DNA from: Oleisolibacter albus
GTDB taxonomy: Bacteria > Pseudomonadota > Alphaproteobacteria > Azospirillales > Azospirillaceae
Assembly: GCF_003336875.1 (NCBI RefSeq)
Contig: NZ_QGNJ01000005.1
Location: 186,001-250,000, forward strand
DNA length: 64,000 nucleotides
Direction of reading: 5' to 3'
Below, piece after piece: positions 1 to 64,000 of the stretch; the first letter of the stretch is position 1, and each line of letters opens with the position of its first letter. The translations under genes and the position numbers were made by a program. The notes under the pieces are model-generated. The model did not search any database. It saw nothing but the letters and a program-made list of their open reading frames with translations, and was not told the DNA's origin.

Positions 1-342
1 CCCGAGCTGGCTGAAGCGGTTCAGCAGCGCCGTCTGCGTCTGGGCCAGACGGCTGCGGCTGGACCCGGCGGTCGGCTTTTCCACCTCCACCAGCACCTCA
101 GACCCCGCGCTGGCCGTCATGCTGTCGCTGCTGCCGGTCCCTGTTGCGCCGGGGGCTGCCGCCGTGCCCATGGTCGAGGCGGCCGGGTCCTGCGCGCCCA
201 TGCTCTGGGTCGCCGGGCCGGCCCCGGGCATGGTCTGGCTGTCACCCCTGTCCTGACTGCCGCTCGGCGACTGTGCCAGGGCGCCCGCCGCCGCCGGCAG
301 GGTCAGCATCAGCACGGTCGCCGTGATCTTCATCGGATGCAT
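1..342 (-). CDS. Secreted low-complexity protein, partial (runs off left edge)
   Basis: The first 114 codons are open to the window edge, so the C-terminus is missing. Starting at the ATG preceded by AAAGGA, the product opens with a classic signal peptide (charged MHPMK, hydrophobic stretch, cleavage near AGALAQ) and continues in a Ser/Gly/Ala/Met-rich linker (residues about 24-72) before a more ordered part containing VLVEVEKP. I do not recognise the family. The linker is reminiscent of the tails on the PRC-barrel protein at 26884. A GGAAC-N16-CGTT element lies about 40 bases upstream, so it is probably a general-stress gene exported to the periplasm. The function is unknown. Confidence 0.6.
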   Translation of the reverse strand, partial: MHPMKITATVLMLTLPAAAGALAQSPSGSQDRGDSQTMPGAGPATQSMGAQDPAASTMGTAAAPGATGTGSSDSMTASAGSEVLVEVEKPTAGSSRSRLAQTQTALLNRFSQLG

Positions 343-381
343 CGGTGTGGTCCTTTCGTGCGGGATCTTGGTCCCGTCTGG

Positions 382-406
382 AACGGGCGAGCGCCGTTCG
401 GGTTCC
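382..406 (-). promoter_or_regulatory. EcfG-type general stress promoter
   Basis: On the minus strand GGAAC (406-402) is followed by 16 bases and CGTT (385-382), an exact match to the alphaproteobacterial EcfG consensus GGAAC-N16/17-CGTT. The predicted start of transcription is about 30-35 bases before the ATG at 342. The same stretch read on the plus strand gives GGAAC-N17-GGTT, a poorer match pointing towards the gene at 556. Confidence 0.55.
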
Positions 407-555
407 CCGCCCCGCCGAGGCAATGACGAAGGGCATAGGCCGATTTGCCGAGCCCCCTGTCCTTGGCGCCAGTAGACGGCTGGCAGACCCGCACAGTATG
501 TCCGGCGGAGCAGACGCGGCGGCCGGCGGATCGGTCGCTGCCGGGAGGTAGCACC

Positions 556-774
556 ATGACCGAACAGCCGATTGCGGAGTTGCGCGAACTGGCCGTGAAA
601 ATCGCCACATCCTATACCCAGGCGAACCCGGTCTCGGTTGAAACCCTCTCCGCCGTCATCCAGTCGGCCTATCGCGGACTGCTGGCCTGCACCCGGCCGC
701 CGGGGCCTGCCGCGGTGGAGAAGACACCGCGGGGACGCTCAACCGGCGCGGGACGGCGGCGGCGCACAGCCTGA
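556..774 (+). CDS. MucR/Ros-like N-terminal fragment, zinc finger absent
   Basis: This is a 72-residue product starting at an ATG behind GGGAGGT. Residues 1-45 (ELRELAVKIATSYTQANPVS, then SAVIQSAYRGL) resemble the N-terminal oligomerisation half of MucR/Ros transcription regulators. The family's C-terminal zinc finger (Cys-x2-Cys ... His-x3-His), found in about 140-residue members, is missing; the chain ends in a basic tail GRRRRTA. Neither other forward frame restores a zinc finger, so this looks like a stable short form or a decayed gene rather than a single sequencing frameshift. It might act as a dimerising antagonist of full-length MucR; that is speculation. Confidence 0.55.
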   Translation: MTEQPIAELRELAVKIATSYTQANPVSVETLSAVIQSAYRGLLACTRPPGPAAVEKTPRGRSTGAGRRRRTA

Positions 775-801
775 CCCTTGCCCTGACGACCTCTCCCGCG
801 C

Positions 802-827
802 GGAACCTTCGCTGACGAACCAGCGTT
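802..827 (+). promoter_or_regulatory. EcfG-type promoter of the DUF1328 gene
   Basis: GGAAC (802-806), 17 bases, then CGTT (824-827) fits the EcfG consensus. It lies about 60 bases before the ATG at 888. Small DUF1328 membrane proteins are common among stress-induced genes in alphaproteobacteria, which agrees with this reading. Confidence 0.5.
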
Positions 828-887
828 GTCCCGAGCGATTGCCGGCCGGCACGCCAATAGCCCGCCGGAGCGCAAGGAGGTCAGATC

Positions 888-1052
888 ATGCTCTACTGGG
901 CCCTTATCTTCTTCATCGTTGCCCTTGTCGCCGGTGTCCTCGGCTTCGGCGGCATCGCGTCGGCGTCAGCCGGGATCGCGCAGATCCTGTTCTTCGTCTT
1001 CCTGGTCGTTTTTGTCGTATCCCTGATCATGGGCCTTGTCCGCCGTCGTTAG
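888..1052 (+). CDS. DUF1328 (YtjA-like) small membrane protein
   Basis: This 54-residue protein starts at an ATG with AAGGAGG seven bases upstream. It is almost wholly hydrophobic, with two predicted membrane helices (about residues 4-25 and 30-49) around a short [10 protein letters not shown] hinge and a basic VRRR end, the pattern of the UPF0391/DUF1328 family. Such proteins sit in the inner membrane; their activity is unknown. It is monocistronic, between an EcfG-type promoter and a strong hairpin. Recognition rests on length, hinge motif and topology. Confidence 0.85.
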
Positions 1053-1059
1053 ACGCCCC

Positions 1060-1087
1060 GCGGGGGCAGCCAACCGGCTGCCCCCGC
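1060..1087. terminator. Hairpin between convergent genes
   Basis: A perfect 12-bp stem, GCGGGGGCAGCC paired with GGCTGCCCCCGC, closes a four-base AACC loop just after the DUF1328 stop codon and before the end of the convergent anti-sigma gene. There is no clear T tract on either side, so it may act as a weak bidirectional terminator or as a 3' end stabiliser. Confidence 0.5.
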
Positions 1088-1115
1088 CGCTTACGGCGTC
1101 AGAACAGATCATTCC

Positions 1116-1550
1116 CTATGGAGACTCGTCGGCAGCCAATACCGGTTCGGCCACGGCTCCGACCATGAATTGGCTGAGACAGAGCAGCAGCGACAGACCG
1201 GCAACGGCCGCCGTCGCCCATAGCGTCCAGGGGGACGGTGCCGATCGTGGCCGACCGGCCTCAAGCGCGACCAGCAGGCGGGGCGGGACCGCTTCCTCCA
1301 GGATCGGATCGTAAAGGGCATGCAGCCCCTGGACCTGGGCCTGATACGCCATGGCCCGCATGGCCTCCTGGGGATCGCGCGCCAGGGTCTGCCCAAGCCG
1401 CGCCAGCCCCGATGACGGCAACTGGCCGTCGATCCAGGCATGCAGGTCGTCCCAGGCATCATCGTCCGGATCACCGGACACCGGCATCGCGTCCCGTCCT
1501 CCGGTTATGACCCGGAGCCCCTGTCCAGGGTCAGGCGGATTCGCGCTCAT
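1116..1550 (-). CDS. Membrane anti-sigma factor of the adjacent ECF sigma
   Basis: The protein has 144 residues. The N-terminal cytosolic part carries a DDLHAWIDGQLP segment typical of the anti-sigma domain that clamps ECF sigma factors. One membrane helix follows at about residues 110-133 (WATAAVAGLSLLLCLSQFMV) and a short periplasmic tail. I see no His-x3-Cys-x2-Cys zinc motif, so it is probably a zinc-free type. The ATG lies inside the last codons of the sigma gene (20-base overlap), which indicates translational coupling. It would hold the sigma factor at the inner membrane until a signal arrives; the signal cannot be read from sequence. Confidence 0.8.
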   Translation of the reverse strand: MSANPPDPGQGLRVITGGRDAMPVSGDPDDDAWDDLHAWIDGQLPSSGLARLGQTLARDPQEAMRAMAYQAQVQGLHALYDPILEEAVPPRLLVALEAGRPRSAPSPWTLWATAAVAGLSLLLCLSQFMVGAVAEPVLAADESP

Positions 1551-2169
1551 GCATCGGCTCATAACCGGCATCGGTGCCGCCATCCATCAGGATGCGCAGG
1601 GCGCGGCGTCCCCGTGACAGCCGTGACTTCACGGTCCCGATGGACACTTGCAGAATATCGGCAGCCTCGGCGTAGCTGATGCCCTCCAACCCGATCAGCA
1701 GCACAACCTCGCGCTGCTCCGCCGGCAGCCGGTCGAGCGCACGGCGCAGGTCCCGCAGTTCCAGCCGGACCACCTGGGAGCCATGCGCCCCTCCAAGCCC
1801 CGTCTGCACCTCGCTGTCGATATCGACAAAGGTCTGCTGCCGCCGGATGCCGTTGATGTGCAGGTTACGCAGAATGGTGAAAAGCCAGGCCCGCAGATTG
1901 GTTCCCGGCTGCCACAGATGCAGGCGGGAGAGGGCACGTTCCAGACATTCCTGCACCAGATCATCCGCCAGAGCACTGTCCCGTACCATGGCCCGGGCAA
2001 AACGGCGCAGCCGCGGGATCTCCTGCTCGATCTGAACGATGACCTCGGGATTGTTCTCGGCGCCGCGCGGAGCGGCGGTTTCGGGATGGGCCGCACCGTC
2101 CATCGCCACCGGAACCTGGGTTCCCAACCGGACGGCCGTGTCCGGCAGCATGGGGGTTTCGCATGCCAT
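1531..2169 (-). CDS. ECF-family RNA polymerase sigma factor
   Basis: The protein has 212 residues. Sigma region 2 (about 60-125, with DDLVQECLERAL and LRAWLFTILRN) is followed by region 4 (about 150-200, with GISYAEAADIL and GTVKSRLSRGRRAL), the two-domain layout of ECF factors; an N-terminal extension of about 45 residues is extra. AAGGAG lies eight bases before the chosen ATG, with a GTG one codon earlier also possible. The overlapping downstream gene is its membrane anti-sigma. Some motifs resemble EcfG-group factors, but EcfG is normally paired with soluble NepR, not a membrane anti-sigma, so I do not assign it to that group. Confidence 0.88.
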   Translation of the reverse strand: MACETPMLPDTAVRLGTQVPVAMDGAAHPETAAPRGAENNPEVIVQIEQEIPRLRRFARAMVRDSALADDLVQECLERALSRLHLWQPGTNLRAWLFTILRNLHINGIRRQQTFVDIDSEVQTGLGGAHGSQVVRLELRDLRRALDRLPAEQREVVLLIGLEGISYAEAADILQVSIGTVKSRLSRGRRALRILMDGGTDAGYEPMHERESA

Positions 2170-2565
2170 CACGCTGTCTCCTTACCTATTCGGCTCGTGG
2201 GAAAGTATAGGCCGACCGAGGAGAGCGGACAGTGCCTAAAAAGTAATATAGCAATGGACATTGGGAGAAGAATGGAGCTTCTGCGAATTATAACGGCCGA
2301 TATCGTGATTTTGGCAAAATTTTGATCAGACAAGACCCAAAAATTAAGATACTCACGATCTTCATAGCTTGCTGCATTGCACAGTCTATTCACATAGACC
2401 AGTAGAAATGACCGCACAGGGACTCTCTATGACCTTTGTTGCATCCGCCATAGGGCAAGGATCAAAAGAAGAAGCGCGCGGGTTTGGGATAAACCGCATG
2501 GCCATGTTGGCCGCCGTCGCCAGGGCATGATATCCGCCCTGTTCCAAACTTCGGGAGGCGAAGCG
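2170..2565. other. AT-rich intergenic region with no convincing gene
   Basis: This 396-base spacer between the divergent sigma and transglycosylase genes is much richer in A+T than the flanks, mainly from 2220 to 2430. It holds a plausible promoter at 2322-2350. A 40-codon open frame from 2408 to 2530 has no ribosome-binding site and no recognisable product, so I do not call it. The composition suggests either a regulatory region or an imported remnant. Confidence 0.5.
2322..2350 (+). promoter_or_regulatory. Sigma-70-like promoter candidate
   Basis: TTGATC (2322-2327), a 17-base spacer and TAAGAT (2345-2350) resemble a housekeeping promoter. It points towards the transglycosylase start at 2566 and would leave a leader of about 210 bases. 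The high local AT content makes chance matches more likely. Confidence 0.35.
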
Positions 2566-3510
2566 ATGCGGCAATCCACCTGGCCCCTGGCAGCACTGGC
2601 ACTTGCCGTCATACAGGGCGCGTCCGTTTGCGCGAAGGCAAATGAAGACGTGACCAAGATCCAAACCGCAGCGGCACCTGTGTCTGAAAATATTGCGGAT
2701 TCCCTTTATGAGCAGGGCCGGCGATTGGAGCGCGGCCTTGGCATTCCCCGCGATTCCGTGCGGGCACTGGAATCCTACTGTGCGGCTGCCCGGGCGGGAC
2801 ATGGCGAGGCCGCGCTGGCGATCGGGCTGATGTTCATGACCGGACAGGGGCTCGGCCAGAACCGGCCCCAGGCGTCGGCCTGGATGAAGACGGCGGCGGA
2901 TCTGGGCAATGTCACGGCCCGGCGACTGCTGGCCAACCTGCCGAAGCCCGGCCGCACGAAGCCGGCCTGCACCGGCACCGAACTGGCCGAGGTGGAACAT
3001 GCCCCGCCACGGACACTGATGGCCATGATCCGCAAGCTGGCCCCCCGGTACGGGCTGGATCCCGAGTTCGTCGTCGCCGTCGTTGCCACCGAATCCGGCT
3101 TCCGCAGCGACGCGGAGTCCCCCCGAGCCGCCCGCGGACTGATGCAGCTGACGGCGGACACGGCAGATCGTTTCGGCGTGAGCGACCGCTTCGACCCCAC
3201 CGACAACCTGCATGGCGGCATGCGCTTCCTGCGGCATCTTGTCAGCATCTATGACGGCGATATCGCCCTGGTGCTGGCCGCCTACAACGCGGGCGAGGGT
3301 ACAGTGCAGCGCTATGGCGGCATCCCACCCTATCCGGAGACGATGGACTACATCGCCAAGGTCCGCCGCTACTACCCGCGCGACCGCCACCCGCCGGGCG
3401 GGGCAGCCCAGGCACAGCCGCCTGTCCCGCTGCCCTCCCCGGCCGGTATGCGGACGGCCGGCGCCATCGTCCCCGCCGACCGGCAGGTGGCGGCGCAACC
3501 GACGCGGTGA
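2566..3510 (+). CDS. Lytic murein transglycosylase with Sel1-like repeats
   Basis: This is a periplasmic peptidoglycan lyase of 314 residues. A signal peptide (about 1-25) is followed by one or two Sel1/TPR-like repeats (about 45-110) and an SLT domain (about 150-275). The catalytic Glu is in VATESGF, with the family's RGLMQLTADTA and AAYNAGEGTV motifs after it. The ATG was chosen because GGGAGG sits seven bases upstream and the signal peptide starts there; an in-frame ATG 39 bases earlier lacks both. It would cleave glycan strands to 1,6-anhydro ends. The gene is monocistronic. Confidence 0.9.
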   Translation: MRQSTWPLAALALAVIQGASVCAKANEDVTKIQTAAAPVSENIADSLYEQGRRLERGLGIPRDSVRALESYCAAARAGHGEAALAIGLMFMTGQGLGQNRPQASAWMKTAADLGNVTARRLLANLPKPGRTKPACTGTELAEVEHAPPRTLMAMIRKLAPRYGLDPEFVVAVVATESGFRSDAESPRAARGLMQLTADTADRFGVSDRFDPTDNLHGGMRFLRHLVSIYDGDIALVLAAYNAGEGTVQRYGGIPPYPETMDYIAKVRRYYPRDRHPPGGAAQAQPPVPLPSPAGMRTAGAIVPADRQVAAQPTR

Positions 3511-3732
3511 AAGCGAGGCCCCTCCAAGATTCGGACGGCCGATCGAAAGGATAGGATGGCTGTTTAATACTTCTTTGGCAGAGTCTCGGCGACACAATGT
3601 CATTCAGCCGGCATCGGCTTTTTCGGCATGATCGGGTATTCCGATACTGTTCCACCTGGGCGAACAGTGTCATAAGGGGGACCTCGGAACCCGCCCCGTG
3701 CCGCGGATTTGTGGTTTCGTCAGAGAGAGCCG

Positions 3733-4776
3733 ATGTCGTCTATGCCTCCGGACCAGCACCGTCGCCTGCCCTTCCGCGGCCCCACGGATACCGCCATCCT
3801 CTCCATCGTCCTGCCCATGCACAATGAACAGGACAACATCGAGCCCTTGCTGGCGCGGTTGCAGCCGGTTCTGGACAGGATCGGCCTTCCCTACGAGATC
3901 ATCTGCGTCGATGACGGATCCCGCGACGCAACCTGGCCGATCCTGCTGTCCGCCCGAGCCCAGAACGCCCGGATCAAGCTGCTGCGCTTCAGCCGCAATT
4001 TCGGCAAGGAGGTGGCGATGAGCGCCGGCCTCAGCCATGCCGCCGGCCGGGCCGTGATCCTGATGGACAGCGACCTGCAGCACCCGCCGGAGGTGATCGA
4101 GAGCTTTGTCGCCCGCTGGCGGGCCGGGGCGCAGATGGTCTATGGCGTGCGGTCGAGCCGGGAGACGGACCCGCCGCTGCGGCGCTGGCTGACCCGCAAT
4201 TTCTATGGCCTGCTGGACCGCATGTCGGAAGTGCGCCTGCCCCGCGATGCCGGCGACTTCCGCCTGCTGGATCGCGCCGTCGTCGATGCCCTCAATGCCA
4301 TGCCGGAGCGCACCCGTTTCCTGAAGGGCCTCTATGGCTGGGTCGGATTCCGTCAGGAATCCGTGCCCTTCGATGTGGCCGAACGCCATGCCGGCCGGTC
4401 GAATTTCAGCATGTGGAAGCTGCTGCGTCTGGCCATGGACGGCGTTGCCTCCTTCTCCACCGTGCCGCTGCGCATCTGGTCCTGGCTGGGGCTGATCGTG
4501 GCTGCCGTCGCCGTCCTCTATGGCGGCGTCATCGTCATGCAGACGCTGCTCTATGGCGTCGATGTGCCGGGCTACGCCTCCCTGATGGTGGCGACCCTGT
4601 TCCTGGGCGGCGTGCAGCTGATCTGCCTGGGGGTGCTGGGCAATTATCTCGGCCGCGTCTTCACCGAAGTGAAGGGCCGCCCGCTCTATATCCTCAGCGA
4701 GAGCCACGGGCTGGTGGTCGAGGTGCGCCCCGAGGTGCAACATCCCATGCCGGCCGAGCTGCGCAGCGGGATGTAA
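3733..4776 (+). CDS. GT2 polyprenyl-phosphate glycosyltransferase (DPM1/GtrB type)
   Basis: This 347-residue enzyme has a cytosolic GT-A domain (about 25-235) with SIVLPMHNEQDNI, the donor-binding CVDDGS, the metal motif MDSDLQHPP and GDFRLLDR. Two membrane helices follow (about 255-280 and 290-315), as in undecaprenyl-phosphate glucosyl- or arabinosyl-transferases. It would charge a polyprenyl phosphate with one sugar on the cytosolic face. The ATG after GAGAGAGCCG is preferred over one 24 bases earlier. The next gene, eight bases on, is a GT-C transferase that could use this lipid-linked sugar in the periplasm, the usual partnership for LPS or glycan decoration. Confidence 0.88.
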   Translation: MSSMPPDQHRRLPFRGPTDTAILSIVLPMHNEQDNIEPLLARLQPVLDRIGLPYEIICVDDGSRDATWPILLSARAQNARIKLLRFSRNFGKEVAMSAGLSHAAGRAVILMDSDLQHPPEVIESFVARWRAGAQMVYGVRSSRETDPPLRRWLTRNFYGLLDRMSEVRLPRDAGDFRLLDRAVVDALNAMPERTRFLKGLYGWVGFRQESVPFDVAERHAGRSNFSMWKLLRLAMDGVASFSTVPLRIWSWLGLIVAAVAVLYGGVIVMQTLLYGVDVPGYASLMVATLFLGGVQLICLGVLGNYLGRVFTEVKGRPLYILSESHGLVVEVRPEVQHPMPAELRSGM

Positions 4777-4783
4777 GTCCCGC

Positions 4784-6346
4784 ATGTCCGGTCTTTTTTG
4801 GAACAGGCTCGGGCTGGTCCTGCTGGGACTTGCCCTGCTGGCGGCGGGCCTGGGCTTCCGCCAGTACGGCATCACCTGGGACGAACCGTTGCATGTGGAG
4901 TATGGCCGGCGGGCCCTGGCCTGGTACGCCAGCCTGGGACAGGACCGCAGCCTGCTGGATTTCCAGAATCTCTATCTCTACGGTGCCCTGTACGACGTCA
5001 CGGCGGCCCTGGCCCAGACCATCTCCCCTCTGGATGACTATGGCACGCGCCGACTGCTGGGGGCGCTGGCCGGCCTGCTGGGCGTTGTGGGTGCCGGTCG
5101 CCTGGCTGGCGACATGGCCGGTCCACGGGCCGGAACCCTGGCCATGGCCCTGCTGCTGCTGACGCCGGACTGGTGGGGCCATGCCTTCGCCAACCCGAAG
5201 GATGTGCCGGTGGGCACGGCCATGGTCTGGGCCCTGGTCTTTGGCCTGCGCACCATCCGCACCCTGCCGGCCCCGGCCGCCGGGACTCTCGTCGGGTTGG
5301 GCGCCAGTATCGGTGCCACCCTGGGCATCCGCATCGGCGCCGGCATCATCGTGCTGCCGCTGCTGCTGGGAGCGGCTTTACGGGTCGGCACCGCGGACAA
5401 CCGGGCGCGGTTCACCGGCACGGCCCTGCTCCGCCTGATGCCGGCCGTGCTGCTGGCCTGGGCGATCATGGTGGCGGCCTGGCCCTGGGCGCAGCTGGCT
5501 CCCCTGTCGAACCCGATCCGGGGGCTGGCGGAGTTCAGCCATTTCCCCCTGGACTTCACCTTTCCCCTCTGGGGCGTCCCGGTGCGCAGCACCAACCTGC
5601 CCTGGTGGTATGTGCCGGCGGGCTTCGCAGCCAAGCTGCCCGAACCCGTGCTGGTCGGGCTGACCGCAACCGTCATGCTGGCCCTGTTCGGTCTGCACCG
5701 TCGCAAACTCCCGGCCGACCGGGCGGCCCTGGCGGCGGCCATCCTGCTGCCGCCGCTGATCGTGGTCGCCACCGGAGCGGTCCTCTATGACGGCATCCGC
5801 CATCTGCTGTTCCTGTTGCCGCCGCTGGCGGCGGCCGCCGCGCTGGGGCTGGACGCGCTGCTGGCCCGGCTGTCATTGCGTTGGGCGGCGGCAATGCTGG
5901 CGGCCCTGGCGCTGTGGACCGGCCTTCAGACCGCCATCCTGGTCAGGCTCCACCCCTATGAGACCATCTGGTTCAACAGCCTGGTCGGCGGCCCGCGCGG
6001 GGCCGAGGGCCGGTTCGAGCTGGATGGCTGGGGCAGCGCCCTGACGGAGGCGGCCCGCACCCTGACGGCCACCGTGCGTGCGCAGGAAGGGGATGCCGCC
6101 CTGACCCATCCCTACCGCGTGCGGGTCTGCGGCCCGTCCGGGTCAGCCTTGACCTATCTTCCCGCGGCATGGCGGGCACCGGCCGATGGCAAAGGGCCGG
6201 CAGATTTCTTCCTGAGCTTCACCCGCAGCCGCTGCGGCGACGAGCCGGAGGGGCCGGTCCTGGTCCGGATCGAACGCGACGGCGTGCTGCTGGCCTTCGT
6301 CAAGGATCTGCGGTCGCTGCCGGACGATCCCGCCATCGGCCACTGA
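4784..6346 (+). CDS. GT39/ArnT-like integral membrane glycosyltransferase
   Basis: The protein has 520 residues and about 10-11 membrane helices. The first periplasmic loop carries GITWDEPLH, matching the acidic catalytic motif after helix 1 of GT-C enzymes. An LTPDWWGHAFANPKD segment in the next loop is conserved in the family. Such enzymes move a sugar from polyprenyl phosphate to an envelope acceptor. It is directly downstream of the GT2 gene that would make such a donor, so the pair is probably one operon. The acceptor (lipid A, O-antigen or protein) cannot be told. It ends nine bases from the stop of the convergent AsmA gene. Confidence 0.8.
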   Translation: MSGLFWNRLGLVLLGLALLAAGLGFRQYGITWDEPLHVEYGRRALAWYASLGQDRSLLDFQNLYLYGALYDVTAALAQTISPLDDYGTRRLLGALAGLLGVVGAGRLAGDMAGPRAGTLAMALLLLTPDWWGHAFANPKDVPVGTAMVWALVFGLRTIRTLPAPAAGTLVGLGASIGATLGIRIGAGIIVLPLLLGAALRVGTADNRARFTGTALLRLMPAVLLAWAIMVAAWPWAQLAPLSNPIRGLAEFSHFPLDFTFPLWGVPVRSTNLPWWYVPAGFAAKLPEPVLVGLTATVMLALFGLHRRKLPADRAALAAAILLPPLIVVATGAVLYDGIRHLLFLLPPLAAAAALGLDALLARLSLRWAAAMLAALALWTGLQTAILVRLHPYETIWFNSLVGGPRGAEGRFELDGWGSALTEAARTLTATVRAQEGDAALTHPYRVRVCGPSGSALTYLPAAWRAPADGKGPADFFLSFTRSRCGDEPEGPVLVRIERDGVLLAFVKDLRSLPDDPAIGH

Positions 6347-6355
6347 CCGGCGGCG

Positions 6356-8338
6356 TCATCCGGGACGCTTGCCACCGGCCGGACGGCGCCGGTTGGTCGG
6401 TGGTTCCGGGCTGTTGGCCGACTGGATCAGGGCGCGGCAGGGGCTGTCCTCCCCGCCCCCTTGCTCCAGGAAGGGAATGATGGCCGCCAGCGGCGTCAGC
6501 AACGCGCCCAGCGCCACCGCCGCCCCGCCCTTGACCGCAGCCGAGCCACCTTCGATGCCGATGCGCGGCTGGGACAGGGTGCCGCCAAGGGTGACGGGAA
6601 CCCGCGCCGCCAGCGGGCTGGGGTCCTTCGGGGCAGCCACCACCCGGCCGGCCAGCGCTTCATCGCCGAGGGCCAGGGTCAGATCGGCGGCAATGTTGGT
6701 GTCGGTGGTGTCGAAGATGAAGGTGCGCGTCGTCATCCGTCCGCGTTCCACCGGCAGATCGGCCACCAGACAACGCACGCCCACGGCATCGTCGCCGGAA
6801 ACCAGCGTGCCCAGCGCCTCGGCGATGTCGAGGCCTGCGGCTTCGATCAGCAGATGGCTGACCGAGCCGCCTTCCATGACCAGGACGATGCGGCCGTCGG
6901 AGGCCGCCAGGATGCTGGACAGGGAACGGCCGCGGCCGGTGAGGTCGAGGCGGCCGCCCAGCCGTCCCTCGGTCTCCGGCTCGAAGCGCGTGCCGGCCAC
7001 GAACGGCTTCAGGCCGAGACCGTCGATGCCGAGGTCGAACCGGCCGAGCGGCACCTCCTGGGTCCCGTCGAGAATGATCCGGCCGGCAACCCGACCGATG
7101 GCTGCCGTGAACCGGACCGGGTCGATCACGGCCTTGCCGTTGTTCAGCAGCAGCCGGAACTGCACCTGTTCCAGCGGCAGCACGGGAACCTGGACGTCGT
7201 CGCCGGTGAAGGTCACGTCCATGTCGGCGGCCTTCAACCGGTCGAGATCGATGGGCGTATCGGGGATCACCCGCGCATCGCCCGCCGGCATCTTCCGCGG
7301 CTTATCGCCCTCCGCCGGGTCCAGGCCGATCAGGCCCCCCAGATCGGCGAAGCGGAGTTGACGGGAGGTCAGGGTGCCACGGATCAGCGGGCGCGGCTGC
7401 TTGGGTTCGTAGCGGATGACCCCGGACAGATCGCTTTCACCGACGCGCCCCTGCAAGCCCTCGACCTGCCAGATGCCCTCGTCGCGCCGCAGCTTGCCTT
7501 TCAGACTGTAAGGCGCGGTCACCGGTGTGGGGATGCCGAACAGGGGAAAGATCTCCGACAGGTCCGGCCCCTTGAGGTCGAGATCAAGGTCGGCGCCCTG
7601 GAGCTTGACCGGATCGCGGAAGGTTCCCTTGACCAGCACGCTGGTCTCGCCGGCCTCCACCGACAGATCGACGGGATAAGGCGCATCCGACAGACGCAGA
7701 ACCAGGATCGGCCCCGCGGAGAGGGCGATGCGGAACGGCTTGCCCTGCAACGAGCCCTGCCCGTCCACCGATACCCTGTCCTCCCCGCCGCCGCCACTGC
7801 CGGCAACCGTATTGATGCGGCTTTCGACCTCCACGCCCTTCTCCGGGTCGTTGAAGCGGAGCACGCCGTCCTGCACGGCCAGACGGCCAATGAGCGGGAA
7901 TTCGCTGCGATCCTCCGGTGTCGCCGGTTCTGCCGCCACCGGCTCTCGCAGTTGCCAATTCCCCTCCCCTTGCTGGTTCTTCTCCAGCAGCAGGGACGGG
8001 CGGACGACGGCGATCTCCGGGATCTCGATCCGCCCCCGCAGGAGCGGGGGAATGCGAACCACCGCCTGCACCTGCTCCACCTCGGCCATCAGCGGCTGCG
8101 TCCCCCAGGGGGCATTGGCGATGGTCAGACCGGACAGGGTGAGGCGTGGCGACCAGGACCAGGCGATCCGCGCATCGTCCACGCGCACTTCGCGCTCCAG
8201 CGCCGCCGAGGCCCGTTCGGCAGCCCAGCCGGCAAGACGATGGCCATCGACCAACCAGACAGCCACTAGGGCCGCGGTTACGACCAGCAGCACCAGACCG
8301 CCGAGAATGCCCGCTCCCCACCGCAGCGCCCGTGGCAT
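6356..8338 (-). CDS. AsmA family protein
   Basis: The protein has 660 residues: an N-terminal membrane anchor (about 10-32), then the long periplasmic beta-rich region of AsmA proteins with DDARIAWSWSPRLTLSGLTI near residue 55 and a C-terminal DUF3971/AsmA-like part with SHLLIEAAGLDIAEALG. These proteins form bridge-like grooves thought to carry phospholipid between inner and outer membranes. A purine-rich GGGAGGGGGA precedes the ATG. The C-terminal tail (last 15 residues) is basic, RRRPAGGKRPG, which is unusual for a periplasmic end. The gene stands alone, converging on the GT39-like gene. Confidence 0.85.
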   Translation of the reverse strand: MPRALRWGAGILGGLVLLVVTAALVAVWLVDGHRLAGWAAERASAALEREVRVDDARIAWSWSPRLTLSGLTIANAPWGTQPLMAEVEQVQAVVRIPPLLRGRIEIPEIAVVRPSLLLEKNQQGEGNWQLREPVAAEPATPEDRSEFPLIGRLAVQDGVLRFNDPEKGVEVESRINTVAGSGGGGEDRVSVDGQGSLQGKPFRIALSAGPILVLRLSDAPYPVDLSVEAGETSVLVKGTFRDPVKLQGADLDLDLKGPDLSEIFPLFGIPTPVTAPYSLKGKLRRDEGIWQVEGLQGRVGESDLSGVIRYEPKQPRPLIRGTLTSRQLRFADLGGLIGLDPAEGDKPRKMPAGDARVIPDTPIDLDRLKAADMDVTFTGDDVQVPVLPLEQVQFRLLLNNGKAVIDPVRFTAAIGRVAGRIILDGTQEVPLGRFDLGIDGLGLKPFVAGTRFEPETEGRLGGRLDLTGRGRSLSSILAASDGRIVLVMEGGSVSHLLIEAAGLDIAEALGTLVSGDDAVGVRCLVADLPVERGRMTTRTFIFDTTDTNIAADLTLALGDEALAGRVVAAPKDPSPLAARVPVTLGGTLSQPRIGIEGGSAAVKGGAAVALGALLTPLAAIIPFLEQGGGEDSPCRALIQSANSPEPPTNRRRPAGGKRPG

Positions 8339-8462
8339 GCCATCCCCCTCCCGTCATGGGACGGCAACATCGTCACGGGCAGCACGGTTCCGCCCATGGC
8401 GGACTGCGAAACCCGGTGCAGCCGGCGGCGCGTCGTTTCAAATAGAATCAGGCAATGTCCGG

Positions 8463-8493
8463 AAAACAAAAAAGCGGCCCAGAGGCCGCTTTC
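8463..8493 (-). terminator. Terminator of tRNA-Phe
   Basis: On the minus strand AGCGGCC, a four-base loop and GGCCGCT run into TTTTTTG. The stem is 8473-8490 on the plus strand. It lies about 45 bases after the tRNA 3' end and has the form of an intrinsic terminator. A shorter T-rich run on the other side makes it partly bidirectional. Confidence 0.75.
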
Positions 8494-8536
8494 TTTGATG
8501 CCGTCTTGGTAACGGCCAGCACCCGATAAGAGATCG

Positions 8537-8612
8537 TGGTGCCCAGGGGCGGAATCGAACCACCGACACGGGGATTTTCAGTCCCCTGCTCTACCAACTG
8601 AGCTACCTGGGC
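8537..8612 (-). tRNA. tRNA-Phe (anticodon GAA)
   Basis: A 76-base cloverleaf with encoded CCA. The acceptor arm is GCCCAGG/CCTGGGC, the D arm GCTC/GAGC, the anticodon loop CTGAAAA with GAA, and the T arm GGTGG-TTCGATT-CCGCC. A good promoter lies upstream and a hairpin terminator downstream, so it is an independent transcription unit. Confidence 0.97.
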
Positions 8613-8670
8613 CCACCACGTTCGGGCTCTCTTCGGTGTCTCGCCAGAGGCGTTCGCCGTCGAGGCCCGC

Positions 8671-8699
8671 GGTATAGACAAAATATTTGGGCCTGTCCA
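8671..8699 (-). promoter_or_regulatory. Sigma-70 promoter of tRNA-Phe
   Basis: Read on the minus strand, TGGACA (8699-8694), a 17-base spacer and TATACC (8676-8671) match the housekeeping consensus at most positions. It sits about 60 bases ahead of the mature tRNA 5' end. Confidence 0.5.
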
Positions 8700-8718
8700 G
8701 CACCAGATTGCATCCCCG

Positions 8719-8937
8719 TTACGTTTTTTTCTCTCCGTCCGGACCGGCCGCGGGCTCATCTCCATCCTCGTCCCGAACAGGTACGCGATAGGCCTCGTTC
8801 AGCCAGCGGGCGAGGTCGACATCGGCGCAGCGCTTGGAGCAGAAGGGCTTGAACTGGTCATGGGCGGGACGGCCGCAGATGGGGCAGCCGCCGCGTTTCG
8901 GCCGGATATCGGCCAGATTGATGGGGTCGCTGGGCAT
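8719..8937 (-). CDS. yacG: YacG, zinc-binding DNA gyrase inhibitor
   Basis: This 72-residue protein carries the YacG zinc site Cys-x2-Cys-x15-Cys-x3-Cys, seen as CPICGRP and FKPFCSKRC, followed by DLARWLNEAYRVP. YacG binds the GyrB C-terminus and blocks DNA binding by gyrase. It is the last gene of the housekeeping run, six bases after the RNase gene stop, and its C-terminal tail is acidic then basic as in relatives. Confidence 0.93.
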   Translation of the reverse strand: MPSDPINLADIRPKRGGCPICGRPAHDQFKPFCSKRCADVDLARWLNEAYRVPVRDEDGDEPAAGPDGEKKT

Positions 8938-8943
8938 GGGCTT

Positions 8944-10107
8944 TCAAAGGGTTTCGGTCAGAAGATCAGCCAGGGCGGGTCCGCGGCGGGCACGGGTCAT
9001 CTCCGCCAGGCCAAGGCGGGACATGCCATAGACATGGGTGGCCACGGGGTCGTTGGAAACGGCGTGGGACAGGGCCTGGATCACGGCCTCGCGGTCGCCG
9101 GCCCGGCCCATATTGACAAAATCCACGATGATGATGCCGGCGAGATTGCGCAGGCGCAGCTGGCGCGCGATCTCGCCCGCCGCGTCCAGATTGGTGGCCA
9201 GGGGATTGCCACGCTCGCCGCCATTGACGTCGATGACGGTCAGCGCCTCGGTCCGGTCGATGACCAGGGAGCCGCCCTGGCCCAGCGGCACCCGCCGCCC
9301 CCCAAGGCCGGCGATGACACCGTCCAGATCCTCGGTCTCGAACAGCAGCGGCCGGCCGGCATGGGGCTGCAGCAGCGCCGCCAGATCGGGGGCGCGGTCG
9401 CGGCACCAGAGGCGCACAGTGTCGGCCAGCGCCGGCCCCTCGGCGCGGATGGCCTCCACCCCCCGCCCCGTCCATTCGGCCAGGGCACGGGCCACGGCAT
9501 CGGGTGCCGGACGCAGCAGCGCCGGCGCCGTGGCCGATGCCGCCGCGGTCTCCGTCCCGTGCCAGAGTTCCAGCAAGGCCTCGGCCTCCAGCGCCACCAG
9601 CGCTGGATCGACACCGGCGGCATCGGCACGGACAATCCAGCCGCCGCGGCTGGGCACGCTCTCGGCCAGGGTCTGGCGCAGGCGTCCCACCTCCGGCCCC
9701 TTGCCCAGGCGCTTGGACAGGTGCAGCCCGTCCGCCTGCGGCATGAACACCAGGAAACGGCCCGGCAGTGTCACATCCATGGTGACGACGGCGCCCTTGT
9801 CGCCATGGGCATCGGCCTTGACCTGGAGCAGCAGGGTCTGGCCGGTCCGCAGCAGCTGGCCGATCCGGGCGCCGCGCCGGGCTGGTCGCATGTCGGCGGC
9901 ATTCAGCAGGGCGGGCTGGTCCAGCCCGATCTCGACGAAGGCGGCATCCAGGCCGGCGACGATGCGCGCCACCCGGCCCAGGCGGATGTCGCCGGCATGG
10001 GCGGGCCGGTCCTCACGGTCGATGGCAAGGTCGGTGAGCACGCCATCCTCCAGCCACGCCGCGCGGCGCAGCGGGCCACGGCGGTCGAGCCAGAGTTCAC
10101 GGCGCAT
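8944..10107 (-). CDS. Ribonuclease E/G family protein (short RNase G-like)
   Basis: The protein has 387 residues. The N-terminal S1-like segment (GDIRLGRVARIVAGLDAAFV) is followed by the RNase E/G catalytic core; the two metal-binding aspartates are in TVIDVNGG and IVDFVNM. It is shorter than E. coli RNase G (about 489) and ends without the Cys-Pro-x-Cys zinc link that bridges RNase E subunits, so oligomerisation must differ. Role: single-strand endonuclease in rRNA maturation or mRNA decay. The order infA-maf-this gene-yacG is typical of alphaproteobacteria. The start lies four bases after the maf stop, indicating one transcript. Confidence 0.87.
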   Translation of the reverse strand: MRRELWLDRRGPLRRAAWLEDGVLTDLAIDREDRPAHAGDIRLGRVARIVAGLDAAFVEIGLDQPALLNAADMRPARRGARIGQLLRTGQTLLLQVKADAHGDKGAVVTMDVTLPGRFLVFMPQADGLHLSKRLGKGPEVGRLRQTLAESVPSRGGWIVRADAAGVDPALVALEAEALLELWHGTETAAASATAPALLRPAPDAVARALAEWTGRGVEAIRAEGPALADTVRLWCRDRAPDLAALLQPHAGRPLLFETEDLDGVIAGLGGRRVPLGQGGSLVIDRTEALTVIDVNGGERGNPLATNLDAAGEIARQLRLRNLAGIIIVDFVNMGRAGDREAVIQALSHAVSNDPVATHVYGMSRLGLAEMTRARRGPALADLLTETL

Positions 10108-10111
10108 GGGA

Positions 10112-10777
10112 TCAGTCCGGGTAATGGGGCGTCAGCGGGTCGAGCCCGGCGGCACGCAGCAGACCGGCCACCTCGTACAGCGGCAGGCCGACGATGTTGG
10201 AATAGCTGCCGATGATCTCGCGCACGAAGACCGACGCCAAGCCCTGGATGGCATAGCCCCCGGCCTTGCCGTCCCATTCGCCGGAACGGACATAAGCCTC
10301 GATTTCCGCGGGCGCCAGCGGGCGGAAGACCACGGCCGTCTGCACCGTGCGCGTCCAGCGCCGGCCATCGGCGCCGATGAGGCAGACACCGCCATAGACG
10401 CGATGACGACGGCCCGACAGCAGGCCGAGGCAGCGGCGGGCCGTGGCCGCATCCTCCGCCTTGGGCAGGATGCGGCGGCCGGCCGCCACCACCGTGTCGG
10501 CGGCCAGGATCAGGGACCCGGCATGGCGCGGCGCCACCCGCTCCGCCTTCTCCACCGCCATGCGCTGGGCATAGACGGCCGGCAGTTCCCCCGGTCGCTC
10601 GCTCTCATCAATGTCGGCGGGATCGATCAGCGCCGGAACCAGGCCGACCAGCCCCAGCAGGTCGCGCCGCCGCGGCGAGGCCGAGGCCAGGATCAACCGC
10701 GGGGCAGCCACGTCGGAAACACGCTGACCGCCCGCAGTCGAAGCCGGGGCGGTGTTGGATACCGGATCGCTTGTCAT
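10112..10777 (-). CDS. maf: Maf-like nucleoside triphosphate pyrophosphatase
   Basis: The protein has 221 residues with the Maf substrate-binding LILASASPRR near residue 28, the catalytic ILAADTVV near residue 90 and the C-terminal GYAIQGLA and SYSNIVGLPL motifs. Maf enzymes hydrolyse non-canonical or excess dTTP/UTP-like nucleotides and have been linked to septum control. About 25 N-terminal residues before the core are extra and polar, so a start closer to the core is possible. It lies between infA and the RNase gene. Confidence 0.9.
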   Translation of the reverse strand: MTSDPVSNTAPASTAGGQRVSDVAAPRLILASASPRRRDLLGLVGLVPALIDPADIDESERPGELPAVYAQRMAVEKAERVAPRHAGSLILAADTVVAAGRRILPKAEDAATARRCLGLLSGRRHRVYGGVCLIGADGRRWTRTVQTAVVFRPLAPAEIEAYVRSGEWDGKAGGYAIQGLASVFVREIIGSYSNIVGLPLYEVAGLLRAAGLDPLTPHYPD

Positions 10778-10795
10778 GGACTTCCCGCAGTCCGC

Positions 10796-11014
10796 TTACT
10801 TGAAGCGGAAGGTGATTCGGCCCTTGGTCAGATCGTAGGGCGTCATCTCGACATTGACGCGATCACCCGCCAGGACACGGATGCGGTTCTTACGCATCTT
10901 CCCGGAGGTATGCGCCAGCACTTCGTGGTTGTTGTCCAGCTTCACGCGGAACATCGCATTGGGCAGCAGCTCCATAACCGTGCCCGAAAACTCGATCAGG
11001 TCTTCCTTCGCCAT
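10796..11014 (-). CDS. infA: Translation initiation factor IF-1
   Basis: The protein has 72 residues and is the normal length for IF-1, a single OB fold that occupies the ribosomal A site during initiation. It begins MAKEDLIEF and ends [10 protein letters not shown], nearly invariant in the family, with [14 protein letters not shown] in the core. An upstream in-frame ATG overlaps the GGGTGA Shine-Dalgarno sequence itself; that sequence is nine bases before the chosen start, which fixes it. Confidence 0.97.
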
Positions 11015-11170
11015 AACGTCCATTCACCCGGCAAGATCGGCGGCCAAATAGGTGATTGGGCGGCTTCCAGCGGTCAAGCGTTTTTTCCGCACATCGGACG
11101 CAGCTTCTTCTATTTGCGGAGACAACTGTATCGGCGGCGCAACGCCGGCCTAGTCTGGGATGCGATGACG

Positions 11171-11632
11171 TCAGATCGCCGCCTGCTCCAGGCCGAACCG
11201 GTTCCGGATCCGGCGGTACAGTGTATCGCGCACGTGACGATAGGCATCCAGCCGCATCTCCCGGCTGCCCTCCACAAGCGAGGGGTCGAACGTATTCCAG
11301 AACTCCACATCGCAGGCCATGGTCCGCGTCAGTTCCACCGCCTGGTGCTGAGCCTCCGGCGACAGGGAGACCACCAGATCGAAGCTGGTATCCTCCAGCC
11401 GGTCGAAGGTCTTGCAGCGGTGGCGGCTGAGATCGACGCCGATCTCGGCCATGACGGCGGTGACGAAGGGATCGATCGCGCCGTCGCGCACGCCCACCGA
11501 ATCCACATAGAGCGTGGTTCCGGCCAGCTTCTTCAGCATCCCCTCGGCCATGGGCGACCGGATGGAGTTATGGGTGCAGGCGAACAGGACACTGGTAATC
11601 CTGGCGGGGATGATCCGGGAGGATTCGGCCAT
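11171..11632 (-). CDS. Low-molecular-weight phosphatase (arsenate reductase/PTP fold)
   Basis: The protein has 153 residues with the Cys-x5-Arg phosphate loop as ACTHNSIRS near residue 19 and the general-acid Asp likely in NTFDPS near residue 115. This matches low-molecular-weight protein tyrosine phosphatases and the arsenate reductase relatives. The loop variant CTHNSIRS is the one seen in the gene commonly placed between UPF0262 and infA in alphaproteobacteria. The physiological substrate is unknown. It starts eight bases after the UPF0262 stop. Confidence 0.85.
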   Translation of the reverse strand: MAESSRIIPARITSVLFACTHNSIRSPMAEGMLKKLAGTTLYVDSVGVRDGAIDPFVTAVMAEIGVDLSRHRCKTFDRLEDTSFDLVVSLSPEAQHQAVELTRTMACDVEFWNTFDPSLVEGSREMRLDAYRHVRDTLYRRIRNRFGLEQAAI

Positions 11633-11640
11633 CGCACCCC

Positions 11641-12120
11641 TCAGCCCCGGATATGCAGGACACAGATCAGGGTGAACAGCCGGCGGGCCGTGTTGAGGTC
11701 CAGCTCGACCCGGCCGGCCAGCCGCTCGCGCAGCAGCTCCGACCCTTCGTTGTGCAGGCCGCGCCGCCCCATGTCGATGGCCTCGATCTGCGACGGCGAA
11801 GCCGTCTTGATGGCCTTGTAGTAGCTGTCGCAGATGAGGAAATAGTCGCGGACGATGGTGCGGAAGGGTGTCAGCGGCAGCATGATGCGGCTGAGTTCGC
11901 CCTCATCCTCCGCCCGCACATCGAAGACCAGACGATTGTCCTCGATGGCGATCAGCAGCCGGTAGGGACCGCTGTCGGGCTGCTCCACCAGTCCGAAGCG
12001 GTTCTCCTCCAGCAGGTCGAACAGCGCGACGGCGCGCTCATGTTCCACCTCGGGGTTGCGGCGGACCACATTCTTTTCAATCAGCTCGACATGGCTGATG
12101 CGATGCCTGCCGCTGCCCAC
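11641..12120 (-). CDS. UPF0262 family protein
   Basis: This 159-residue protein with RISHVELIEKNVVRRNPEVE at the start, LPLTPFRTIVRDYFLICDSY in the middle and AIDMGRRGLHNEGSELL later matches the UPF0262 family, almost confined to alphaproteobacteria and usually next to hisD, as here. No activity is established and there is no signal peptide or membrane segment. It is the third gene of the hisG-hisD-UPF0262 order. Confidence 0.88.
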   Translation of the reverse strand: MGSGRHRISHVELIEKNVVRRNPEVEHERAVALFDLLEENRFGLVEQPDSGPYRLLIAIEDNRLVFDVRAEDEGELSRIMLPLTPFRTIVRDYFLICDSYYKAIKTASPSQIEAIDMGRRGLHNEGSELLRERLAGRVELDLNTARRLFTLICVLHIRG

Positions 12121-12149
12121 GCGCAGCCCTCCCCTGTTTTCATTCTCTC

Positions 12150-13451
12150 CTATTGAGCCTTGTTCCCCAGGCGAATGGCAACTGAAAGCGCATGCGCCCC
12201 CAACCCTTCCGCCTCGGCCAGGGCCACGGCGGCCGGGCCGATGGCGTGAAGACTGGCCTGGGAACAGCCCACCAGCGTGGTGCGCTTCATGAAATCCAGC
12301 ACATTGAGACCGGAGGAGAACCGGGCCGACCGCGCCGTGGGCAGGACGTGATTCGGCCCGGCCACATAGTCGCCGATGGCTTCCGGTGTGTAGCGTCCCA
12401 GGAAGATGGCGCCGGCATTGCGGATCCGGGCCGCCAGGGCGTCCGGATCGGCCACTGCCAGTTCCAGATGCTCCGGCGCCAGCCGGTCCACCAGGTCCAC
12501 CGCCTGCTCCAGCCGCTCCACCAGGATGATGGCGCCATGGCTGCGCCAGCTCTCCCCGGCAATGTCCGCCCGCGGCAGGCGCGAGAGATGATCCTCCACG
12601 GCCGCAGCCACGGCATCGGCGAAGGCGGCATCGTCGGTGATGAGGATCGACTGGGCCGAGGTGTCATGCTCGGCCTGAGACAGCAGGTCGGCGGCGATCC
12701 AGGCGGGATCGTTCCGACCGTCCGCCACCACCAGGATTTCCGACGGGCCGGCGATCATGTCGATGCCCACCGTACCGAAGACCTGGCGCTTGGCCGCGGC
12801 CACAAAGGCATTGCCGGGCCCGGTGATCTTGTCGACCGCGGCGATGCTCTCCGTGCCATAGGCCAGCGCGGCCACGGCCTGGGCACCGCCGATGCGGTAG
12901 ATCTCGGTCACGCCGGAGATCCTGGCCGCCGCCAGCACCAGCGGGTTCAGCACCCCGTCGGGGCTGGGCACCACCATGGCGATGCGGGAGACACCGGCCA
13001 CCCGGGCCGGAATGGCGTTCATCAGCACCGAGCTGGGATAGGCGGCGGTGCCGCCGGGCACATAAAGGCCGACAGCACCGACAGGCGTCCAGCGCGCGCC
13101 CAGGCGCACCCCGGCCGCATCCACATAGTCCTGATGCTCCGGCGTCTGCCGCCGGTGGAAGGCCTCGATGCGGGCGGCGGCCAGATGCAGCGCCTCCAGC
13201 GTGGCGGCCCCGCAGCGGGCCATCGCCGCCTCCACCTCGTCGGCGGTGATGCGCACTGTCTGCGGCGTCAGCGTCAGCCGGTCCCAGCGCCGGGTATAGT
13301 CGATGACGGCGGCATCGCCACGGGCGCGCACATCGGCCAGCACCGCGGCCACGGCAGCGTTGACGTCCTCCTGCACCTCGCGCTTGGCCGAGAGCAGGGC
13401 ACGGAAGCCGGACTCGAAATCCGGATCGCGGGTGGAGAGCCTAAGCGGCAT
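12150..13451 (-). CDS. hisD: Histidinol dehydrogenase
   Basis: The protein has 433 residues and is full length. It oxidises L-histidinol to histidine in two NAD-dependent steps, using a zinc ion. Visible motifs are [19 protein letters not shown], the NAD-binding [12 protein letters not shown] and DMIAGPSEI; the catalytic His pair lies in the region [10 protein letters not shown] and the later [11 protein letters not shown]. The ATG lies in the last codons of hisG (11-base overlap); longer readings extend into hisG and are not needed. Confidence 0.96.
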
Positions 13452-14112
13452 TCTGAATGGCCTCCTGGAAACGGTCGATCCAGCCCTGGATCTCCCCATG
13501 GCGGGTCTTGAAGGCAGCACGGTTGACCACCAGGCGCGAGGAGATGTCGGCGATATGCTCAATCTCCTTCAACCCGTTGGCCTTCAATGTCGTGCCGGTG
13601 GAGACCAGATCGACGATGCGGCGGGCCAGGCCCAGGCTGGGCGCCAGTTCCATGGCCCCGTTGAGCTTGATGCACTCGGCCTGGACGCCGCGGGCGGCGA
13701 AATGGCGGCGGGTGATCTCGGGATACTTCGTGGCGACGCGCACATGGCTCCAGCGGGCCGGATCGTCGCCATCGCTCAGCGCCACCGGCTCGGCCACGGC
13801 GATGCGGCATTTGCCGATGCCGAGATCCAACGGCGTGTAGATCTCGGGATAGTCGAACTCCATCAGCACATCGTTGCCGCAGACCCCCAGTTGGGCGGCG
13901 CCGAAAGCCACGAACGTGGCCACGTCGAAGCTGCGCACACGGATGATCTGCACATCGGGCCGGTTGGTGGCGAAGCGCAGGGCACGGGATTTGGGATTGT
14001 CGAAATCCGGTTCCGGCTCGATACCGACATGATGCAGCAGCGGCCTCACCTCATCCAGGATGCGGCCCTTGGGCAGGGCCAGTACCAGGAGGTCATTGGC
14101 GGGCGGCGTCAT
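13441..14112 (-). CDS. hisG: ATP phosphoribosyltransferase, short form
   Basis: The protein has 223 residues and begins [18 protein letters not shown]. It makes the first, committed step of histidine synthesis from ATP and PRPP. The PRPP-binding loop is [14 protein letters not shown]. The length shows the short HisG form, which lacks the C-terminal ACT-like regulatory domain and normally needs HisZ for activity and feedback; no hisZ lies in this window. It overlaps hisD, so the pair is translationally coupled. Confidence 0.95.
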
Positions 14113-14335
14113 GTCTATACAGCTCCAGCGGCGGTGTCGGGTTCCGCGGCCGGAACACCCCGACCGCGGGGCGCCTTTACTTGGCATGCCACAGCACGGT
14201 CGTCCAGCCGCAAGGCCCCGCCGTCGGGACAAGGCACGCTTGCGGGGATGGAACGCTGACAAGAACGGCTATCGCTCCGCCCAAGGGGCTTGGGCGCATC
14301 CGGATCAGACGGGGCAGGACGGGGCAACCCGGGAT
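14113..14335. other. Intergenic gap before hisG
   Basis: The 223 bases between the DUF2948 stop and hisG are GC-rich and hold no gene I can support. It probably contains the hisG promoter, but I see no convincing -35/-10 pair or attenuator-like run of histidine codons. Confidence 0.4.
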
Positions 14336-14806
14336 TCAGGCGCCCTGCCGGGCCTCTTCGTGGCAGGGCTTGAGGCCGGTGGGCCAGGGTTCGCCGATAT
14401 CCTCCAGACGCACATCCAGGCCGCTGACCTCCAGGCGGATGCCATGGCCGCCGGAGAAATGCAGCAGCACGCCCCCCTCCCCCGCTTCCACCGCCAGCAG
14501 GTTCAGCATCTGCGTGCGGTCGCGCAGATCGAGATTGCGGTAACTGGCGCGGCTGACCCCATGGAAGCGCAGGGCGCAGTTGGTGCGCTCGAAACTGCAA
14601 TCCGCGTCCGGCGTCGGCCCGCCCGCGGATATGCCATCCGCACGGTCGGCACATTCCCACCTGAACCGGTTGGCAATGACAATGAAGGACTGCTCCTCCG
14701 CCAGAAAGGCGATGTCGCAGATGGGAACAATGGCGTCCTGCACCATGGCCGACACCACCTTCAGATCCTCCGCATCGCCTGCGCGCAGCTTCAGCCCCGT
14801 GGCCAT
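14336..14806 (-). CDS. DUF2948 family protein
   Basis: The protein has 156 residues, soluble. The opening LKLRAGDAEDLKVVSAMVQD, then ANRFRWE near residue 45 and the C-terminal LDVRLEDIGEPWPTG are the marks of DUF2948, a family tied to the murA-hisG neighbourhood in alphaproteobacteria. Function is unknown. It sits 60 bases after murA on the same strand. Confidence 0.85.
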   Translation of the reverse strand: MATGLKLRAGDAEDLKVVSAMVQDAIVPICDIAFLAEEQSFIVIANRFRWECADRADGISAGGPTPDADCSFERTNCALRFHGVSRASYRNLDLRDRTQMLNLLAVEAGEGGVLLHFSGGHGIRLEVSGLDVRLEDIGEPWPTGLKPCHEEARQGA

Positions 14807-14866
14807 TCCCCGACGTCCCCTGATGAACCCCGGGCCGCCCCGGACGGGACGGCCCCATAGCCTTAT

Positions 14867-16159
14867 TTAGGTAGCGTCCTTCAGCCGTTCCATATCCGCG
14901 CCGCAGGCGATCAGCTTCTCTTCCAGCCGCTCATAGCCGCGGTCCAGGTGATAGATGCGGTTGACCACCGTCTCGCCACCGGCGGCGAGGCCGGCCAGCA
15001 CCAGACTGACCGAGGCGCGCAGATCGGTGGCCATGACCGGAGCGCCGGTCAGCTTCGGCACGCCGCGGACCAGGGCGGAGGAACCATGGACCGTGATCTT
15101 GGCCCCCATGCGCGCCAGCTCCGGCACATGCATGAAACGGTTCTCGAAAATGGTCTCGGTGATCATCGAGGCGCCGTTGGCCACGCACATCAGGGCCATC
15201 ATCTGGGCCTGAAGATCGGTGGGGAAGCCGGGGAACGGCTCGGTCATGGCATCCACGCCCAGCAGCGGGCCGGTGGGCTGAACCCGAAAGCCGCGCTCGG
15301 TCGGGACAAAGGCGACATTGGCTCCGGCCAGGGTGATGGCCACGGCCTGCAGGTCCTGCAGGCGCGCGCCGATCAGCTCCACCTCGCCACCGGTGATGGC
15401 GGCGGCCATGGCATAGGTGCCGGTCTCGATGCGATCGGGCAGGATGGCGTGGGTGGCGCCGTGCAGCCGCTCCTTGCCGCGGATGCGCAGCTTGTCGCTG
15501 CCGATCCCCTCGATCTCGGCCCCCATGGCGATGAGGCAATGGGCCAGGTCGCCGATTTCCGGCTCGCGGGCGGCGTTGACCAGCACGGTCTCGCCCTTGG
15601 CCAGGGCCGCCGCCATCATGAGATTCTCGGTGGCGCCCACGGATACCTGCGGAAAGACGAACTCGGCTCCGCGCAGACCGCCCGGCGGGGCCTTGGCGAC
15701 GACATAGCCGCCTTCGATCTCGATCTCCGCACCCATGGCCTGCAGGCCCTTGATGTGCAGGTCCACCGGGCGTGGCCCGATGGCGCAGCCACCGGGCAGG
15801 CTGACCTTGGCCTGGCCGAAGCGGGCCAGCAGCGGCCCCAGCACCAGCACGCTGGCGCGCATCTTGCGTACCAGATCGTAGGGCGCTTCCAGGCTGGTGA
15901 TGGTGCCGGCGTTCAACTCCACCACCCGCCCCTGGCAGCCATGCGCACCGCCCTGGCCATTGAGATGGATGTCCACCCCGTGCTGGGCCAGCAGGTTGGC
16001 CATGGTGGTGATGTCGGCCAGATGCGGCAGGTTCGAGAGCGTCAGCGTCTCGTCCGTCAGCAGGCAGGCGGCCAACAGGGGAAGGGCGGCATTCTTGGCA
16101 CCGCTGATGGCGATCTCGCCCTTCAGCGTGCGGCCGCCGCGGATGCGGAGCTTGTCCAT
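14867..16159 (-). CDS. murA: UDP-N-acetylglucosamine 1-carboxyvinyltransferase
   Basis: The protein has 430 residues with two inverse alpha/beta domains. It transfers enolpyruvate from PEP to UDP-GlcNAc, the first committed step of peptidoglycan synthesis. The N-terminal [19 protein letters not shown] and the catalytic Cys loop [15 protein letters not shown] (Cys near residue 118) are intact, so the enzyme should be fosfomycin-sensitive. It is the first gene of the long minus-strand housekeeping run. Confidence 0.97.
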
Positions 16160-16281
16160 GGGTCAGGTTCGTTGCGGCAGGAGGAACGGGAAAAGGCGGT
16201 GTCGACCGGAAACATGGCACGAAGATGGTCGCGGATACCGGGATGAGGGCAACCGGATTAAGGATCGGTCACCCGTCCCAA

Positions 16282-16327
16282 AGCGGTCACGGCCTGGAGC
16301 GGTCACGGCCTGGAGCGGTCACGGCCC
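16282..16327. repeat. Three tandem copies of a 16-base unit
   Basis: The unit AGCGGTCACGGCCTGG begins at 16282, 16298 and 16314; the third copy loses its final bases. It lies in the spacer between murA and dcd, just before the dcd stop. The array is non-coding on both strands as far as I can see and may vary in copy number between strains. Confidence 0.75.
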
Positions 16328-16346
16328 GGCTCCGCGCGGTAGCGGG

Positions 16347-16901
16347 TCACAGGCGCGGCAGGGTCACGCCGCGCTGGCCCATATATTTGCCGGACCGGTC
16401 AGCATAGGACACCTCGCAGATGCTGTCGCCCTTGAAGAACAGGAACTGGCACAGCCCCTCGTTGGCGTAGACCTTGGCCGGCAGCGGCGTGGTGTTGGAG
16501 ATCTCCAGCGTCACATGACCTTCCCATTCCGGCTCCAGCGGCGTGACATTGACGATCAGGCCGCAGCGGGCATAGGTGGATTTGCCCAGGCAGACCACCA
16601 GCACATCGCGGGGAATGCGGAAATACTCCACTGTCCGCGCCAGGGCGAAGCTGTTGGGCGGGATGATGCAGATGTCGGTCTTACGGTCGACGAAGCTGGT
16701 CTCGTCGAAGCGCTTGGGATCGACGATGGCATTATCGACATTGGTGAAGATCTTGAACTCGTCGGCCACCCGGGCGTCATAGCCGTAGGAGGACAGGCCG
16801 TAGGAGATCACCCCTTCCCGCTTCTGCGCCTCGGTGAATGGCGTGATCATGCCATGCTTGGTCGCCATGTCGCGGATCCAGGTGTCGGGCATGATCGCCA
16901 T
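16347..16901 (-). CDS. dcd: dCTP deaminase
   Basis: The protein has 184 residues. It deaminates dCTP to dUTP, feeding thymidylate synthesis. Conserved motifs include [50 protein letters not shown] with the catalytic Glu in the following [11 protein letters not shown], and the C-terminal [12 protein letters not shown]. The ATG with AAGGAC upstream and the family-typical start MAIMPD were used; nine further residues are possible. Confidence 0.96.
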
Positions 16902-16992
16902 GGGGCAGTCCTTCCGTGGGAGAGGCAATAGGGATGCGGCCGGTCAGCCAGGCCGGCGGGTCCAGGGCTTGTAGCCCAGCCCCCCGTCGCGC

Positions 16993-17151
16993 TCAAGCAG
17001 GAGCGCGGCTCGAGCCGGGGTCGGACGGGGCCGGCTGATCGTCGCGGGCGCGCTCCTGCTCCTTGCGCTTGCGAAGATTGTCGCGCAAGGCCTTGGCGAG
17101 ACGGGCGTTACGGTCATCGGGCTTGGCGGGCTTCTGCGGTCCGGCGGTCAT
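16993..17151 (-). CDS. Small basic protein, hypothetical
   Basis: This 52-residue frame has a charged helix-like core, DDRNARLAKALRDNLRKRKE, followed by an acidic-polar tail. The pattern resembles short alphaproteobacterial proteins ending in a basic NLxRRK helix, but no function is known. No clear ribosome-binding site precedes the chosen ATG, and an ATG nine bases earlier is as good. The call rests on amino acid composition and position beside dcd. Confidence 0.45.
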   Translation of the reverse strand: MTAGPQKPAKPDDRNARLAKALRDNLRKRKEQERARDDQPAPSDPGSSRAPA

Positions 17152-17304
17152 CGGCAGCATCGGGGGTTGGCGGCAGCGGAACCGGGATTCCAGGCATTCC
17201 ACCCGCCTGCGTCAAGTCCGGGTTTTTTTCGCCCGGGGAGTCGATTATGCTTGCACACCCCGGCCGAGCATGGCACATAGCCGCCCACTTCCGGGGTGCC
17301 CGGA

Positions 17305-17380
<76 letters not shown>

Positions 17381-17504
17381 TCCCCCGCCCGAGTGTCCTC
17401 CCGCTGCATGCGGGAGAGGCAGGATGCCTTGGCGGACATCGGCTTGCCATCTGGGCAGTGCCTGCTACAATATCCTTAACTGACGCTGAAATCAGGACGA
17501 TTGT

Positions 17505-18101
17505 GTGGGCATCGACCCTTCGGAAGGGTGGGATGAGGCCGCCGGGCGATTCATGTCCGCCCGCTCCGGCATTGGCACATCGCTGGTCCGCTCCTGGGCA
17601 CAGGATCATTTGCCGCGGCGCGGCTGCATCGTGGATGTGGGCTGCGGGTCCGGCGTGCCGATCGCGCAAGCCCTGATCGAGGACGGGTTCCAAGTCTTTG
17701 GAATCGATGCCTCGCCCACCCTGATCGCTGCGTTCCGCAGCCGCTTCCCGACGGCGCCAAGCGCCTGCGAGCCTGCGCAGGACAGTGCCTTCTTCCACCG
17801 CACATTTGATGCGGCGCTTGCGGTCGGTCTGTTGTTTCTTCTTGCAGAGAAGGATCAGCGGGCCGTGATCCGCCGCGTTGCAAAGGCCCTTGGACCCGGC
17901 GGGCGGTTCCTGTTCAGCGCACCGCGCGAGATCTGCCAATGGCGAGACAGCCTGACCGGGCGCAGGTCGAGGTCGCTCGGTGTGCAGGAATACAAGCGGG
18001 CGCTCCAGGCCTCCGGCCTGCACCTCGCCGGCTGCCGGCGCGATGAGGGGGAGAACAACTACTATGACGCCGTGAAGGCGGCGGCGGAGCCTCTCCGGTG
18101 A
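17505..18101 (+). CDS. SAM-dependent class I methyltransferase
   Basis: The protein has 198 residues. Motif I is VDVGCGSGVPIAQAL near residue 43, an acidic end of strand 2 in GIDASP, and motif III-like GGRFLFSAP near residue 132, the Rossmann fold of UbiE/Methyltransf_11-type enzymes. The start is a GTG behind CAGGAC; an ATG 48 bases later gives a shorter but still complete domain. The substrate is unknown. The gene follows tRNA-Thr by about 125 bases and seems to be alone. Confidence 0.75.
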   Translation: MGIDPSEGWDEAAGRFMSARSGIGTSLVRSWAQDHLPRRGCIVDVGCGSGVPIAQALIEDGFQVFGIDASPTLIAAFRSRFPTAPSACEPAQDSAFFHRTFDAALAVGLLFLLAEKDQRAVIRRVAKALGPGGRFLFSAPREICQWRDSLTGRRSRSLGVQEYKRALQASGLHLAGCRRDEGENNYYDAVKAAAEPLR

Positions 18102-18134
18102 TCAGTGCGGCGCAGGCGGGAAGGCTTCCCCTTC

Positions 18135-18479
18135 TCAGTGGTCGGACCCCTGCAGGATCTGGCGGCGCATGCCGGTTTCATAGTCCAGCCCGTCCCGGGT
18201 CAGCACGACGCTGACGGGGAAATTGCCGCGGATCAGACCCTTGCGCTCCAGCACCGTCCAGGGGGCCGGGTTGCGCAAGCCTGTCGCGTCCTGGGCAAAC
18301 ACCAGCCAGGGGCCGAGATGGAAATGGTTGCCGTGGGCGGTGAAAGGCAGCTCCATCACCTCGATCTCACCATCGCCCAGCGGGCGGCTGATATCCTCGA
18401 ACTCCGCCAGAGCCTGGAACAGGGTCAGGGTCTTCAGCTGCAGCGGGTTCAGGTTCAGCGGATTCTTCTTCTGGGCCAT
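18135..18479 (-). CDS. Conserved-looking hypothetical protein
   Basis: The protein has 114 residues, no signal peptide or membrane helix. It opens NPLNLNPLQLKTLTLFQALA (a helix) and has strand-like stretches such as IEVMELPFTAHG and LIRGNFPVSVVLTRDGLDY. I do not recognise a named domain. The start ATG has GGACAG upstream. The gene is alone between two plus-strand genes, and codon use matches the neighbourhood, which supports a real gene. Confidence 0.65.
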   Translation of the reverse strand: MAQKKNPLNLNPLQLKTLTLFQALAEFEDISRPLGDGEIEVMELPFTAHGNHFHLGPWLVFAQDATGLRNPAPWTVLERKGLIRGNFPVSVVLTRDGLDYETGMRRQILQGSDH

Positions 18480-18636
18480 GGCTGTCCGGATGCAAGGCGG
18501 GGAACGGGCGCCTGTTGAACTCCCTCCGTCCGCGCCCGTCAAGCGCCATGCCGCACAAGCCCGAACGTGACGTTGCAGAAGAATGGGCTTCTGGCATCCT
18601 GGGGTGGTCATGCGCTGCCCTGCTGGAGGAGAAGCC

Positions 18637-19569
18637 ATGCGTCATCTGACCCCGGCCCTGCTGGCCCTGACCCTGATTCTGCACCCGGCCGGCCCCGCCG
18701 CCAGCGATGCGGTGACGGCGGGCCGGGAAGCCCTGCGGGCTGGAGATGACACTGCGGCTCTGGCGGCGTTCCGGGCCGGAGCGGCCTCGGGCGATCGCAC
18801 GGCCCAGTTCCTGGCAGGGCAGATGCTGCTGCAGGGCAAGGGGGCCGCCCGCGACGTGCCGGCGGCCCTGGCCTATCTGGAGCAGGCGGCCAGGGCCGGC
18901 CATGTGGGGGCACAGACCACGGCGGGATCGCTCTACGCCTTCGGTGACCCGGTTCCGGCGGATTATGACAAGGCCTTTGCCTATCTGCTGCCGGCGGCGC
19001 GGGCCGGCGATGCCCATGCCCAGAACAATCTGGCGACGCTGTACTGGTTCGGGCTGGGGACGGCGCGCGATCCCGTACAGGCCCTGCACTGGGCGATGCG
19101 GGCCGAGCGACGGCATCTCATGGCCGCGATCCGGCTGAAGGATGAAATCGAGCGTCAGGTGACACCGGCGGTGGAGGCGGAGGCGACGGCGCTGGCAACC
19201 CAGCCGCTGACGCCCGACAGTCCAGGCACGCCCCCACCGCGGCGGGATGCGCTGTCACCGCCCGCCGTGCCCGGGCCGGACTCCCCGCGGGATGCCGTGC
19301 CGACACCGGCTGGAGACTGGGCCGTGCAGCTGGGCGCCCTGCCATCGGCCGCGGACGCCGACCGTCACTGGCGCCGGTTGTCACGGCGCCATACGGCGCT
19401 GCTGGCCGCCCGGACGCCGCGCTTCGCCAGCGTGGTGCTGGAGGGCAAGGGCAGTGTCACCCGGATCCTGGTGCCCGGATTCGACAGGGCCGGGGCCGAG
19501 GATCTCTGCTCCCGCCTCAAGGCCGCGGGAGCGGCTTGTCTGATCCGGCGCGACGGGCCGCCACCGTGA
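18637..19569 (+). CDS. Sel1-repeat and SPOR-domain secreted protein
   Basis: The protein has 310 residues. A signal peptide (1-20, start chosen at the ATG behind GGAGGAG) is followed by three Sel1-like repeats (about 45-155, e.g. AALAYLEQAARAGHVGAQT), a Pro/Thr-rich linker and a C-terminal SPOR domain (about 230-305, WAVQLGALPSAADADRHWRR). SPOR domains bind denuded peptidoglycan at the septum, so it may be a periplasmic adaptor of cell wall remodelling. Its last 53 bases overlap the end of the convergent O-antigen ligase-like gene. Confidence 0.85.
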   Translation: MRHLTPALLALTLILHPAGPAASDAVTAGREALRAGDDTAALAAFRAGAASGDRTAQFLAGQMLLQGKGAARDVPAALAYLEQAARAGHVGAQTTAGSLYAFGDPVPADYDKAFAYLLPAARAGDAHAQNNLATLYWFGLGTARDPVQALHWAMRAERRHLMAAIRLKDEIERQVTPAVEAEATALATQPLTPDSPGTPPPRRDALSPPAVPGPDSPRDAVPTPAGDWAVQLGALPSAADADRHWRRLSRRHTALLAARTPRFASVVLEGKGSVTRILVPGFDRAGAEDLCSRLKAAGAACLIRRDGPPP

Positions 19570-20782
19570 ACAGCAGCGCGGTGAACAGCTGGGCGCAGAT
19601 CCACCAGGTCTGCCAGGCGCCGTAGGCGAAGCAGGCGATGGTCAGCGCGCTGGCGTAGCAGGCCAGCACGAAGGGCCGCAGGCCCGGATCCAGGCGGGCG
19701 GCCCACCGCAGCAGCGCAACCCCGAACCAGGCCAGCAGGCCGGCACCGATCCACCCCAGTTCCAGCCGGGTCTGCAGGAAGATGTTGTGCGGATGCAGCG
19801 GCAGGCTCTGCCGGTCCAGCGCCAGACCGGCCAGGATCTGGCCACCCTCGGGAATGGCGCGGGACGCATCCAGCCCCCAGCCCAGCCAGGGATGCTCCGC
19901 CGCGCGCTGGGCCACGAAATGCCAAATGCCGACACGGTGGGCGAAGCTGAAGGGCAACCGGTTGAGGATCTCCGGATCGACGGCGGCCAGCCACAGACCG
20001 AAGGGCACACTGGCGGCGAACCCCAGGATGGTCACGCCCATCCACAGGCGGGCCGTGGTCAGCGGCCAGCGCCAGGCCGCCAGCAGCGTCAGCAGGCCGG
20101 CGGCGCTGCCGACCACGGCCGAGGCGCTGGGGGTGGCCAGGGTCAGCAGGAAATAGCCCGCCGGCAGGGCCAGGGCGGCCGCCTTGCCGCGGGCGGCCAG
20201 GATGAAGGCCACCGGCCACAGCAGCAGGGCCAGGATGACGGAGGGTCGGTTCAGCGCCCGCTCCTCTGCCACCAGCGTGCCTTCCAGCAGCTTGGCCAGA
20301 CGGTAGAGCGGCTGGTCGGCCAGCGTTTCGACGGCGAACAGGGCCAGCCCGATGCCCAGGCCCCAGACGGCAATGCGCGTGAGAGACCGGGCCAGGGCCG
20401 GCGGCAGATCCAGAAGGAAGCCCAGCAGCAGCAGCGCCGGCACCGCCTCATAAAGGAAGGTGATGGCCTGGGCCAGCCCGGAGACCGGCACCGGGGTCCA
20501 GGCAATGCTGACCGCGCCCAACAGCCAGAACAGCAACAGCGGCAGCACCAGCGATGGCGGCAGGGCGGGTAGCCGGCGACGGCGCCAGAGCAGCAGGCCG
20601 CCGGACAGTACCGACAGGGTGATGAGGGCGGGCGCCATGCCCAGCGGCACCAGCGGGGCCATCACGGCTGTCGCCAGGGCGATCAGCCCCCCGGTCAGAC
20701 CGAGGAAGGGGAAAGCGAAACTGTCCGGCACGGGCGGGGAGACCGGGTCCGGCCGCTCCCGCCGCGCCATGGGCGCACTCAC
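19517..20782 (-). CDS. O-antigen ligase/polymerase (WaaL/Wzy) family membrane protein
   Basis: The protein has about 421 residues and roughly 11 membrane helices. The large periplasmic loop near the C-terminal third has HRVGIWHFVAQ, PWLGWGLDAS and HPHNIFLQTRLELG, the conserved Arg/His motifs of the Wzy_C superfamily. Such enzymes join O-antigen to lipid A-core or polymerise repeat units. The GTG at 20782 overlaps the stop of the upstream GT9 gene (GTGA), suggesting coupling; an ATG at 20770 behind GGTGAG is an equal candidate. Confidence 0.85.
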   Translation of the reverse strand: MSAPMARRERPDPVSPPVPDSFAFPFLGLTGGLIALATAVMAPLVPLGMAPALITLSVLSGGLLLWRRRRLPALPPSLVLPLLLFWLLGAVSIAWTPVPVSGLAQAITFLYEAVPALLLLGFLLDLPPALARSLTRIAVWGLGIGLALFAVETLADQPLYRLAKLLEGTLVAEERALNRPSVILALLLWPVAFILAARGKAAALALPAGYFLLTLATPSASAVVGSAAGLLTLLAAWRWPLTTARLWMGVTILGFAASVPFGLWLAAVDPEILNRLPFSFAHRVGIWHFVAQRAAEHPWLGWGLDASRAIPEGGQILAGLALDRQSLPLHPHNIFLQTRLELGWIGAGLLAWFGVALLRWAARLDPGLRPFVLACYASALTIACFAYGAWQTWWICAQLFTALLFTVAARRAGSDKPLPRP

Positions 20783-21723
20783 CAAAACGCATCTCCCTTG
20801 GTGCGGGCCAGGAGGCCGAGGACGGCGGCTTCCACCTCGTCCACCGACAGGCGGCGCATCCGCGCCTCCGGGCTGTCACCAGGAACGTTCTGGGCGATGA
20901 TATGGTCCGCATGTGCCCCCCACGGACCATAGATCTCGGCCGGGGTAGGCCCGAAGACACCCAGGGTCGGCGTACCGCTGGCGGCCGCCACATGCATCAG
21001 GCCACTGTCATTGCCGACGAACAGCACGGCCCGGGCGATGCAGGCCCCCGCCAACAGCGGGTCCGTCCGCCCGATCAGGTCCACGGCCCGGCCGGCGCCC
21101 AAGCGCTCCAGCACCGGCCGGCACCGCTCGGCCTCCCCCGGCCCGGCCAGCACCAGCACCCTGGCCCCGGACAGGGGACCACCGGGACCGGTCAGCCGGT
21201 CGGCCAGTTCGGCATAGCGGTCGGCCGGCCATTCCTTGCCGGTCCAGTTGGCCGCCGGCCCCAGGGCCAGCAGCGGTCCCGGGCCGGTCAGACGCTCCGC
21301 CTCGGCCCGCAGCGGCGCATCGAACCACAGGCGCGGTGCCGGCGGCGGCTCCGCCCGCAGCACCGAAGCCAGCTGCTCCACCTTGTGGCGCACGGGACCG
21401 CCATGGCGGAAGACGGCGCGCTTGCGCGCCAGCACCAGACGCGACACGGCGGAATCGCGCAGATCCACCACCAGATCCCAGCGTGTCCCGGCCACCTGAC
21501 GCCAGAGATCGAACCAATGCAGCGACCAGCGGCGCTTGCCCATAGGGATCAGGCGGCGCAGACGCGGCACCGTGCGGAACAGGGGAGCCGGGATCGGACC
21601 ACAGGCGATGGTGAACCGGGCCTCGGGCAACGTCTCGACCAGATGGCCCAGCAGGCCGGTGGTGAGGACGGCATCGCCCAGCCGGTTGGAGGTGATGAAG
21701 AGAACGTCCACGGGGTGCGACAC
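20779..21723 (-). CDS. GT9 heptosyltransferase-like glycosyltransferase
   Basis: About 314 residues from a GTG start at VSHPVDVLFITSNRLGDAV, the usual N-terminus of GT9 enzymes; earlier in-frame starts only add Arg/Pro-rich sequence. The C-terminal half has LGPAANWTGKEWP and the donor-site FVGNDSGLMHVAAASGTPTL. GT9 enzymes add heptose or related sugars to the LPS core. It is coupled to the ligase-like gene and would act just before it in LPS assembly. No strong ribosome-binding site precedes the start, so that call is uncertain. Confidence 0.82.
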   Translation of the reverse strand: MSHPVDVLFITSNRLGDAVLTTGLLGHLVETLPEARFTIACGPIPAPLFRTVPRLRRLIPMGKRRWSLHWFDLWRQVAGTRWDLVVDLRDSAVSRLVLARKRAVFRHGGPVRHKVEQLASVLRAEPPPAPRLWFDAPLRAEAERLTGPGPLLALGPAANWTGKEWPADRYAELADRLTGPGGPLSGARVLVLAGPGEAERCRPVLERLGAGRAVDLIGRTDPLLAGACIARAVLFVGNDSGLMHVAAASGTPTLGVFGPTPAEIYGPWGAHADHIIAQNVPGDSPEARMRRLSVDEVEAAVLGLLARTKGDAFW

Positions 21724-21965
21724 TCGGCTGACACGGACCCGGAAGCGCGCCGGACGCGGCCGGACGCAGGCGTCCGCCCTTATAGCCGGGGGCATGGGCG
21801 ATTGCCACCGCCGCGGGCCGGACCCGACCAGCCCGCACCGACCACCCCACACCGGCCCGCCAGCCCCGGCTGGTGCGCGGCGAAGTGCAGCCGGGCGCGG
21901 ACCCATCTTGCTTCGGCGACCGAACCGACCCACCTTTAGCGGTATCCGTAGCCATCGGGTCCAGA

Positions 21966-22877
21966 ATGTCCGCCGTCCCGTCCGTATCGTCCAGCCTGTC
22001 CAGCCCCTCCGCCATCCCCCTGACCGCCCGCGGCGTCATCGCCCTGACGGGGGCGGACCGCATCAGTTTCCTGCAGGGGCTGGTGACGGCGGATGTGAGC
22101 CGGGTGACGCCGACACGGGCCGGCTGGGGCGCCCTGCTGACGCCGCAGGGCAAGTTCCTGCACGATATCTTCTTCCTGGCCACCGGCGACCAGATGCTGC
22201 TGGATGTGGAGGCGGAGCGGCTGCCGGACCTGCTGAAGCGGCTGCGGCTCTACCGCCTGCGCGCCAAGGTCGAGCTGACCGATGCCAGCGACCGCTTCAC
22301 CGTCGCCGCCGTGATCGGCGATGGGGCGGCGGCACTGCTGGGGGTGCCGGCCGAGGCCGGCGCCGCCCGTCCCTATGAGGAGGGGGCTGCCTGTGTCGAC
22401 CCGCGCCTGCCGGACCTGGGTTGCCGGCTGCTGCTGCCACGGGAGGCCCCCCTGCCGGCCCCTGTGGGCGACGCGGCTGACTGGGACCGGCTGCGGCTGG
22501 GTCTGGGCGTTCCCGACGGCAGCCGCGACCTGATCCCGGACAAATCCATCCTGCTGGAAAACGGTTTCGATGAGCTGGGCGGCGTCGCCTGGGATAAGGG
22601 CTGCTACATGGGGCAGGAGCTGACGGCGCGCACGCGCTATCGTGGCCTGGTGAAGAAGCGTCTGCTGCCGGTACGGCTGGACGGTCCCCTGCCCGCCCCC
22701 GGCACCATCATCCTGGCCGGCGACCGCGATGTGGGCGAGATCCGCAGCGGCCGCGACGGCATGGCCCTGGCGCTGCTGCGCCTGGATGCGCTGGCGCAGG
22801 AGACACCGCTGCGGGCGGGGGACACCCGGCTGACCCCGGCCATTCCCGACTGGGTGCGCCTGCCGGCGAAGGCGTGA
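21966..22877 (+). CDS. ygfZ: YgfZ folate-binding iron-sulfur assembly protein
   Basis: The protein has 303 residues with a GcvT-like fold (ISFLQGLVTADVSRV; LTPQGKFLHDIFF) and the YgfZ signature DKGCYMGQELTAR near residue 220, where the Cys is functionally essential in relatives. YgfZ helps form or repair Fe-S clusters in enzymes such as MiaB, using a folate. The ATG at MSAVPSVSSS was chosen; upstream sequence is Pro/Arg-rich shadow. It is divergent from the GT9 gene. Confidence 0.92.
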   Translation: MSAVPSVSSSLSSPSAIPLTARGVIALTGADRISFLQGLVTADVSRVTPTRAGWGALLTPQGKFLHDIFFLATGDQMLLDVEAERLPDLLKRLRLYRLRAKVELTDASDRFTVAAVIGDGAAALLGVPAEAGAARPYEEGAACVDPRLPDLGCRLLLPREAPLPAPVGDAADWDRLRLGLGVPDGSRDLIPDKSILLENGFDELGGVAWDKGCYMGQELTARTRYRGLVKKRLLPVRLDGPLPAPGTIILAGDRDVGEIRSGRDGMALALLRLDALAQETPLRAGDTRLTPAIPDWVRLPAKA

Positions 22878-22896
22878 GCCCGGCGGTGCTGCCCGG

Positions 22897-23922
22897 TCAG
22901 CGCCTGTCCACCGCGCCACCGCCAGCCGCCATCGCCGCATAGATCCGGTCCAGCCCGTCGAGATGCCGGTCCAGCGACCAGCGCGACAGGTCGGGCCGGT
23001 GCCGCGCCAGCGGGCCGGACAGCGCCGCGGCCAGGGCGCGCTCCAGCGCGTCGGCGTCGCCCGGGGGGACGAAGGCCGTCGGCCCCAGGCTGGCCCTGGC
23101 CCCGTCGGTGGCCGTGGCCACGATGGGCAGACCGGCATCCAGCGCCTCCAGCGCCACCAACCCGAACGGTTCCTCGCGCGAGGGGAACACGAACAGGTCG
23201 AAGGCGTGGTAAAGCGCACGCACATCGCTGCGGAAACCGGCGAAGCGGATGCGCCCGTCGCCGGTCGCAAGCGCCTCCAGCGCGGCGCGGTCCGGCCCCT
23301 GCCCCACCAGGGCCAGCCGCAGCCGCGGGTCCGGCAGGCCGCGGAAAGCCCGGATCAGCGTGTCCATGCCCTTGACCGGCATCAGCGCTCCCACGGCCCC
23401 GACCAGGATCTCACCCGCTCCGGCCCCCAACTCGGCCCGCAGGGCCGCCACCCGCTCCGCCGAGGGGGCGGGATGCGGCGTGAACCACAGGTCCAGGCGA
23501 TGGATGGGACCGCCGAAGCCCTTGGCGCGCGCATCCTCGGCCTGCCAGTCGGTCGGCGCCACCAGGGCCTGCTGCCGGCGATACCAGTTGGCCCGATAGT
23601 CCAGATGCATGGTCGCCAGCCGCGGCACAGCGCCGCCCCAGCGGCCGACCACACGCCCGGCCCGACCGCCATGGCTATGGACCACATCCGGGCGGAAGCG
23701 CCGCAGCGCCAGCCAGGTGGACGGCCCCAGCAGCGCCGGCGGCACGGTCGCCACATCCACCGATGGGTCGAGGAACTGGCGGATCGACACGCCCGCCTCC
23801 TCCGCGTCGGCGCGCAGCAGCAGGCGCACGCAGTGCCGCCGGCTCTGGGCATTGACCAGATCGGCCACATGCCGCTCGGCACCGCGGAAGCCACGGGAGA
23901 ATAGAAGCTGGAGGATACGCAT
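22897..23922 (-). CDS. GT4 family glycosyltransferase
   Basis: About 341 residues, GT-B fold. It begins MRILQLLFSRGFRGAERHV, typical of the family, has VGALMPVKGMDTLIRAFRGL at the domain junction and the donor-site E-x7-E motif in FPSREEPFGLVALEALDAG. It would transfer an activated sugar in LPS or capsule synthesis. An in-frame ATG 21 bases earlier is possible; neither has a strong ribosome-binding site. It converges on ygfZ with a 19-base gap and belongs to the envelope glycan group of this region. Confidence 0.87.
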   Translation of the reverse strand: MRILQLLFSRGFRGAERHVADLVNAQSRRHCVRLLLRADAEEAGVSIRQFLDPSVDVATVPPALLGPSTWLALRRFRPDVVHSHGGRAGRVVGRWGGAVPRLATMHLDYRANWYRRQQALVAPTDWQAEDARAKGFGGPIHRLDLWFTPHPAPSAERVAALRAELGAGAGEILVGAVGALMPVKGMDTLIRAFRGLPDPRLRLALVGQGPDRAALEALATGDGRIRFAGFRSDVRALYHAFDLFVFPSREEPFGLVALEALDAGLPIVATATDGARASLGPTAFVPPGDADALERALAAALSGPLARHRPDLSRWSLDRHLDGLDRIYAAMAAGGGAVDRR

Positions 23923-24057
23923 GCGGGCCGCTCGTGTGGACATGGGGGGGCTGCCGCCCCTTCCGGCCCCGTTCCCGGAAACGATAAGGATGCTGCGGGG
24001 CCAAGAATTTGTTAGCCTTTCCGCGGTAAACCGCAAGATGAGCGCGTGGGAGGCGGA

Positions 24058-26751
24058 ATGGACACGGGATCGCGGCTGTCGTCGGTGCGCGGGATCTGCG
24101 CGGCGATCGCGGTTTCCGCCACCCTGGTCGTGGGTGGATTGGCCGGCGCCGCCGCCTTCCACTGGGCCTGGCTGGAGCGGGTCAAGACCTCCCAGCAGGA
24201 GCTGCCAGCAGACACCGAGGCCAAGAACCGCCTGCTGGACGAGGTGCAGACGGCGCTGGGACACTCCGGCTTCCTGCAGAACCTGGCCCTGCAGGCGGAA
24301 ACCGGCTCGGCCGATGCCCGCCGCGACATGCAGACCAATCTGGAGACGGCGGACAAGGCCCTGCGCGCACTTGAGGCCAAGCGCCTGACGCCGGCCGAGT
24401 CGCAGTTGGCGGGCGAGATCAAGCGGTTGCTGGACGGCTATCGCAAGGCCCTGGCTGCCGCCGGCGACAGGCCCCAGCCCCTGGACGGGGCCAGCGGCTT
24501 CGCCCTGCTGGCTGGCCATGCCGCCCTGGCCGACCGCATCGCCGCCTTTCATCTCGGCCAGTCGCAGATGGATGTGGGGCGGTTCGAGCAGCTGGCCTTG
24601 CGTGGATTCTGGCTGGGGCTGGGCGCCGTGGGCGCCCTGGTCGCCCTGCTGGCCGCCGTCCTGCTGCTGATCGGCACGCGGGTGCTGCGGCCCCTGCACG
24701 AGCTGACGGCCAGCACCGCCGGTCTGGCCAAGGGCGACTGGCGCGCGCCGGTCTGGGGCATCGGCCGCGCCGACGAGTTCGGCACCCTGGCCCGCGCCGT
24801 GGACGGGTTCCGCAAGGTCGCGTCGGAGGTGCCCGACATCTCGGTCATGACCGATGACGGGCGCATGCGGCTGAAGTTCGAGGGCGATTACGCCGACCTG
24901 TTCGAGGCGCTGACGGCGCGTCTGCGCGGTGCCGGCGGCACGCTGTCGGTGCTGGGCGCCGATGTGGGCCGCATGGTCAGCGACACCAAGACCCAGCTGA
25001 CCGACACGCTGGGACAGGTCAACGCCCTCTGCACCGCCGCCGTGCGCACGGTCAATGAGAGCAATCGCGAGATCCGCCAGTCCACCGAGATGCTGGCCCA
25101 TGCCGTGGCCCAGGTGAAGGCCTTCGACGACCGCAGCCCCGGCGGTGGCCTGGACGGGTTGATCGCCACGCTGAAGGGTCATGCCGACACGCTGGCCGCC
25201 ACCCTGTCCACCGCCGGCGAGGAGGTGACGGCCACCATGGCCAGCCTCGCCAGCAGCGACGGCGGCATGCGCCATGCCAGCGCCCAGGCGCGCGAGGCCG
25301 CACAACAGCTGATGTCCAGCATGGCCGAGGCGCAGCAGCACCTGCTGACCGCCGCCAAGCTGATGCGCGCCTCGGGCGATCTGCTGTCCACCTCCGCCGA
25401 GCAGACCGGCGGCCGTCTGATCCGGGCGGCGGAGGCGGTGGAGGCCGGCGAGCATGCGCTGGTGGCCGCCCTGGGCGAAGCCACGGCCCGGCTGGACACG
25501 GCGACGGAGCAGGCCAGCGCCCGGCTGGAGGATGCCGGCCATCAGGTCGCCCGCGCCGCCGATCTGCTGGACGACCGCTCCCGCGACATCAGCGCCAACC
25601 TGGACTCGACCCTGGATGAGATGCGGCAGGCCAAATCCGTCATGGAGGCCTCCGCCGACATCGCCAGCCAGCGGCTGGAACCGCTGGCCGAGCGCTTCGA
25701 GCAGGTGCAGGACGGGCTGTCCACCCTGGTCGGCGATGTGGCCGCCCGTGCGGGCGAAATGGCCGAAGCGGCGGAGACCGTGCGCGAGGCGGGCGACGGG
25801 CTGCGGGCGGAGTTCGACCGCCGCCGCATCGAACCCGACACCCAGGAAGCCATGGCCGACATGCTGGCCCGGCTGCGCGGCAGCGCCGCCCAGATCCAGG
25901 AGCGGGTGCAGGAGATCGGCGGCACGGCCCAGCGGCTGGCCCAGACCCTGGCCAGCGGTGTGGACGACGCCACGGCCCGGCTGCGCGACGCCACCGGCGA
26001 GCTGCGGCTGGAGACGCGGCAGCTGGCCAATCAGGCCGGCGAGGCCACGGGAACCCTGTCGCGGACCGCCGCCCGGCAGGACCAGCTGGTGGAACAGCTG
26101 CGCGCCCTGGCCGACGCGCTGGAGCAGCGCCGCACGCAGGAGAGCGACACGGGCGATCTGGCCGGCCTAGCCGCCGGCCTGTCGGCCGCCACCGACGCGG
26201 TGCATGCCCTGATCGCCAGCAGCGACCGCCAGGGGGCCGAGGCCGTGCGCGATGCCGTGGCCCTGGTGCAGAGCCTGAAGGACCGCATCGACTCCATCGA
26301 AGGCGCCGCGGCCGGCCTGGGCGCCGCCACCGAGGCCGTGCATGCCCTGATCGCCAGCGGCGAGGAGCGGCGTGGCGTCGACGAGCTGGCCAGCATCGCC
26401 GAAGCGTTGAAGCAGCGCCTGGAGGGCATCGAACGGCTGGGCGAACGGCTGGACGGCTCCGCCAGCAGCATCCGTTCCCTGCTGGACAGCAACCGGCAGC
26501 GCGAATCCCTGGATCTGACCGTGATCGCCGAACTGGCCCAGTCCCTGCGCGAGCGCGTGCTGCGCATGGACGGGCTGACCGTGGACCTGTCGCGGGCCAT
26601 CGAGGGGCTGAAATCCAGCAGCCGCCAGGGCGAGGCCGCCCAGTCCCAGGCAACGCGGGAACTGGGCAACAGGCTGGCCCAGATCGCCGAACAGCTGCGG
26701 GCCACCGCCACGGGGGTGCAGACGCTGACAGGCGGCAGCAGCGCGGCCTGA
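24058..26751 (+). CDS. HAMP-domain membrane protein with very long coiled coil
   Basis: The protein has 897 residues. Helix TM1 (about 12-34), a periplasmic helical sensor region of about 150 residues, TM2 (about 183-206), a HAMP domain with RPLHELTASTAGLAKGDW, then about 600 residues of Ala/Glu/Arg/Leu-rich coiled coil. It looks like a chemoreceptor, but the conserved hairpin tip for CheA/CheW (the LLALNAAIEAARAGE-type motif) is absent. A 46-residue unit containing VHALIAS occurs twice near the C-terminus. GGGAGG lies five bases before the ATG. Partner and signal are unknown. Confidence 0.75.
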   Translation: MDTGSRLSSVRGICAAIAVSATLVVGGLAGAAAFHWAWLERVKTSQQELPADTEAKNRLLDEVQTALGHSGFLQNLALQAETGSADARRDMQTNLETADKALRALEAKRLTPAESQLAGEIKRLLDGYRKALAAAGDRPQPLDGASGFALLAGHAALADRIAAFHLGQSQMDVGRFEQLALRGFWLGLGAVGALVALLAAVLLLIGTRVLRPLHELTASTAGLAKGDWRAPVWGIGRADEFGTLARAVDGFRKVASEVPDISVMTDDGRMRLKFEGDYADLFEALTARLRGAGGTLSVLGADVGRMVSDTKTQLTDTLGQVNALCTAAVRTVNESNREIRQSTEMLAHAVAQVKAFDDRSPGGGLDGLIATLKGHADTLAATLSTAGEEVTATMASLASSDGGMRHASAQAREAAQQLMSSMAEAQQHLLTAAKLMRASGDLLSTSAEQTGGRLIRAAEAVEAGEHALVAALGEATARLDTATEQASARLEDAGHQVARAADLLDDRSRDISANLDSTLDEMRQAKSVMEASADIASQRLEPLAERFEQVQDGLSTLVGDVAARAGEMAEAAETVREAGDGLRAEFDRRRIEPDTQEAMADMLARLRGSAAQIQERVQEIGGTAQRLAQTLASGVDDATARLRDATGELRLETRQLANQAGEATGTLSRTAARQDQLVEQLRALADALEQRRTQESDTGDLAGLAAGLSAATDAVHALIASSDRQGAEAVRDAVALVQSLKDRIDSIEGAAAGLGAATEAVHALIASGEERRGVDELASIAEALKQRLEGIERLGERLDGSASSIRSLLDSNRQRESLDLTVIAELAQSLRERVLRMDGLTVDLSRAIEGLKSSSRQGEAAQSQATRELGNRLAQIAEQLRATATGVQTLTGGSSAA

Positions 26752-26800
26752 CCGCCCCGGAGTACCCCGCGGCGCACCCCGGATTTGCGCGTCGCTCCTT

Positions 26801-26826
26801 TGGAATATCCGGCCGTCTGTCCTGTT
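26801..26826 (+). promoter_or_regulatory. Weak EcfG-type promoter candidate
   Basis: GGAAT (26802-26806), 16 bases, then TGTT (26823-26826): one mismatch to each half of the GGAAC-N16/17-CGTT consensus. It lies about 58 bases before the PRC-barrel gene, a class of gene often under general stress control. Confidence 0.3.
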
Positions 26827-26883
26827 GGTGCAGGCGAAGGTGGGGGGCCGTGACCCTCTGCCACGGACAAAGGAGAAATCGAC

Positions 26884-27612
26884 ATGCGCAAGCACCTGAT
26901 CGGAGCGGCGTCGGCTTTCGCCCTGACCATGACCGGGGCCGCCTTCGCCCAGGACAGCAGCCAGACGACACCTTCCGGCCCGACGGGAAGTGTCAGCAGT
27001 CAGACCTCACCGTCACCCGCTGCCAACTCCACCTCAGCCCGCACGCAGGACAACAGCGCCACCGGCAGCATGGCCGGCGGCTCGGCGTCGCACACAGCCT
27101 CGACCGGCACGGACCGCACCACGGCCGAGAAGCTCATTGGCAAGACCGTGGTCGGGGCCAACAATGAGGAGATCGGCGAGATCTCCGACGTGGTCCTGGA
27201 CCCGCAATCCGGCCAGGCCCGGCAGCTGGTGATCTCCAGCGGCGGGTTCCTGGGGCTGGGGGACAAGACCGTGGCCGTGGATTTCCAGCAGGCCCAGATC
27301 AGCCCGGGTGCCGACGATGTGCGCATCCAGAGCCTGACCCAGCAGCAGATCCAGGCCATGCAGGAGTTCGAGTATGACGACAGCACCGTGTCGCTGAACC
27401 GCAATTCCGGCGATACGGCAGGCACCTCCATGGGCCGCACCGGCACAACATCGGGCACGGGCTCCGGCACCGGCTCGACTGCCACCGGCGGCAGCGACTC
27501 CGCCGGCACGGGCCGCACGGAATCCCATGGCAGCAGCATGGGGACGACCAGCAGCACCGGCTCGACCGGCGGCAGCAGCAGCTCGACCGGCAGCGCGGGC
27601 GGCGGCCAGTAA
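26884..27612 (+). CDS. Secreted PRC-barrel domain protein
   Basis: The protein has 242 residues. A signal peptide (cleaved near GAAFAQ, residue 22), a Ser/Thr/Gly linker, a PRC-barrel domain (about 80-150: EKLIGKTVVGANNEEIGEI, VVLDPQSGQARQLVISSGG) and a long Ser/Gly/Thr-rich tail. AAAGGAG sits eight bases before the ATG. PRC-barrels occur in ribosome maturation and photosynthetic proteins, but exported versions like this are poorly understood; envelope stress roles are suspected. It is a single-gene unit closed by a strong terminator. Confidence 0.88.
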   Translation: MRKHLIGAASAFALTMTGAAFAQDSSQTTPSGPTGSVSSQTSPSPAANSTSARTQDNSATGSMAGGSASHTASTGTDRTTAEKLIGKTVVGANNEEIGEISDVVLDPQSGQARQLVISSGGFLGLGDKTVAVDFQQAQISPGADDVRIQSLTQQQIQAMQEFEYDDSTVSLNRNSGDTAGTSMGRTGTTSGTGSGTGSTATGGSDSAGTGRTESHGSSMGTTSSTGSTGGSSSSTGSAGGGQ

Positions 27613-27664
27613 CCTTGTTCCCATGGCGCCGGCGGCATCAGCCGGCCGGCACGGCAAAAGGAAA

Positions 27665-27695
27665 GGCCCCCGCGGGATCCCGCGGGGGCCTTTTT
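27665..27695. terminator. Strong bidirectional terminator
   Basis: A perfect 26-base palindrome GGCCCCCGCGGG...CCCGCGGGGGCC (27665-27690) is followed by TTTTT and preceded by AAA. It separates the convergent PRC-barrel and ppdK genes. Confidence 0.85.
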
Positions 27696-27719
27696 CATGC
27701 GACCGGACGGACCCGGCGA

Positions 27720-30401
27720 TCAGGCCTCGCTGACGGCCTGTTCCCCCAGGATGGCGGCCTGGGCGGCGGCCAGACGGGCGATCGGCACGCGGTAGGGCGA
27801 GCAGGACACGTAATCCAGCCCCACCTTCTCGCAGAAATAGATCGACGACGGATCGCCGCCATGCTCGCCGCAGATGCCGAGCTTGATGCCGCCGCGGGTC
27901 GCACGGCCACGCTCGGCAGCGATCTTCACCAGCTCGCCCACACCCTCGGTATCGAGCGTGACGAACGGGTCATGCTCGAAGATGCCGGCCCGCTGATAGT
28001 CCGGCAGGAAGCTGCCGGCATCGTCGCGGCTGATGCCGAAGGTGGTCTGGGTCAGGTCGTTGGTGCCGAAGCTGAAGAACTGCGCGGTTTCGGCGATCTT
28101 GCCGGCCTGCAGCGCGGCGCGCGGCAGTTCGATCATGGTGCCGACGAGGTAATCGATCTTGTGGTTGGAGGCGGTGATGACCTCCTGCGCCACGCGGTCG
28201 ATCACCGCCTTCAGGATGTCCAGCTCCTTCTTGGTGCCGGCCAGGGGGATCATGATCTCCGGCGTCACCGTCTCGCCGGTCTCCTTGAAGACCTGGACCG
28301 CGGCCTCGAAGATGGCGCGGGCCTGCATCTCGTAGATTTCCGGGAAGGAGATGCCCAGACGGCAGCCGCGATGGCCCAGCATCGGGTTGGCCTCGTGCAG
28401 CTGGATGGCGCGGTGCTGCACCTTCTGCACATCGGTCCCGGCGGCGCGGGCCACCTCCTCGATCTCCGCTTCCGAGTTCGGCAGGAACTCGTGCAGCGGC
28501 GGGTCCAGCAGGCGGATGGTGACCGGCAGGCCCTTCATGATCTTGAACAGCTCGACGAAGTCCTGGCACTGCATCGGCGCGATCTTGGCCAGGGCGGCGC
28601 GGCGGCCGGCCTCGGTATCGGCCAGGATCATCTCGCGCACGGCGACGATGCGGTCGGCATCGAAGAACATGTGCTCGGTGCGGCAGAGACCGATGCCCTC
28701 GCAGCCGAACTTGCGGGCGGTGCGGGCATCCAGCGGGGTTTCGGCGTTGGTGCGCACCGTCATGCGGCGCAGACTGTCGGCCCAGCCCATCAGCTCGGCG
28801 AAATCGCCGCTCAGCTCCGGCTGCAGCGTCGGCACCTCACCCAGGATGACCTCGCCGGTGGAGCCGTCGATGGTGATGATGTCGCCGGCCTTCACCTCGC
28901 CGCTGCGGGTCAGGATGAAGCCGCGCTTGTAGTCGATGCGCAGTTCACCGGCACCGGCAACGCAGGCGCGGCCCATGCCGCGGGCCACCACGGCGGCGTG
29001 GCTGGTCATGCCGCCGCGGGTGGTGAGGATGCCGCGGGCGGCGTGCATGCCGTGGATGTCCTCCGGCGAGGTCTCCACACGGCAGAGGATGACGCTTTCC
29101 CCCTGCCCGGCCATGCGCTCGGCCTCCTCGGCGGAGAAGACGACCTTGCCGGAGGCGGCGCCGGGGCTGGCCGGCAGGCCCTTGGCGATGATCTGCTTCT
29201 TGGCCTTGGGGTCCAGGGTCGGGTGCAGCAGCTGGTCGAGCGACTTCGGCTCGATGCGCAGCACGCCTTCCTTCTGGGTGATCAGCCCCTCGCGCACCAT
29301 GTCCACGGCGATCTTCAGGGCCGCCGGGGCCGTGCGCTTGCCGGTGCGGGTCTGCAGCATGTAGAGCTTGGACTGCTGCACCGTGAACTCGATGTCCTGC
29401 ATGTCGCGGTAATGCCGCTCAAGCTTCAGGCGCACCGCGTCCAGCTGCTTGAACACCTCCGGCATGCTCTCTTCCATGGCCGGCAGCGTGGAGCCGTTGG
29501 CCAGCTTGCCGGCGATGGTGAGGTGCTGCGGCGTGCGGATACCCGCCACCACGTCTTCGCCCTGGGCGTTGATCAGATATTCGCCATAGAAGGCGTTCTC
29601 GCCCGTGGAGGGGTTGCGGGTGAAGGCCACGCCGGTGGCGCAGTCATCGCCCATATTGCCGAACACCATGGCCTGGACGTTGACGGCGGTGCCCCATTCG
29701 GCCGGGATCTCGTGCAGCTTGCGATAGGTGATGGCGCGCTGGTTCATCCAGCTGCCGAACACGGCGCCGATGGCGCCCCACAGCTGTTCCTGCGGGTCCT
29801 GCGGGAAGGGATGGCCCAGTTCCTGCTGCACCACGTCCTTGTAGCCGACGATGACGGACTGCCAGTCCTCGGCCGTCAGTTCGGTGTCGAGGGTGAGGTC
29901 GCGGTCGCGCTTGACCTGCTCCAGCACCTCCTCGAAATGGTGGTGGTCGACGCCCAGCACCACATTGCCGAACATCTGGATGAAGCGGCGGTAGCTGTCA
30001 TAGGCGAAACGGGCATCGCCCGAGCGCTTGGCCAGACCCTGCACCGTGACGTCGTTGAGGCCCAGGTTCAGGACCGTGTCCATCATGCCCGGCATGGAGG
30101 CGCGGGCACCGGAGCGCACCGAGACCAGCAGCGGGTTGGCGGCATCGCCGAACACCGTGCCGACGATCCGCTCGATCTGCGCCAGGGCTGCCGCGACCTC
30201 GTCGCGCAACGTGCCCGGATATTCCCGGCCGTTGGCGTAGAAGTAGGTGCAGACCTCTGTCGTGATCGTGAAGCCCGGAGGCACGGGCAGGCCGAGATTG
30301 CTCATCTCCGCCAGATTGGCGCCCTTGCCGCCGAGCAGGTTCTTCATGTCCGCCCGGCCTTCGGCCTTGCCTTCACCGAAGCTGTAGACCCACTTCGTCA
30401 T
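27720..30401 (-). CDS. ppdK: Pyruvate, phosphate dikinase
   Basis: The protein has 893 residues, full length. It interconverts pyruvate + ATP + phosphate and PEP + AMP + diphosphate, so it can feed gluconeogenesis or replace pyruvate kinase. Domains: N-terminal ATP grasp ([40 protein letters not shown]), the swivelling phosphohistidine domain with [16 protein letters not shown], and the C-terminal PEP/pyruvate barrel with LCRTEHMFF and the catalytic Cys in [12 protein letters not shown]. The gene is alone with a 370-base upstream region. Confidence 0.97.
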
Positions 30402-30544
30402 GGTGCTGGTCCCGTCTCAAGGTTTGAGGCTGAAAGTGTACGCATCGACAGCGAGGTGCAACACGGTGCAACCGTTTTTGCGCCATGCCGCACATGTCGC
30501 ACCTCCAACCCGCCGCCCCTCCGTTCGGGAGGGAGGGCAAGAAG

Positions 30545-30574
30545 ATCGTAAGGGGTAGCAAGGACAACGGTCAA
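30545..30574 (-). promoter_or_regulatory. Sigma-70 promoter candidate for ppdK
   Basis: On the minus strand TTGACC (30574-30569), an 18-base spacer and TACGAT (30550-30545) give a fair housekeeping promoter. The leader to the ppdK ATG would be about 137 bases. Confidence 0.4.
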
Positions 30575-30721
30575 TAATCTGACCATCGTTGCTAAATCGA
30601 ACCATTGTCCGCGAAGGGTAATGGCGATTTCCGGCAGAAAAACGCAAGAGCCGTGCGGCACCGGCAAGCAAGTTACCGTTACCAACGCTCCCGCCCGTAA
30701 TTCCGCTACAAACGCGACCAA

Positions 30722-30747
30722 CCCCATCCCCCGGTCGGGGGATGGGG
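30722..30747 (-). terminator. Hairpin after glyS
   Basis: An 11-bp perfect stem, CCCCATCCCCC paired with GGGGGATGGGG around a four-base loop, lies 25 bases beyond the glyS stop. No T tract follows, so termination may need Rho or the hairpin may only protect the transcript end. Confidence 0.45.
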
Positions 30748-30772
30748 CGGCGGCGGAGCGTCATGGCGGGGA

Positions 30773-32899
30773 TCAGCCCTCGATGCGGGAGAAGTCGGCC
30801 ACGCGGTTCAGCGTGGTTCGGATTCGCGACAGCAGTCGCAACCGGTTGGCGCGCAGATCGGCCTCGGGCGCATTGACCGTGACCTTGTCGAAGAAGGCAT
30901 CGACCGGAACCCGCAGCGCCGACAGCACCCGCATGGCCCCGGCGAAATCCTCCGCCGCCAGCAACGGCTCGATCCCGGCGGTGGCGTCGTTCAGGGCGCC
31001 CAGCAGCGACTGTTCCTCCGGCAGGGCCATCTGGCGGAGATCGACGGCCTGCTCGGCATAGGAGACGCCGTCTTTCTTCTCCTCGATGCGCAGGATGTTG
31101 GCGGCCCGCTTGTAGGCCGTCAGCAGGTTGGCGCCATCCTCCGACGCGACAAAGCCGGCCAGCGCATCGACCCGCTTCAACAGCAGCACCAGATCGTCCT
31201 GCCCCCCCAGCCCGAACACGGCGTCGATCAGGTCGTGCCGGACGCCCTTTTCCTTCAACGCCACCTTCAGCCGGTCAGCGAAGAACGCGAGAAGCTCCTG
31301 CCCCACGGACGGTGCGGCGCCGGCTGCGGCGAAGACATCCAGCAACGTCAGCCGCAGCCCGTTCTCCACGATCAGGCGGATGACGCCCAGGGCGGCCCGG
31401 CGCAGGGCGAAGGGGTCGCGGCTGCCGGTGGGCTTCTCGTCGATACCGAAGAAGGCCACCAACGTGTCGATCTTGTCGGCCAGGGCGACGGCGACGGCCA
31501 CCCGGTCGGCTGGCAGGCGGTCGCTGGGTCCCAGCGGCTTGTAATGGTCGGCGATGGCCGTGACCACGGCGTCGGGCTGGCCCTGGGCGCGGGCGATATA
31601 GCCGCCCAGGATGCCCTGCACCTCCGGGAACTCGCCCACCACGCCGGTGACCAGATCGGCCTTGCACAGCCGGGCGGCGGTGCGGACCTGATCGGTGGTC
31701 GCGGCGTCGTCGCCGAGGATGCGGGCGATCTCCACCGCCAGCGCCTCGATGCGCTCCACCCGCTGGAGCATGGTGCCGAGCTTCTCGTGGAAGGTGATCG
31801 CGCCCAGGGCCGCGCGGCGATCGGCCAGCGGCGTGGCCAGATCCTGATCCCAGAAGAACTTGGCGTCGGACAGGCGGGCGCGCAGGACGCGTTCATTGCC
31901 GGCCACGACAGCCTTGCCGCCATCGGCCGTGGTCCGGTTGGCGACGACGACGAAGCGCGGCGCCAGCGCGCCGTCCGCCGTCTGCAGGGCGAAGTAGCGC
32001 TGGTGCGTGCGCATGGAGGTGGTCAGCACCTCGGCCGGCACATCCATGAACTCGTCGTCGATGGTGCCGGTCAGCACGACAGGCCATTCCACCAGCCCGA
32101 CCACCTCGTCCAGCAGGCCCGGATCATCCTTCAGCACGAAGCCCTGGGCCGTTGCCGCCTTCTGCGCGCCGTCCAGGATCAGGCGCTTGCGCTCCTCACG
32201 GTCGAGGACGACGAAGGCCTGGCGCAGGGCCGTCTTGTACTGGTCGAAAGAGGTGACGGTGATGGCGTCGGGGGCCAGGAAGCGATGGCCGTGGGTGGTG
32301 TCACCATAGGGCAGCGTGACGGATGTCACCTCCCCGGCCAGACAGGTATTGCCCTCGCTGGCTTCCGGCGCCGGCTCGGCCGTGCGCAGGGTCAGGGCGC
32401 CGGGAACGACCTTTCCGTCGAACAGGGCGACGATGCCGTGCAGCGGCCGCACCCAGCGGAACTGGTTGGCGCCCCAGCGCATGGATTTCGGCCAGGGCAG
32501 TTCGCGGATGGCGGCGTCGATGAGGGCCGGCAGAGCATCGGCGGTGTTGCCGCCCGGCTTCTCCGTCACAGCGAAATAGAACACACCCTTGCCGGTGTCG
32601 CGCTGCTCCGCCTGATCGATGCTGGCAAGACCCGATGCCTTGAGGAAGCCCTGCAGCGCCTGTTCGGGCGAACCCACGCGCGGCCCCTTGCGCTCCTCCC
32701 GCACATCGGCCTGCCGCGTGGGCAGCCCCTGCACCGCCAGGGCGATGCGGCGGGGCGTGGTATGGACCTCCCCCCGGGCGAAATGGATGCCGGCACCGGT
32801 CAGCTTGTCCTCAACCAGACGCTTGAACTCCTCCCCGGCACGCACCTGCATGCGGGCGGGGATCTCTTCCATGAACAGTTCGATGAAAAGCTCGGCCAT
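30773..32899 (-). CDS. glyS: Glycine--tRNA ligase beta subunit
   Basis: The protein has 708 residues. It starts at MAELFIELFMEEIPARMQ, the canonical beta-subunit N-terminus, and contains FLAPDAITV and RTHQRYFALQ in the core and a C-terminal anticodon-binding DALR-like part. With GlyQ it forms the bacterial alpha2-beta2 glycyl-tRNA synthetase. Upstream in-frame sequence is Pro/Cys-rich and rejected. It follows glyQ with a 161-base gap. Confidence 0.96.
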   Translation of the reverse strand: MAELFIELFMEEIPARMQVRAGEEFKRLVEDKLTGAGIHFARGEVHTTPRRIALAVQGLPTRQADVREERKGPRVGSPEQALQGFLKASGLASIDQAEQRDTGKGVFYFAVTEKPGGNTADALPALIDAAIRELPWPKSMRWGANQFRWVRPLHGIVALFDGKVVPGALTLRTAEPAPEASEGNTCLAGEVTSVTLPYGDTTHGHRFLAPDAITVTSFDQYKTALRQAFVVLDREERKRLILDGAQKAATAQGFVLKDDPGLLDEVVGLVEWPVVLTGTIDDEFMDVPAEVLTTSMRTHQRYFALQTADGALAPRFVVVANRTTADGGKAVVAGNERVLRARLSDAKFFWDQDLATPLADRRAALGAITFHEKLGTMLQRVERIEALAVEIARILGDDAATTDQVRTAARLCKADLVTGVVGEFPEVQGILGGYIARAQGQPDAVVTAIADHYKPLGPSDRLPADRVAVAVALADKIDTLVAFFGIDEKPTGSRDPFALRRAALGVIRLIVENGLRLTLLDVFAAAGAAPSVGQELLAFFADRLKVALKEKGVRHDLIDAVFGLGGQDDLVLLLKRVDALAGFVASEDGANLLTAYKRAANILRIEEKKDGVSYAEQAVDLRQMALPEEQSLLGALNDATAGIEPLLAAEDFAGAMRVLSALRVPVDAFFDKVTVNAPEADLRANRLRLLSRIRTTLNRVADFSRIEG

Positions 32900-33060
32900 G
32901 GGGCGGGTGGTCCGGTCAGGAAAGCGGAAAATGGGGAGCGACAGGCAGGGCGCGAGCATAGCCGGGCACAGACAGGGAAAACAGGGCGCCGGCGGCGCCA
33001 CCTTGATCCCGGACTGTGTTCCTGCGTGTCATGGGGCGAGGTCCTGTGGCGGGCGGGCGG

Positions 33061-33966
33061 TCAGGCCGCCCGCTCCTTGCGGAAACGGTCGGCCAGCCAG
33101 GCCTCGCAACAGGCCTTGGCCAGGGTGCGGACACGCAGGATGTAGCTCTGCCGCTCGACCACGCTGATGACGCCGCGCGCATCCAGCAGGTTGAACAGAT
33201 GGCTGGCCTTGATGCACTGGTCGTAGGCCGGCTGGGCCAGCCCCCGTGACAGCAGCGCCTGGCATTCGGCCTCGGCATCCTGGAAGTGCCGCAGCAGGGT
33301 GTCGGTGTTGGCGAATTCGAAATTGTGGGCGCTGTATTCCACCTCGGCCCGGTGGAACACCTCGCCATAGGTCTTCGGCGCCCGCGAGGTCGGGTCGTTG
33401 TAGGGCAGATCGTAGACGTTGTTGACGTCCAGGATGTACATGGCCAGCCGTTCCAGCCCGTAGGTCAGCTCGGCCGACACCGGGTTGCACTCGATGCCGC
33501 CCACCTGCTGGAAATAGGTGAACTGGCTGACCTCCATGCCGTCGCACCAGACCTCCCAGCCCAGGCCCCAGGCGCCCAGGGTCGGGCTTTCCCAGTCATC
33601 CTCGACGAAGCGGATGTCGTGCAGGGCGGGATCGATCCCCAGCGCCACCAGCGACTGCAGATACAGGTCCTGGATGTTGGCCGGCGACGGCTTCATGATG
33701 ACCTGGAACTGGTAGTAATGCTGCAGCCGGTTGGGATTCTCGCCATAGCGGCCGTCCTTGGGCCGGCGCGAGGGCTGCACATAGCAGGCGTTCCAGCTGT
33801 CCGGCCCCAGCGCGCGCAGCGTGGTCGCGGGATGGAAGGTGCCGGCGCCGACCTCCATGTCATAGGGCTGCATGACAAGGCATCCCTGCTCCGCCCAGAA
33901 GCGCTGGAGAGTCAGGATCAAACCCTGGAAGCTGAGGGGCTTCCCGCCCGTGCCGGTTTCAGCCAT
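33061..33966 (-). CDS. glyQ: Glycine--tRNA ligase alpha subunit
   Basis: The protein has 301 residues, normal length. It provides the catalytic core for glycine activation. Motifs: [55 protein letters not shown] and [20 protein letters not shown] are all family-invariant. The start [10 protein letters not shown] was chosen over a 26-residue longer reading of basic sequence. Upstream of glyS on the same strand. Confidence 0.96.
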
Positions 33967-34105
33967 GCCCGCTGCCGTTCCCGCTGACTTTTGTCGTTTT
34001 GTTGCAGTGCGGGGCACCTTAGTCGGGCGCATGGGCGGAATCAAGGCAGGCGGGTGCCCGTGCCGCAGTCACCCTCCTGCGCAGGAAACGCAGGCCAGGC
34101 CTGGA

Positions 34106-34354
34106 TCAGCGCCGGGGACAGCCCGGCGTGCCGCATTTGCGGGCGTCGGCTGCGACGTAAACGCCGCAGCCCGGACATTTCACCATCTCCTCGGCCGCGA
34201 CAGCGGTGCGCCCGCTGCGGTCGCTGGTGGCGCTGCGTCCGGCTGAAGCCGCCATCTCGCGGCGACGGGCGTCGCGCCGCTGCACCGTCCGCCAGACGGT
34301 CCAGACGATATAGAGGACAAGGGCCAGGAGCAGAAGTTTGGGCAGTGACAGCAT
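34106..34354 (-). CDS. Small membrane protein with zinc-ribbon (PP0621-like)
   Basis: The protein has 82 residues. One N-terminal membrane helix (LPKLLLLALVLYIVWTVW) is followed by a basic stretch and a C-terminal two-knuckle metal site, Cys-x2-Cys ... Cys-x4-Cys in KCPGCGVYV and RKCGTPGCP. This is the layout of the PP0621 family of unknown function. The ATG at MLSLPK was chosen since the helix starts there. It lies between glyQ and the S49 peptidase gene. Confidence 0.75.
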   Translation of the reverse strand: MLSLPKLLLLALVLYIVWTVWRTVQRRDARRREMAASAGRSATSDRSGRTAVAAEEMVKCPGCGVYVAADARKCGTPGCPRR

Positions 34355-34435
34355 GAGTCCCAAGATGGCGATGCGCGCGTCCGGCGCAAGCGGTAATCCG
34401 ACAGACACGATGTGACGGGCGTGTCCGTCCCGTCC

Positions 34436-35296
34436 TCACAGCCCGTACCGGGCCCAGAGCGCCCGCTGCTCGGCCGCGGCGACCAGCCCCGCGGCCGCCC
34501 CGGTGGCGAGATCGGCCGCCGGCAGGGCGGCCCCGGCCATGCCCAGGCGGCGGGCCAGCCAGGGCTTGCGCTCCTCGACCAGCCGGAAGCGGACCGTGTC
34601 GCCGAAGCGGGCGCGCAGGGTGGCGCGCAGGTCGCCCAGGGAATCAACCAGCCCCAGCCCCAGGCCGCGGCTGCCGGTCCAGAACTCGCCGGTGAACAGC
34701 GTATCGTCGTCCGCCTTGAGACGGGGACCGCGGCGGGCCTTGACCCAGGCGATGAAACTGGCGTGGATTTCCAGCTGCAGCGCCTTCAGCCGTTCCACAT
34801 CCTCGGACTTTTCCGGCTGGAACGGGTCGAGCATGGCCTTGTTGCGGCCGGCCGTGTAGACGCGCCGCTCCACCCCGATGCGGGCAAGGAGGTCCTGGAA
34901 ACCGAATCCCTGGGAGACCACGCCGATGGAACCGACGATGGAGGCGGGGTCGGCGATGATCTCGTCGGCGGCGCAGGCCAGCCAATAGCCGCCGGAGGCC
35001 GCCACATCCTCGACGAAGGCCAGCACCGGCAGCTTCTTTTCGTCCGCCAGTTGCCGGATACGGTTCCCGATCAGCGCCGACTGCACCGGGCTGCCGCCCG
35101 GCGAGTTGATGACCAGGGCCACGGCCTGCTGGTCCTTGGGCGCGAAGGCGCGCTCGATGGACTCGGCTGTTGCCTCCAGGGTCAGCCCACCGCGCATCGG
35201 GCCGATGGCACCGATGACACCGGACAGGCGCAGAACGGAAACGACGGGCGGGGTGGCGAGGCCAAGGGCCCTGCGCAGGCGGACGAGCATGGACAT
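34436..35296 (-). CDS. S49 family peptidase (SppA/SohB-like)
   Basis: The protein has 286 residues. One peptidase S49 domain: VINSPGGSPVQSALI, the nucleophile Ser in VEDVAASGGYWLACAAD and the likely general-base Lys in TAGRNKAMLDPF, the Ser-Lys dyad of signal-peptide peptidases. There is no clear N-terminal membrane helix, only a weakly hydrophobic start, so it is the short type and may be membrane-associated. It would degrade signal peptides or membrane protein fragments. The next gene starts on the other side of a three-base gap, pointing to co-transcription. Confidence 0.87.
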   Translation of the reverse strand: MSMLVRLRRALGLATPPVVSVLRLSGVIGAIGPMRGGLTLEATAESIERAFAPKDQQAVALVINSPGGSPVQSALIGNRIRQLADEKKLPVLAFVEDVAASGGYWLACAADEIIADPASIVGSIGVVSQGFGFQDLLARIGVERRVYTAGRNKAMLDPFQPEKSEDVERLKALQLEIHASFIAWVKARRGPRLKADDDTLFTGEFWTGSRGLGLGLVDSLGDLRATLRARFGDTVRFRLVEERKPWLARRLGMAGAALPAADLATGAAAGLVAAAEQRALWARYGL

Positions 35297-35299
35297 GGC

Positions 35300-36088
35300 C
35301 TATAGTTTGGGTGTGCCGGTGCCCAGATCCAGGGGGGCGGCATCACGCAGCACGGCATCGGCATCGGCCGTATAACGCCCGTCCGCCGCGTGCAGCACCA
35401 GCCCCGGCAGCAGACGGGTCGGCCCGCGGCCATCGCGCACGGCCTGGACAAGCAGGCGCCTGGCCGGCTGACCCGCCCGCGGCCAGAGCGGGAACAGGCC
35501 GATATCGCCGAAGCGGCCGGCCAGCAGCGCCATCAGCCGATCCAGCCTGTCCACCGGATAGACCACCGACAGGGTGCCGCGGCTGCGCAGGGCCCGCAGG
35601 GCCGCCTGCACCCAGGCGGCCAGATCCGCCGCCCCTTCGCCATGGCTGACGGCCTTATGGCCACTGGGCGACGCCGTGTGACGGCCGGCGGGATAGTAGG
35701 GCGGATTCATCAGGACGCGGTGGAACCCGTTGGCCGCTACCGCCGCCGGTGGCGCGGTCAGGTCCCCCTCGACCACCGTCAGCACCAGACCGGACAGGGC
35801 AGCGCTCTGCCGGGCCAGATCCGCGGCGGCCGCCTGCAGCTCCAGCCCGGTGAGATCGAGGCCGGACACGCGGGCCGCCAGGCAAAGGGCGGCGGCGCCA
35901 GTGCCGCAGCCGAGTTCCAGCACCCGCTCCCCCGGCTGCGCCGGCACCGCGGCGGCCAGCAGCACCGGGTCGATGGCGGCACGGTAGCCCTGGCGCGGTT
36001 GCAACAGGCGCACACGCCCGCCGAGCAGTCCCGTCTCCTCCACCATCCCTGCCGCAGGCAATGGGCCCGGAGCCTCACCCTCCGACAT
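35300..36088 (-). CDS. tRNA1(Val) adenine-N6-methyltransferase-like (TrmN6/YfiC)
   Basis: The protein has 262 residues. SAM site VLELGCGTGAAALCLAAR near residue 57, and the N6-adenine/N5-glutamine catalytic motif NPPY in VLMNPPYYPAGRH, preceded by the YfiC-family lead RVRLLQPRQGYRAAIDPVLLAA. It would methylate A37 of tRNA-Val or a similar target. The start MSEGEA overlaps the end of the DUF2007 gene by 14 bases. Confidence 0.87.
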   Translation of the reverse strand: MSEGEAPGPLPAAGMVEETGLLGGRVRLLQPRQGYRAAIDPVLLAAAVPAQPGERVLELGCGTGAAALCLAARVSGLDLTGLELQAAAADLARQSAALSGLVLTVVEGDLTAPPAAVAANGFHRVLMNPPYYPAGRHTASPSGHKAVSHGEGAADLAAWVQAALRALRSRGTLSVVYPVDRLDRLMALLAGRFGDIGLFPLWPRAGQPARRLLVQAVRDGRGPTRLLPGLVLHAADGRYTADADAVLRDAAPLDLGTGTPKL

Positions 36089-36287
36089 GGCCGATATCCC
36101 GCAGCACGGCGCGGGCCGCCTCCCAATCCTCGTCCGCAACCATCAGGCGGCGTGGAATGGCGCCGATACTACCCTCAAGAATCGACATATGTGTGTCCAG
36201 TACCAGCGTTTCGATTCCCGCATCGCTCAGCATCGCCTGCAGGAAAGACAGCTCCACCGGGTCATTGGTCCGCACCAAATCCTTCAT
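36075..36287 (-). CDS. DUF2007 family small protein
   Basis: The protein has 70 residues. MKDLVRTNDPVELSFLQAML followed by a short sheet and RLMVADEDWEAARAVL is the DUF2007 (putative signal-transducing) pattern: a ferredoxin-like fold. Its role is unknown. It is translationally coupled to the tRNA methyltransferase gene downstream. Confidence 0.85.
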   Translation of the reverse strand: MKDLVRTNDPVELSFLQAMLSDAGIETLVLDTHMSILEGSIGAIPRRLMVADEDWEAARAVLRDIGHVGG

Positions 36288-36436
36288 GGTTTCTCCATCG
36301 CCCGCCCGGATTATGGCAGAAATGAAGCGGCGGCGCTTGACCGCAGGGGCTTCGGCAGTATGCTCCCGAACCGGCGGTCGGTCGTCAATCCGAACGCTGA
36401 TATAATCTTGTATTTGCCGTGTGCAGGAGCGCGCCG

Positions 36437-37459
36437 TTGGCTACCGTGACCCCCCTCGACCCGAAGCGCCGCAAGGGCGGCACGGATGCGCTCGACGCCC
36501 TGATCGCTCTGGTCGATGACGACCTGAAGCAGGTCAACGACATCATCATCAAGCGGATGCACTCACCGGTCGCTCTGATCCCGCAACTGGCCGGCTATAT
36601 CGTCGCCAGCGGCGGCAAGCGCCTGCGCCCGGTGCTGACGCTGGCAGCGGCCAAACTCTGCGGCTACCAGGGCGAGCGCCACCGGCCGCTGGCCGCCTGC
36701 GTGGAGTTCATCCACACCGCCACGCTGCTGCATGACGATGTGGTCGACGAAAGCGACCTGCGCCGCGGCCAGGCCAGCGCCAACGCCGTGTTCGGCAATA
36801 AATCGTCGGTGCTGGTCGGCGATTTCCTGTTCGCCCGCGCCTTCCAGGTGATGACCGAGGACGGCTCGCTGGAGGTGCTGCGCATCCTCTCCAACGCGTC
36901 GGCCGTGATTTCCGAGGGTGAGGTGTTGCAGCTGACCACCAGCAACGACACCGAGACCAGCGAAGAGGCCTATCTGGAGGTCATCAAGGCCAAGACGGCG
37001 GAGCTGTTCGCCGCCGCCTGCCGCATCGGCGCCGTGGTGGCCAGCGCCTCCACCGCCGAGGTCGAGGCCCTGCGCAGCTACGGCCTCAATCTGGGCATCG
37101 CCTTCCAGCTGGTGGACGATGTGCTGGACTATTCTGCCGTGCAGGCCCGGCTGGGTAAGACCATCGGCGACGATTTCCGCGAAGGCAAGATCACCCTGCC
37201 CATCGTCCTGGCCTTCCGCCGCGGCACCGATGAGGAACGCGCCTTCTGGCGCCGGACCATGGAGGACATGGAGCAGCAGGAGGGCGATCTGGAACGGGCC
37301 ATCAGCCTGATGCAGAGCCACAACGCGCTGCGCGACAGCGTGGAACGCGCCCGCCATTACGGTGCCGTCGCCCGCGACGCGCTGGGCCTGTTCCCGGCCA
37401 GCCCGATGAAGCGCGCCCTGCTGGACGTCATCGATTTCGTCGTCGATCGCGACTTCTGA
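36437..37459 (+). CDS. ispB: All-trans polyprenyl diphosphate synthase (ubiquinone side chain)
   Basis: The protein has 340 residues. It condenses IPP units into the octa- or decaprenyl tail of ubiquinone. The first Asp-rich motif is LLHDDVVDESDLRRG, the second FQLVDDVLDY. The start is a TTG seven bases after AGGAG, giving MATVTPLDPK; a GTG 18 bases earlier overlaps that ribosome-binding site. Chain length cannot be read with certainty; alphaproteobacteria of this kind usually make Q10. It is divergent from the DUF2007 gene. Confidence 0.92.
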   Translation: MATVTPLDPKRRKGGTDALDALIALVDDDLKQVNDIIIKRMHSPVALIPQLAGYIVASGGKRLRPVLTLAAAKLCGYQGERHRPLAACVEFIHTATLLHDDVVDESDLRRGQASANAVFGNKSSVLVGDFLFARAFQVMTEDGSLEVLRILSNASAVISEGEVLQLTTSNDTETSEEAYLEVIKAKTAELFAAACRIGAVVASASTAEVEALRSYGLNLGIAFQLVDDVLDYSAVQARLGKTIGDDFREGKITLPIVLAFRRGTDEERAFWRRTMEDMEQQEGDLERAISLMQSHNALRDSVERARHYGAVARDALGLFPASPMKRALLDVIDFVVDRDF

Positions 37460-37500
37460 GCCGGCACGACGAGGCATCGAAAAAAAGTTTAACGGAATGC

Positions 37501-37529
37501 TTGCAGCCCGGCGCGGAGGGCGTTATATA
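37501..37529 (+). promoter_or_regulatory. Sigma-70 promoter of tRNA-Pro
   Basis: TTGCAG (37501-37506), a 17-base spacer and TATATA (37524-37529), a good housekeeping promoter about 70 bases ahead of the tRNA. Confidence 0.65.
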
Positions 37530-37602
37530 CCCCGCCACCCCGGACGGCCGGACGAAACGGCGGCGACGCCAAAGCGACGGAACGGACGGGACGCCAGGAT
37601 GA

Positions 37603-37679
37603 CGGAGTGTAGCTTAGCCTGGTAAAGCGCCTGCTTCGGGAGCAGGAGAGCGGAGGTTCGAATCCTCTCACTCCGACCA
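37603..37679 (+). tRNA. tRNA-Pro (anticodon CGG)
   Basis: A 77-base cloverleaf with encoded CCA: acceptor arm CGGAGTG/CACTCCG, anticodon arm CCTGC-TTCGGGA-GCAGG with anticodon CGG, T arm GGAGG-TTCGAAT-CCTCT. It would read the Pro codon CCG, which is common at this GC content. Confidence 0.97.
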
Positions 37680-37684
37680 GTTGG

Positions 37685-37718
37685 AAAAGGGCCGTTCTTC
37701 GGAACGGCCCTTTTTCTT
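37685..37718 (+). terminator. Terminator of tRNA-Pro
   Basis: AAAAGGGCCGTTC and GAACGGCCCTTTT form a perfect stem around a TTCG tetraloop, followed by a T-rich run. It is a textbook intrinsic terminator, and the flanking A and T runs make it bidirectional. Confidence 0.9.
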
Positions 37719-37801
37719 TGTCCCCGCCGGGCCGACCGACCATGTTATGTCTCTGCCGTGGGCGCCCCCTCGCCTATCCGCAGCCCTAGGGACGTACAAC
37801 C

Positions 37802-38398
37802 GTGACCCGATCCACCCTGGTTCCCTTCCGCATCACCGTCTGCGGAATCGAGGAGTTGCATGGCCATTGCGAGGCCGGTGTCAGCCATGTGCTGTCAATC
37901 CTGGACCCGGGCCGCGACCTGCCCCCCGCCTTCGGCAGCTATGGCGAGCATGTGCGGCTGGACCTGCGCTTCGACGACATCATCGAGGAGATGCCGGAAA
38001 AGGCCGCTCCCCAGCTTCAGCATGTGGAATCCGTATTGGCCTTTGGCCGCGAGCTGGCCGCGGAGGCCGATGCGGGGGCGCATCTGCTGGTTCATTGCCA
38101 TATGGGCGTCTCCCGCTCCACCGCCTGCATGGCGCTGATCCTGGCCCAGACCTGCCCGGAGCGGCCGGCCGCGGAGATCCTGGCCGAAGTGGTCCGCATC
38201 CGCCCCATCGCCTGGCCCAACCTGCGCATCCTGGAGATCGGGGACCGGCTGCTGGGCCGCGGCGGCGATCTGGTGGAGGCCCTGCGGCCGGTCTACCGCG
38301 CCTCGGTCGACCGGCCCATGCGCCCCGGCGAGCCGGATTGGCCCACCGCCCTGGAGCGTTGGGGCCGCGGGCGCGAGATCCGGCATATGCGCGGCTGA
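37802..38398 (+). CDS. Tyrosine/dual-specificity protein phosphatase family
   Basis: The protein has 198 residues. The Cys-x5-Arg phosphatase loop is HCHMGVSRSTACMALI near residue 100, with the probable general acid Asp in RLDLRFDDI near residue 55. This is the fold of alphaproteobacterial Tyr/Ser-Thr phosphatases. The start is a GTG with AGGGAC upstream. Substrate unknown. It lies 57 bases before the GT9-like gene, so a shared transcript is possible. Confidence 0.82.
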   Translation: MTRSTLVPFRITVCGIEELHGHCEAGVSHVLSILDPGRDLPPAFGSYGEHVRLDLRFDDIIEEMPEKAAPQLQHVESVLAFGRELAAEADAGAHLLVHCHMGVSRSTACMALILAQTCPERPAAEILAEVVRIRPIAWPNLRILEIGDRLLGRGGDLVEALRPVYRASVDRPMRPGEPDWPTALERWGRGREIRHMRG

Positions 38399-38455
38399 GG
38401 AACCGCCCTGCCCCGTCGCCGTTCCCGCACGGACGGCACAGGCGGGAGCACAGGC

Positions 38456-39520
38456 ATGGGCGTGACGCACGCGGGGGAGCGGACCGAGCCTGCCTGGGCG
38501 GATGCGCTGACACAGGCGCTGGCCGCCTTCGACCGGCGCCGGATCGCCACCGCCGCCCGCCTGTTCCGGCAGGCAGAGACACGGGGATTGCCCCCGCTGA
38601 CCGCGGTGGAGCCGCGCTGGATCACCGCCATGCTGCTGGGCCGCTATGAGCGGGCCTGGTGCCTGTCCGACGCCGTGCTGGCCAGCCGGGCCGGGGACGA
38701 CTTCAACCGGCCCTGGACGCCCTATCACACCCGCTGTGTCTGGGACGGCGCGCCGCTGGCCGGCCGGCGCGTGCTGGTGCGCTGCTATCACGGGCTGGGC
38801 GACAGCATCCAGTTCCTGCGCTATGCCAAGCCGCTGGCTGCGTTGGGCTGCACCGTGCTGTTGGAAATCCAGCCGGCGCTGATGGACCTGGCCCGGACCT
38901 GTCCCGGCGTCGCCACCGTCGTGGCACTGGGTGACGCCGATGCGGCCCTGTCCTGGGATGTGCAGGTGGAGAGCATGGAACTGCCCCATGCGCTGCGGAC
39001 CACGCACCGGACGGTGCCGGACTGCGTTCCCTATCTGGCCGTGGATCTGCCCCGGCACCGGGCCGCCGGCAGGCCGCGGGTCGGGCTGATCTGGCAGGCC
39101 GGCGGTTGGGATGAACGCCGGTCGCTGGCCCTGGCTGATCTCGCCCCGCTGCTGGCGTTGCGGAGGCATGTGGATCTGCTGGCGCTGCAACCGGAGCAGG
39201 ACCCGGCATGGCTGGCGGCCATGGGCCTTGAGGATGCCAGCACGCCCGCGCTGGACGGATTGGCCCATGTCCTTGCCGGGCTGGACCTGCTGGTGACGGT
39301 CGACACCATGGCCGCCCATCTGGGCGGGGCCATGGCCGTGCCGACCCTGGTGCTGCTGCACCACGCCGCCGACTGGCGCTGGGGCGCCCGCGGCCACCGC
39401 ACGCCCTGGTATCCCGGTATGATCCTGTTGCGGCAGCCGCGGCCCGGTGCCTGGACACCGGTGGTGGCAGCGGCATTCGACTGCGTGGCCGCCCGGGCCG
39501 GAATCGGCAGGCCGGCCTGA
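38456..39520 (+). CDS. GT9-related glycosyltransferase
   Basis: The protein has 354 residues. After a helical N-terminal part (about 1-85) come VLVRCYHGLGDSIQFLRYAK, similar to the GT9 N-terminal Gly-rich loop, and TVDTMAAHLGGAMAVPTLVLL, the donor-site motif with DWRW and PWYPGM following. In relatives this block follows TPR repeats in proteins that glycosylate surface structures; here the repeats are reduced or gone. GGGAG precedes the ATG. Possible roles include flagellin or LPS glycosylation. Confidence 0.78.
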   Translation: MGVTHAGERTEPAWADALTQALAAFDRRRIATAARLFRQAETRGLPPLTAVEPRWITAMLLGRYERAWCLSDAVLASRAGDDFNRPWTPYHTRCVWDGAPLAGRRVLVRCYHGLGDSIQFLRYAKPLAALGCTVLLEIQPALMDLARTCPGVATVVALGDADAALSWDVQVESMELPHALRTTHRTVPDCVPYLAVDLPRHRAAGRPRVGLIWQAGGWDERRSLALADLAPLLALRRHVDLLALQPEQDPAWLAAMGLEDASTPALDGLAHVLAGLDLLVTVDTMAAHLGGAMAVPTLVLLHHAADWRWGARGHRTPWYPGMILLRQPRPGAWTPVVAAAFDCVAARAGIGRPA

Positions 39521-39586
39521 CCTGTGTCAAGGCTCCCCCGGCCATCCGGGATGACACTGGGCTGTCGGCGGGGATGGAGGGCCATC

Positions 39587-40585
39587 ATGTCTGCCACGAT
39601 GCAGGCCATGGTGCTGGATCAGCCGGGCCAAGCGCTGCATCTGCGCACGCTTCCGGTGCCGGACCCCGGTCCGGGGGAGCTGAGAGTCCGGGTGGCGGCC
39701 TGTGGGGTCTGCCGCACGGACCTGCATGTGGTCGATGGCGACCTGCCCGATCCGGCGCTGCCGGTAATTCCCGGTCACGAGATTGTCGGCCGGGTGGACG
39801 CGCTGGGGCCGGGGGTGGGGGGATTCGCCCCCGGCCAGCGTGTCGGCATCCCCTGGCTGGCCTGGACCTGCGGACACTGCCGCATGTGTCAGGCGGGTCA
39901 GGAGAATCTGTGCGAACACGCCCGCTTCCATGGCTATACCCGGCCCGGCGGCTATGCCGAGGCCGTGGTGGCCGACGCCCGGTATTGCTTCCCCATTCCG
40001 GACGGCTACAGCGATGTCGAGGCCGCCCCCCTGCTCTGCGCCGGGTTGATCGGCTATCGCGCCCTGCGGTTCGCCGGTGAGGCCCAGCGGCTGGGTCTCT
40101 ACGGGTTCGGCGCCGCCGCCCATATCCTCGCCCAGGTGGCCCGGCATCAGGGACGCACGGTCTATGGTTTCGTTCGGCCGGGCGATGTGGCAGCGGCCCG
40201 CTTCGCCCTTGACCTGGGCGCCGCCTGGGTCGGCGGGTCCGACGAGATGCCACCGGAGCCGCTGGATGCGGCCATCCTGTTCGCCCCCGTCGGCGCGCTG
40301 GTGCCGGCTGCCCTGCGCGCCGTGCGTCCCGGCGGCCGCGTGGTCTGTGCCGGCATCCATATGAGCGACATTCCCGCCTTCCCCTATGACATCCTGTGGC
40401 GGGAGAAGAGCGTGGTCAGCGTCGCCAACCTGACACGCCAGGACGGGATCGCCTTCATGGAGATCGCCGCGCGCCTGCGGATTGAGACCAAGGTCAGCCG
40501 CTATCCCCTGAGCGAAGCCAATGCGGCCCTGTCCGCGTTGCGCCGGGGACAGGTGAACGGAGCCGCCGTCCTGGTGCCTTTCTGA
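39587..40585 (+). CDS. Zinc-dependent alcohol dehydrogenase family protein
   Basis: The protein has 332 residues, MDR superfamily. Catalytic zinc ligands are Cys in ACGVCRTDLH and His in IPGHEIVG; the structural zinc site is CGHCRMCQAGQENLC. The nucleotide-binding part has LYGFGAAAHILAQVAR in place of the usual GxGxxG (GFGAAA), so cofactor binding is near normal. The layout matches AdhA-type NAD(P)-dependent alcohol dehydrogenases. GGAGGG precedes the ATG. The substrate is not known. Confidence 0.9.
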   Translation: MSATMQAMVLDQPGQALHLRTLPVPDPGPGELRVRVAACGVCRTDLHVVDGDLPDPALPVIPGHEIVGRVDALGPGVGGFAPGQRVGIPWLAWTCGHCRMCQAGQENLCEHARFHGYTRPGGYAEAVVADARYCFPIPDGYSDVEAAPLLCAGLIGYRALRFAGEAQRLGLYGFGAAAHILAQVARHQGRTVYGFVRPGDVAAARFALDLGAAWVGGSDEMPPEPLDAAILFAPVGALVPAALRAVRPGGRVVCAGIHMSDIPAFPYDILWREKSVVSVANLTRQDGIAFMEIAARLRIETKVSRYPLSEANAALSALRRGQVNGAAVLVPF

Positions 40586-40626
40586 CCCGCGCCAACCGGG
40601 GAACAAGGCTGTCGCGCAAAAATAAA

Positions 40627-40660
40627 CGCCCGCCTGCCGGACGGGGCCGACAGGCGGGCG
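40627..40660. terminator. Hairpin 1 of the 3' cluster
   Basis: CGCCCGCCTG (40627-40636) pairs with CAGGCGGGCG (40651-40660) around a 14-base loop. It is the closest of three hairpins to the end of the alcohol dehydrogenase gene and probably serves that transcript. Confidence 0.55.
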
Positions 40661-40678
40661 CAGATCAGAGATGAAATG

Positions 40679-40702
40679 GGAGCCGGCCCGGGGGCCGGCT
40701 CC
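40679..40702. terminator. Hairpin 2 of the 3' cluster
   Basis: A 24-base perfect palindrome, GGAGCCGGCCC then GGGCCGGCTCC with two bases between. No T tract on either side. Confidence 0.45.
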
Positions 40703-40730
40703 ACAATTCCAGACACCCGATCCGAAACAG

Positions 40731-40759
40731 CCGGCCGAAGAGACCGGGGCTTCGGCCGG
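40731..40759 (-). terminator. Hairpin 3, end of the TPR lipoprotein transcript
   Basis: CCGGCCGAAG (40731-40740) pairs with CTTCGGCCGG (40750-40759) around nine bases, eight bases beyond the stop of the TPR lipoprotein gene on the minus strand. Downstream bases include GTTTC but no long T run. Confidence 0.55.
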
Positions 40760-40765
40760 TTGTGC

Positions 40766-41116
40766 TTAGAGGCCCGCCAAGCTGCGCTTGGCCAGATCGG
40801 CCAGCGTGGTGCCCGCGCCCTTGTTGCCGTCGGTGGTGGCGCCGACGACATCCTGCGGGTTCAGGCGAACGACCTTCTCGTAATTCGCCTTGGCCTCGGC
40901 AACACGGCCGGTGTTCTGATAGATCACACCGAGGTTGAACAAGGCCCAGGGATCGTTCGGGTTCTTCTTCAGCATCTCGCCATACAGCGGTTCGGCCGTG
41001 GCATAGTCCTTGGCGCTCAGCGCAGCATAGGCGCGCTCGGGCGTCTTATCGGCAAACATGGAGCAAGCCGAGGTCAGCCCGCAGACAGCGGCAACCATCA
41101 ACAGTTTGAGACGCAT
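40766..41116 (-). CDS. TPR-containing lipoprotein
   Basis: The protein has 116 residues. A lipoprotein signal with lipobox LTSAC (Cys at residue 18) is followed by two TPR motifs (about 30-100; LYGEMLKKNPNDPWALFNLG, then AKANYEKVVRLNP). It should be anchored in a membrane facing the periplasm. Binding partner unknown. It has its own promoter candidate and 3' hairpin, so it is a single-gene unit. Confidence 0.85.
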   Translation of the reverse strand: MRLKLLMVAAVCGLTSACSMFADKTPERAYAALSAKDYATAEPLYGEMLKKNPNDPWALFNLGVIYQNTGRVAEAKANYEKVVRLNPQDVVGATTDGNKGAGTTLADLAKRSLAGL

Positions 41117-41428
41117 GGATTCCCCCGCTCTGGTAGAAAATCAAAGCAAACTGATTGTTCTGATACACTACCCAAATGGGACTTTCAACAAGGACAGATG
41201 CTTAACGGGGCACCCCCTCTTTTATCACAGATACCACGATGAGAACGCCGCCCCATGTGGAGACGACGGCACGGTCAGTGAAAATACGATCAGACCAAGA
41301 ACAACATTAACCTGTTTACAATGCATTGACGCGACCGACAGCGACCGGTCAGGTGCCGTGATCCATCGCCGTCACCGACCATGCCGGAAACAACCGGCAC
41401 AGGGCGGCGTCAGGTGTCGGCATTACGA
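41117..41428. other. Intergenic region with a promoter
   Basis: These 312 bases are AT-richer than the surroundings. They hold the candidate promoter of the TPR lipoprotein and otherwise no gene or repeat that I can support. Confidence 0.5.
41160..41188 (-). promoter_or_regulatory. Sigma-70 promoter of the TPR lipoprotein
   Basis: On the minus strand TTGAAA (41188-41183), 17 bases, TATCAG (41165-41160). The leader to the ATG at 41116 would be about 37 bases. Confidence 0.5.
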
Positions 41429-42592
41429 TCAGGTGTCCGCATTACGATATGGACTCTCCGCAGCCAGCGCCGCCATGTCCTGGGCCAGGGCGGCCCGTTC
41501 CCGATCCAGCACATCGGCAACAGCGCGGCGCAGACCGGGATGCACGATGTAGTGCAGGCTGTGGGTTTCCACCGGCAGGTAGCCGCGTTGGACTTTGTGA
41601 TGTCCCTGGGCGCCGGCCTCGACCCGCTTCAGGCCACGGGCGATGGCGAACTCGATGGCCCGGTAATAGCAGGCCTCGAAATGCAGGAAGGGATAGTCGC
41701 CGGCGCTCCCCCAGTTGCGGCCATAGAGGGTGTCGGACCCGATCAGATTCAGCGCCCCACCCACCCAGCGCCCACCGTCCCGGGCCATGACCAGCAGAAC
41801 CTTGTCCGCCATCTCCTCCCCCAAACCCGTGAAAAAGCGGGAGGTCAGATAAGGCGCGCCCCATTTACGGTCGCTGGTGGCGGTGTAAAGGCGGTAGAAG
41901 GCCTGCCAATGCTCGGACGTCAGTGCCTTTCCGGTCAGGCTCAGCACCTCCACACCGCTGGCGGCAACGGCCTGCCGTTCCTTGCGCACTGCCTTGCGCT
42001 TGCGCGAACTCAGCGCCTCCAGGAAATCGTCGAAACCAGTATAGCCGCGATTCTCCCAATGGAACTGCACACCGGTCCGGTGCAGCCAGCCGGCCCGGGT
42101 GAAGGGAGCAGTCTGGTCGGGGCCGGGAAAGGTCACATGAGCCGACGACAGGTCATTGTCGCGGGTGATCCGCATCAGGGCCGCCACCATGGCGTCGGCC
42201 AGTCCGGCCGGCGCCTGCGGATGCAGCAACAGGCGCGGCCCCGGCACCGGGGTGAAGGGCACTGCCACCTGAAGCTTGGGATAATAGCGCCCGCCGGCCC
42301 GTTCGAAGGCATCGGCCCAGCCATGGTCGAAGACATATTCGCCATAGCTGTGGACCTTCACATAGAGCGGCATGGCGCCAATCAGGCGCCCGCCCGCATC
42401 CTCCGCCAGCAGATGCTGCGGCTGCCATCCAGTGCCGACGCCGACCGACCCGCTCTGCTCCAACAGGCGCAGGAAGCCATGGCTGACAAAAGGATTGTCC
42501 GGACCGGCGCAGGCGTCCCAGGCGTCGGCCGGGACATCGGCGATGGCAGAGATAAGGCGCAATTGCACGGCAGGGGCGGCGGGGTCGGTCAT
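41429..42592 (-). CDS. DUF482/FemAB-like GNAT-fold acyltransferase
   Basis: The protein has 387 residues. Motifs: NPFVSHGFLRLLEQSGSVG near the start, SSRKRKAVRKERQ in the middle, and the C-terminal LYGRNWGSAGDYPFLHFEACYY, AGAQGHHKVQRGYLPV. This is the pattern of PF04339 proteins, once called peptidoglycan biosynthesis-like, with a double GNAT fold. Substrate unknown. The start MTDPAAPAVQ was chosen; the longer reading is basic and lacks a better start. Confidence 0.85.
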   Translation of the reverse strand: MTDPAAPAVQLRLISAIADVPADAWDACAGPDNPFVSHGFLRLLEQSGSVGVGTGWQPQHLLAEDAGGRLIGAMPLYVKVHSYGEYVFDHGWADAFERAGGRYYPKLQVAVPFTPVPGPRLLLHPQAPAGLADAMVAALMRITRDNDLSSAHVTFPGPDQTAPFTRAGWLHRTGVQFHWENRGYTGFDDFLEALSSRKRKAVRKERQAVAASGVEVLSLTGKALTSEHWQAFYRLYTATSDRKWGAPYLTSRFFTGLGEEMADKVLLVMARDGGRWVGGALNLIGSDTLYGRNWGSAGDYPFLHFEACYYRAIEFAIARGLKRVEAGAQGHHKVQRGYLPVETHSLHYIVHPGLRRAVADVLDRERAALAQDMAALAAESPYRNADT

Positions 42593-42697
42593 TCCGGAGT
42601 CCGCAGGGGAAAGAGCCTCTCCGCATGTAGGCCGCTGCCGGGCGGTGGCAAGGCGGGCGGAACGCTCGATCAAGACCCGCCGCCACGCCGCAGACGG

Positions 42698-43165
42698 TCA
42701 GACCACCTCGAAGATGGCCTCGACCTCGACCGCCACCCCCAATGGCAGGCTGCCGGCACTGACCGCCGAGCGGGCATGCCGGCCGGCATCGCCGAACACG
42801 GCCTGCATCAGTTCAGAGGCGCCATTGACGACCTTGGGCTGATCGGTGAATTCCGGCGTGCTGTTGACGAAGCCGACCAGTTTGACCACACGGACCACAC
42901 GGTCCAGGTCACCGTCCAGCGCCGCCTTGGCCTGGGCCAGGATGTTCAGGGCGCACAGCCGCGCCGCCTCCTGCCCCTGCTCCACCGTCAACCCGGCGCC
43001 AAGCTTGCCCAGATGGCGCAGCTCACCATTCCACAGGGTGATCTGGCCCGAGGTGAACAGCAGGTTGCCCGTGCGCACCACCGGCACATAGGCCGCCACC
43101 GGTGCCGCCGCCTGTGGCAATTCGAGTCCCAGATCGCGCAGACGTGCTTCGATCCGACCAGCCAT
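42698..43165 (-). CDS. RidA/YjgF family protein
   Basis: The protein has 155 residues. LFTSGQITLWNGEL, VKLVGFVNSTPEFTDQPKVVNG and RSAVSAGSLPLGVAVEVEAIFEV are the RidA family marks; the usual active Arg of RidA enamine deaminases is in GRHARSAVS. It may hydrolyse reactive enamines/imines from PLP enzymes. GGAGGG lies five bases before the ATG, which decides the start. Confidence 0.88.
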   Translation of the reverse strand: MAGRIEARLRDLGLELPQAAAPVAAYVPVVRTGNLLFTSGQITLWNGELRHLGKLGAGLTVEQGQEAARLCALNILAQAKAALDGDLDRVVRVVKLVGFVNSTPEFTDQPKVVNGASELMQAVFGDAGRHARSAVSAGSLPLGVAVEVEAIFEVV

Positions 43166-43349
43166 CACACCCTCCATCTTGTTTTCCGTGGTTCTGCCTG
43201 TGGCGGCAGGGACCATAGCCGCACGGACGGAGGGATGCAAAACCCGCGGTCATTCCGCGCGGAGCAGGGCGGCGACCGGGCCGCCCTCACCCAAGCGTTT
43301 GCTCCCGGTCGGCGCAGCCTGTATCGTGGCGCCAAATCCTCCCCGTTCC

Positions 43350-44060
43350 ATGGTCCTTCCCTTGTCCGAGACGCCCCAAGCCAGCCTCGACCGCATCACC
43401 CTTCTCCAGGCGCTGGCGCCGGAGGAACGGGCGAACATCGCGCGCCAGTGCAAATGGCGCCATTTCCATCCGGGCGAGCAGATCATCGACCGCTCGTCCG
43501 ACAGCCGGGATGTCTGCCTGATCGTCGAGGGCCGGGTGCAGGTGGTGAACTATTCCCTGTCGGGCCGCGAGATCACCTTCGACGATGTGGACGCCGGCGG
43601 CTATCTGGGAGAGTTGTCGGCCATCGACGGCGCCCCCCGTTCGGCCTCCGTCATCGCCACCACCGAGACGCTGGTGGCCTTCATGTCGCCCCGCCTGTTC
43701 CAGGAAACGGTGACCAGCCACCCCGACATCACCTGGGCGGTGATGAAGCGGCTGGCCAGCATCGTGCGCTCCGCCACCGGCCGGATCATGGATCTCTCCA
43801 CCCTGGGCGCCAACAACCGGGTCCATGCCGAGTTGCTGCGGCTGGCCAAGGCCGGCCTGAAGCCGGACAACCGGGCGGAAATCATCCCCGTTCCGATTCA
43901 CAGCGATATCGCCAGCCGTGTCAGCACCACCCGCGAAACCGTGGCGCGGGTCATGTCCGATCTGGCCCGCGACGGGTTGGTGGAGCGGCAGGGCAATAGC
44001 CTGTTGATCCTTGACTATCAACGGCTTGAAGAAATGGTCGAGGATGTGCGTGGCGACTGA
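43350..44060 (+). CDS. Crp/Fnr family transcription regulator (cAMP-binding type)
   Basis: The protein has 236 residues. The cyclic-nucleotide domain (about 15-140) has the phosphate-binding cassette GELSAIDGAPRSASVIA, with Glu and Arg of cAMP binders in place. A winged helix follows: SDIASRVSTTRETVARVMSDL. It has no N-terminal Cys cluster, so it is not an oxygen-sensing FNR. It probably acts as a Crp-like regulator; whether cAMP is the ligand is inferred. A small RNA gene lies immediately downstream. Confidence 0.9.
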   Translation: MVLPLSETPQASLDRITLLQALAPEERANIARQCKWRHFHPGEQIIDRSSDSRDVCLIVEGRVQVVNYSLSGREITFDDVDAGGYLGELSAIDGAPRSASVIATTETLVAFMSPRLFQETVTSHPDITWAVMKRLASIVRSATGRIMDLSTLGANNRVHAELLRLAKAGLKPDNRAEIIPVPIHSDIASRVSTTRETVARVMSDLARDGLVERQGNSLLILDYQRLEEMVEDVRGD

Positions 44061-44159
44061 GCGTCCGCCCAGCCCCTGCCCGTCGCCGCGTCCGTCGGAG
44101 CACCGAATCCGGAGAGGTCCTATCCAACTGTGTGCTGGGGGCAACACATATTTTTATCT

Positions 44160-44189
44160 TTGAAAGGGCGCATCGCGGGTCTATATAAG
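44160..44189 (+). promoter_or_regulatory. Promoter of the small RNA
   Basis: TTGAAA (44160-44165) and TATAAG (44184-44189) with an 18-base spacer, or TATATA (44182-44187) with 16. Either is close to the consensus and places initiation near 44195, at the base of the first hairpin. Confidence 0.6.
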
Positions 44190-44194
44190 GATGA

Positions 44195-44287
44195 CTTGAC
44201 CGTGGCAGATACGACACGGTCAAGCCTTTAACCTCCTTATGAGGCTCCCTTCATCTCTGCCGGCTGCTCTGCAGCCGGTCTTTTTTT
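44195..44287 (+). ncRNA. Probable three-hairpin small regulatory RNA
   Basis: An intergenic unit of about 93 bases with its own promoter and terminator and no open frame. Stem 1 is perfect, CTTGACCGTG/CACGGTCAAG (44195-44204 with 44215-44224). Stem 2 is CCTC/GAGG (44232-44235 with 44241-44244), exposing a CTCCTT segment complementary to a ribosome-binding site. Stem 3, CCGGCTGC/GCAGCCGG, is followed by TCTTTTTTT and is an intrinsic terminator. The layout recalls alphaproteobacterial trans-acting sRNAs with anti-Shine-Dalgarno loops, but I do not match it to a named family. Confidence 0.65.
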
Positions 44288-44288
44288 G
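44258..44288 (+). terminator. Intrinsic terminator of the small RNA
   Basis: CCGGCTGC, a TCT loop and GCAGCCGG, then TC and seven T residues. It is one of the clearest intrinsic terminators in the window. It ends the small RNA and could also stop read-through from the Crp-type gene. Confidence 0.88.
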
Positions 44289-44312
44289 TCCAGCGGATGG
44301 AAAACACCGGCC

Positions 44313-44633
44313 TCACGAGCCGCCGCTGCGGGCGAATTCGCGGAAGGTCACGGCGATCTTGTCCTCGACGATGGTCACCTCGCCGCGCCCGACCTGACGG
44401 CCGGAAACGATGATGTCGGACAGATCGTCGATCTTGCGGTCCAGTTCGACGATGGCGCCACGGCCCAGCTTCAGCAGGTCGCGCACGCGGATATTGGAGG
44501 TGCCGAGCACGACACTGACCTCGACCTCGGTGTCGTAGACGGCGGAGATCTCCATCTGCTCCGGCTTGAGCTTGGCCGGCTGCGCCGCGCCCATCTCCCC
44601 GAACATCGCGTCGATATCGTCCTGGTCCGCCAT
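44313..44633 (-). CDS. fliN: Flagellar motor switch protein FliN-like
   Basis: The protein has 106 residues. The C-terminal SPOA domain (about 28-100) has VYDTEVEVSVVLGTSNIRV, LLKLGRGAIVELDRK and GRQVGRGEVTIVEDKIAVTF, diagnostic for FliN. It forms part of the C-ring that sets rotation direction. The N-terminus, ADQDDIDAMF, recalls the EIDAL-type CheY-binding motif of FliM. GGGA lies five bases before the chosen ATG; an ATG six bases earlier directly abuts it. No other flagellar gene is in the window. Confidence 0.85.
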   Translation of the reverse strand: MADQDDIDAMFGEMGAAQPAKLKPEQMEISAVYDTEVEVSVVLGTSNIRVRDLLKLGRGAIVELDRKIDDLSDIIVSGRQVGRGEVTIVEDKIAVTFREFARSGGS

Positions 44634-44819
44634 TGCCATCCCTTTCCGGCCGGGGGCCGCATGACGGCCCCATGCCCGCCTTATAGCATGGGACACCATG
44701 CTGCTGGCGGGCATTTATGGGGCGGCCGGCACGGACCGATGCGCGGACAACCGTTCCCGCAGAACCGGTGTCAGCTGCGAACAGGCAGTTCCCCCCAGGT
44801 TCCACAGCCGGAATTCGCG

Positions 44820-45533
44820 ATGGGAACTTGCGATTCCGCATCGGGCCCGCCAGTGTCCGCCACCGGAACCGATGGGAATGGGGACGGCGTGGACAGGGTC
44901 CGCAGTGCCTTGCTGGCATGGATGACAGGGGTGCTGGACGAGCGCGACTGGACCGCGGCCGCCTGGGCGCGGGCAGCCGACGTCACCCCCACCAATCTGA
45001 CCCGCTTCCTCAAGGATCCCGGCACGGCCAGCCTGCCGAGCGCCGAGACCATCGGCAGGCTGGCCATCGCCGCCGGGCGTGAACCGCGCTTCCTTGATCC
45101 CGTGCCGGCTTCCATCGCCCCGGCCCGGCCCGGTCTCCCGCTGCTGCTGCCGGAGCAGGCGCGCCAGTTGCTGCAACAGACGGACCTGGAGGTGCCCGCC
45201 TTCCTCGACCAGGCGCGCCGGTCCGGCACGCCCTGTCTGCAGCCCGACCCGGCCGCCACGGCGCGCACCTTCGCCATGCGCATCACCTCGCTGCACATGA
45301 ATGCCGGCGGCTGGATGCCGGGCGATTGCGTGGTGCTGGAGCCGGTCGACCGGAACAGTTTGCGCCGCGGGGACGCCATCGTGGTCCTGGCGGGCGATCA
45401 AGTCTGCGGTTTTCGCTGTCATCCGCCCCTGTTGGTGCCGGCCAGCACGGATTCCGCCTGCAGCCCGCTGCCGTTGGACGAGGCTGTCATCGTCGGCCTC
45501 GCGATCCGGCTGCTGCGCGACCTCCGCATCTGA
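44820..45533 (+). CDS. HTH regulator with degenerate S24/LexA-like domain
   Basis: The protein has 237 residues. An N-terminal helix-turn-helix (about 30-85: WARAADVTPTNLTRFLKDP) is followed by a C-terminal S24-like fold (about 150-235: GDCVVLEPVDRNSLRRGDAIVVL). The catalytic Ser of the usual SMxP motif is replaced (AGGWMPGD), so self-cleavage is unlikely. A GTG at 44889 behind GGGGA is an alternative start. The last 115 bases overlap the end of the convergent recD2 gene. It may be a non-cleavable phage-type repressor descendant. Confidence 0.65.
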   Translation: MGTCDSASGPPVSATGTDGNGDGVDRVRSALLAWMTGVLDERDWTAAAWARAADVTPTNLTRFLKDPGTASLPSAETIGRLAIAAGREPRFLDPVPASIAPARPGLPLLLPEQARQLLQQTDLEVPAFLDQARRSGTPCLQPDPAATARTFAMRITSLHMNAGGWMPGDCVVLEPVDRNSLRRGDAIVVLAGDQVCGFRCHPPLLVPASTDSACSPLPLDEAVIVGLAIRLLRDLRI

Positions 45534-47791
45534 CCCTGTGCCTCACGCAGACGCAGGGCCAGGGTGCTGCGCCGCGGTCGGATGCTCCCGTTGGGATGGG
45601 GGGCGTTGGTGATGGCGAGATCCAGGGCCTGACGGTCCCCGACCAGAACAACCAGGCGCCGCCCACGGGTGATCCCGGTATAGAGCAGCGCCCGCTGCAG
45701 CATCGGCCGATGCTGCAGGGTCAATGGAATGATGACAGCCGGGAATTCCAATCCCTGGGCCTTGTGAATGCTGCTGGCATAGGCCAGCACCAGCCGGTCG
45801 AGTTCAGCGTCGGCATAGCGCAGCGTGCCATCATCGAACGCCACCTCGATCGCCCGCTGCGGCACATCGACGGCCACCACCGTGCCGATATCGCCGTTAT
45901 AGACGGCCCGCTCATGGTCGTTTTCGACCTGCATGACCTTGTCGCCGACGCCGAACTGCCAGGGGCCACGGGCGACCCGTGGTCCGGTCGGCGGGTTCAG
46001 AGCCTGCTGCAATGCCAGATTCAAGGCACGGGTACCGAGACTGCCCTTGTTCATGGGACAGAGCACCTGGATGTCGCGCCGTGGATCAAGACCGAAGCGG
46101 CCGGGGATGCGCTCTTTCACCATCTCCAGGATGCGGGCCAGGGTCACATCGGCGGAGCGGGTTTCCAGCATATAGAAATCGCTGTCGGCACCGGGCGGCA
46201 CCGTGTCCGGCCTCTGCCCGTTCCTGATGCGATGGGCGGCAGCGACGATGCGGCTGGCCGCCGCCTGCCGGAACACCTCACGCAGCCGCACCACCGGCAC
46301 GGCCGCCGACGTGATGAGATCGGCCAGCACCTGCCCCGGCCCGACCGACGGCAACTGGTCGGCATCCCCCACCAGCAGCAGGCCGGCCCGCGCGGGCAAG
46401 GCATCCAGCACGGCCGCCAGCAGCCGGACATCCAGCATCGATGCCTCATCCAGCACCAGAAGATCGACATCGAGCGGCCGCTCCGGACCGCGACGGAACG
46501 CGCCCTCCGGCCCCACCTCCAGCAGCCGATGCACGGTGGAGGCATCGTGACCCGTGGCCTGCTGCAGGCGCTTGGCCGACCGGCCGGTCGGTGCCGCCAG
46601 GGCAATGCGCAGTCCCTGCGCCGCCAGTACCCGCACCACCGCCGTCACCAGCACGGTTTTGCCCACGCCCGGCCCGCCGGTGAGGATGGAGAGCTTGCTG
46701 GCGAGAATGGTGGTGAGGGCGGCTGCCTGAGCCGGCGCCAGGACCAGACCCGTCTCCGCCGCCAGCCGGTCCAGGATGGCCGCAATAGCGGGAGAACAGG
46801 CAACCGGCCCCTCCGCCGGCCCGTTGTCCCGTGCGGCGGGATCGGCGTGCAACAGGGAATACCAGGGCGGCGTGCCACAGGCCTGTTCCACCAGCCGCCG
46901 CGCCATCGTCCGCTCCAGACCGTGCAGTCCGGCGGGAAAGACGCAGGCCTCCCCCGCCACCGTCTCACGCACGATCTGGCCGGCCGCGCTCGCCGCGGTC
47001 AGGACCCGGGCCAGCTTCGGTGTCTCCACCGCCAGGAGCATGGCCGCCCGGTCCAACAGATCGGTCTCGGCCAGACCGCACTGGCCCTCGTCCGCCGCCA
47101 GATCCAGCACATGGCGCAGCCCCGCTTCCAGCCGCACCGGGGCATCGGCCGGCAGTCCCAGGGCGCGGGCCAGCGCATCGGCCTGTCCAAAGTGGAACCC
47201 CTCCACCTCGGCCGCGGCGCGGTAGGGGTCCCGGCGCAGCAGGTCCAGCGCACCGGCCCCGTAGGTCTGGTGCAGACGCAGGACCCGATCGGTGGCGACG
47301 CCGTGGCGGGACAGGAACAGCGTCAGGTCGCGCAGAGTGCGTTGACGTTCCCAGGCCTTCAGGATGCTGTCGGCGCGGGCCGGCCCGATGCCGGCAATCT
47401 GGTGCAGACGCCAGGGCTCCTGCTCGATCACGGCCAGCGTCCGGTCACCAAAGGCGTCCACCAGACGGGCGGCATGGATGGGTCCCACCCCCTCCACCAA
47501 GCCGGAGCCGAGATAGCGTTCGATGCCGTCGGCGGTGCTGGGTGGGCTGGCGGCGATGGCGGCGGCCCTGAACTGCAATCCGTAGCGCCCGTCCTGGACC
47601 CAGGCACCGACGGCCCGCACCCGCTCCCCCGGTTCAATCACGGGGCCATGGACGACCAGGGCCACCGGCTTGCGGTGCCCGCCCGCCTTGACCTTCAACA
47701 CGGAAAAGCCCGTCTCGGGATTGCGGAACGTGACCCGTTCCACCTGGCCGGTCAGTTCGTAACGGTCGTCGAATCCGGAATCGAACGGCAT
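45419..47791 (-). CDS. recD2: RecD2-like ATP-dependent DNA helicase
   Basis: The protein has 790 residues. An N-terminal OB-like region (YELTGQVERVTFRNPETGFS), a helix-hairpin-helix array with GVGPIHAARLVDAFG, then SF1B helicase motifs: Walker A GGPGVGKTVLVTAVV, Walker B VLDEASMLD, GDADQLPSVGPG, and the C-terminal ASSIHKAQGLEFP. RecD2 works without RecBC and unwinds 5'-3' in repair. The start lies five bases after the upstream gene. The last 38 residues extend past the normal end and overlap the convergent regulator gene. Confidence 0.88.
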   Translation of the reverse strand: MPFDSGFDDRYELTGQVERVTFRNPETGFSVLKVKAGGHRKPVALVVHGPVIEPGERVRAVGAWVQDGRYGLQFRAAAIAASPPSTADGIERYLGSGLVEGVGPIHAARLVDAFGDRTLAVIEQEPWRLHQIAGIGPARADSILKAWERQRTLRDLTLFLSRHGVATDRVLRLHQTYGAGALDLLRRDPYRAAAEVEGFHFGQADALARALGLPADAPVRLEAGLRHVLDLAADEGQCGLAETDLLDRAAMLLAVETPKLARVLTAASAAGQIVRETVAGEACVFPAGLHGLERTMARRLVEQACGTPPWYSLLHADPAARDNGPAEGPVACSPAIAAILDRLAAETGLVLAPAQAAALTTILASKLSILTGGPGVGKTVLVTAVVRVLAAQGLRIALAAPTGRSAKRLQQATGHDASTVHRLLEVGPEGAFRRGPERPLDVDLLVLDEASMLDVRLLAAVLDALPARAGLLLVGDADQLPSVGPGQVLADLITSAAVPVVRLREVFRQAAASRIVAAAHRIRNGQRPDTVPPGADSDFYMLETRSADVTLARILEMVKERIPGRFGLDPRRDIQVLCPMNKGSLGTRALNLALQQALNPPTGPRVARGPWQFGVGDKVMQVENDHERAVYNGDIGTVVAVDVPQRAIEVAFDDGTLRYADAELDRLVLAYASSIHKAQGLEFPAVIIPLTLQHRPMLQRALLYTGITRGRRLVVLVGDRQALDLAITNAPHPNGSIRPRRSTLALRLREAQGQMRRSRSSRIARPTMTASSNGSGLQAESVLAGTNRGG

Positions 47792-47795
47792 GCGG

Positions 47796-48182
47796 TCACT
47801 CCGCGGCGATGGGCACCGACAGGACAGGGGCGGGAGCGGTGGAGAGGCACCCGGTCTTGGCCGCCGCCGCATCGGCTGGTCGAGCGACTGCCATCGCGGC
47901 GGCGGCAGGCCCCCGGGGCTGGGCGGCGGCAGCCACGGCAGCGGCCCGATCCGCCTGGCGCCGGGCAATCTCCACCGCTGTCAGCACCTCGATATGACGG
48001 GCCTTGGCAGCGGCCAGCAGGGCTTCGCCGGCTGCCACCTCGGCCGCATCGGCCACCTGCAGCCATTGCACCAGAGAGCCCCGCGCCAGGGCCTGGGCGA
48101 TACGGTCGGCCAGGGGACCGCCGGAACTGGTCTTTCCACGCGCCAAAGTCCGCTCTCCATCCGCGGCCGGCCCAGTCGGCAC
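47796..48182 (-). CDS. Small unknown protein, probably co-transcribed with recD2
   Basis: About 128 residues from a GTG; a TTG at 48146 behind GGAGAG gives 116. The first half is helical (LADRIAQALARGSLVQWLQV, AAEVAAGEALLAAAKARHIE), the second half Ala/Pro-rich and probably disordered. No known domain. The stop is four bases before the recD2 start, so the two are one operon, and the upstream LexA boxes would place both under SOS control. A role as a RecD2 partner is inference. Confidence 0.5.
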   Translation of the reverse strand: MPTGPAADGERTLARGKTSSGGPLADRIAQALARGSLVQWLQVADAAEVAAGEALLAAAKARHIEVLTAVEIARRQADRAAAVAAAAQPRGPAAAAMAVARPADAAAAKTGCLSTAPAPVLSVPIAAE

Positions 48183-48191
48183 CGGCCAAAT

Positions 48192-48232
48192 GTTCCCTTT
48201 ATGTTCCAGTATAGCCAGAACACAACAAGAAC
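48192..48232 (-). promoter_or_regulatory. Two opposed LexA (SOS) boxes around a -10 element
   Basis: GTTC-N7-GTTC lies at 48192-48206 on the plus strand, and GAAC-N7-GAAC (the same box inverted) at 48218-48232. The 11 bases between contain TATACT on the minus strand (48213-48208), a good -10. GTTC-N7-GTTC is the alphaproteobacterial LexA site. Two LexA dimers would cover the promoter and start site, predicting tight damage-inducible control of the small gene and recD2. Confidence 0.65.
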
Positions 48233-48285
48233 ATCCAGCGCGAATTCCGGGCAGTCTCCGCCGTCTCCCCGGCGGCGGCGGGGAC

Positions 48286-48795
48286 TCAGCCCGGCCGTCC
48301 GCCGCGGCGCGCAGCCACAAAGGCGGCAGCCTCGGCCCAGGGTTCCAGTCGGAAGAAGCGCTTGGCCAGCCCGGAGGGGGATGGCAGCACGAACAGCACG
48401 CATCCCTCCAGGGTGGCCGGCTGCCGGCCCCAGGCCAGACGGTCCGTGCCGAAGTAGGCCCGGGCCGCGTTCTTGCTGTCGAAGGCGATGGCAGCGGGAC
48501 GACAGGCCCGCATCTTGGTGATGAAGCCGGCCACGTCGTAGGCCGCGGGCGTGAGATCGTGGTCGCAGCCGAATTCGGTCTTGTTGAGGTCGGTGAGGCC
48601 CAGGCCGAACGCAGGAACGGATGCGTAGTCCTCCGGCCGCAACTGGCGCGGCGTCAGCCCGACCTCATGCAGCGTGCGCCAGAAGCGGTTACCGGGATTG
48701 GCATAATAGGCGGCGCGGGCCGCCGATATGCGCGACGGCGCCGTGCCACAGAGGACCAGATCCAGGCCGGGACGCAGGATATCGGGCAGGATCAT
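48286..48795 (-). CDS. Mug/UDG superfamily DNA glycosylase-like protein
   Basis: The protein has 169 residues. It aligns with G/U mismatch glycosylases by LDLVLCGTAPSR at the N-terminus, YANPGNRFWRTLHEVGLTP in the middle and LPSPSGLAKRFF at the end. However the Mug catalytic GINPG is GTAPS here, without the Asn that activates water, so substrate or chemistry may differ. It is 54 bases upstream of the LexA-box region, on the same strand as recD2. The start MILPDIL was chosen. Confidence 0.78.
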   Translation of the reverse strand: MILPDILRPGLDLVLCGTAPSRISAARAAYYANPGNRFWRTLHEVGLTPRQLRPEDYASVPAFGLGLTDLNKTEFGCDHDLTPAAYDVAGFITKMRACRPAAIAFDSKNAARAYFGTDRLAWGRQPATLEGCVLFVLPSPSGLAKRFFRLEPWAEAAAFVAARRGGRPG

Positions 48796-48894
48796 GGGCT
48801 GTATCAGGGCTCTGCCGGCTGGCGGATATGAAAACGGCATCCGCCCCGCAAGGGGGGATGCCGTTCGCTCAGGGCCGGCCGATGAACCGGCGCC

Positions 48895-49080
48895 TTACTC
48901 GGCAGCGACGCCGTGATGGCCGTTGGCGCGGGCGATCAGCCAGAAGTTCAGCAGCACGCCGAACAGGAAGAACAGGGCGCCGCCCAGGAAGGCCGCGGGC
49001 TCATGGCTGGGCCCGGCAGCCATGAACAGGCCGAGGACCGAAACGATGGCGCCGGCAATGCCAAGCAGGGGAGCACGCAT
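48895..49080 (-). CDS. Small two-helix membrane protein of the cco operon
   Basis: The protein has 61 residues and two membrane helices (about 5-24 and 28-50: GGALFFLFGVLLNFWLIARA). GGAGG lies six bases before the ATG. It comes right after ccoS on the same strand, so it is probably part of the assembly operon. I do not recognise a family; a role in cbb3 oxidase assembly or stability is inferred from position only. Confidence 0.6.
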   Translation of the reverse strand: MRAPLLGIAGAIVSVLGLFMAAGPSHEPAAFLGGALFFLFGVLLNFWLIARANGHHGVAAE

Positions 49081-49120
49081 GGGAAACCTCCGGATATGTC
49101 AGCAAAAGGGATGGAATGGG

Positions 49121-49294
49121 TCAGACCCGCGGCGCGGCCGACGGGGGCAAGGGGCGTTCATCGTCGTACAGGATGCGCGTCGCCGCGCCGTCCAGGTCTT
49201 CAAACTGGCCGGTGCGCACGGACCAGAGGAAGGCACAGAGTCCAGCACCGCCCAGCAGCAGGGCGATGGGGATCAGGAACAGCAGGGCGGTCAT
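49121..49294 (-). CDS. ccoS: Cbb3 oxidase maturation protein CcoS
   Basis: The protein has 57 residues. One N-terminal membrane helix (ALLFLIPIALLLGGAGLCAF) followed by WSVRTGQFEDLDGAATRIL, the CcoS signature. It is needed for heme and copper insertion into CcoN. The ATG overlaps the ccoI stop (ATGA), showing coupling. Short genes like this are easily missed. Confidence 0.93.
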   Translation of the reverse strand: MTALLFLIPIALLLGGAGLCAFLWSVRTGQFEDLDGAATRILYDDERPLPPSAAPRV

Positions 49295-51693
49295 GGCTCC
49301 TCTCCGGTCCGGCGCGACAGGCGCAGGGCATTCAGCAGAACGATCAGCGACGAGCTGGACATGGCCACCGCCGCGATCAACGGTGTCGCATGTCCGGTCA
49401 TGGCGATGGGCACGGCGCAGAGGTTATATAGCAGGGAGAAGCCGAGATTCTCCAGCACCCGACGCTCGGCCTTGCGCGCCACCTCCAGCAGTTCCGCCAC
49501 CGGCGCCAGCCGGTCGCCCTGGAACACGGCGTCGGCGGCGGTCTGGGCGATGTCCACGGCAGACGCCGGCGAGACGCTGACGTCGGCCGCCGACAGCGCC
49601 GCCGCGTCGTTCAGGCCATCGCCCACCATCAGCACATTGGCACCATCGGCCCGCAGCCGGGCCAGGCGGGCGCACTTTCCGGTGGGATCGACCCCGGCAT
49701 GCCAGGTGTCGATGCCCAGCTCCGTGGCCAGGGCCGCCACCGTGCCCGGCCTGTCGCCCGACAGCAATTCCAGCCGGTAGCCGCGGGCCTTCAGCCGGGC
49801 CACAACGGCAGCCGCATCGGTACGCGGCCGGTCGGCGAACAGGAAGCGCACAGGCGCACGGCCGGGCCGGGCCAGCCACAGCTCCGGCCCCTCCCCCACG
49901 ACCTGCGGACCATCCTCCAGCCCGACGAAACCGCGGCGGCCGAGACGGGCCGGACCGGCCGGCGTATCCAGTTCCAGCCCGCTGCCCGGCACTTCGCGCA
50001 CGCCCTCCGCCACGGCCCCCGGCCCGGCGGCGCGGGACAGGGCGCGGGATAGCGGGTGCCGGCTGGAGCGGGCCATGCGGGCAGCGAACTCCAGATCCTC
50101 GGCCCGCCGCTCCGGATCGGACAGCAGGTCCGGACGGCCCAGGGTCAGCGTGCCGGTCTTGTCGAAGACAATGGTATCGACCTTGGCCAACCGCTCCAGC
50201 GCCGTGGCCGATTTCAGCAGCGTGCCCAGGCGCATCAGCCGGTTGCTGGCCACCACCTGCACGGCCGGCACGGCCAGCGCCAGGGCACAGGGGCAGGTGA
50301 TGATCAGCACGGCGACGGCGATGAACAGCGCCTCCTGCCAGGCCAGACCGATGACAAAGACCCAGGTGAGAAAGGTGCCCAGGGCCAGGCTGTGGACGAT
50401 GGGCGTATAGTTGCGGGCCACGCGGTCGGCCAGGGCGATGAAACGGGCCCGCCCCTGCTCGGCGGCCTCCATCAGCCGGACGATCTCGGCCAGCAGCGTG
50501 CCCTCGCCGCTGGCGGTGACGGTCAGGCGCAGGGGCGCCGCCAGATTGACCATGCCGGCGAAAACCCGGGCACCGGGGTCCACCCGCTGCGGGTCGGTCT
50601 CACCGGTGACGATGGAGGTATCGACCTCCGACACACCCTCGGCCACCGTGCCGTCGATGCCGATGCGCTCGCCCATGGCGACCAGGACCGTCATGCCCAC
50701 CGGCACCGCCGACGGTGCCAGCAGCGTGACGCTGCCGTCGGCCTGCAGCACCGTCACCGGCGTGCGCCCCAGGGCCAGCAGATGTTCCGCGGCGGAGCGG
50801 GCGCGGCCACGGGCACGGCTGTCCAGGAACCGCCCGATCAGCAGGAAGAACAGCAGCATGACGGCGCCGTCGAAATAGGCATGCTCACCATGCTGGATGG
50901 TCTCCCACAGGCTCATGCTGCTGGCCAGCGTCACGCCCAGCGAGATCGGCACATCCATGTTGCTGCGCCCGGCCCGCAGCGCGGACCAGGCCGAGCGGAA
51001 GAAGGGACGCCCGCAATAAAGCACCGTCGGCAGGGCGATCAGTGCCGACAGCCAATGCATCATGGTGCGGGTGGCGTCACCCATGCTGCCGGCATGGCCG
51101 GACCAGACGGAGACGCTGAGCAGCATGATGTTCATGGCGGCGAACCCGGCCACCGCCATACAGCGCATCAGCTCCTTCTCCTGGAGCTTCTGCGGGTCGT
51201 CGCCGGCCACGGCCTCGAACGGCGCCAGCCGGTAGCCCAGGCGCGTCACCACGGCGGCCAGCCGGTCCGCCAGGCCGCCATCGCCGTTCCAGCGCAGCGT
51301 CAGCCGCCGGCTGGTGAGATTGACCCGGGCCGACACCACCTCCGGCTGGCGGGCCAGCGCGGTTTCGATCAGCCAGACGCAGGCGCCGCAGGTCAACCCG
51401 TCCACGCGCAGGCGCAGGCAGCGCGTGCCATCCGCCTCCGTCTCGATGCGGTGCTGGAGATCCAGCGGGGCCGCGTCATCCGTCGGCGCCGGCCCGGCAA
51501 GGGCATCACGGCGGAGGTAATAGGCGTCGAGACCCAACTCGTGGATGAGGGCATAGGCACCGGCGCAGCCCGGGCAGCAGAAACGCTCTCCCGCCGCGGC
51601 CACGGGCTGCCCGCAATGGATGCAGGTTCCGGGACGGGCGGCAGGCGGCGGAACCGGGGCTGGTTCTGTCGTCTGCTGCGCGGCACTGCTCAT
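49291..51693 (-). CDS. ccoI: Copper-transporting P-type ATPase CcoI
   Basis: The protein has 800 residues. An N-terminal Cys-rich zinc-ribbon-like part (CIHCGQPV, CCPGCAGAY) and a heavy-metal domain with LTCGACVWL, then eight membrane helices with the CPC transport motif (TCPCALALAVP), the phosphorylation DKTGTLTLG and the hinge GDGLNDAAAL. This FixI/CcoI type exports copper for assembly of cbb3 oxidase. It overlaps ccoH and ccoS by four bases each. Confidence 0.96.
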   Translation of the reverse strand: MSSAAQQTTEPAPVPPPAARPGTCIHCGQPVAAAGERFCCPGCAGAYALIHELGLDAYYLRRDALAGPAPTDDAAPLDLQHRIETEADGTRCLRLRVDGLTCGACVWLIETALARQPEVVSARVNLTSRRLTLRWNGDGGLADRLAAVVTRLGYRLAPFEAVAGDDPQKLQEKELMRCMAVAGFAAMNIMLLSVSVWSGHAGSMGDATRTMMHWLSALIALPTVLYCGRPFFRSAWSALRAGRSNMDVPISLGVTLASSMSLWETIQHGEHAYFDGAVMLLFFLLIGRFLDSRARGRARSAAEHLLALGRTPVTVLQADGSVTLLAPSAVPVGMTVLVAMGERIGIDGTVAEGVSEVDTSIVTGETDPQRVDPGARVFAGMVNLAAPLRLTVTASGEGTLLAEIVRLMEAAEQGRARFIALADRVARNYTPIVHSLALGTFLTWVFVIGLAWQEALFIAVAVLIITCPCALALAVPAVQVVASNRLMRLGTLLKSATALERLAKVDTIVFDKTGTLTLGRPDLLSDPERRAEDLEFAARMARSSRHPLSRALSRAAGPGAVAEGVREVPGSGLELDTPAGPARLGRRGFVGLEDGPQVVGEGPELWLARPGRAPVRFLFADRPRTDAAAVVARLKARGYRLELLSGDRPGTVAALATELGIDTWHAGVDPTGKCARLARLRADGANVLMVGDGLNDAAALSAADVSVSPASAVDIAQTAADAVFQGDRLAPVAELLEVARKAERRVLENLGFSLLYNLCAVPIAMTGHATPLIAAVAMSSSSLIVLLNALRLSRRTGEEP

Positions 51694-52178
51694 TTCACGA
51701 ACAGCCTTTCAACCACCTGATAGGTGTCCTGGTCATGGACGATGGCGGCCCGCAGGTCCCATTGCCCGAGCTTGGGGAACGTCACCGGCGCCACGTAGCG
51801 ACCTTCACCGGCATAGGTAAAGGTCAGGTTGACATCGTCGATGACCTCCACCGGCCGCTGCAGTTCCGCCTCGATCACCTGCCCTTGCAGCGGGCGTCCA
51901 TCCTTGTCGCGCACGGTGATCAGGACCCGGCCCGCCCTGTCGGCGCCGGTGATCTCGGCCGACGCCTTCACGGTCCAGCCCAGCGCATCCTGCCGGTGCT
52001 GCGCCTGCAGCACCTCGTTGTAGGCGACGCCGCGCTCGTAGGGCTTCGACACGGCAAGGCCGCTCCAGGATTTGATGGCATAGGTGACCATCACGGCATT
52101 GACCGCGACGACCACGCCCATGGCGCCGACGAAGACCCAGGGAATCCAGTTGCTCTTACGCTCGGACATGGCCGTCAT
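51690..52178 (-). CDS. ccoH: Cbb3 assembly protein CcoH (FixH)
   Basis: The protein has 162 residues. One N-terminal membrane helix (WVFVGAMGVVVAVNAVMVTY) and a periplasmic FixH domain with YERGVAYNEVLQAQHRQDAL and WDLRAAI. It links CcoI to the oxidase during assembly. The ATG nine bases after GAGG was used; a second ATG nine bases on is possible. It follows ccoG and overlaps ccoI by four bases. Confidence 0.92.
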   Translation of the reverse strand: MTAMSERKSNWIPWVFVGAMGVVVAVNAVMVTYAIKSWSGLAVSKPYERGVAYNEVLQAQHRQDALGWTVKASAEITGADRAGRVLITVRDKDGRPLQGQVIEAELQRPVEVIDDVNLTFTYAGEGRYVAPVTFPKLGQWDLRAAIVHDQDTYQVVERLFVK

Positions 52179-52206
52179 CGTTCGATACCTCACCCGGTTG
52201 GCAATC

Positions 52207-53754
52207 CTACTTACCCGCCACATGCGGGCCGATAAAGACGGCGTCATAGGTGCTGCGGGCATTGCTGACCGGTTCACGCAGCACGAATTCGACCGCCGTG
52301 GAGTCCGCCTTCAGGGCGGAACGGGGGGCGATGATGAAGACCCGGTAGGGTTCCACCGTGTCCGGCGCGGCATGCACCACCACCGGGGCGCCATCGGCGC
52401 CTTCGCCCACATCCTGCACCACCAGCTTGGCACCGGGGATGCCGGCGACCGACAGCTCGTAGCTCAACGCCTCACGGCGCTTGTTGAGGATCTTCAGGGT
52501 ATAGCCGTTGCGGATGTCGCCATCGGACAGGGTGACGAACAGCGGCGCCCGGTCGCGCAGCACATTGACCGACAGGGTCGAGCGCATGGCCAGGGCCGTG
52601 GTCATCACCGCGCCGATCAGCACCACAAGCGACGCATAGATCAGCGTCCGCGGCCGCACGAAACGGAACTTGGTGGGCCGCCCGCAGGCGCGGGCCTCCT
52701 GGTTGGACTCGGTATCGAAGGTGATGAGGTTCCGCGGCCGCCCCACCTTGTCCATGATCTCGTTGCAGCTGTCGATGCAGAGGCCGCAGCCGATGCATTC
52801 CAGCTGGATGCCGTCACGGATATCGATGCCGGTCGGGCAGACGGCGATGCACTGGCCGCAGTCGATGCAGTCGCCCATGCCCTGGGGCGGCACGGCGCCC
52901 TTGGACTTGCCGCGGGGTTCGCCGCGCCAGGCCTCGTAGGTCACGACCATGCTCTGCTTGTCCAGCATGGCCGACTGGAACCGCGGCCATGGGCACATAT
53001 AGGTGCAGACCTGCTCCCGCGCCCAGCCGGCCAGCACATAGGTGGTGGCCGTGAACAGGCCGACGAAGAAATACTGCTCCATCGAGGCGCCGCCGGTGAA
53101 GAAATTCACCAGCAGGGTCGGTGCATCATCGAAATAGAGCGCCCAGGCACCGCCGGTGGCCAGGGCGATGAGGAACCAGACCGTGTGCTTCAGCGCCTTC
53201 TTGACGGCCTTGCCGGCCGACATCGGCGCCTGATCGAGGCGCATGCGGGCACCACGGTCGCCTTCGATCCACCGCTCCACCAGCATGAACAGATCGGTCC
53301 ACACCGTCTGCGGACAGGCATAACCGCACCACAGACGCCCGAACAGCGAGGTGACCAGGAACAGGCCGAATGCGCCCAGCATCAACAGGCCGGTGATGTA
53401 ATAGACCTCCTGCGGCCAGATCTCGATATTGAAGAAATAACCGCGGCCGCCGGCCATATCGACCAGTACCGCCTGGTTGGGGGCTCCGGGACCACGGTCC
53501 CAGCGGATCCAGGGCACGAGATAATAGACGGCCAGACAGAAGACCAGGACAGCCCATTTGGCCCGACGGAATGGGCCGCTGACGGCCTTGGGGTAGACCT
53601 TGACGCGGTCGGCATAGAGCGGCGCATCGGGACCCGTGTTCTGGAGCTGGGCCTTGGTGGACGCCGGACGGCCGCTGGCCTTGCGCGCCGTGAATTCCGC
53701 CTGCGCCTTGTCGGCCGCGGCTGCTTTTTCCAGCAATGAGCTATCGCCGTCCAT
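52207..53754 (-). CDS. ccoG: Cbb3 assembly ferredoxin-like protein CcoG (FixG)
   Basis: The protein has 515 residues. Several membrane helices, a conserved CGYACPQTVWTD, CTYMCPWPRFQ, and two 4Fe-4S motifs, CIDCGQCIAVCPTG and CIGCGLCIDSCNE. CcoG reduces Cu(II) to Cu(I) for CcoI. It heads the ccoGHIS assembly operon, and an FNR/FixK-type box lies about 95 bases upstream. Confidence 0.95.
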   Translation of the reverse strand: MDGDSSLLEKAAAADKAQAEFTARKASGRPASTKAQLQNTGPDAPLYADRVKVYPKAVSGPFRRAKWAVLVFCLAVYYLVPWIRWDRGPGAPNQAVLVDMAGGRGYFFNIEIWPQEVYYITGLLMLGAFGLFLVTSLFGRLWCGYACPQTVWTDLFMLVERWIEGDRGARMRLDQAPMSAGKAVKKALKHTVWFLIALATGGAWALYFDDAPTLLVNFFTGGASMEQYFFVGLFTATTYVLAGWAREQVCTYMCPWPRFQSAMLDKQSMVVTYEAWRGEPRGKSKGAVPPQGMGDCIDCGQCIAVCPTGIDIRDGIQLECIGCGLCIDSCNEIMDKVGRPRNLITFDTESNQEARACGRPTKFRFVRPRTLIYASLVVLIGAVMTTALAMRSTLSVNVLRDRAPLFVTLSDGDIRNGYTLKILNKRREALSYELSVAGIPGAKLVVQDVGEGADGAPVVVHAAPDTVEPYRVFIIAPRSALKADSTAVEFVLREPVSNARSTYDAVFIGPHVAGK

Positions 53755-53845
53755 GTTCGGACCCCGGTTTTATCAGTGGTTCGCGCCGAATGGTTCGGGC
53801 ACCGACATTCCCGGATGACCCTAGGCTTCGGTGCCGGCATCCGCT

Positions 53846-53859
53846 TTGCGATAGATCAA
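53846..53859 (-). promoter_or_regulatory. FNR/FixK-type box upstream of ccoG
   Basis: On the minus strand TTGATCTATCGCAA fits TTG(A/C)-N6-(T/G)CAA. The second half (CGCAA) departs from the perfect ATCAA. TAGGGT, a poor -10, lies 22 bases downstream, a spacing usual for class II activation. It would link ccoGHIS to low oxygen. Confidence 0.55.
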
Positions 53860-53886
53860 GGTTCCCGGCCATGCCGAACCCGATCC

Positions 53887-53927
53887 AGGAAAAGCCGACG
53901 CCCGCCCGGGTCTCCCCGGACGGGCGT
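53887..53927 (-). terminator. Terminator after ccoP
   Basis: GACGCCCG (53896-53903) pairs with CGGGCGTC (53920-53927), with further pairing inside the loop. On the minus strand it is followed by GGCTTTTCC. It closes the ccoNOQP operon and separates it from ccoGHIS. Confidence 0.6.
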
Positions 53928-53995
53928 CTTTATAACTGCTCTAATGAGGCACGTCCGCCAAGGGACGCACCCTGGGGCAGTCGGTCGCAGGCGAC

Positions 53996-54865
53996 TTATT
54001 GTCCGCCGCCCAGGGCGTGGACATAGGCCGCCAGAACCTTGACCGTGGCCGGGTCCAGGCGTTCGGACCAGGCCGGCATGTTGCCGCGGCGGGCATAGGT
54101 GATGGTCTCGACGACCGTCGCCTTGTCACCGCCATAGAGCCAGATGCGGTCGTTCAGACGGGGAGCGCCCACATCCTGGATGCCCTCGCCCTTTTCGCCG
54201 TGGCAGGCCGCGCAATTGTCCGCATAGACCTGGGCGCCCCGCTCCGCCGCAGCCGCGTCGGTCGACGTGCCGCTGAGCGACAGCACATACTCGGCCACGT
54301 CGTTGATCTGCGCCGGCTCCAGCAGCTGGTCGGCACCGAACCGCGGCATGTCGGAGACACGGCTGTTCTCGTTGGCGTTGCGGATACCATAGGTGATGGT
54401 CTGCAGGATCTGGTCCGGCTTGCCACCCCACAGCCAATCGTCGTCGGCCAGGGTCGGGAAGCCCTTGGCCCCCGCACCACCGGCACCATGGCAGGCGGCA
54501 CAGTTGTCGGCGAAGGCCACGCGACCGGCGGCCATGACATAGTTCATCAGCTCGGGGTCCTTGCGGATCTCGCCGATGTCCGTAGCCACGACCTTCTGCA
54601 TCATCGGGGCCTGACGGGCCTTTTCCTTGGCCAGCGCGGCACTGACATCCTGACGCTGGGTCCAGCCCAGCACACCATTGGTGTGCCCGGTCAGGCTCGG
54701 CCAGGACGGATAGGCGATCGTATACCCCAGGGCGAACACCACCGTCGCGTAGAAGGTGTACAGCCACCATTTCGGCAGAGGGGTGTTCAGTTCCTTCAAG
54801 CCGTCCCACTCATGGCCCGTGGTCATCTGGCCGGTGGCGGCGTCCTTTTCGATCTTGGTCGGCAT
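53996..54865 (-). CDS. ccoP: Cbb3 oxidase di-heme subunit CcoP
   Basis: The protein has 289 residues. A membrane helix (about 32-55: WWLYTFYATVVFALGYTIAY) and two cytochrome c domains, each with CAACH (near residues 122 and 216). Met ligands are likely in DMPRFG and NMPAWS. CcoP passes electrons to CcoO. Acidic/polar N-terminus with DGLKELNTPLPKWW is typical. It is the last gene of ccoNOQP. Confidence 0.96.
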   Translation of the reverse strand: MPTKIEKDAATGQMTTGHEWDGLKELNTPLPKWWLYTFYATVVFALGYTIAYPSWPSLTGHTNGVLGWTQRQDVSAALAKEKARQAPMMQKVVATDIGEIRKDPELMNYVMAAGRVAFADNCAACHGAGGAGAKGFPTLADDDWLWGGKPDQILQTITYGIRNANENSRVSDMPRFGADQLLEPAQINDVAEYVLSLSGTSTDAAAAERGAQVYADNCAACHGEKGEGIQDVGAPRLNDRIWLYGGDKATVVETITYARRGNMPAWSERLDPATVKVLAAYVHALGGGQ

Positions 54866-54871
54866 GACACC

Positions 54872-55042
54872 TTACCTCGCACGCTCTGCGCCCGACGGCG
54901 GGCCGTCGCGCAGGGGAATATTGCCCTGATCCTCCAGCCGGCGCCGCCGGGTGGGCCAGAAGGCCCACACGACGATGCCGCTGAAGAGGACGACGAACCA
55001 GACGATCCATATCTGCTGCAGCAGCGGATAAAGCTCGCTCAT
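54872..55042 (-). CDS. ccoQ: Cbb3 oxidase small subunit CcoQ
   Basis: The protein has 56 residues. One membrane helix (QIWIVWFVVLFSGIVVWAFW) followed by PTRRRRLEDQGNIPLRD, the CcoQ/FixQ pattern. It stabilises the complex. It lies six bases before ccoP and 12 bases after ccoO. Confidence 0.93.
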   Translation of the reverse strand: MSELYPLLQQIWIVWFVVLFSGIVVWAFWPTRRRRLEDQGNIPLRDGPPSGAERAR

Positions 55043-55054
55043 CGCGCCCTCCCC

Positions 55055-55780
55055 TTACTGCTTGAGGTCTTCAGGGGTGATCTTGGTGAAGTCGACCAGC
55101 GTACCCAGCATCTGGAGATAGGCCACCAGGGCGTCCATCTCCGTCACTTCGGGCTTGCCGTCGAAGTCAGCGACCACGGCCTTGGGATAGCGGGCCTGAA
55201 GCTCGGCCGGATCGGCATCCGGAACGGCCCCGGCCTGGAGCTTCAGATCCTGGGCGGCAGCGGCGATCTGATCGTCCGTGTAGGGGACACCGACGACCCG
55301 CAGGGTCTTCATGTGATCCGCCACATCGTCGAAGCGCAGCGGCCGCTCCAGGAAGGCGTACTTCGGCATGACCGATTCCGGCACCACCGACTGCGGGTCC
55401 TTCAGATGGGCGACCTGCCAGTCGTTGCTGTACTTGCCGCCGACACGGGCCAGATCCGGACCGGTGCGCTTGGAGCCCCACTGGAACGGATGGTCATACA
55501 TGCTCTCGGCCGCCAGGCTGTAATGGCCGTAACGCTCCACCTCGTCGCGGAAGGTGCGGATCTGCTGGCTGTGGCAGAGATAGCAGCCTTCACGGATGTA
55601 GATGTTGCGGCCCGCCAGCTCCAGCGGGGAGTAGGGACGGACACCCTCGACGCGCTCGATGGTGCTTTCCACGGTGAACAGCGGAACGATCTGGACCAGA
55701 CCGCCGATGGACACCGTGATCAGCGTGAGCACGGCCATGAGGATGAGGTTCTTTTCAATCGTCGCGTGACTGAACTTCAT
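55055..55780 (-). CDS. ccoO: Cbb3 oxidase mono-heme subunit CcoO
   Basis: The protein has 241 residues. An N-terminal membrane anchor (about 12-35), the heme site [12 protein letters not shown] near residue 65, and [16 protein letters not shown]. It passes electrons from CcoP to the CcoN heme b. The start [11 protein letters not shown] is canonical; the longer reading overlaps ccoN. The stop of ccoN is 13 bases upstream. Confidence 0.96.
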
Positions 55781-55793
55781 GGCGCGTCCCTCC

Positions 55794-57275
55794 TCACTCG
55801 GCCGCCACGGCCGAGGCCAGGGGCTGCGGCGCAGCCGCCTCACCGCTCCGGATGGTGCGGTACATGTTGTAGGCCATGAACAGGGCGCCCAGCAGGAACA
55901 GACCGCCGCCAGCCGCACGGATCACGTAGTAGGGATGCATCGCGGCAACCGTCTCGACGAACGAATACTGCAGGAAGCCGTACTCGTCGTAGGCACGCCA
56001 CATCAGGCCCTGCATGATGCCGGACACCCACATGGCCGTGATGTAGAAGACGATGCCGATGGTGGCGGTCCAATAGTGCCATTCCACCAGCTTGCGCGAG
56101 AACAGGCCCTTCTTCTTCCACAGAACCGGCGTGATGTAATACATCATGCCGAAGCAGATGAAGGCCACCCAGCCCAGCGCACCGGAATGCACATGGCCGA
56201 TGGTCCAGTCGGTGTAGTGGGACAGGCCGTTGACCGCCTTCACCGACATCACCGGACCTTCGAAGGTGCTCATGCCGTAGAAGCCCACGGCGGTGACCGA
56301 GAAGCGCAGGCCCGGATCGGTGCGCAGCTTATCCCAGGCACCGGACAGGGTCATGATGCCGTTGATCATGCCGCCCCAGGACGGCATCCACAGCATGACC
56401 GAGAAGACCATGCCCAGCGTCTGCGTCCAGTCGGGCAGCGCGGTATAATGCAGATGGTGCGGACCGGCCCAGATGTAGAGGAAGATCAGGGCCCAGAAAT
56501 GCACGATCGACAGACGGTAGCTGTAGACCGGACGGTCGGCGGCCTTGGGGATGAAATAGTACATCATGCCCAGGAAGCCGGCGGTCAGGAAGAAACCCAC
56601 CGCGTTATGGCCGTACCACCACTGGATCATCGCGTCCTGCACACCGGCCCAGGCGATGTAGCTCTTGGTCCCGGTGAAGCTGACCGGCACCGTGGTGTTG
56701 TTCACCAGGTGCAGCATTGCGATGGTGATGATGAAGGCCAGGTAGAACCAGTTGGCCACATAAATATGCGGCTCACGGCGCTTCAGGATCGTTCCGGCGA
56801 ACACGACCAGGTACACGACCCAGACGATGGTCAGCCACAGGTCCACATACCACTCCGGCTCGGCATACTCCTTGCCCTGGGTGATACCCATCAGGTAGCC
56901 GGTCGCCGCCAGCACGATGAAGAGCTGGTAGCCGAAGAAAATGAACCATCCCAGCTCCGGCCCGCCGAACAGCGGGGCGCGGCAGGTGCGCTGCACCACG
57001 TACAGGGACGACCCGATCAGCGCGCTGCCACCGAAGGCGAAGATCGCCGCGGAGGTGTGCAGCGGGCGGAGCCGGCCGAACTGGATGTACTCGATGCCGA
57101 AGTTCAACTGCGGAAAAGCCAACTGGAGCGCGATGAACACGCCCGCGGCGAAGGCCGCGATGCCCCAGAACATGGCTGCGATCATGAAGGCGCGTACCAC
57201 ATCCTCGTAGTACGCCTCCTGAACGACGGGTCCGGCCGTCGCCCGGGCCCCCTCGCCGGTGAGCGCAACACTCAT
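55794..57275 (-). CDS. ccoN: Cbb3 oxidase catalytic subunit CcoN
   Basis: The protein has 493 residues and about 12 membrane helices. It reduces O2 at the heme b3-CuB centre and pumps protons. Visible: [22 protein letters not shown], the CuB/active Tyr region; [22 protein letters not shown]; and [16 protein letters not shown] with His ligands of heme b/b3. High oxygen affinity is typical of this type. It heads ccoNOQP; a perfect FNR/FixK palindrome lies about 120 bases upstream. Confidence 0.97.
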
Positions 57276-57394
57276 AAGAACCCCCGGTCTAACGAGATTT
57301 ATTCTCTATGCCGGATGGAATCCCTGGTCGCCCAGGTCAACCGCACCGGCTTTTGCGAGTGGATGCACCCTGGGGGGACCACACCAGTTCCGCA

Positions 57395-57408
57395 TTGATT
57401 TGCATCAA
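57395..57408. promoter_or_regulatory. Perfect FNR/FixK box between ccoN and DUF2189 gene
   Basis: TTGATTTGCATCAA is an exact TTGAT-N4-ATCAA palindrome. It is placed almost midway between two divergent starts, about 120 bases from each, so it could activate ccoNOQP, the DUF2189 gene, or both at low oxygen. I cannot point to a good -10 on either side. Confidence 0.75.
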
Positions 57409-57527
57409 GCTCCTGTGGGACCCTGCGCAGGAATGTCGCACCCCTTGGGAGGGATGCGGCCCAACCGCAGGGGTGCGCTTTTAACAAAAAGATGCGGGGG
57501 TCGCAGCGTTTTTAAGGGAGAACGCCC

Positions 57528-58313
57528 ATGACTGATCTTCACGCGACTCCTGTATTTGCGCCATTTTCACCGGCGGTGCGACGCATTGCCCCAGACAGCC
57601 CCTGGATCTGGTTACAAAAAGGTTTTGCAGATTTCAGCGCGAGCTGGCGGGTCAGCCTGGCCTACGGCCTGCTGATTATCTGTTTCAGTTGGATCGTTGT
57701 TTCGCTACTTGCAGGCGCAGGACAGATCTATCTTCTTCTTCCGATGTGCGCCGGCTTTATGCTGGTCGCCCCCCTGGGCGCGGTCGGGCTCTACGAGACC
57801 AGCCGGCGCCTGTCCATCGGCCAGCCGGCGAGCCTTGCGGCCGCCCTGACGGCCGTCCGCAAGAACGCCCTGCAGATCGCCAGCATGGGTGTGGTCCTGC
57901 TGCTGCTGCTGCTGTTCTGGATACGCCTTGCCACGCTGCTGTTCGCCCTGTTCTTCGCCGGGGTGACCCCGGACCTCAGCAATCTCGTCCCGATGCTGCT
58001 GCACTCCCCGGTCAGTCTGCCGTTCCTGATCACCGGGACGGCCCTGGGCGGCGTGCTGGCGCTGATTGCCTATGCCATCAGCGTCATCTCGATCCCGATG
58101 CTGCTGGATCGCGACACCAACGTCTTCGCCGCCATCGCCACCAGCATCAAGGCGGTCCGCACCAACCCGAAGCCGATGCTGCTGTGGGCCTTCATCATCG
58201 TGTTCTTCACCGGGCTGGGCATGGCGACCCTGTTCCTGGGGCTGGCCATCATCTTCCCGCTGATCGGACATGCCAGCTGGCACGCCTACCGGGATCTGGT
58301 GGAGAGGGTATGA
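57528..58313 (+). CDS. DUF2189 family integral membrane protein
   Basis: The protein has 261 residues. About six membrane helices, with WLQKGFADFSASWRVSLAYG near the start and LGAVGLYETSRRLSIGQP after helix 2, the DUF2189 pattern. GGGAG precedes the ATG. Such genes are often under FNR/NnrR control and near respiratory genes, as here. The function is unknown. Divergent from ccoN. Confidence 0.88.
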   Translation: MTDLHATPVFAPFSPAVRRIAPDSPWIWLQKGFADFSASWRVSLAYGLLIICFSWIVVSLLAGAGQIYLLLPMCAGFMLVAPLGAVGLYETSRRLSIGQPASLAAALTAVRKNALQIASMGVVLLLLLLFWIRLATLLFALFFAGVTPDLSNLVPMLLHSPVSLPFLITGTALGGVLALIAYAISVISIPMLLDRDTNVFAAIATSIKAVRTNPKPMLLWAFIIVFFTGLGMATLFLGLAIIFPLIGHASWHAYRDLVERV

Positions 58314-58692
58314 CCCTCTCGTCTCCTGCCGGCCCGACAGGTACCAGGCCATGAGTCCGGCGGTCCCGGCGTCGACCACTATCGGCACCGGGACCGCCCC
58401 CAGACCTACGAAACGAACACCAGCCGTGGAGCCGGACAGCCCCGGTCCGGCCGCCGCCAATGTGACGGCCTTGGAAGAGGCGGCAAGGACATGAAGGACG
58501 TGTTCGTGCATCGAACCTTCCGGCGCGGAAAACGGATCAGGATGTACACCGCGGGTCCGGGCACACCTTTGATCGAGATCATTCTCCCACCGAAATTTAT
58601 ACGCACCGCCCTGGCCATAGCCGGCGGCCAAGGCACCCGGCGGCAATCGCCGCCGTTGCAGGCAGGATGAGCAAACCCGTTGGAACCCGGTA
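58314..58692. other. Intergenic region after the DUF2189 gene
   Basis: About 380 bases, mostly without a gene I can name. It holds one 59-codon open frame (58491-58670) and a stretch richer in A+T (58500-58600). No repeat or terminator stands out. Confidence 0.4.
58491..58670 (+). CDS. Possible short gene, unknown
   Basis: This is a 59-codon open frame with a basic start (MKDVFVHRTFRRGKRIRM) and a later hydrophobic stretch, IEIILPPKFIRTALAIAGG. GAGG lies 10 bases before the ATG; AGGAC abuts it. No family is recognised and the frame could be chance. Confidence 0.2.
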   Translation: MKDVFVHRTFRRGKRIRMYTAGPGTPLIEIILPPKFIRTALAIAGGQGTRRQSPPLQAG

Positions 58693-59193
58693 TCAGCCGA
58701 CGGGAGACCAGTCGCAGCCCGCCACCAGCAGGGCCGCCAATCGCTCGACACCGGCCTGATCGGCCGCATCGAATCGATCGGGAAGCGGGCTGTCGAGGTC
58801 GATCACGCCGAGAACCCGATCCCCCAGGAGAAGCGGGACCACCAGTTCCGACCGGGAAGCGGCATCACAGGCGATGTGTCCGGGAAACGCATGGACATCG
58901 GGGACCAGGACGCTTTCGCGCCGTGCCGCCGCCGTGCCGCAGACCCCGCGCCCCAGGGCGATGCGGACACAGGCCGGCTTGCCCTGGAACGGCCCCAGGA
59001 CCAGCTCGCCGCCCCGCAGAAGATAGACACCGGCCCAATTGAGGTCCGGCAGGCTGTGGAACAGCAGCGCCGACAGGTTGGCGGTATTGGCGACCATGTC
59101 CCGTTCCCCTGACAGGAGACCGGACAGCATTCCGGCCAGATCCTCGTAAAGGGCCGGCTTGTCGGCGGTGGTGGCCACATGGATGTCAAACAT
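58693..59193 (-). CDS. msrC: Free methionine-(R)-sulfoxide reductase (GAF domain)
   Basis: The protein has 166 residues, a single GAF domain. The fRMsr Cys set is present in PACVRIALG, GVCGTAAAR and HIACDAASRSELVVPL, with LGPFQGKPACV and GVIDLDSP around it. It reduces free Met-R-sulfoxide with thioredoxin, protecting against oxidants. The gene lies upstream of tRNA-Glu in the reverse direction and appears to be alone. Confidence 0.9.
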   Translation of the reverse strand: MFDIHVATTADKPALYEDLAGMLSGLLSGERDMVANTANLSALLFHSLPDLNWAGVYLLRGGELVLGPFQGKPACVRIALGRGVCGTAAARRESVLVPDVHAFPGHIACDAASRSELVVPLLLGDRVLGVIDLDSPLPDRFDAADQAGVERLAALLVAGCDWSPVG

Positions 59194-59318
59194 GGATCTG
59201 CTCCCTGATGCTCAAGCCTGTGCGTCAACTGCCTGGGGCAGCCGGTTATTGCGCTGGCGAAACAAGTTCGGGAGGAACGGCGCGCCGTCCGCGCGCACCC
59301 GCCACAGGCGGGAAGAGG

Positions 59319-59394
59319 TGGCGTCCCCAACGGGATTCGAACCCGTGTTACCAACGTGAAAGGCTGGTGTCCTAGGCCTCTAGACGATGGGGAC
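59319..59394 (-). tRNA. tRNA-Glu (anticodon TTC)
   Basis: A 76-base cloverleaf with encoded CCA: acceptor arm GTCCCCA/TGGGGAC, anticodon loop CTTTCAC with TTC, T arm ACGGG-TTCGAAT-CCCGT. The D arm TCGTCTAGAGGCCTAGGAC is of the Glu type. Confidence 0.96.
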
Positions 59395-59500
59395 GTCGCG
59401 GCGGGCGTCTAGGTAGCGGGACTTGGCCGCCGACGCAAGACAAATCGACACGGCGTTTTTCGCGGCCACCCGCCCCTCTGCGCGCATGGCTGGGTCCGAC

Positions 59501-61018
59501 TCAGCGATAACGCTCCAGCGTGCGCTCGACCCGCTGCTCCAGATCGCGAATGATGGTCAGCGTCGGCAGGGTCCGCAGCACCTGAAGCACCGCTTCCAGC
59601 TGGGCCAAGGCAATGCCATGCTTCAGCCGCGCGCGCAGATAGTCGATGCGGAAATTGACAGCGATGCGCAGCCCCTCCTCCAGATCCGCCTCCTTCGGGC
59701 GCAGGATGCGGGCCAGCCCCTCCTGTTCGGCCAGACGGCGCACGCTGCCGAACAGGGCCGTGGCCGCAAGCGCGGTCGCCACCTCATCCTCGGTCGGGCG
59801 ATGGGTCATGTCCGGTTCGAACCAGGACTTGCCGCTGTCGCCCACCATCGGGCGCACCGGCAGGATCCTCAAGCAGTCGCGCAGACCGGCCGCCGCGAAT
59901 CCGTCCAGGGCCTGGCTGACACAGCTCCGCGCCGCCAGCAGCAGATTGCCCAACTCGGCATCGTCGCCGCTCTCCTCCGACAAGCCCCGAATCATCCGGC
60001 CGGCATCGTCCAGCAGCCGGGCACTGGTCAGCAGCCAGATGCGACGCGACTGGGTGCCGGCCGAGGCCGCCACCCGGCCCAGATCCCCCAGAGTCTGGGC
60101 CAGGTCGGAGAACAGACGGGCCGGGATCAGCCGTTCACGCTGCTGTCCGGCTTGCGACAGGTCCAGGGACAGGGCGCGGACCAGCCGCAACGCCTGCCAG
60201 GGCTGGCCCAGCAGGCCAAGCAGCCCATAGAAAAAGTAATCGGTCAGTGTACCGTCCGGATCGTGCAGATTGAGATAGGCCATGCGCGCCGCCGCCACCA
60301 CCGGCGGCGAGAACTCGGCAATGCGCCCCCCATCCACTCCGGCGGCACGCCGCACCAGATCCAGGGCCGGGGTCAGCTGCGGATGCGCGGCCTGAAGCAC
60401 GGCGATTTCCTGTAGATCCTGCAGCGCCGCCCGTCCCCCCAGCCGACCGATGAGGGCCTGCCGCTGCAACGGCGACTGCTCCGCCTGCTCCAGCAATTCC
60501 ACGGTGGCTGCGGCGGCGACCCGGATGCCCTGATCCACAGCCCGTTGCGCATCCTCTCCGCGCTGTTGCCGCATGGCCTTGCGGTAAGCCCGCTCCATGC
60601 TTTGCAGGACGGCCTGCTGGGGCGATTCCTGCATCAGACGCCACCAGGGCGCCAGAGCGGTCCGCGACACCACGGCCCGGCGCCGTTCACCGCCGCCGGT
60701 CAGGTCATCACGCAGATAGGGTTCCAGGCAGCAGCATACGGCGCGCTGGAAGGTCGGTATCCGGCCAGGCCGTAGCCGGCGCAGACGGGGCCGCAGCGTG
60801 GTGAGGATCTGCTCATCGGTGGGATGGCCGGGTTCACAGGCCCGGGCCAGTTCCACGGCCTGCGCGACCCGCAGCAGGTCCGCCTCCGTCAATGTCTCGA
60901 AATGCGCTTCCAACCGGGCCTGGGCCCGGGCCGTCGCATCGGACGGCGCCGCTTCCGCCTGCACGGATGCTGCCAACGCTGGACCGCGCTTCGTCACTGT
61001 GCCCCCCGCGCCTGCCAT
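59501..61018 (-). CDS. Unrecognised 505-residue soluble protein
   Basis: The protein is almost wholly alpha-helical, with no signal peptide or membrane helix. The N-terminal part has FETLTEADLLRVAQAVELA and DEQILTTLRPRLRRLRPGR; a Cys cluster AVCCCLEPYL near residue 100; and a C-terminal coiled segment ending VERTLERYR. It resembles no domain I know. Codon use fits a real gene. The start is uncertain (ATG at 61027 or 61048, or GTG at 60997 behind a G-rich run). It follows recJ, with a 182-base gap. Confidence 0.7.
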   Translation of the reverse strand: MAGAGGTVTKRGPALAASVQAEAAPSDATARAQARLEAHFETLTEADLLRVAQAVELARACEPGHPTDEQILTTLRPRLRRLRPGRIPTFQRAVCCCLEPYLRDDLTGGGERRRAVVSRTALAPWWRLMQESPQQAVLQSMERAYRKAMRQQRGEDAQRAVDQGIRVAAAATVELLEQAEQSPLQRQALIGRLGGRAALQDLQEIAVLQAAHPQLTPALDLVRRAAGVDGGRIAEFSPPVVAAARMAYLNLHDPDGTLTDYFFYGLLGLLGQPWQALRLVRALSLDLSQAGQQRERLIPARLFSDLAQTLGDLGRVAASAGTQSRRIWLLTSARLLDDAGRMIRGLSEESGDDAELGNLLLAARSCVSQALDGFAAAGLRDCLRILPVRPMVGDSGKSWFEPDMTHRPTEDEVATALAATALFGSVRRLAEQEGLARILRPKEADLEEGLRIAVNFRIDYLRARLKHGIALAQLEAVLQVLRTLPTLTIIRDLEQRVERTLERYR

Positions 61019-61200
61019 GACCCGCATGGCCGCATCCCGGCTCGGCACCGCGGCACCAGCCGGCCGGGATCGGCACAGATGGCGAAACGGGCAGACGAAC
61101 GGGCCGCGGCCGGCAACAATCAGACCGGGCGGACTATAACGCCGGGCACCACCGGGCGTCTGTAGTGAAATGTGCTAATCGGCAGGATCGGTGCACGAAA

Positions 61201-62994
61201 TCAGGCCTGTCCGGCCATGGCCGCGTCATCGATCAGCAACTGGACGCCATCATTGCCGTTCCAGCGGTCGGGCCGCAGGGTGCCGGCCACATGCAGCGGC
61301 CGTCCGCCGGACTGCAGCAATCCCCGCCCCAGATCGGTATCGAGGGCACGGAAGGCAATGGCCTTGAGCCGGGCGCCATCGGCACCGGTGAGAATGCAGC
61401 GCACATGGGCACCCCCCACCACATCCGCCCGGACGATCCGCGCATCCGTCACGGCGAAGCGCGGTTCGGCATTCCCGGTGCCGAATGGAGCCAGCCGTTC
61501 CAGATGCTGCATCAGGTCCGGCACGGCACCGCGCACGGCCAGGGCCGCATCCAGATGCAGGGTGGGCACCAGCGGCCCCGACTCCGCCAGCTGTGCCGCG
61601 ATTCGCGTCCGCAGAAAGGCGCGCAGCGCCTCGATCTGCGCACGTTCGACCGTGAAGCCGGCCGCCATGGCGTGACCGCCGCCCGCCAGCAGCAGACCGG
61701 CCTGACGGGCGGCGATGATGGCCGAGCCCAGATCGACCCCACGCACCGACCGGCCCGATGCCTTCCCCACGCCGCCGTCCAGGGCCACGACGCAGGCCGG
61801 CCGGGCAAAGCGCTCCTTCAACCGGGCGGCGACGATGCCGATGACACCGGGATGCCAGCCCTCGCCCGTCGCCAGGATCAGCTCCGGGCTGTCATCAAGG
61901 GTGGCCTCCACCTGGGCCAGGGCCTCCTCCAGAACGACCCCCTCGATGGTCCGCCGCTCGGTATTGAATTCATGCAGTTGACGGGCCAGGGCCGCCGCCT
62001 CGGCGGCATCCTCGGTGGCGAGCAGCCGCGCCCCCAGATCCGATTTGGCCACACGGCCACCGGCATTGACCCGTGGACCGATGATGAAACCGGCATGATA
62101 GGCGTCCATACGTTCATTGACGCCGGCCACGTCGGCCAGGGCGGCGATGCCGGGATTGGCCCGCCTGCCCATGATCTTCAATCCCTGGGCCACGAAGGCG
62201 CGGTTGAGCCCCGTGAGCGGAACCACGTCGCAGACCGTCCCCAACGCCACCAGATCCAGCCAGCCCATGAGATCGGGCTCGGGACGCCCCTGCGCGGCGT
62301 ACCAGCCGCTGCGGCGCAATTCCCGGTTGACGGCCACCACCAGCAGGAAACTGACACCCACGGCGGCCAGAGTACTCAGCGGCCCACCCGCCGGCTCGTC
62401 CAGGCGGTTGGGATTGACCACCGCCACCGCCACCGGCAGCCGCGGCTCGGCCTTGTGGTGATCGACCACCACCACTTCCAGCCCGGCCTCGGCCGCGCCG
62501 GCCAGTGGATCGAAGGAGGTCACCCCGCAATCCACGGTCACCACCAGATCGATACCCTCCTGCCGCAGCCGCAGCAGGGCCGGCAGGTTGGGCCCATACC
62601 CCTCGGTGATGCGGTCGGGGATGTAGACGCGCAGATCGGCCCCGACGGCGCGGAAGAAGCGGGTCAGCAGGGCGCTGCTGGTGGCACCGTCCACATCGTA
62701 ATCGCCGAAAACCGCAACCCTCTGGCCACCGCGGATGGCGGCGGCGACCCGGGCGGCAGCCCGCTCCATGTCCTTCAGGATCGAAGGATCGGGCAGTAGC
62801 GCCCGCAGGGTGGGCGACAGGAAACACTCCGCCGCGTCCAGGCTGACTCCACGCCCCGCCAGAAGCCGCCCGACCAGTTCCGGCAGACCGTAACTCTGCG
62901 ACAGGGCCAGGGCCAGACGCTCATCCGCCGGCCGGGCCCGCCAGCGCTTGCCGGACAGGGATTGGTCAACGCCGAGAAAGGCGGAATCGGACAT
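61201..62994 (-). CDS. recJ: Single-stranded-DNA-specific exonuclease RecJ
   Basis: The protein has 597 residues. DHH family motifs: VFGDYDVDGATSSALL, VVVDHHKAEP, and the DHHA1 motif AGGGHAMAAGFT, then an OB fold with GTLRPDRWNG. It degrades ssDNA 5'-3' in recombination and base excision repair. The start MSDSAFLGVDQSL was chosen. It follows glpX on the same strand with a 143-base gap containing a hairpin. Confidence 0.95.
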   Translation of the reverse strand: MSDSAFLGVDQSLSGKRWRARPADERLALALSQSYGLPELVGRLLAGRGVSLDAAECFLSPTLRALLPDPSILKDMERAAARVAAAIRGGQRVAVFGDYDVDGATSSALLTRFFRAVGADLRVYIPDRITEGYGPNLPALLRLRQEGIDLVVTVDCGVTSFDPLAGAAEAGLEVVVVDHHKAEPRLPVAVAVVNPNRLDEPAGGPLSTLAAVGVSFLLVVAVNRELRRSGWYAAQGRPEPDLMGWLDLVALGTVCDVVPLTGLNRAFVAQGLKIMGRRANPGIAALADVAGVNERMDAYHAGFIIGPRVNAGGRVAKSDLGARLLATEDAAEAAALARQLHEFNTERRTIEGVVLEEALAQVEATLDDSPELILATGEGWHPGVIGIVAARLKERFARPACVVALDGGVGKASGRSVRGVDLGSAIIAARQAGLLLAGGGHAMAAGFTVERAQIEALRAFLRTRIAAQLAESGPLVPTLHLDAALAVRGAVPDLMQHLERLAPFGTGNAEPRFAVTDARIVRADVVGGAHVRCILTGADGARLKAIAFRALDTDLGRGLLQSGGRPLHVAGTLRPDRWNGNDGVQLLIDDAAMAGQA

Positions 62995-63062
62995 GGCAGG
63001 CAGATCTTTGGACGCTACGGACGGGAGGGGTTCCACTTGAACCCGCCGGCGCCGAAATGCAA

Positions 63063-63093
63063 GCGGCCCGACACCGTTTCCGGGTCGGGCCGC
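63063..63093 (-). terminator. Hairpin between glpX and recJ
   Basis: GCGGCCCGA (63063-63071) pairs with TCGGGCCGC (63085-63093) around a 13-base loop, 45 bases beyond the glpX stop. No T tract follows, so the two genes may still be co-transcribed in part. Confidence 0.45.
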
Positions 63094-63137
63094 CGCACAG
63101 ATCACGGCCACGGCCGGGATGGACCCTGCCGTACCGA

Positions 63138-64000
63138 TCAGGCCTTCGATTCGGGGATGATGCTGGCCTTGGTGCGGAAATTGTGCTGCGCCTCCACATA
63201 GCGCACGGTGCCGCTCTTGGAGCGCATGACCACGGAATGGGTCACAGCCCCGCCGGGGAAGCGGCGCACGCCGCGCAGCATGGTGCCGTTGGTGACGCCG
63301 GTTGCGGCGAACATCACGTCGCCCTTGGCCAGATCCAGCAGCGCGTACTTCTTGGACAGATCGGTGATGCCCCAGCGGCGGGCGCGCTCGCGCTCCTCGT
63401 CGTTGCGGAACAGCAGCCGGCCCTGGAACTGACCGCCGATGCAGCGCAGGGCCGCCGCCGCCAGCACACCCTCCGGCGCCCCGCCGGAGCCCATATAGAT
63501 GTCGATGCCGGCATCGCGCTGGCTGGTGGCGATGACACCGGAGACATCACCGTCACCGATCAGCATGATGCGGGCGCCGGCCTCGCGCACCTTGGCGATC
63601 AGCTCGGCATGGCGCGGGCGGTCCAGCACGCAGACCACCAGTTCAGAGACGTCGGCGCCCTTGGCCTTGGCCAGGTTCTTCAGGTTGTTGCTGACGGTAT
63701 CGTCGAGATCGACCACGCCGTCCGGCAGACCGCCGCCGACGGCGATCTTGTCCATATAGACGTCCGGCGCATTGAGGAAGCCGCCATCCTCGGCCATGGC
63801 GATGACGGCCAGCGAGTTCGGGCCGCCCTTGGCGCAGATGGTGGTGCCCTCCAGGGGATCGAGCGCGATGTCGATCTTCGGGCCGTGGCCCGCACCGACC
63901 TTCTCACCGATATAGAGCATCGGCGCCTCGTCGCGCTCGCCCTCGCCGATCACGACCGTGCCCTCGATGGACAGGCTGTTCAGGGCCTTGCGCATGGCGT
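63138..64000 (-). CDS. glpX: Class II fructose-1,6-bisphosphatase, 5' end beyond right edge
   Basis: About 287 codons are present and open to the edge; the family is about 320-330 long, so roughly 40 N-terminal residues are missing. The metal- and phosphate-binding motifs are intact: GEGERDEAPML, DPLEGTTICAKG, GVTNGTMLRGVR. It makes fructose 6-phosphate in gluconeogenesis, which fits with ppdK in the same window. The Met 16 codons after the family's usual mid-N-terminal helix is internal, not a start. Confidence 0.93.
   Translation of the reverse strand, partial: AMRKALNSLSIEGTVVIGEGERDEAPMLYIGEKVGAGHGPKIDIALDPLEGTTICAKGGPNSLAVIAMAEDGGFLNAPDVYMDKIAVGGGLPDGVVDLDDTVSNNLKNLAKAKGADVSELVVCVLDRPRHAELIAKVREAGARIMLIGDGDVSGVIATSQRDAGIDIYMGSGGAPEGVLAAAALRCIGGQFQGRLLFRNDEERERARRWGITDLSKKYALLDLAKGDVMFAATGVTNGTMLRGVRRFPGGAVTHSVVMRSKSGTVRYVEAQHNFRTKASIIPESKA

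Follow-up and report, generated by a model that had tools for sequence, protein, structure and literature searches.

A probable LexA-controlled operon of a small gene and recD2, and a phage-type recombination island at the same site in relatives of Oleisolibacter albus

Introduction

What controls recD2 in the alphaproteobacterium Oleisolibacter albus, and what is the small gene directly upstream of it? The question is raised by two GTTC-N7-GTTC sites that face each other at the head of these genes, within a stretch of 64,000 nucleotides (contig NZ_QGNJ01000005.1, positions 186,001 to 250,000) that is referred to here as the window. GTTC-N7-GTTC is the published LexA site of the Alphaproteobacteria, and the shared SOS core of the class consists of lexA, recA, dinB/polB, uvrA, and imuA-imuB-dnaE2, according to the accessible part of a comparative study (PMC3323433). 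The words recD and yqaJ are absent from the accessible running text of that study, figures with gene lists apart; the remark of the initial annotation that recD2 is not among the commonly listed LexA targets of the class agrees with this text, but the text says nothing on the gene lists in the figures. For Bacillus, the accessible part of a paper ties RecD2 to forks, SsbA, and RecA, calls its N-terminal region uncharacterised, and does not contain the word SOS; the partners and regulation of the enzyme are still being worked out even in that organism (PMC12143592).

Here, we describe the operator region, the two genes behind it, and the corresponding loci in relatives. The site is likely to be the LexA operator-promoter of an SOS-inducible operon of the small gene and recD2, derived from a domesticated phage-type recombination island. 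The LexA-boxed island that relatives carry at this site, which the initial annotation missed, is the larger find.

The Operator-Promoter Region of the Window

Box A (48218-48232, minus strand; GTTCTTGTTGTGTTC) and box B (48192-48206, plus strand; GTTCCCTTTATGTTC) are both exact matches to GTTC-N7-GTTC, and the 11 bases between them (48207-48217) contain the hexamer TATACT on the minus strand (48208-48213), a probable -10 element judged by sequence alone. Read along the minus strand, the order is GTTC-N7-GTTC (48232-48218), 4 bases, TATACT (48213-48208), 1 base, and GAAC-N7-GAAC (48206-48192), with box A preceding the -10 by 4 nt on the transcribed side and box B, in the opposed orientation, over the expected transcription start. 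The geometry given in the initial annotation, two opposed sites 11 bases apart that frame a minus-strand TATACT, is exact in coordinates and sequence. A sigma-70 consensus scan of 47700-48400 returned no promoter, which counts against the reading as a LexA-controlled operon, and no good -35 was seen by eye before the small gene. The upstream neighbour of the boxes is mug (48286-48840), a member of the uracil-DNA-glycosylase superfamily (PF03167). No terminator was found by a scan between mug and the boxes, and a GC-rich hairpin considered as a terminator there was rejected as no better than shuffled sequence (z -0.86).

A third perfect site lies on the plus strand at 44788-44802, approximately 86 nt 5' of a regulator gene described below; its spacer is GC-rich and it may be a chance match. 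All three perfect sites of the window are therefore at the recD2 locus, against 0.82 sites expected. Three matches were reached in 7 of 100 shuffles, so a lone GTTC-N7-GTTC match in the window is unremarkable, and the conservation of the box together with the small gene is a stronger test of whether the sites are real than chance counts in the window.

The GTTC-N7-GTTC Motif across the Genome

The genome encodes LexA and contains 96 perfect GTTC-N7-GTTC sites, against 32 for a reversed-pattern control. Five pairs among these 96 have starts at most 40 nt apart, compared with 0.08 expected from random scatter when base composition is ignored. One of the five close pairs covers the lexA promoter itself (L001 1492-1506, minus strand, and 1518-1532, plus strand), with an 11-base gap and boxes that face away from each other. 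The same motif is found at or 5' of lexA, recA, uvrA, imuA, an imuB-like gene, and tag. Twenty site-bearing stretches were picked mainly by AT-rich spacers, a choice that favours real sites, and ten nearby proteins were run against NCBIfam. Seven of the ten are LexA, UvrA (only the N-terminal part lies in the stretch examined), a Tag-type 3-methyladenine glycosylase (E=4e-36, below the model cut-off), a PA0069-family radical SAM protein, ImuA (E=6e-24, below the cut-off), an ImuB-like polymerase with only a weak Pol IV match, and RecA; the other three comprise one glutathione-transferase-like protein and two proteins without a family. The box overlaps the called start at uvrA and at the imuB-like frame. 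As side observations, a perfect box at L004 1753-1767 lies 21 nt 5' of the PA0069-family radical SAM gene, which may be an additional SOS target, and another at L008 1943-1957 lies 20 nt 5' of a frame for 223 aa that matches no NCBIfam family.

The locus thus shares with the alphaproteobacterial LexA regulon the GTTC-N7-GTTC direct repeat at the promoters of repair genes, which is present in this genome at lexA, recA, uvrA, imuA, and tag as well. It differs in its added putative members, which are recD2 with the small gene and, in relatives, an operon of a YqaJ exonuclease and an annealing-type protein.

Conservation of the Box at recD2 Loci

The 700 nt upstream of 84 RecD2-like loci were scanned. 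Eight loci were dropped: L110 duplicates L030, L032 is a remnant, L097 and L109 are incomplete, and L105-L108 are distant helicases with 26-32% identity. The count covers the remaining 76. A perfect box occurs within 700 nt upstream of recD2 at 8 of the 9 loci with the small gene versus 2 of the 67 without it. The ninth small-gene locus (G013) has a one-mismatch GATC-N7-GTTC at about the same place, and the two boxed loci that lack the small gene (L061 and L099) have spacers that are not AT-rich. The Fisher test gives p = 2e-8 for the association of box and small gene, a value that overstates independence as five of the nine loci are from one genus, the Skermanella-type genus g8.

By eye, a -10-like hexamer follows the box after 1 to 4 bases in the window and in six of the eight relatives: TATCTT in G004 (Aerophototrophica crusticola MIMtkB3), TATTCT in G022, TAAACT in G017, TAAGCT in G460 and G461, and TATAAT in G033; no such hexamer was seen behind the box of G026. 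The second box is opposed in the window (gap 11) and in A. crusticola (gap 14), whereas that of G022 is arranged in tandem and the five g8 species have none. By this comparison, the conserved element is a single box just upstream of a -10-like hexamer, and the opposed pair is a local refinement of it. The initial annotation had looked to paired boxes upstream of recD2 in related genomes and had predicted a tight SOS promoter. One box is indeed kept, and LexA-type control of the small gene and recD2 is supported by its conservation, by the same motif at SOS genes, and by the 4-nt spacing of the two genes; the opposed pair, however, recurs in one relative only and is not the conserved element. 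This, together with the mismatch in G013, weakens the case for a LexA operon. An operator at the promoter, a cognate LexA whose known SOS genes carry the same operator, and retention of the operator with the gene in relatives have all been found. A further small gene (fam6; L188 7858-8322 and homologues) is oriented divergently to the promoter of the small gene at six of the nine relative loci (G004, G013, G017, G033, G460, and G461) and may share its LexA operator.

The box pair of the window is palindromic (GTTC-N7-GTTC-N11-GAAC-N7-GAAC) and could be read as one long operator of a repressor other than LexA. A candidate for such a repressor is the product of an island gene that the window retains at 44889-45533 on the plus strand, convergent with recD2; homologues of this regulator (fam3) occur in seven of the nine relative loci, its N-terminus is HTH-like with HTH matches below the Pfam cut-off, and its C-terminal part looks S24-like by eye. 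We consider this very improbable, since five relatives have one non-palindromic box and the boxes of G022 are tandem, the same half-site spacing is found at lexA, recA, uvrA, and imuA, and both G022 and G019 have boxes with no gene for this regulator found within the 19 kb searched.

The Small Gene

The small gene (47796-48182, minus strand) encodes 128 aa from a GTG at 48182, or 116 aa from an alternative TTG start at 48146 that is preceded by GGAG, and its homologues in eight other species lie directly upstream of recD2. Four nucleotides separate its stop at 47796 from the ATG of recD2 at 47791. It is judged to be a real gene. Within genus g8, its dN/dS is 0.06-0.33 in six pairs and it is therefore under purifying selection; among the window genome (G000), G004, and G022, the ratio is 0.46-0.51 with dS of about 1 or above. 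The gene is absent from 9 of the 10 other genomes of the window's genus.

A profile of the core of the protein matched 9 of 82 genomes of the family at E < 1e-20, and all nine matches are directly upstream of a recD2, which supports the association of the small gene with RecD2 suggested in the initial annotation. Two further matches near 5e-4 (G017 and G461) were taken as chance. In samples of the class and phylum, with scoring limited for many genomes to the top 10 to 16 candidates, the profile matched 2 of 385 class genomes (its own and G017) and 1 of 398 phylum genomes (its own). The small protein of one relative had no match in 72,556 plasmid records, and the profile had none in viral contigs, a weak search made with a single short degenerate pattern.

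The small protein probably consists of a helical core and an Ala/Pro-rich tail, which is basic in relatives. AlphaFold models have a helical core and a floppy tail, although they are weak (pTM 0.38 with one and with two sequences). There is no Pfam or NCBIfam match over any cut-off; the best Pfam match, PH_35, is chance-like (E=5e-4 in two of seven members), and the best PDB sequence matches, to SATB1 (E=0.006) and PhnG (E=0.05), were not believed. No family, PDB match, or usable fold ties the small protein to a helicase, which counts against its being an adaptor.

The RecD2 Protein

The product of recD2 (45419-47791, minus strand) is a RecD2/YrrC-type helicase with PF14490, PF23139, PF18335, PF13604, and PF13538 over their cut-offs. 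Its N-terminal OB and HHH domains, helicase motor, and SH3 domain place it in the RecD2 family. The OB, RecD2-type HHH, helicase motor, SH3, and UvrD_C_2 domains are shared with RecD2/YrrC of Bacillus and Deinococcus, whereas the gene is here in an operon behind a small gene and under a LexA-type operator. A known anti-phage defence system was considered with PADLOC and rejected: RecD2 is recognised by models for RecD-type and other helicases, and no model recognises the small protein or the four island proteins compared.

The RecD2 of the window has a long branch in the tree. The fast evolution of both this protein and the small gene of the window, whose dN/dS is near 0.5, is compatible with relaxed constraint and counts against a working LexA operon. 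The RecD2 proteins linked to the small gene do not form one clade in trees, another point against the operon reading, although a single clade is not rejected (p-AU 0.068, 35 of 75 rows).

The Recombination Island in Relatives

Stretches of 18 to 19 kb were compared, eight of them around operons of relatives and one around a related locus, giving nine relative loci. By tblastn, a YqaJ exonuclease (fam0) and an annealing-type protein (fam2) are both present in all nine. In relatives, these two genes belong, with two small genes of no known function (fam10 and fam5), to an island operon that lies near the small-gene/recD2 unit and has its own box. One representative of the exonuclease matches PF09588, and the exonuclease profile has no PDB match. 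The annealing-type protein matches phrog_7838 (E=4e-46), which is labelled exonuclease; the 30 phage records listed include a homologue annotated as a Rad52/22 single-strand annealing protein, another annotated as a putative single strand-annealing protein, and several annotated as exonuclease. The one annealing-type protein tested has no Pfam match, and the profile has no PDB match. An SSB gene is present in the island of the five g8 species, with PF00436 for the one tested. In the five Skermanella-type loci, a HEAT-repeat protein (fam9; L188 11081-12130) is encoded next after recD2; no homologue was found in the remaining four loci or in the window.

The annealing-type protein occurs in 48 of 82 family genomes and 7 of 13 genera, on the replicons of the cell, and shows, in an alignment of nine, 62-97% identity to the first sequence; among 385 class genomes it was found in G017 and, weakly, in G274. 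The island of Azospirillum is on large plasmids or chromids, and that of Azospirillum ramasamyi is annotated as an HTH regulator beside a YqaJ recombinase and three hypotheticals; the stretch on a plasmid of Azospirillum lipoferum 4B bears no annotation. Genus g12 is assigned to Azospirillum as the G439 locus is identical with that of A. ramasamyi, and genus g8 is called Skermanella-type as a locus on contig 5 of G461 overlaps one on a plasmid of S. rosea. Upstream boxes were examined at 30 of the 51 places where the annealing-type protein is encoded. Where the exonuclease gene comes first, a perfect box lies within 250 nt upstream in 25 of 26 places and the remaining one has ATTC-N7-GTTC; where the annealing-type gene comes first, three of four places have a perfect box, and G022 is without.

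The two-component recombination modules of phages are lambda Red, RecET, and relatives. The island resembles them in that a YqaJ exonuclease lies near an annealing-type protein, with SSB too in five species, and in Azospirillum phage Cd a 39% identical homologue of the annealing-type protein adjoins a gene annotated as exonuclease. Unlike these modules, the island resides on cellular replicons (48 of 82 family genomes), is LexA-boxed, and in part of the family is joined to RecD2; its exonuclease and annealing protein have been lost in the window.

Reciprocal Losses at a Shared Site

The window, G004, G022, and G019 have the same flanks, with mug and/or ccoI on one side and fliN on the other, and therefore represent the same site. 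The window keeps the boxes, the small gene, recD2, and the regulator gene, and none of the exonuclease, the annealing-type protein, fam10, or fam5 was found in it. Profiles of the annealing-type protein and the exonuclease also had no match in the window's genome, the exonuclease search being of that genome alone and with no positive control. In G019, the exonuclease and annealing-type protein are kept, the small gene was not found, and only a remnant of recD2 is left; the remnant (L193 9180-9596, in which residues 8-146 align) lies between fam5 and the YqaJ gene. This reciprocal pattern indicates that the two LexA-boxed units can live apart. In the lineage of the window, the RecD2 unit was kept although the exonuclease and annealing protein were lost and is therefore probably of use by itself. 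The idea that the island had taken over from AddAB was rejected: AddB has a match in 81 of the 82 genomes of the family, 80 of these matches being over the cut-off, and neither unit thus makes up for an absent AddAB.

The pattern bears on two other explanations of the locus. LexA control could be real and the small gene still unconnected to the mechanism of RecD2, being an island gene, for example one from the annealing module or one for a DNA-binding regulator, that is first in the operon by coincidence. Such an origin fits a gene found only at the recD2 site, a protein with no sequence or fold link to helicase partners, and RecD2 neighbours that may be of two lineages. It is rather unlikely, as the small gene stays with recD2 in the window where the exonuclease and annealing protein are gone, G019 has no small gene found and most of recD2 gone where those two proteins stay, and the 67 recD2 loci without the small gene are also without a perfect box, bar two. 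The boxes and genes could instead be left over from the early region of an SOS-induced phage and now be idle in a decaying prophage remnant, to which the phage relatives of the exonuclease and annealing-type proteins, the loss of half the island and fast evolution in the window's lineage, and the patchy presence of the small gene in its genus would correspond. This is quite improbable given that the boxes and gene order are kept across four genera, that the small gene is under purifying selection in Skermanella-type species, and that the annealing protein is widespread in the family and well conserved in sequence.

Conclusions

The reading of the site as the LexA operator-promoter of a small gene-recD2 operon rests on the exact boxes around a -10, the same motif at SOS genes, and the box counts at loci with and without the small gene, as well as on the constant position of the small gene beside recD2, the island operons with their own box, and the reciprocal losses between the same flanks. 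In undamaged cells, LexA would be bound to box A beside the -10 and to box B over the start point and would keep RNA polymerase off, box A occluding the promoter and box B presumably strengthening repression. Upon damage, RecA filaments would trigger the self-cleavage of LexA, and the small protein and RecD2 would be made together. RecD2, as a 5'-3' translocase/helicase of forks and single-stranded DNA, would then process stalled forks or gaps, with the small protein most likely in the role of adaptor or loader. Its small size, helical core, and flexible tail would fit a protein that bridges RecD2 and single-stranded DNA or SSB, a guess based on weak models. The island of the family, with a YqaJ exonuclease, a putative Rad52/Sak-type annealing protein, sometimes SSB, two small genes, and an HTH regulator, appears to be phage-derived and LexA-controlled; where the exonuclease and annealing protein are kept, we infer that it may provide a damage-induced, RecA-independent annealing route.

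The locus was not evidently described among the best 8 to 20 of a larger number of matches in searches of the open literature for LexA with RecD2, for RecD2 with SSB, and for RecD2/YqaJ with Skermanella or Aerophototrophica, nor among the matches listed for LexA with YqaJ or annealing proteins, the SOS response of Azospirillum, and the alphaproteobacterial LexA motif. What appears to be new here is a repair operon of LexA type, together with a new family of small proteins and an island of unusual make-up.

We give an even chance to the broader proposal that a phage exonuclease/annealing module has been domesticated in this family (Azospirillum, Skermanella, and kin) as a second, SOS-wired recombination pathway beside AddAB, coupled in part of the family to an SOS-induced RecD2 and a new RecD2-specific adaptor, with the window's genome as a natural experiment in which the RecD2-adaptor unit alone is left. 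A conserved operon in which a damage-type operator precedes a dedicated small gene and recD2 offers a handle on what loads or steers RecD2. The island suggests that phage-type single-strand annealing became a damage-induced host function in much of this soil- and plant-associated family, and its genes could supply native recombineering tools for Azospirillum.
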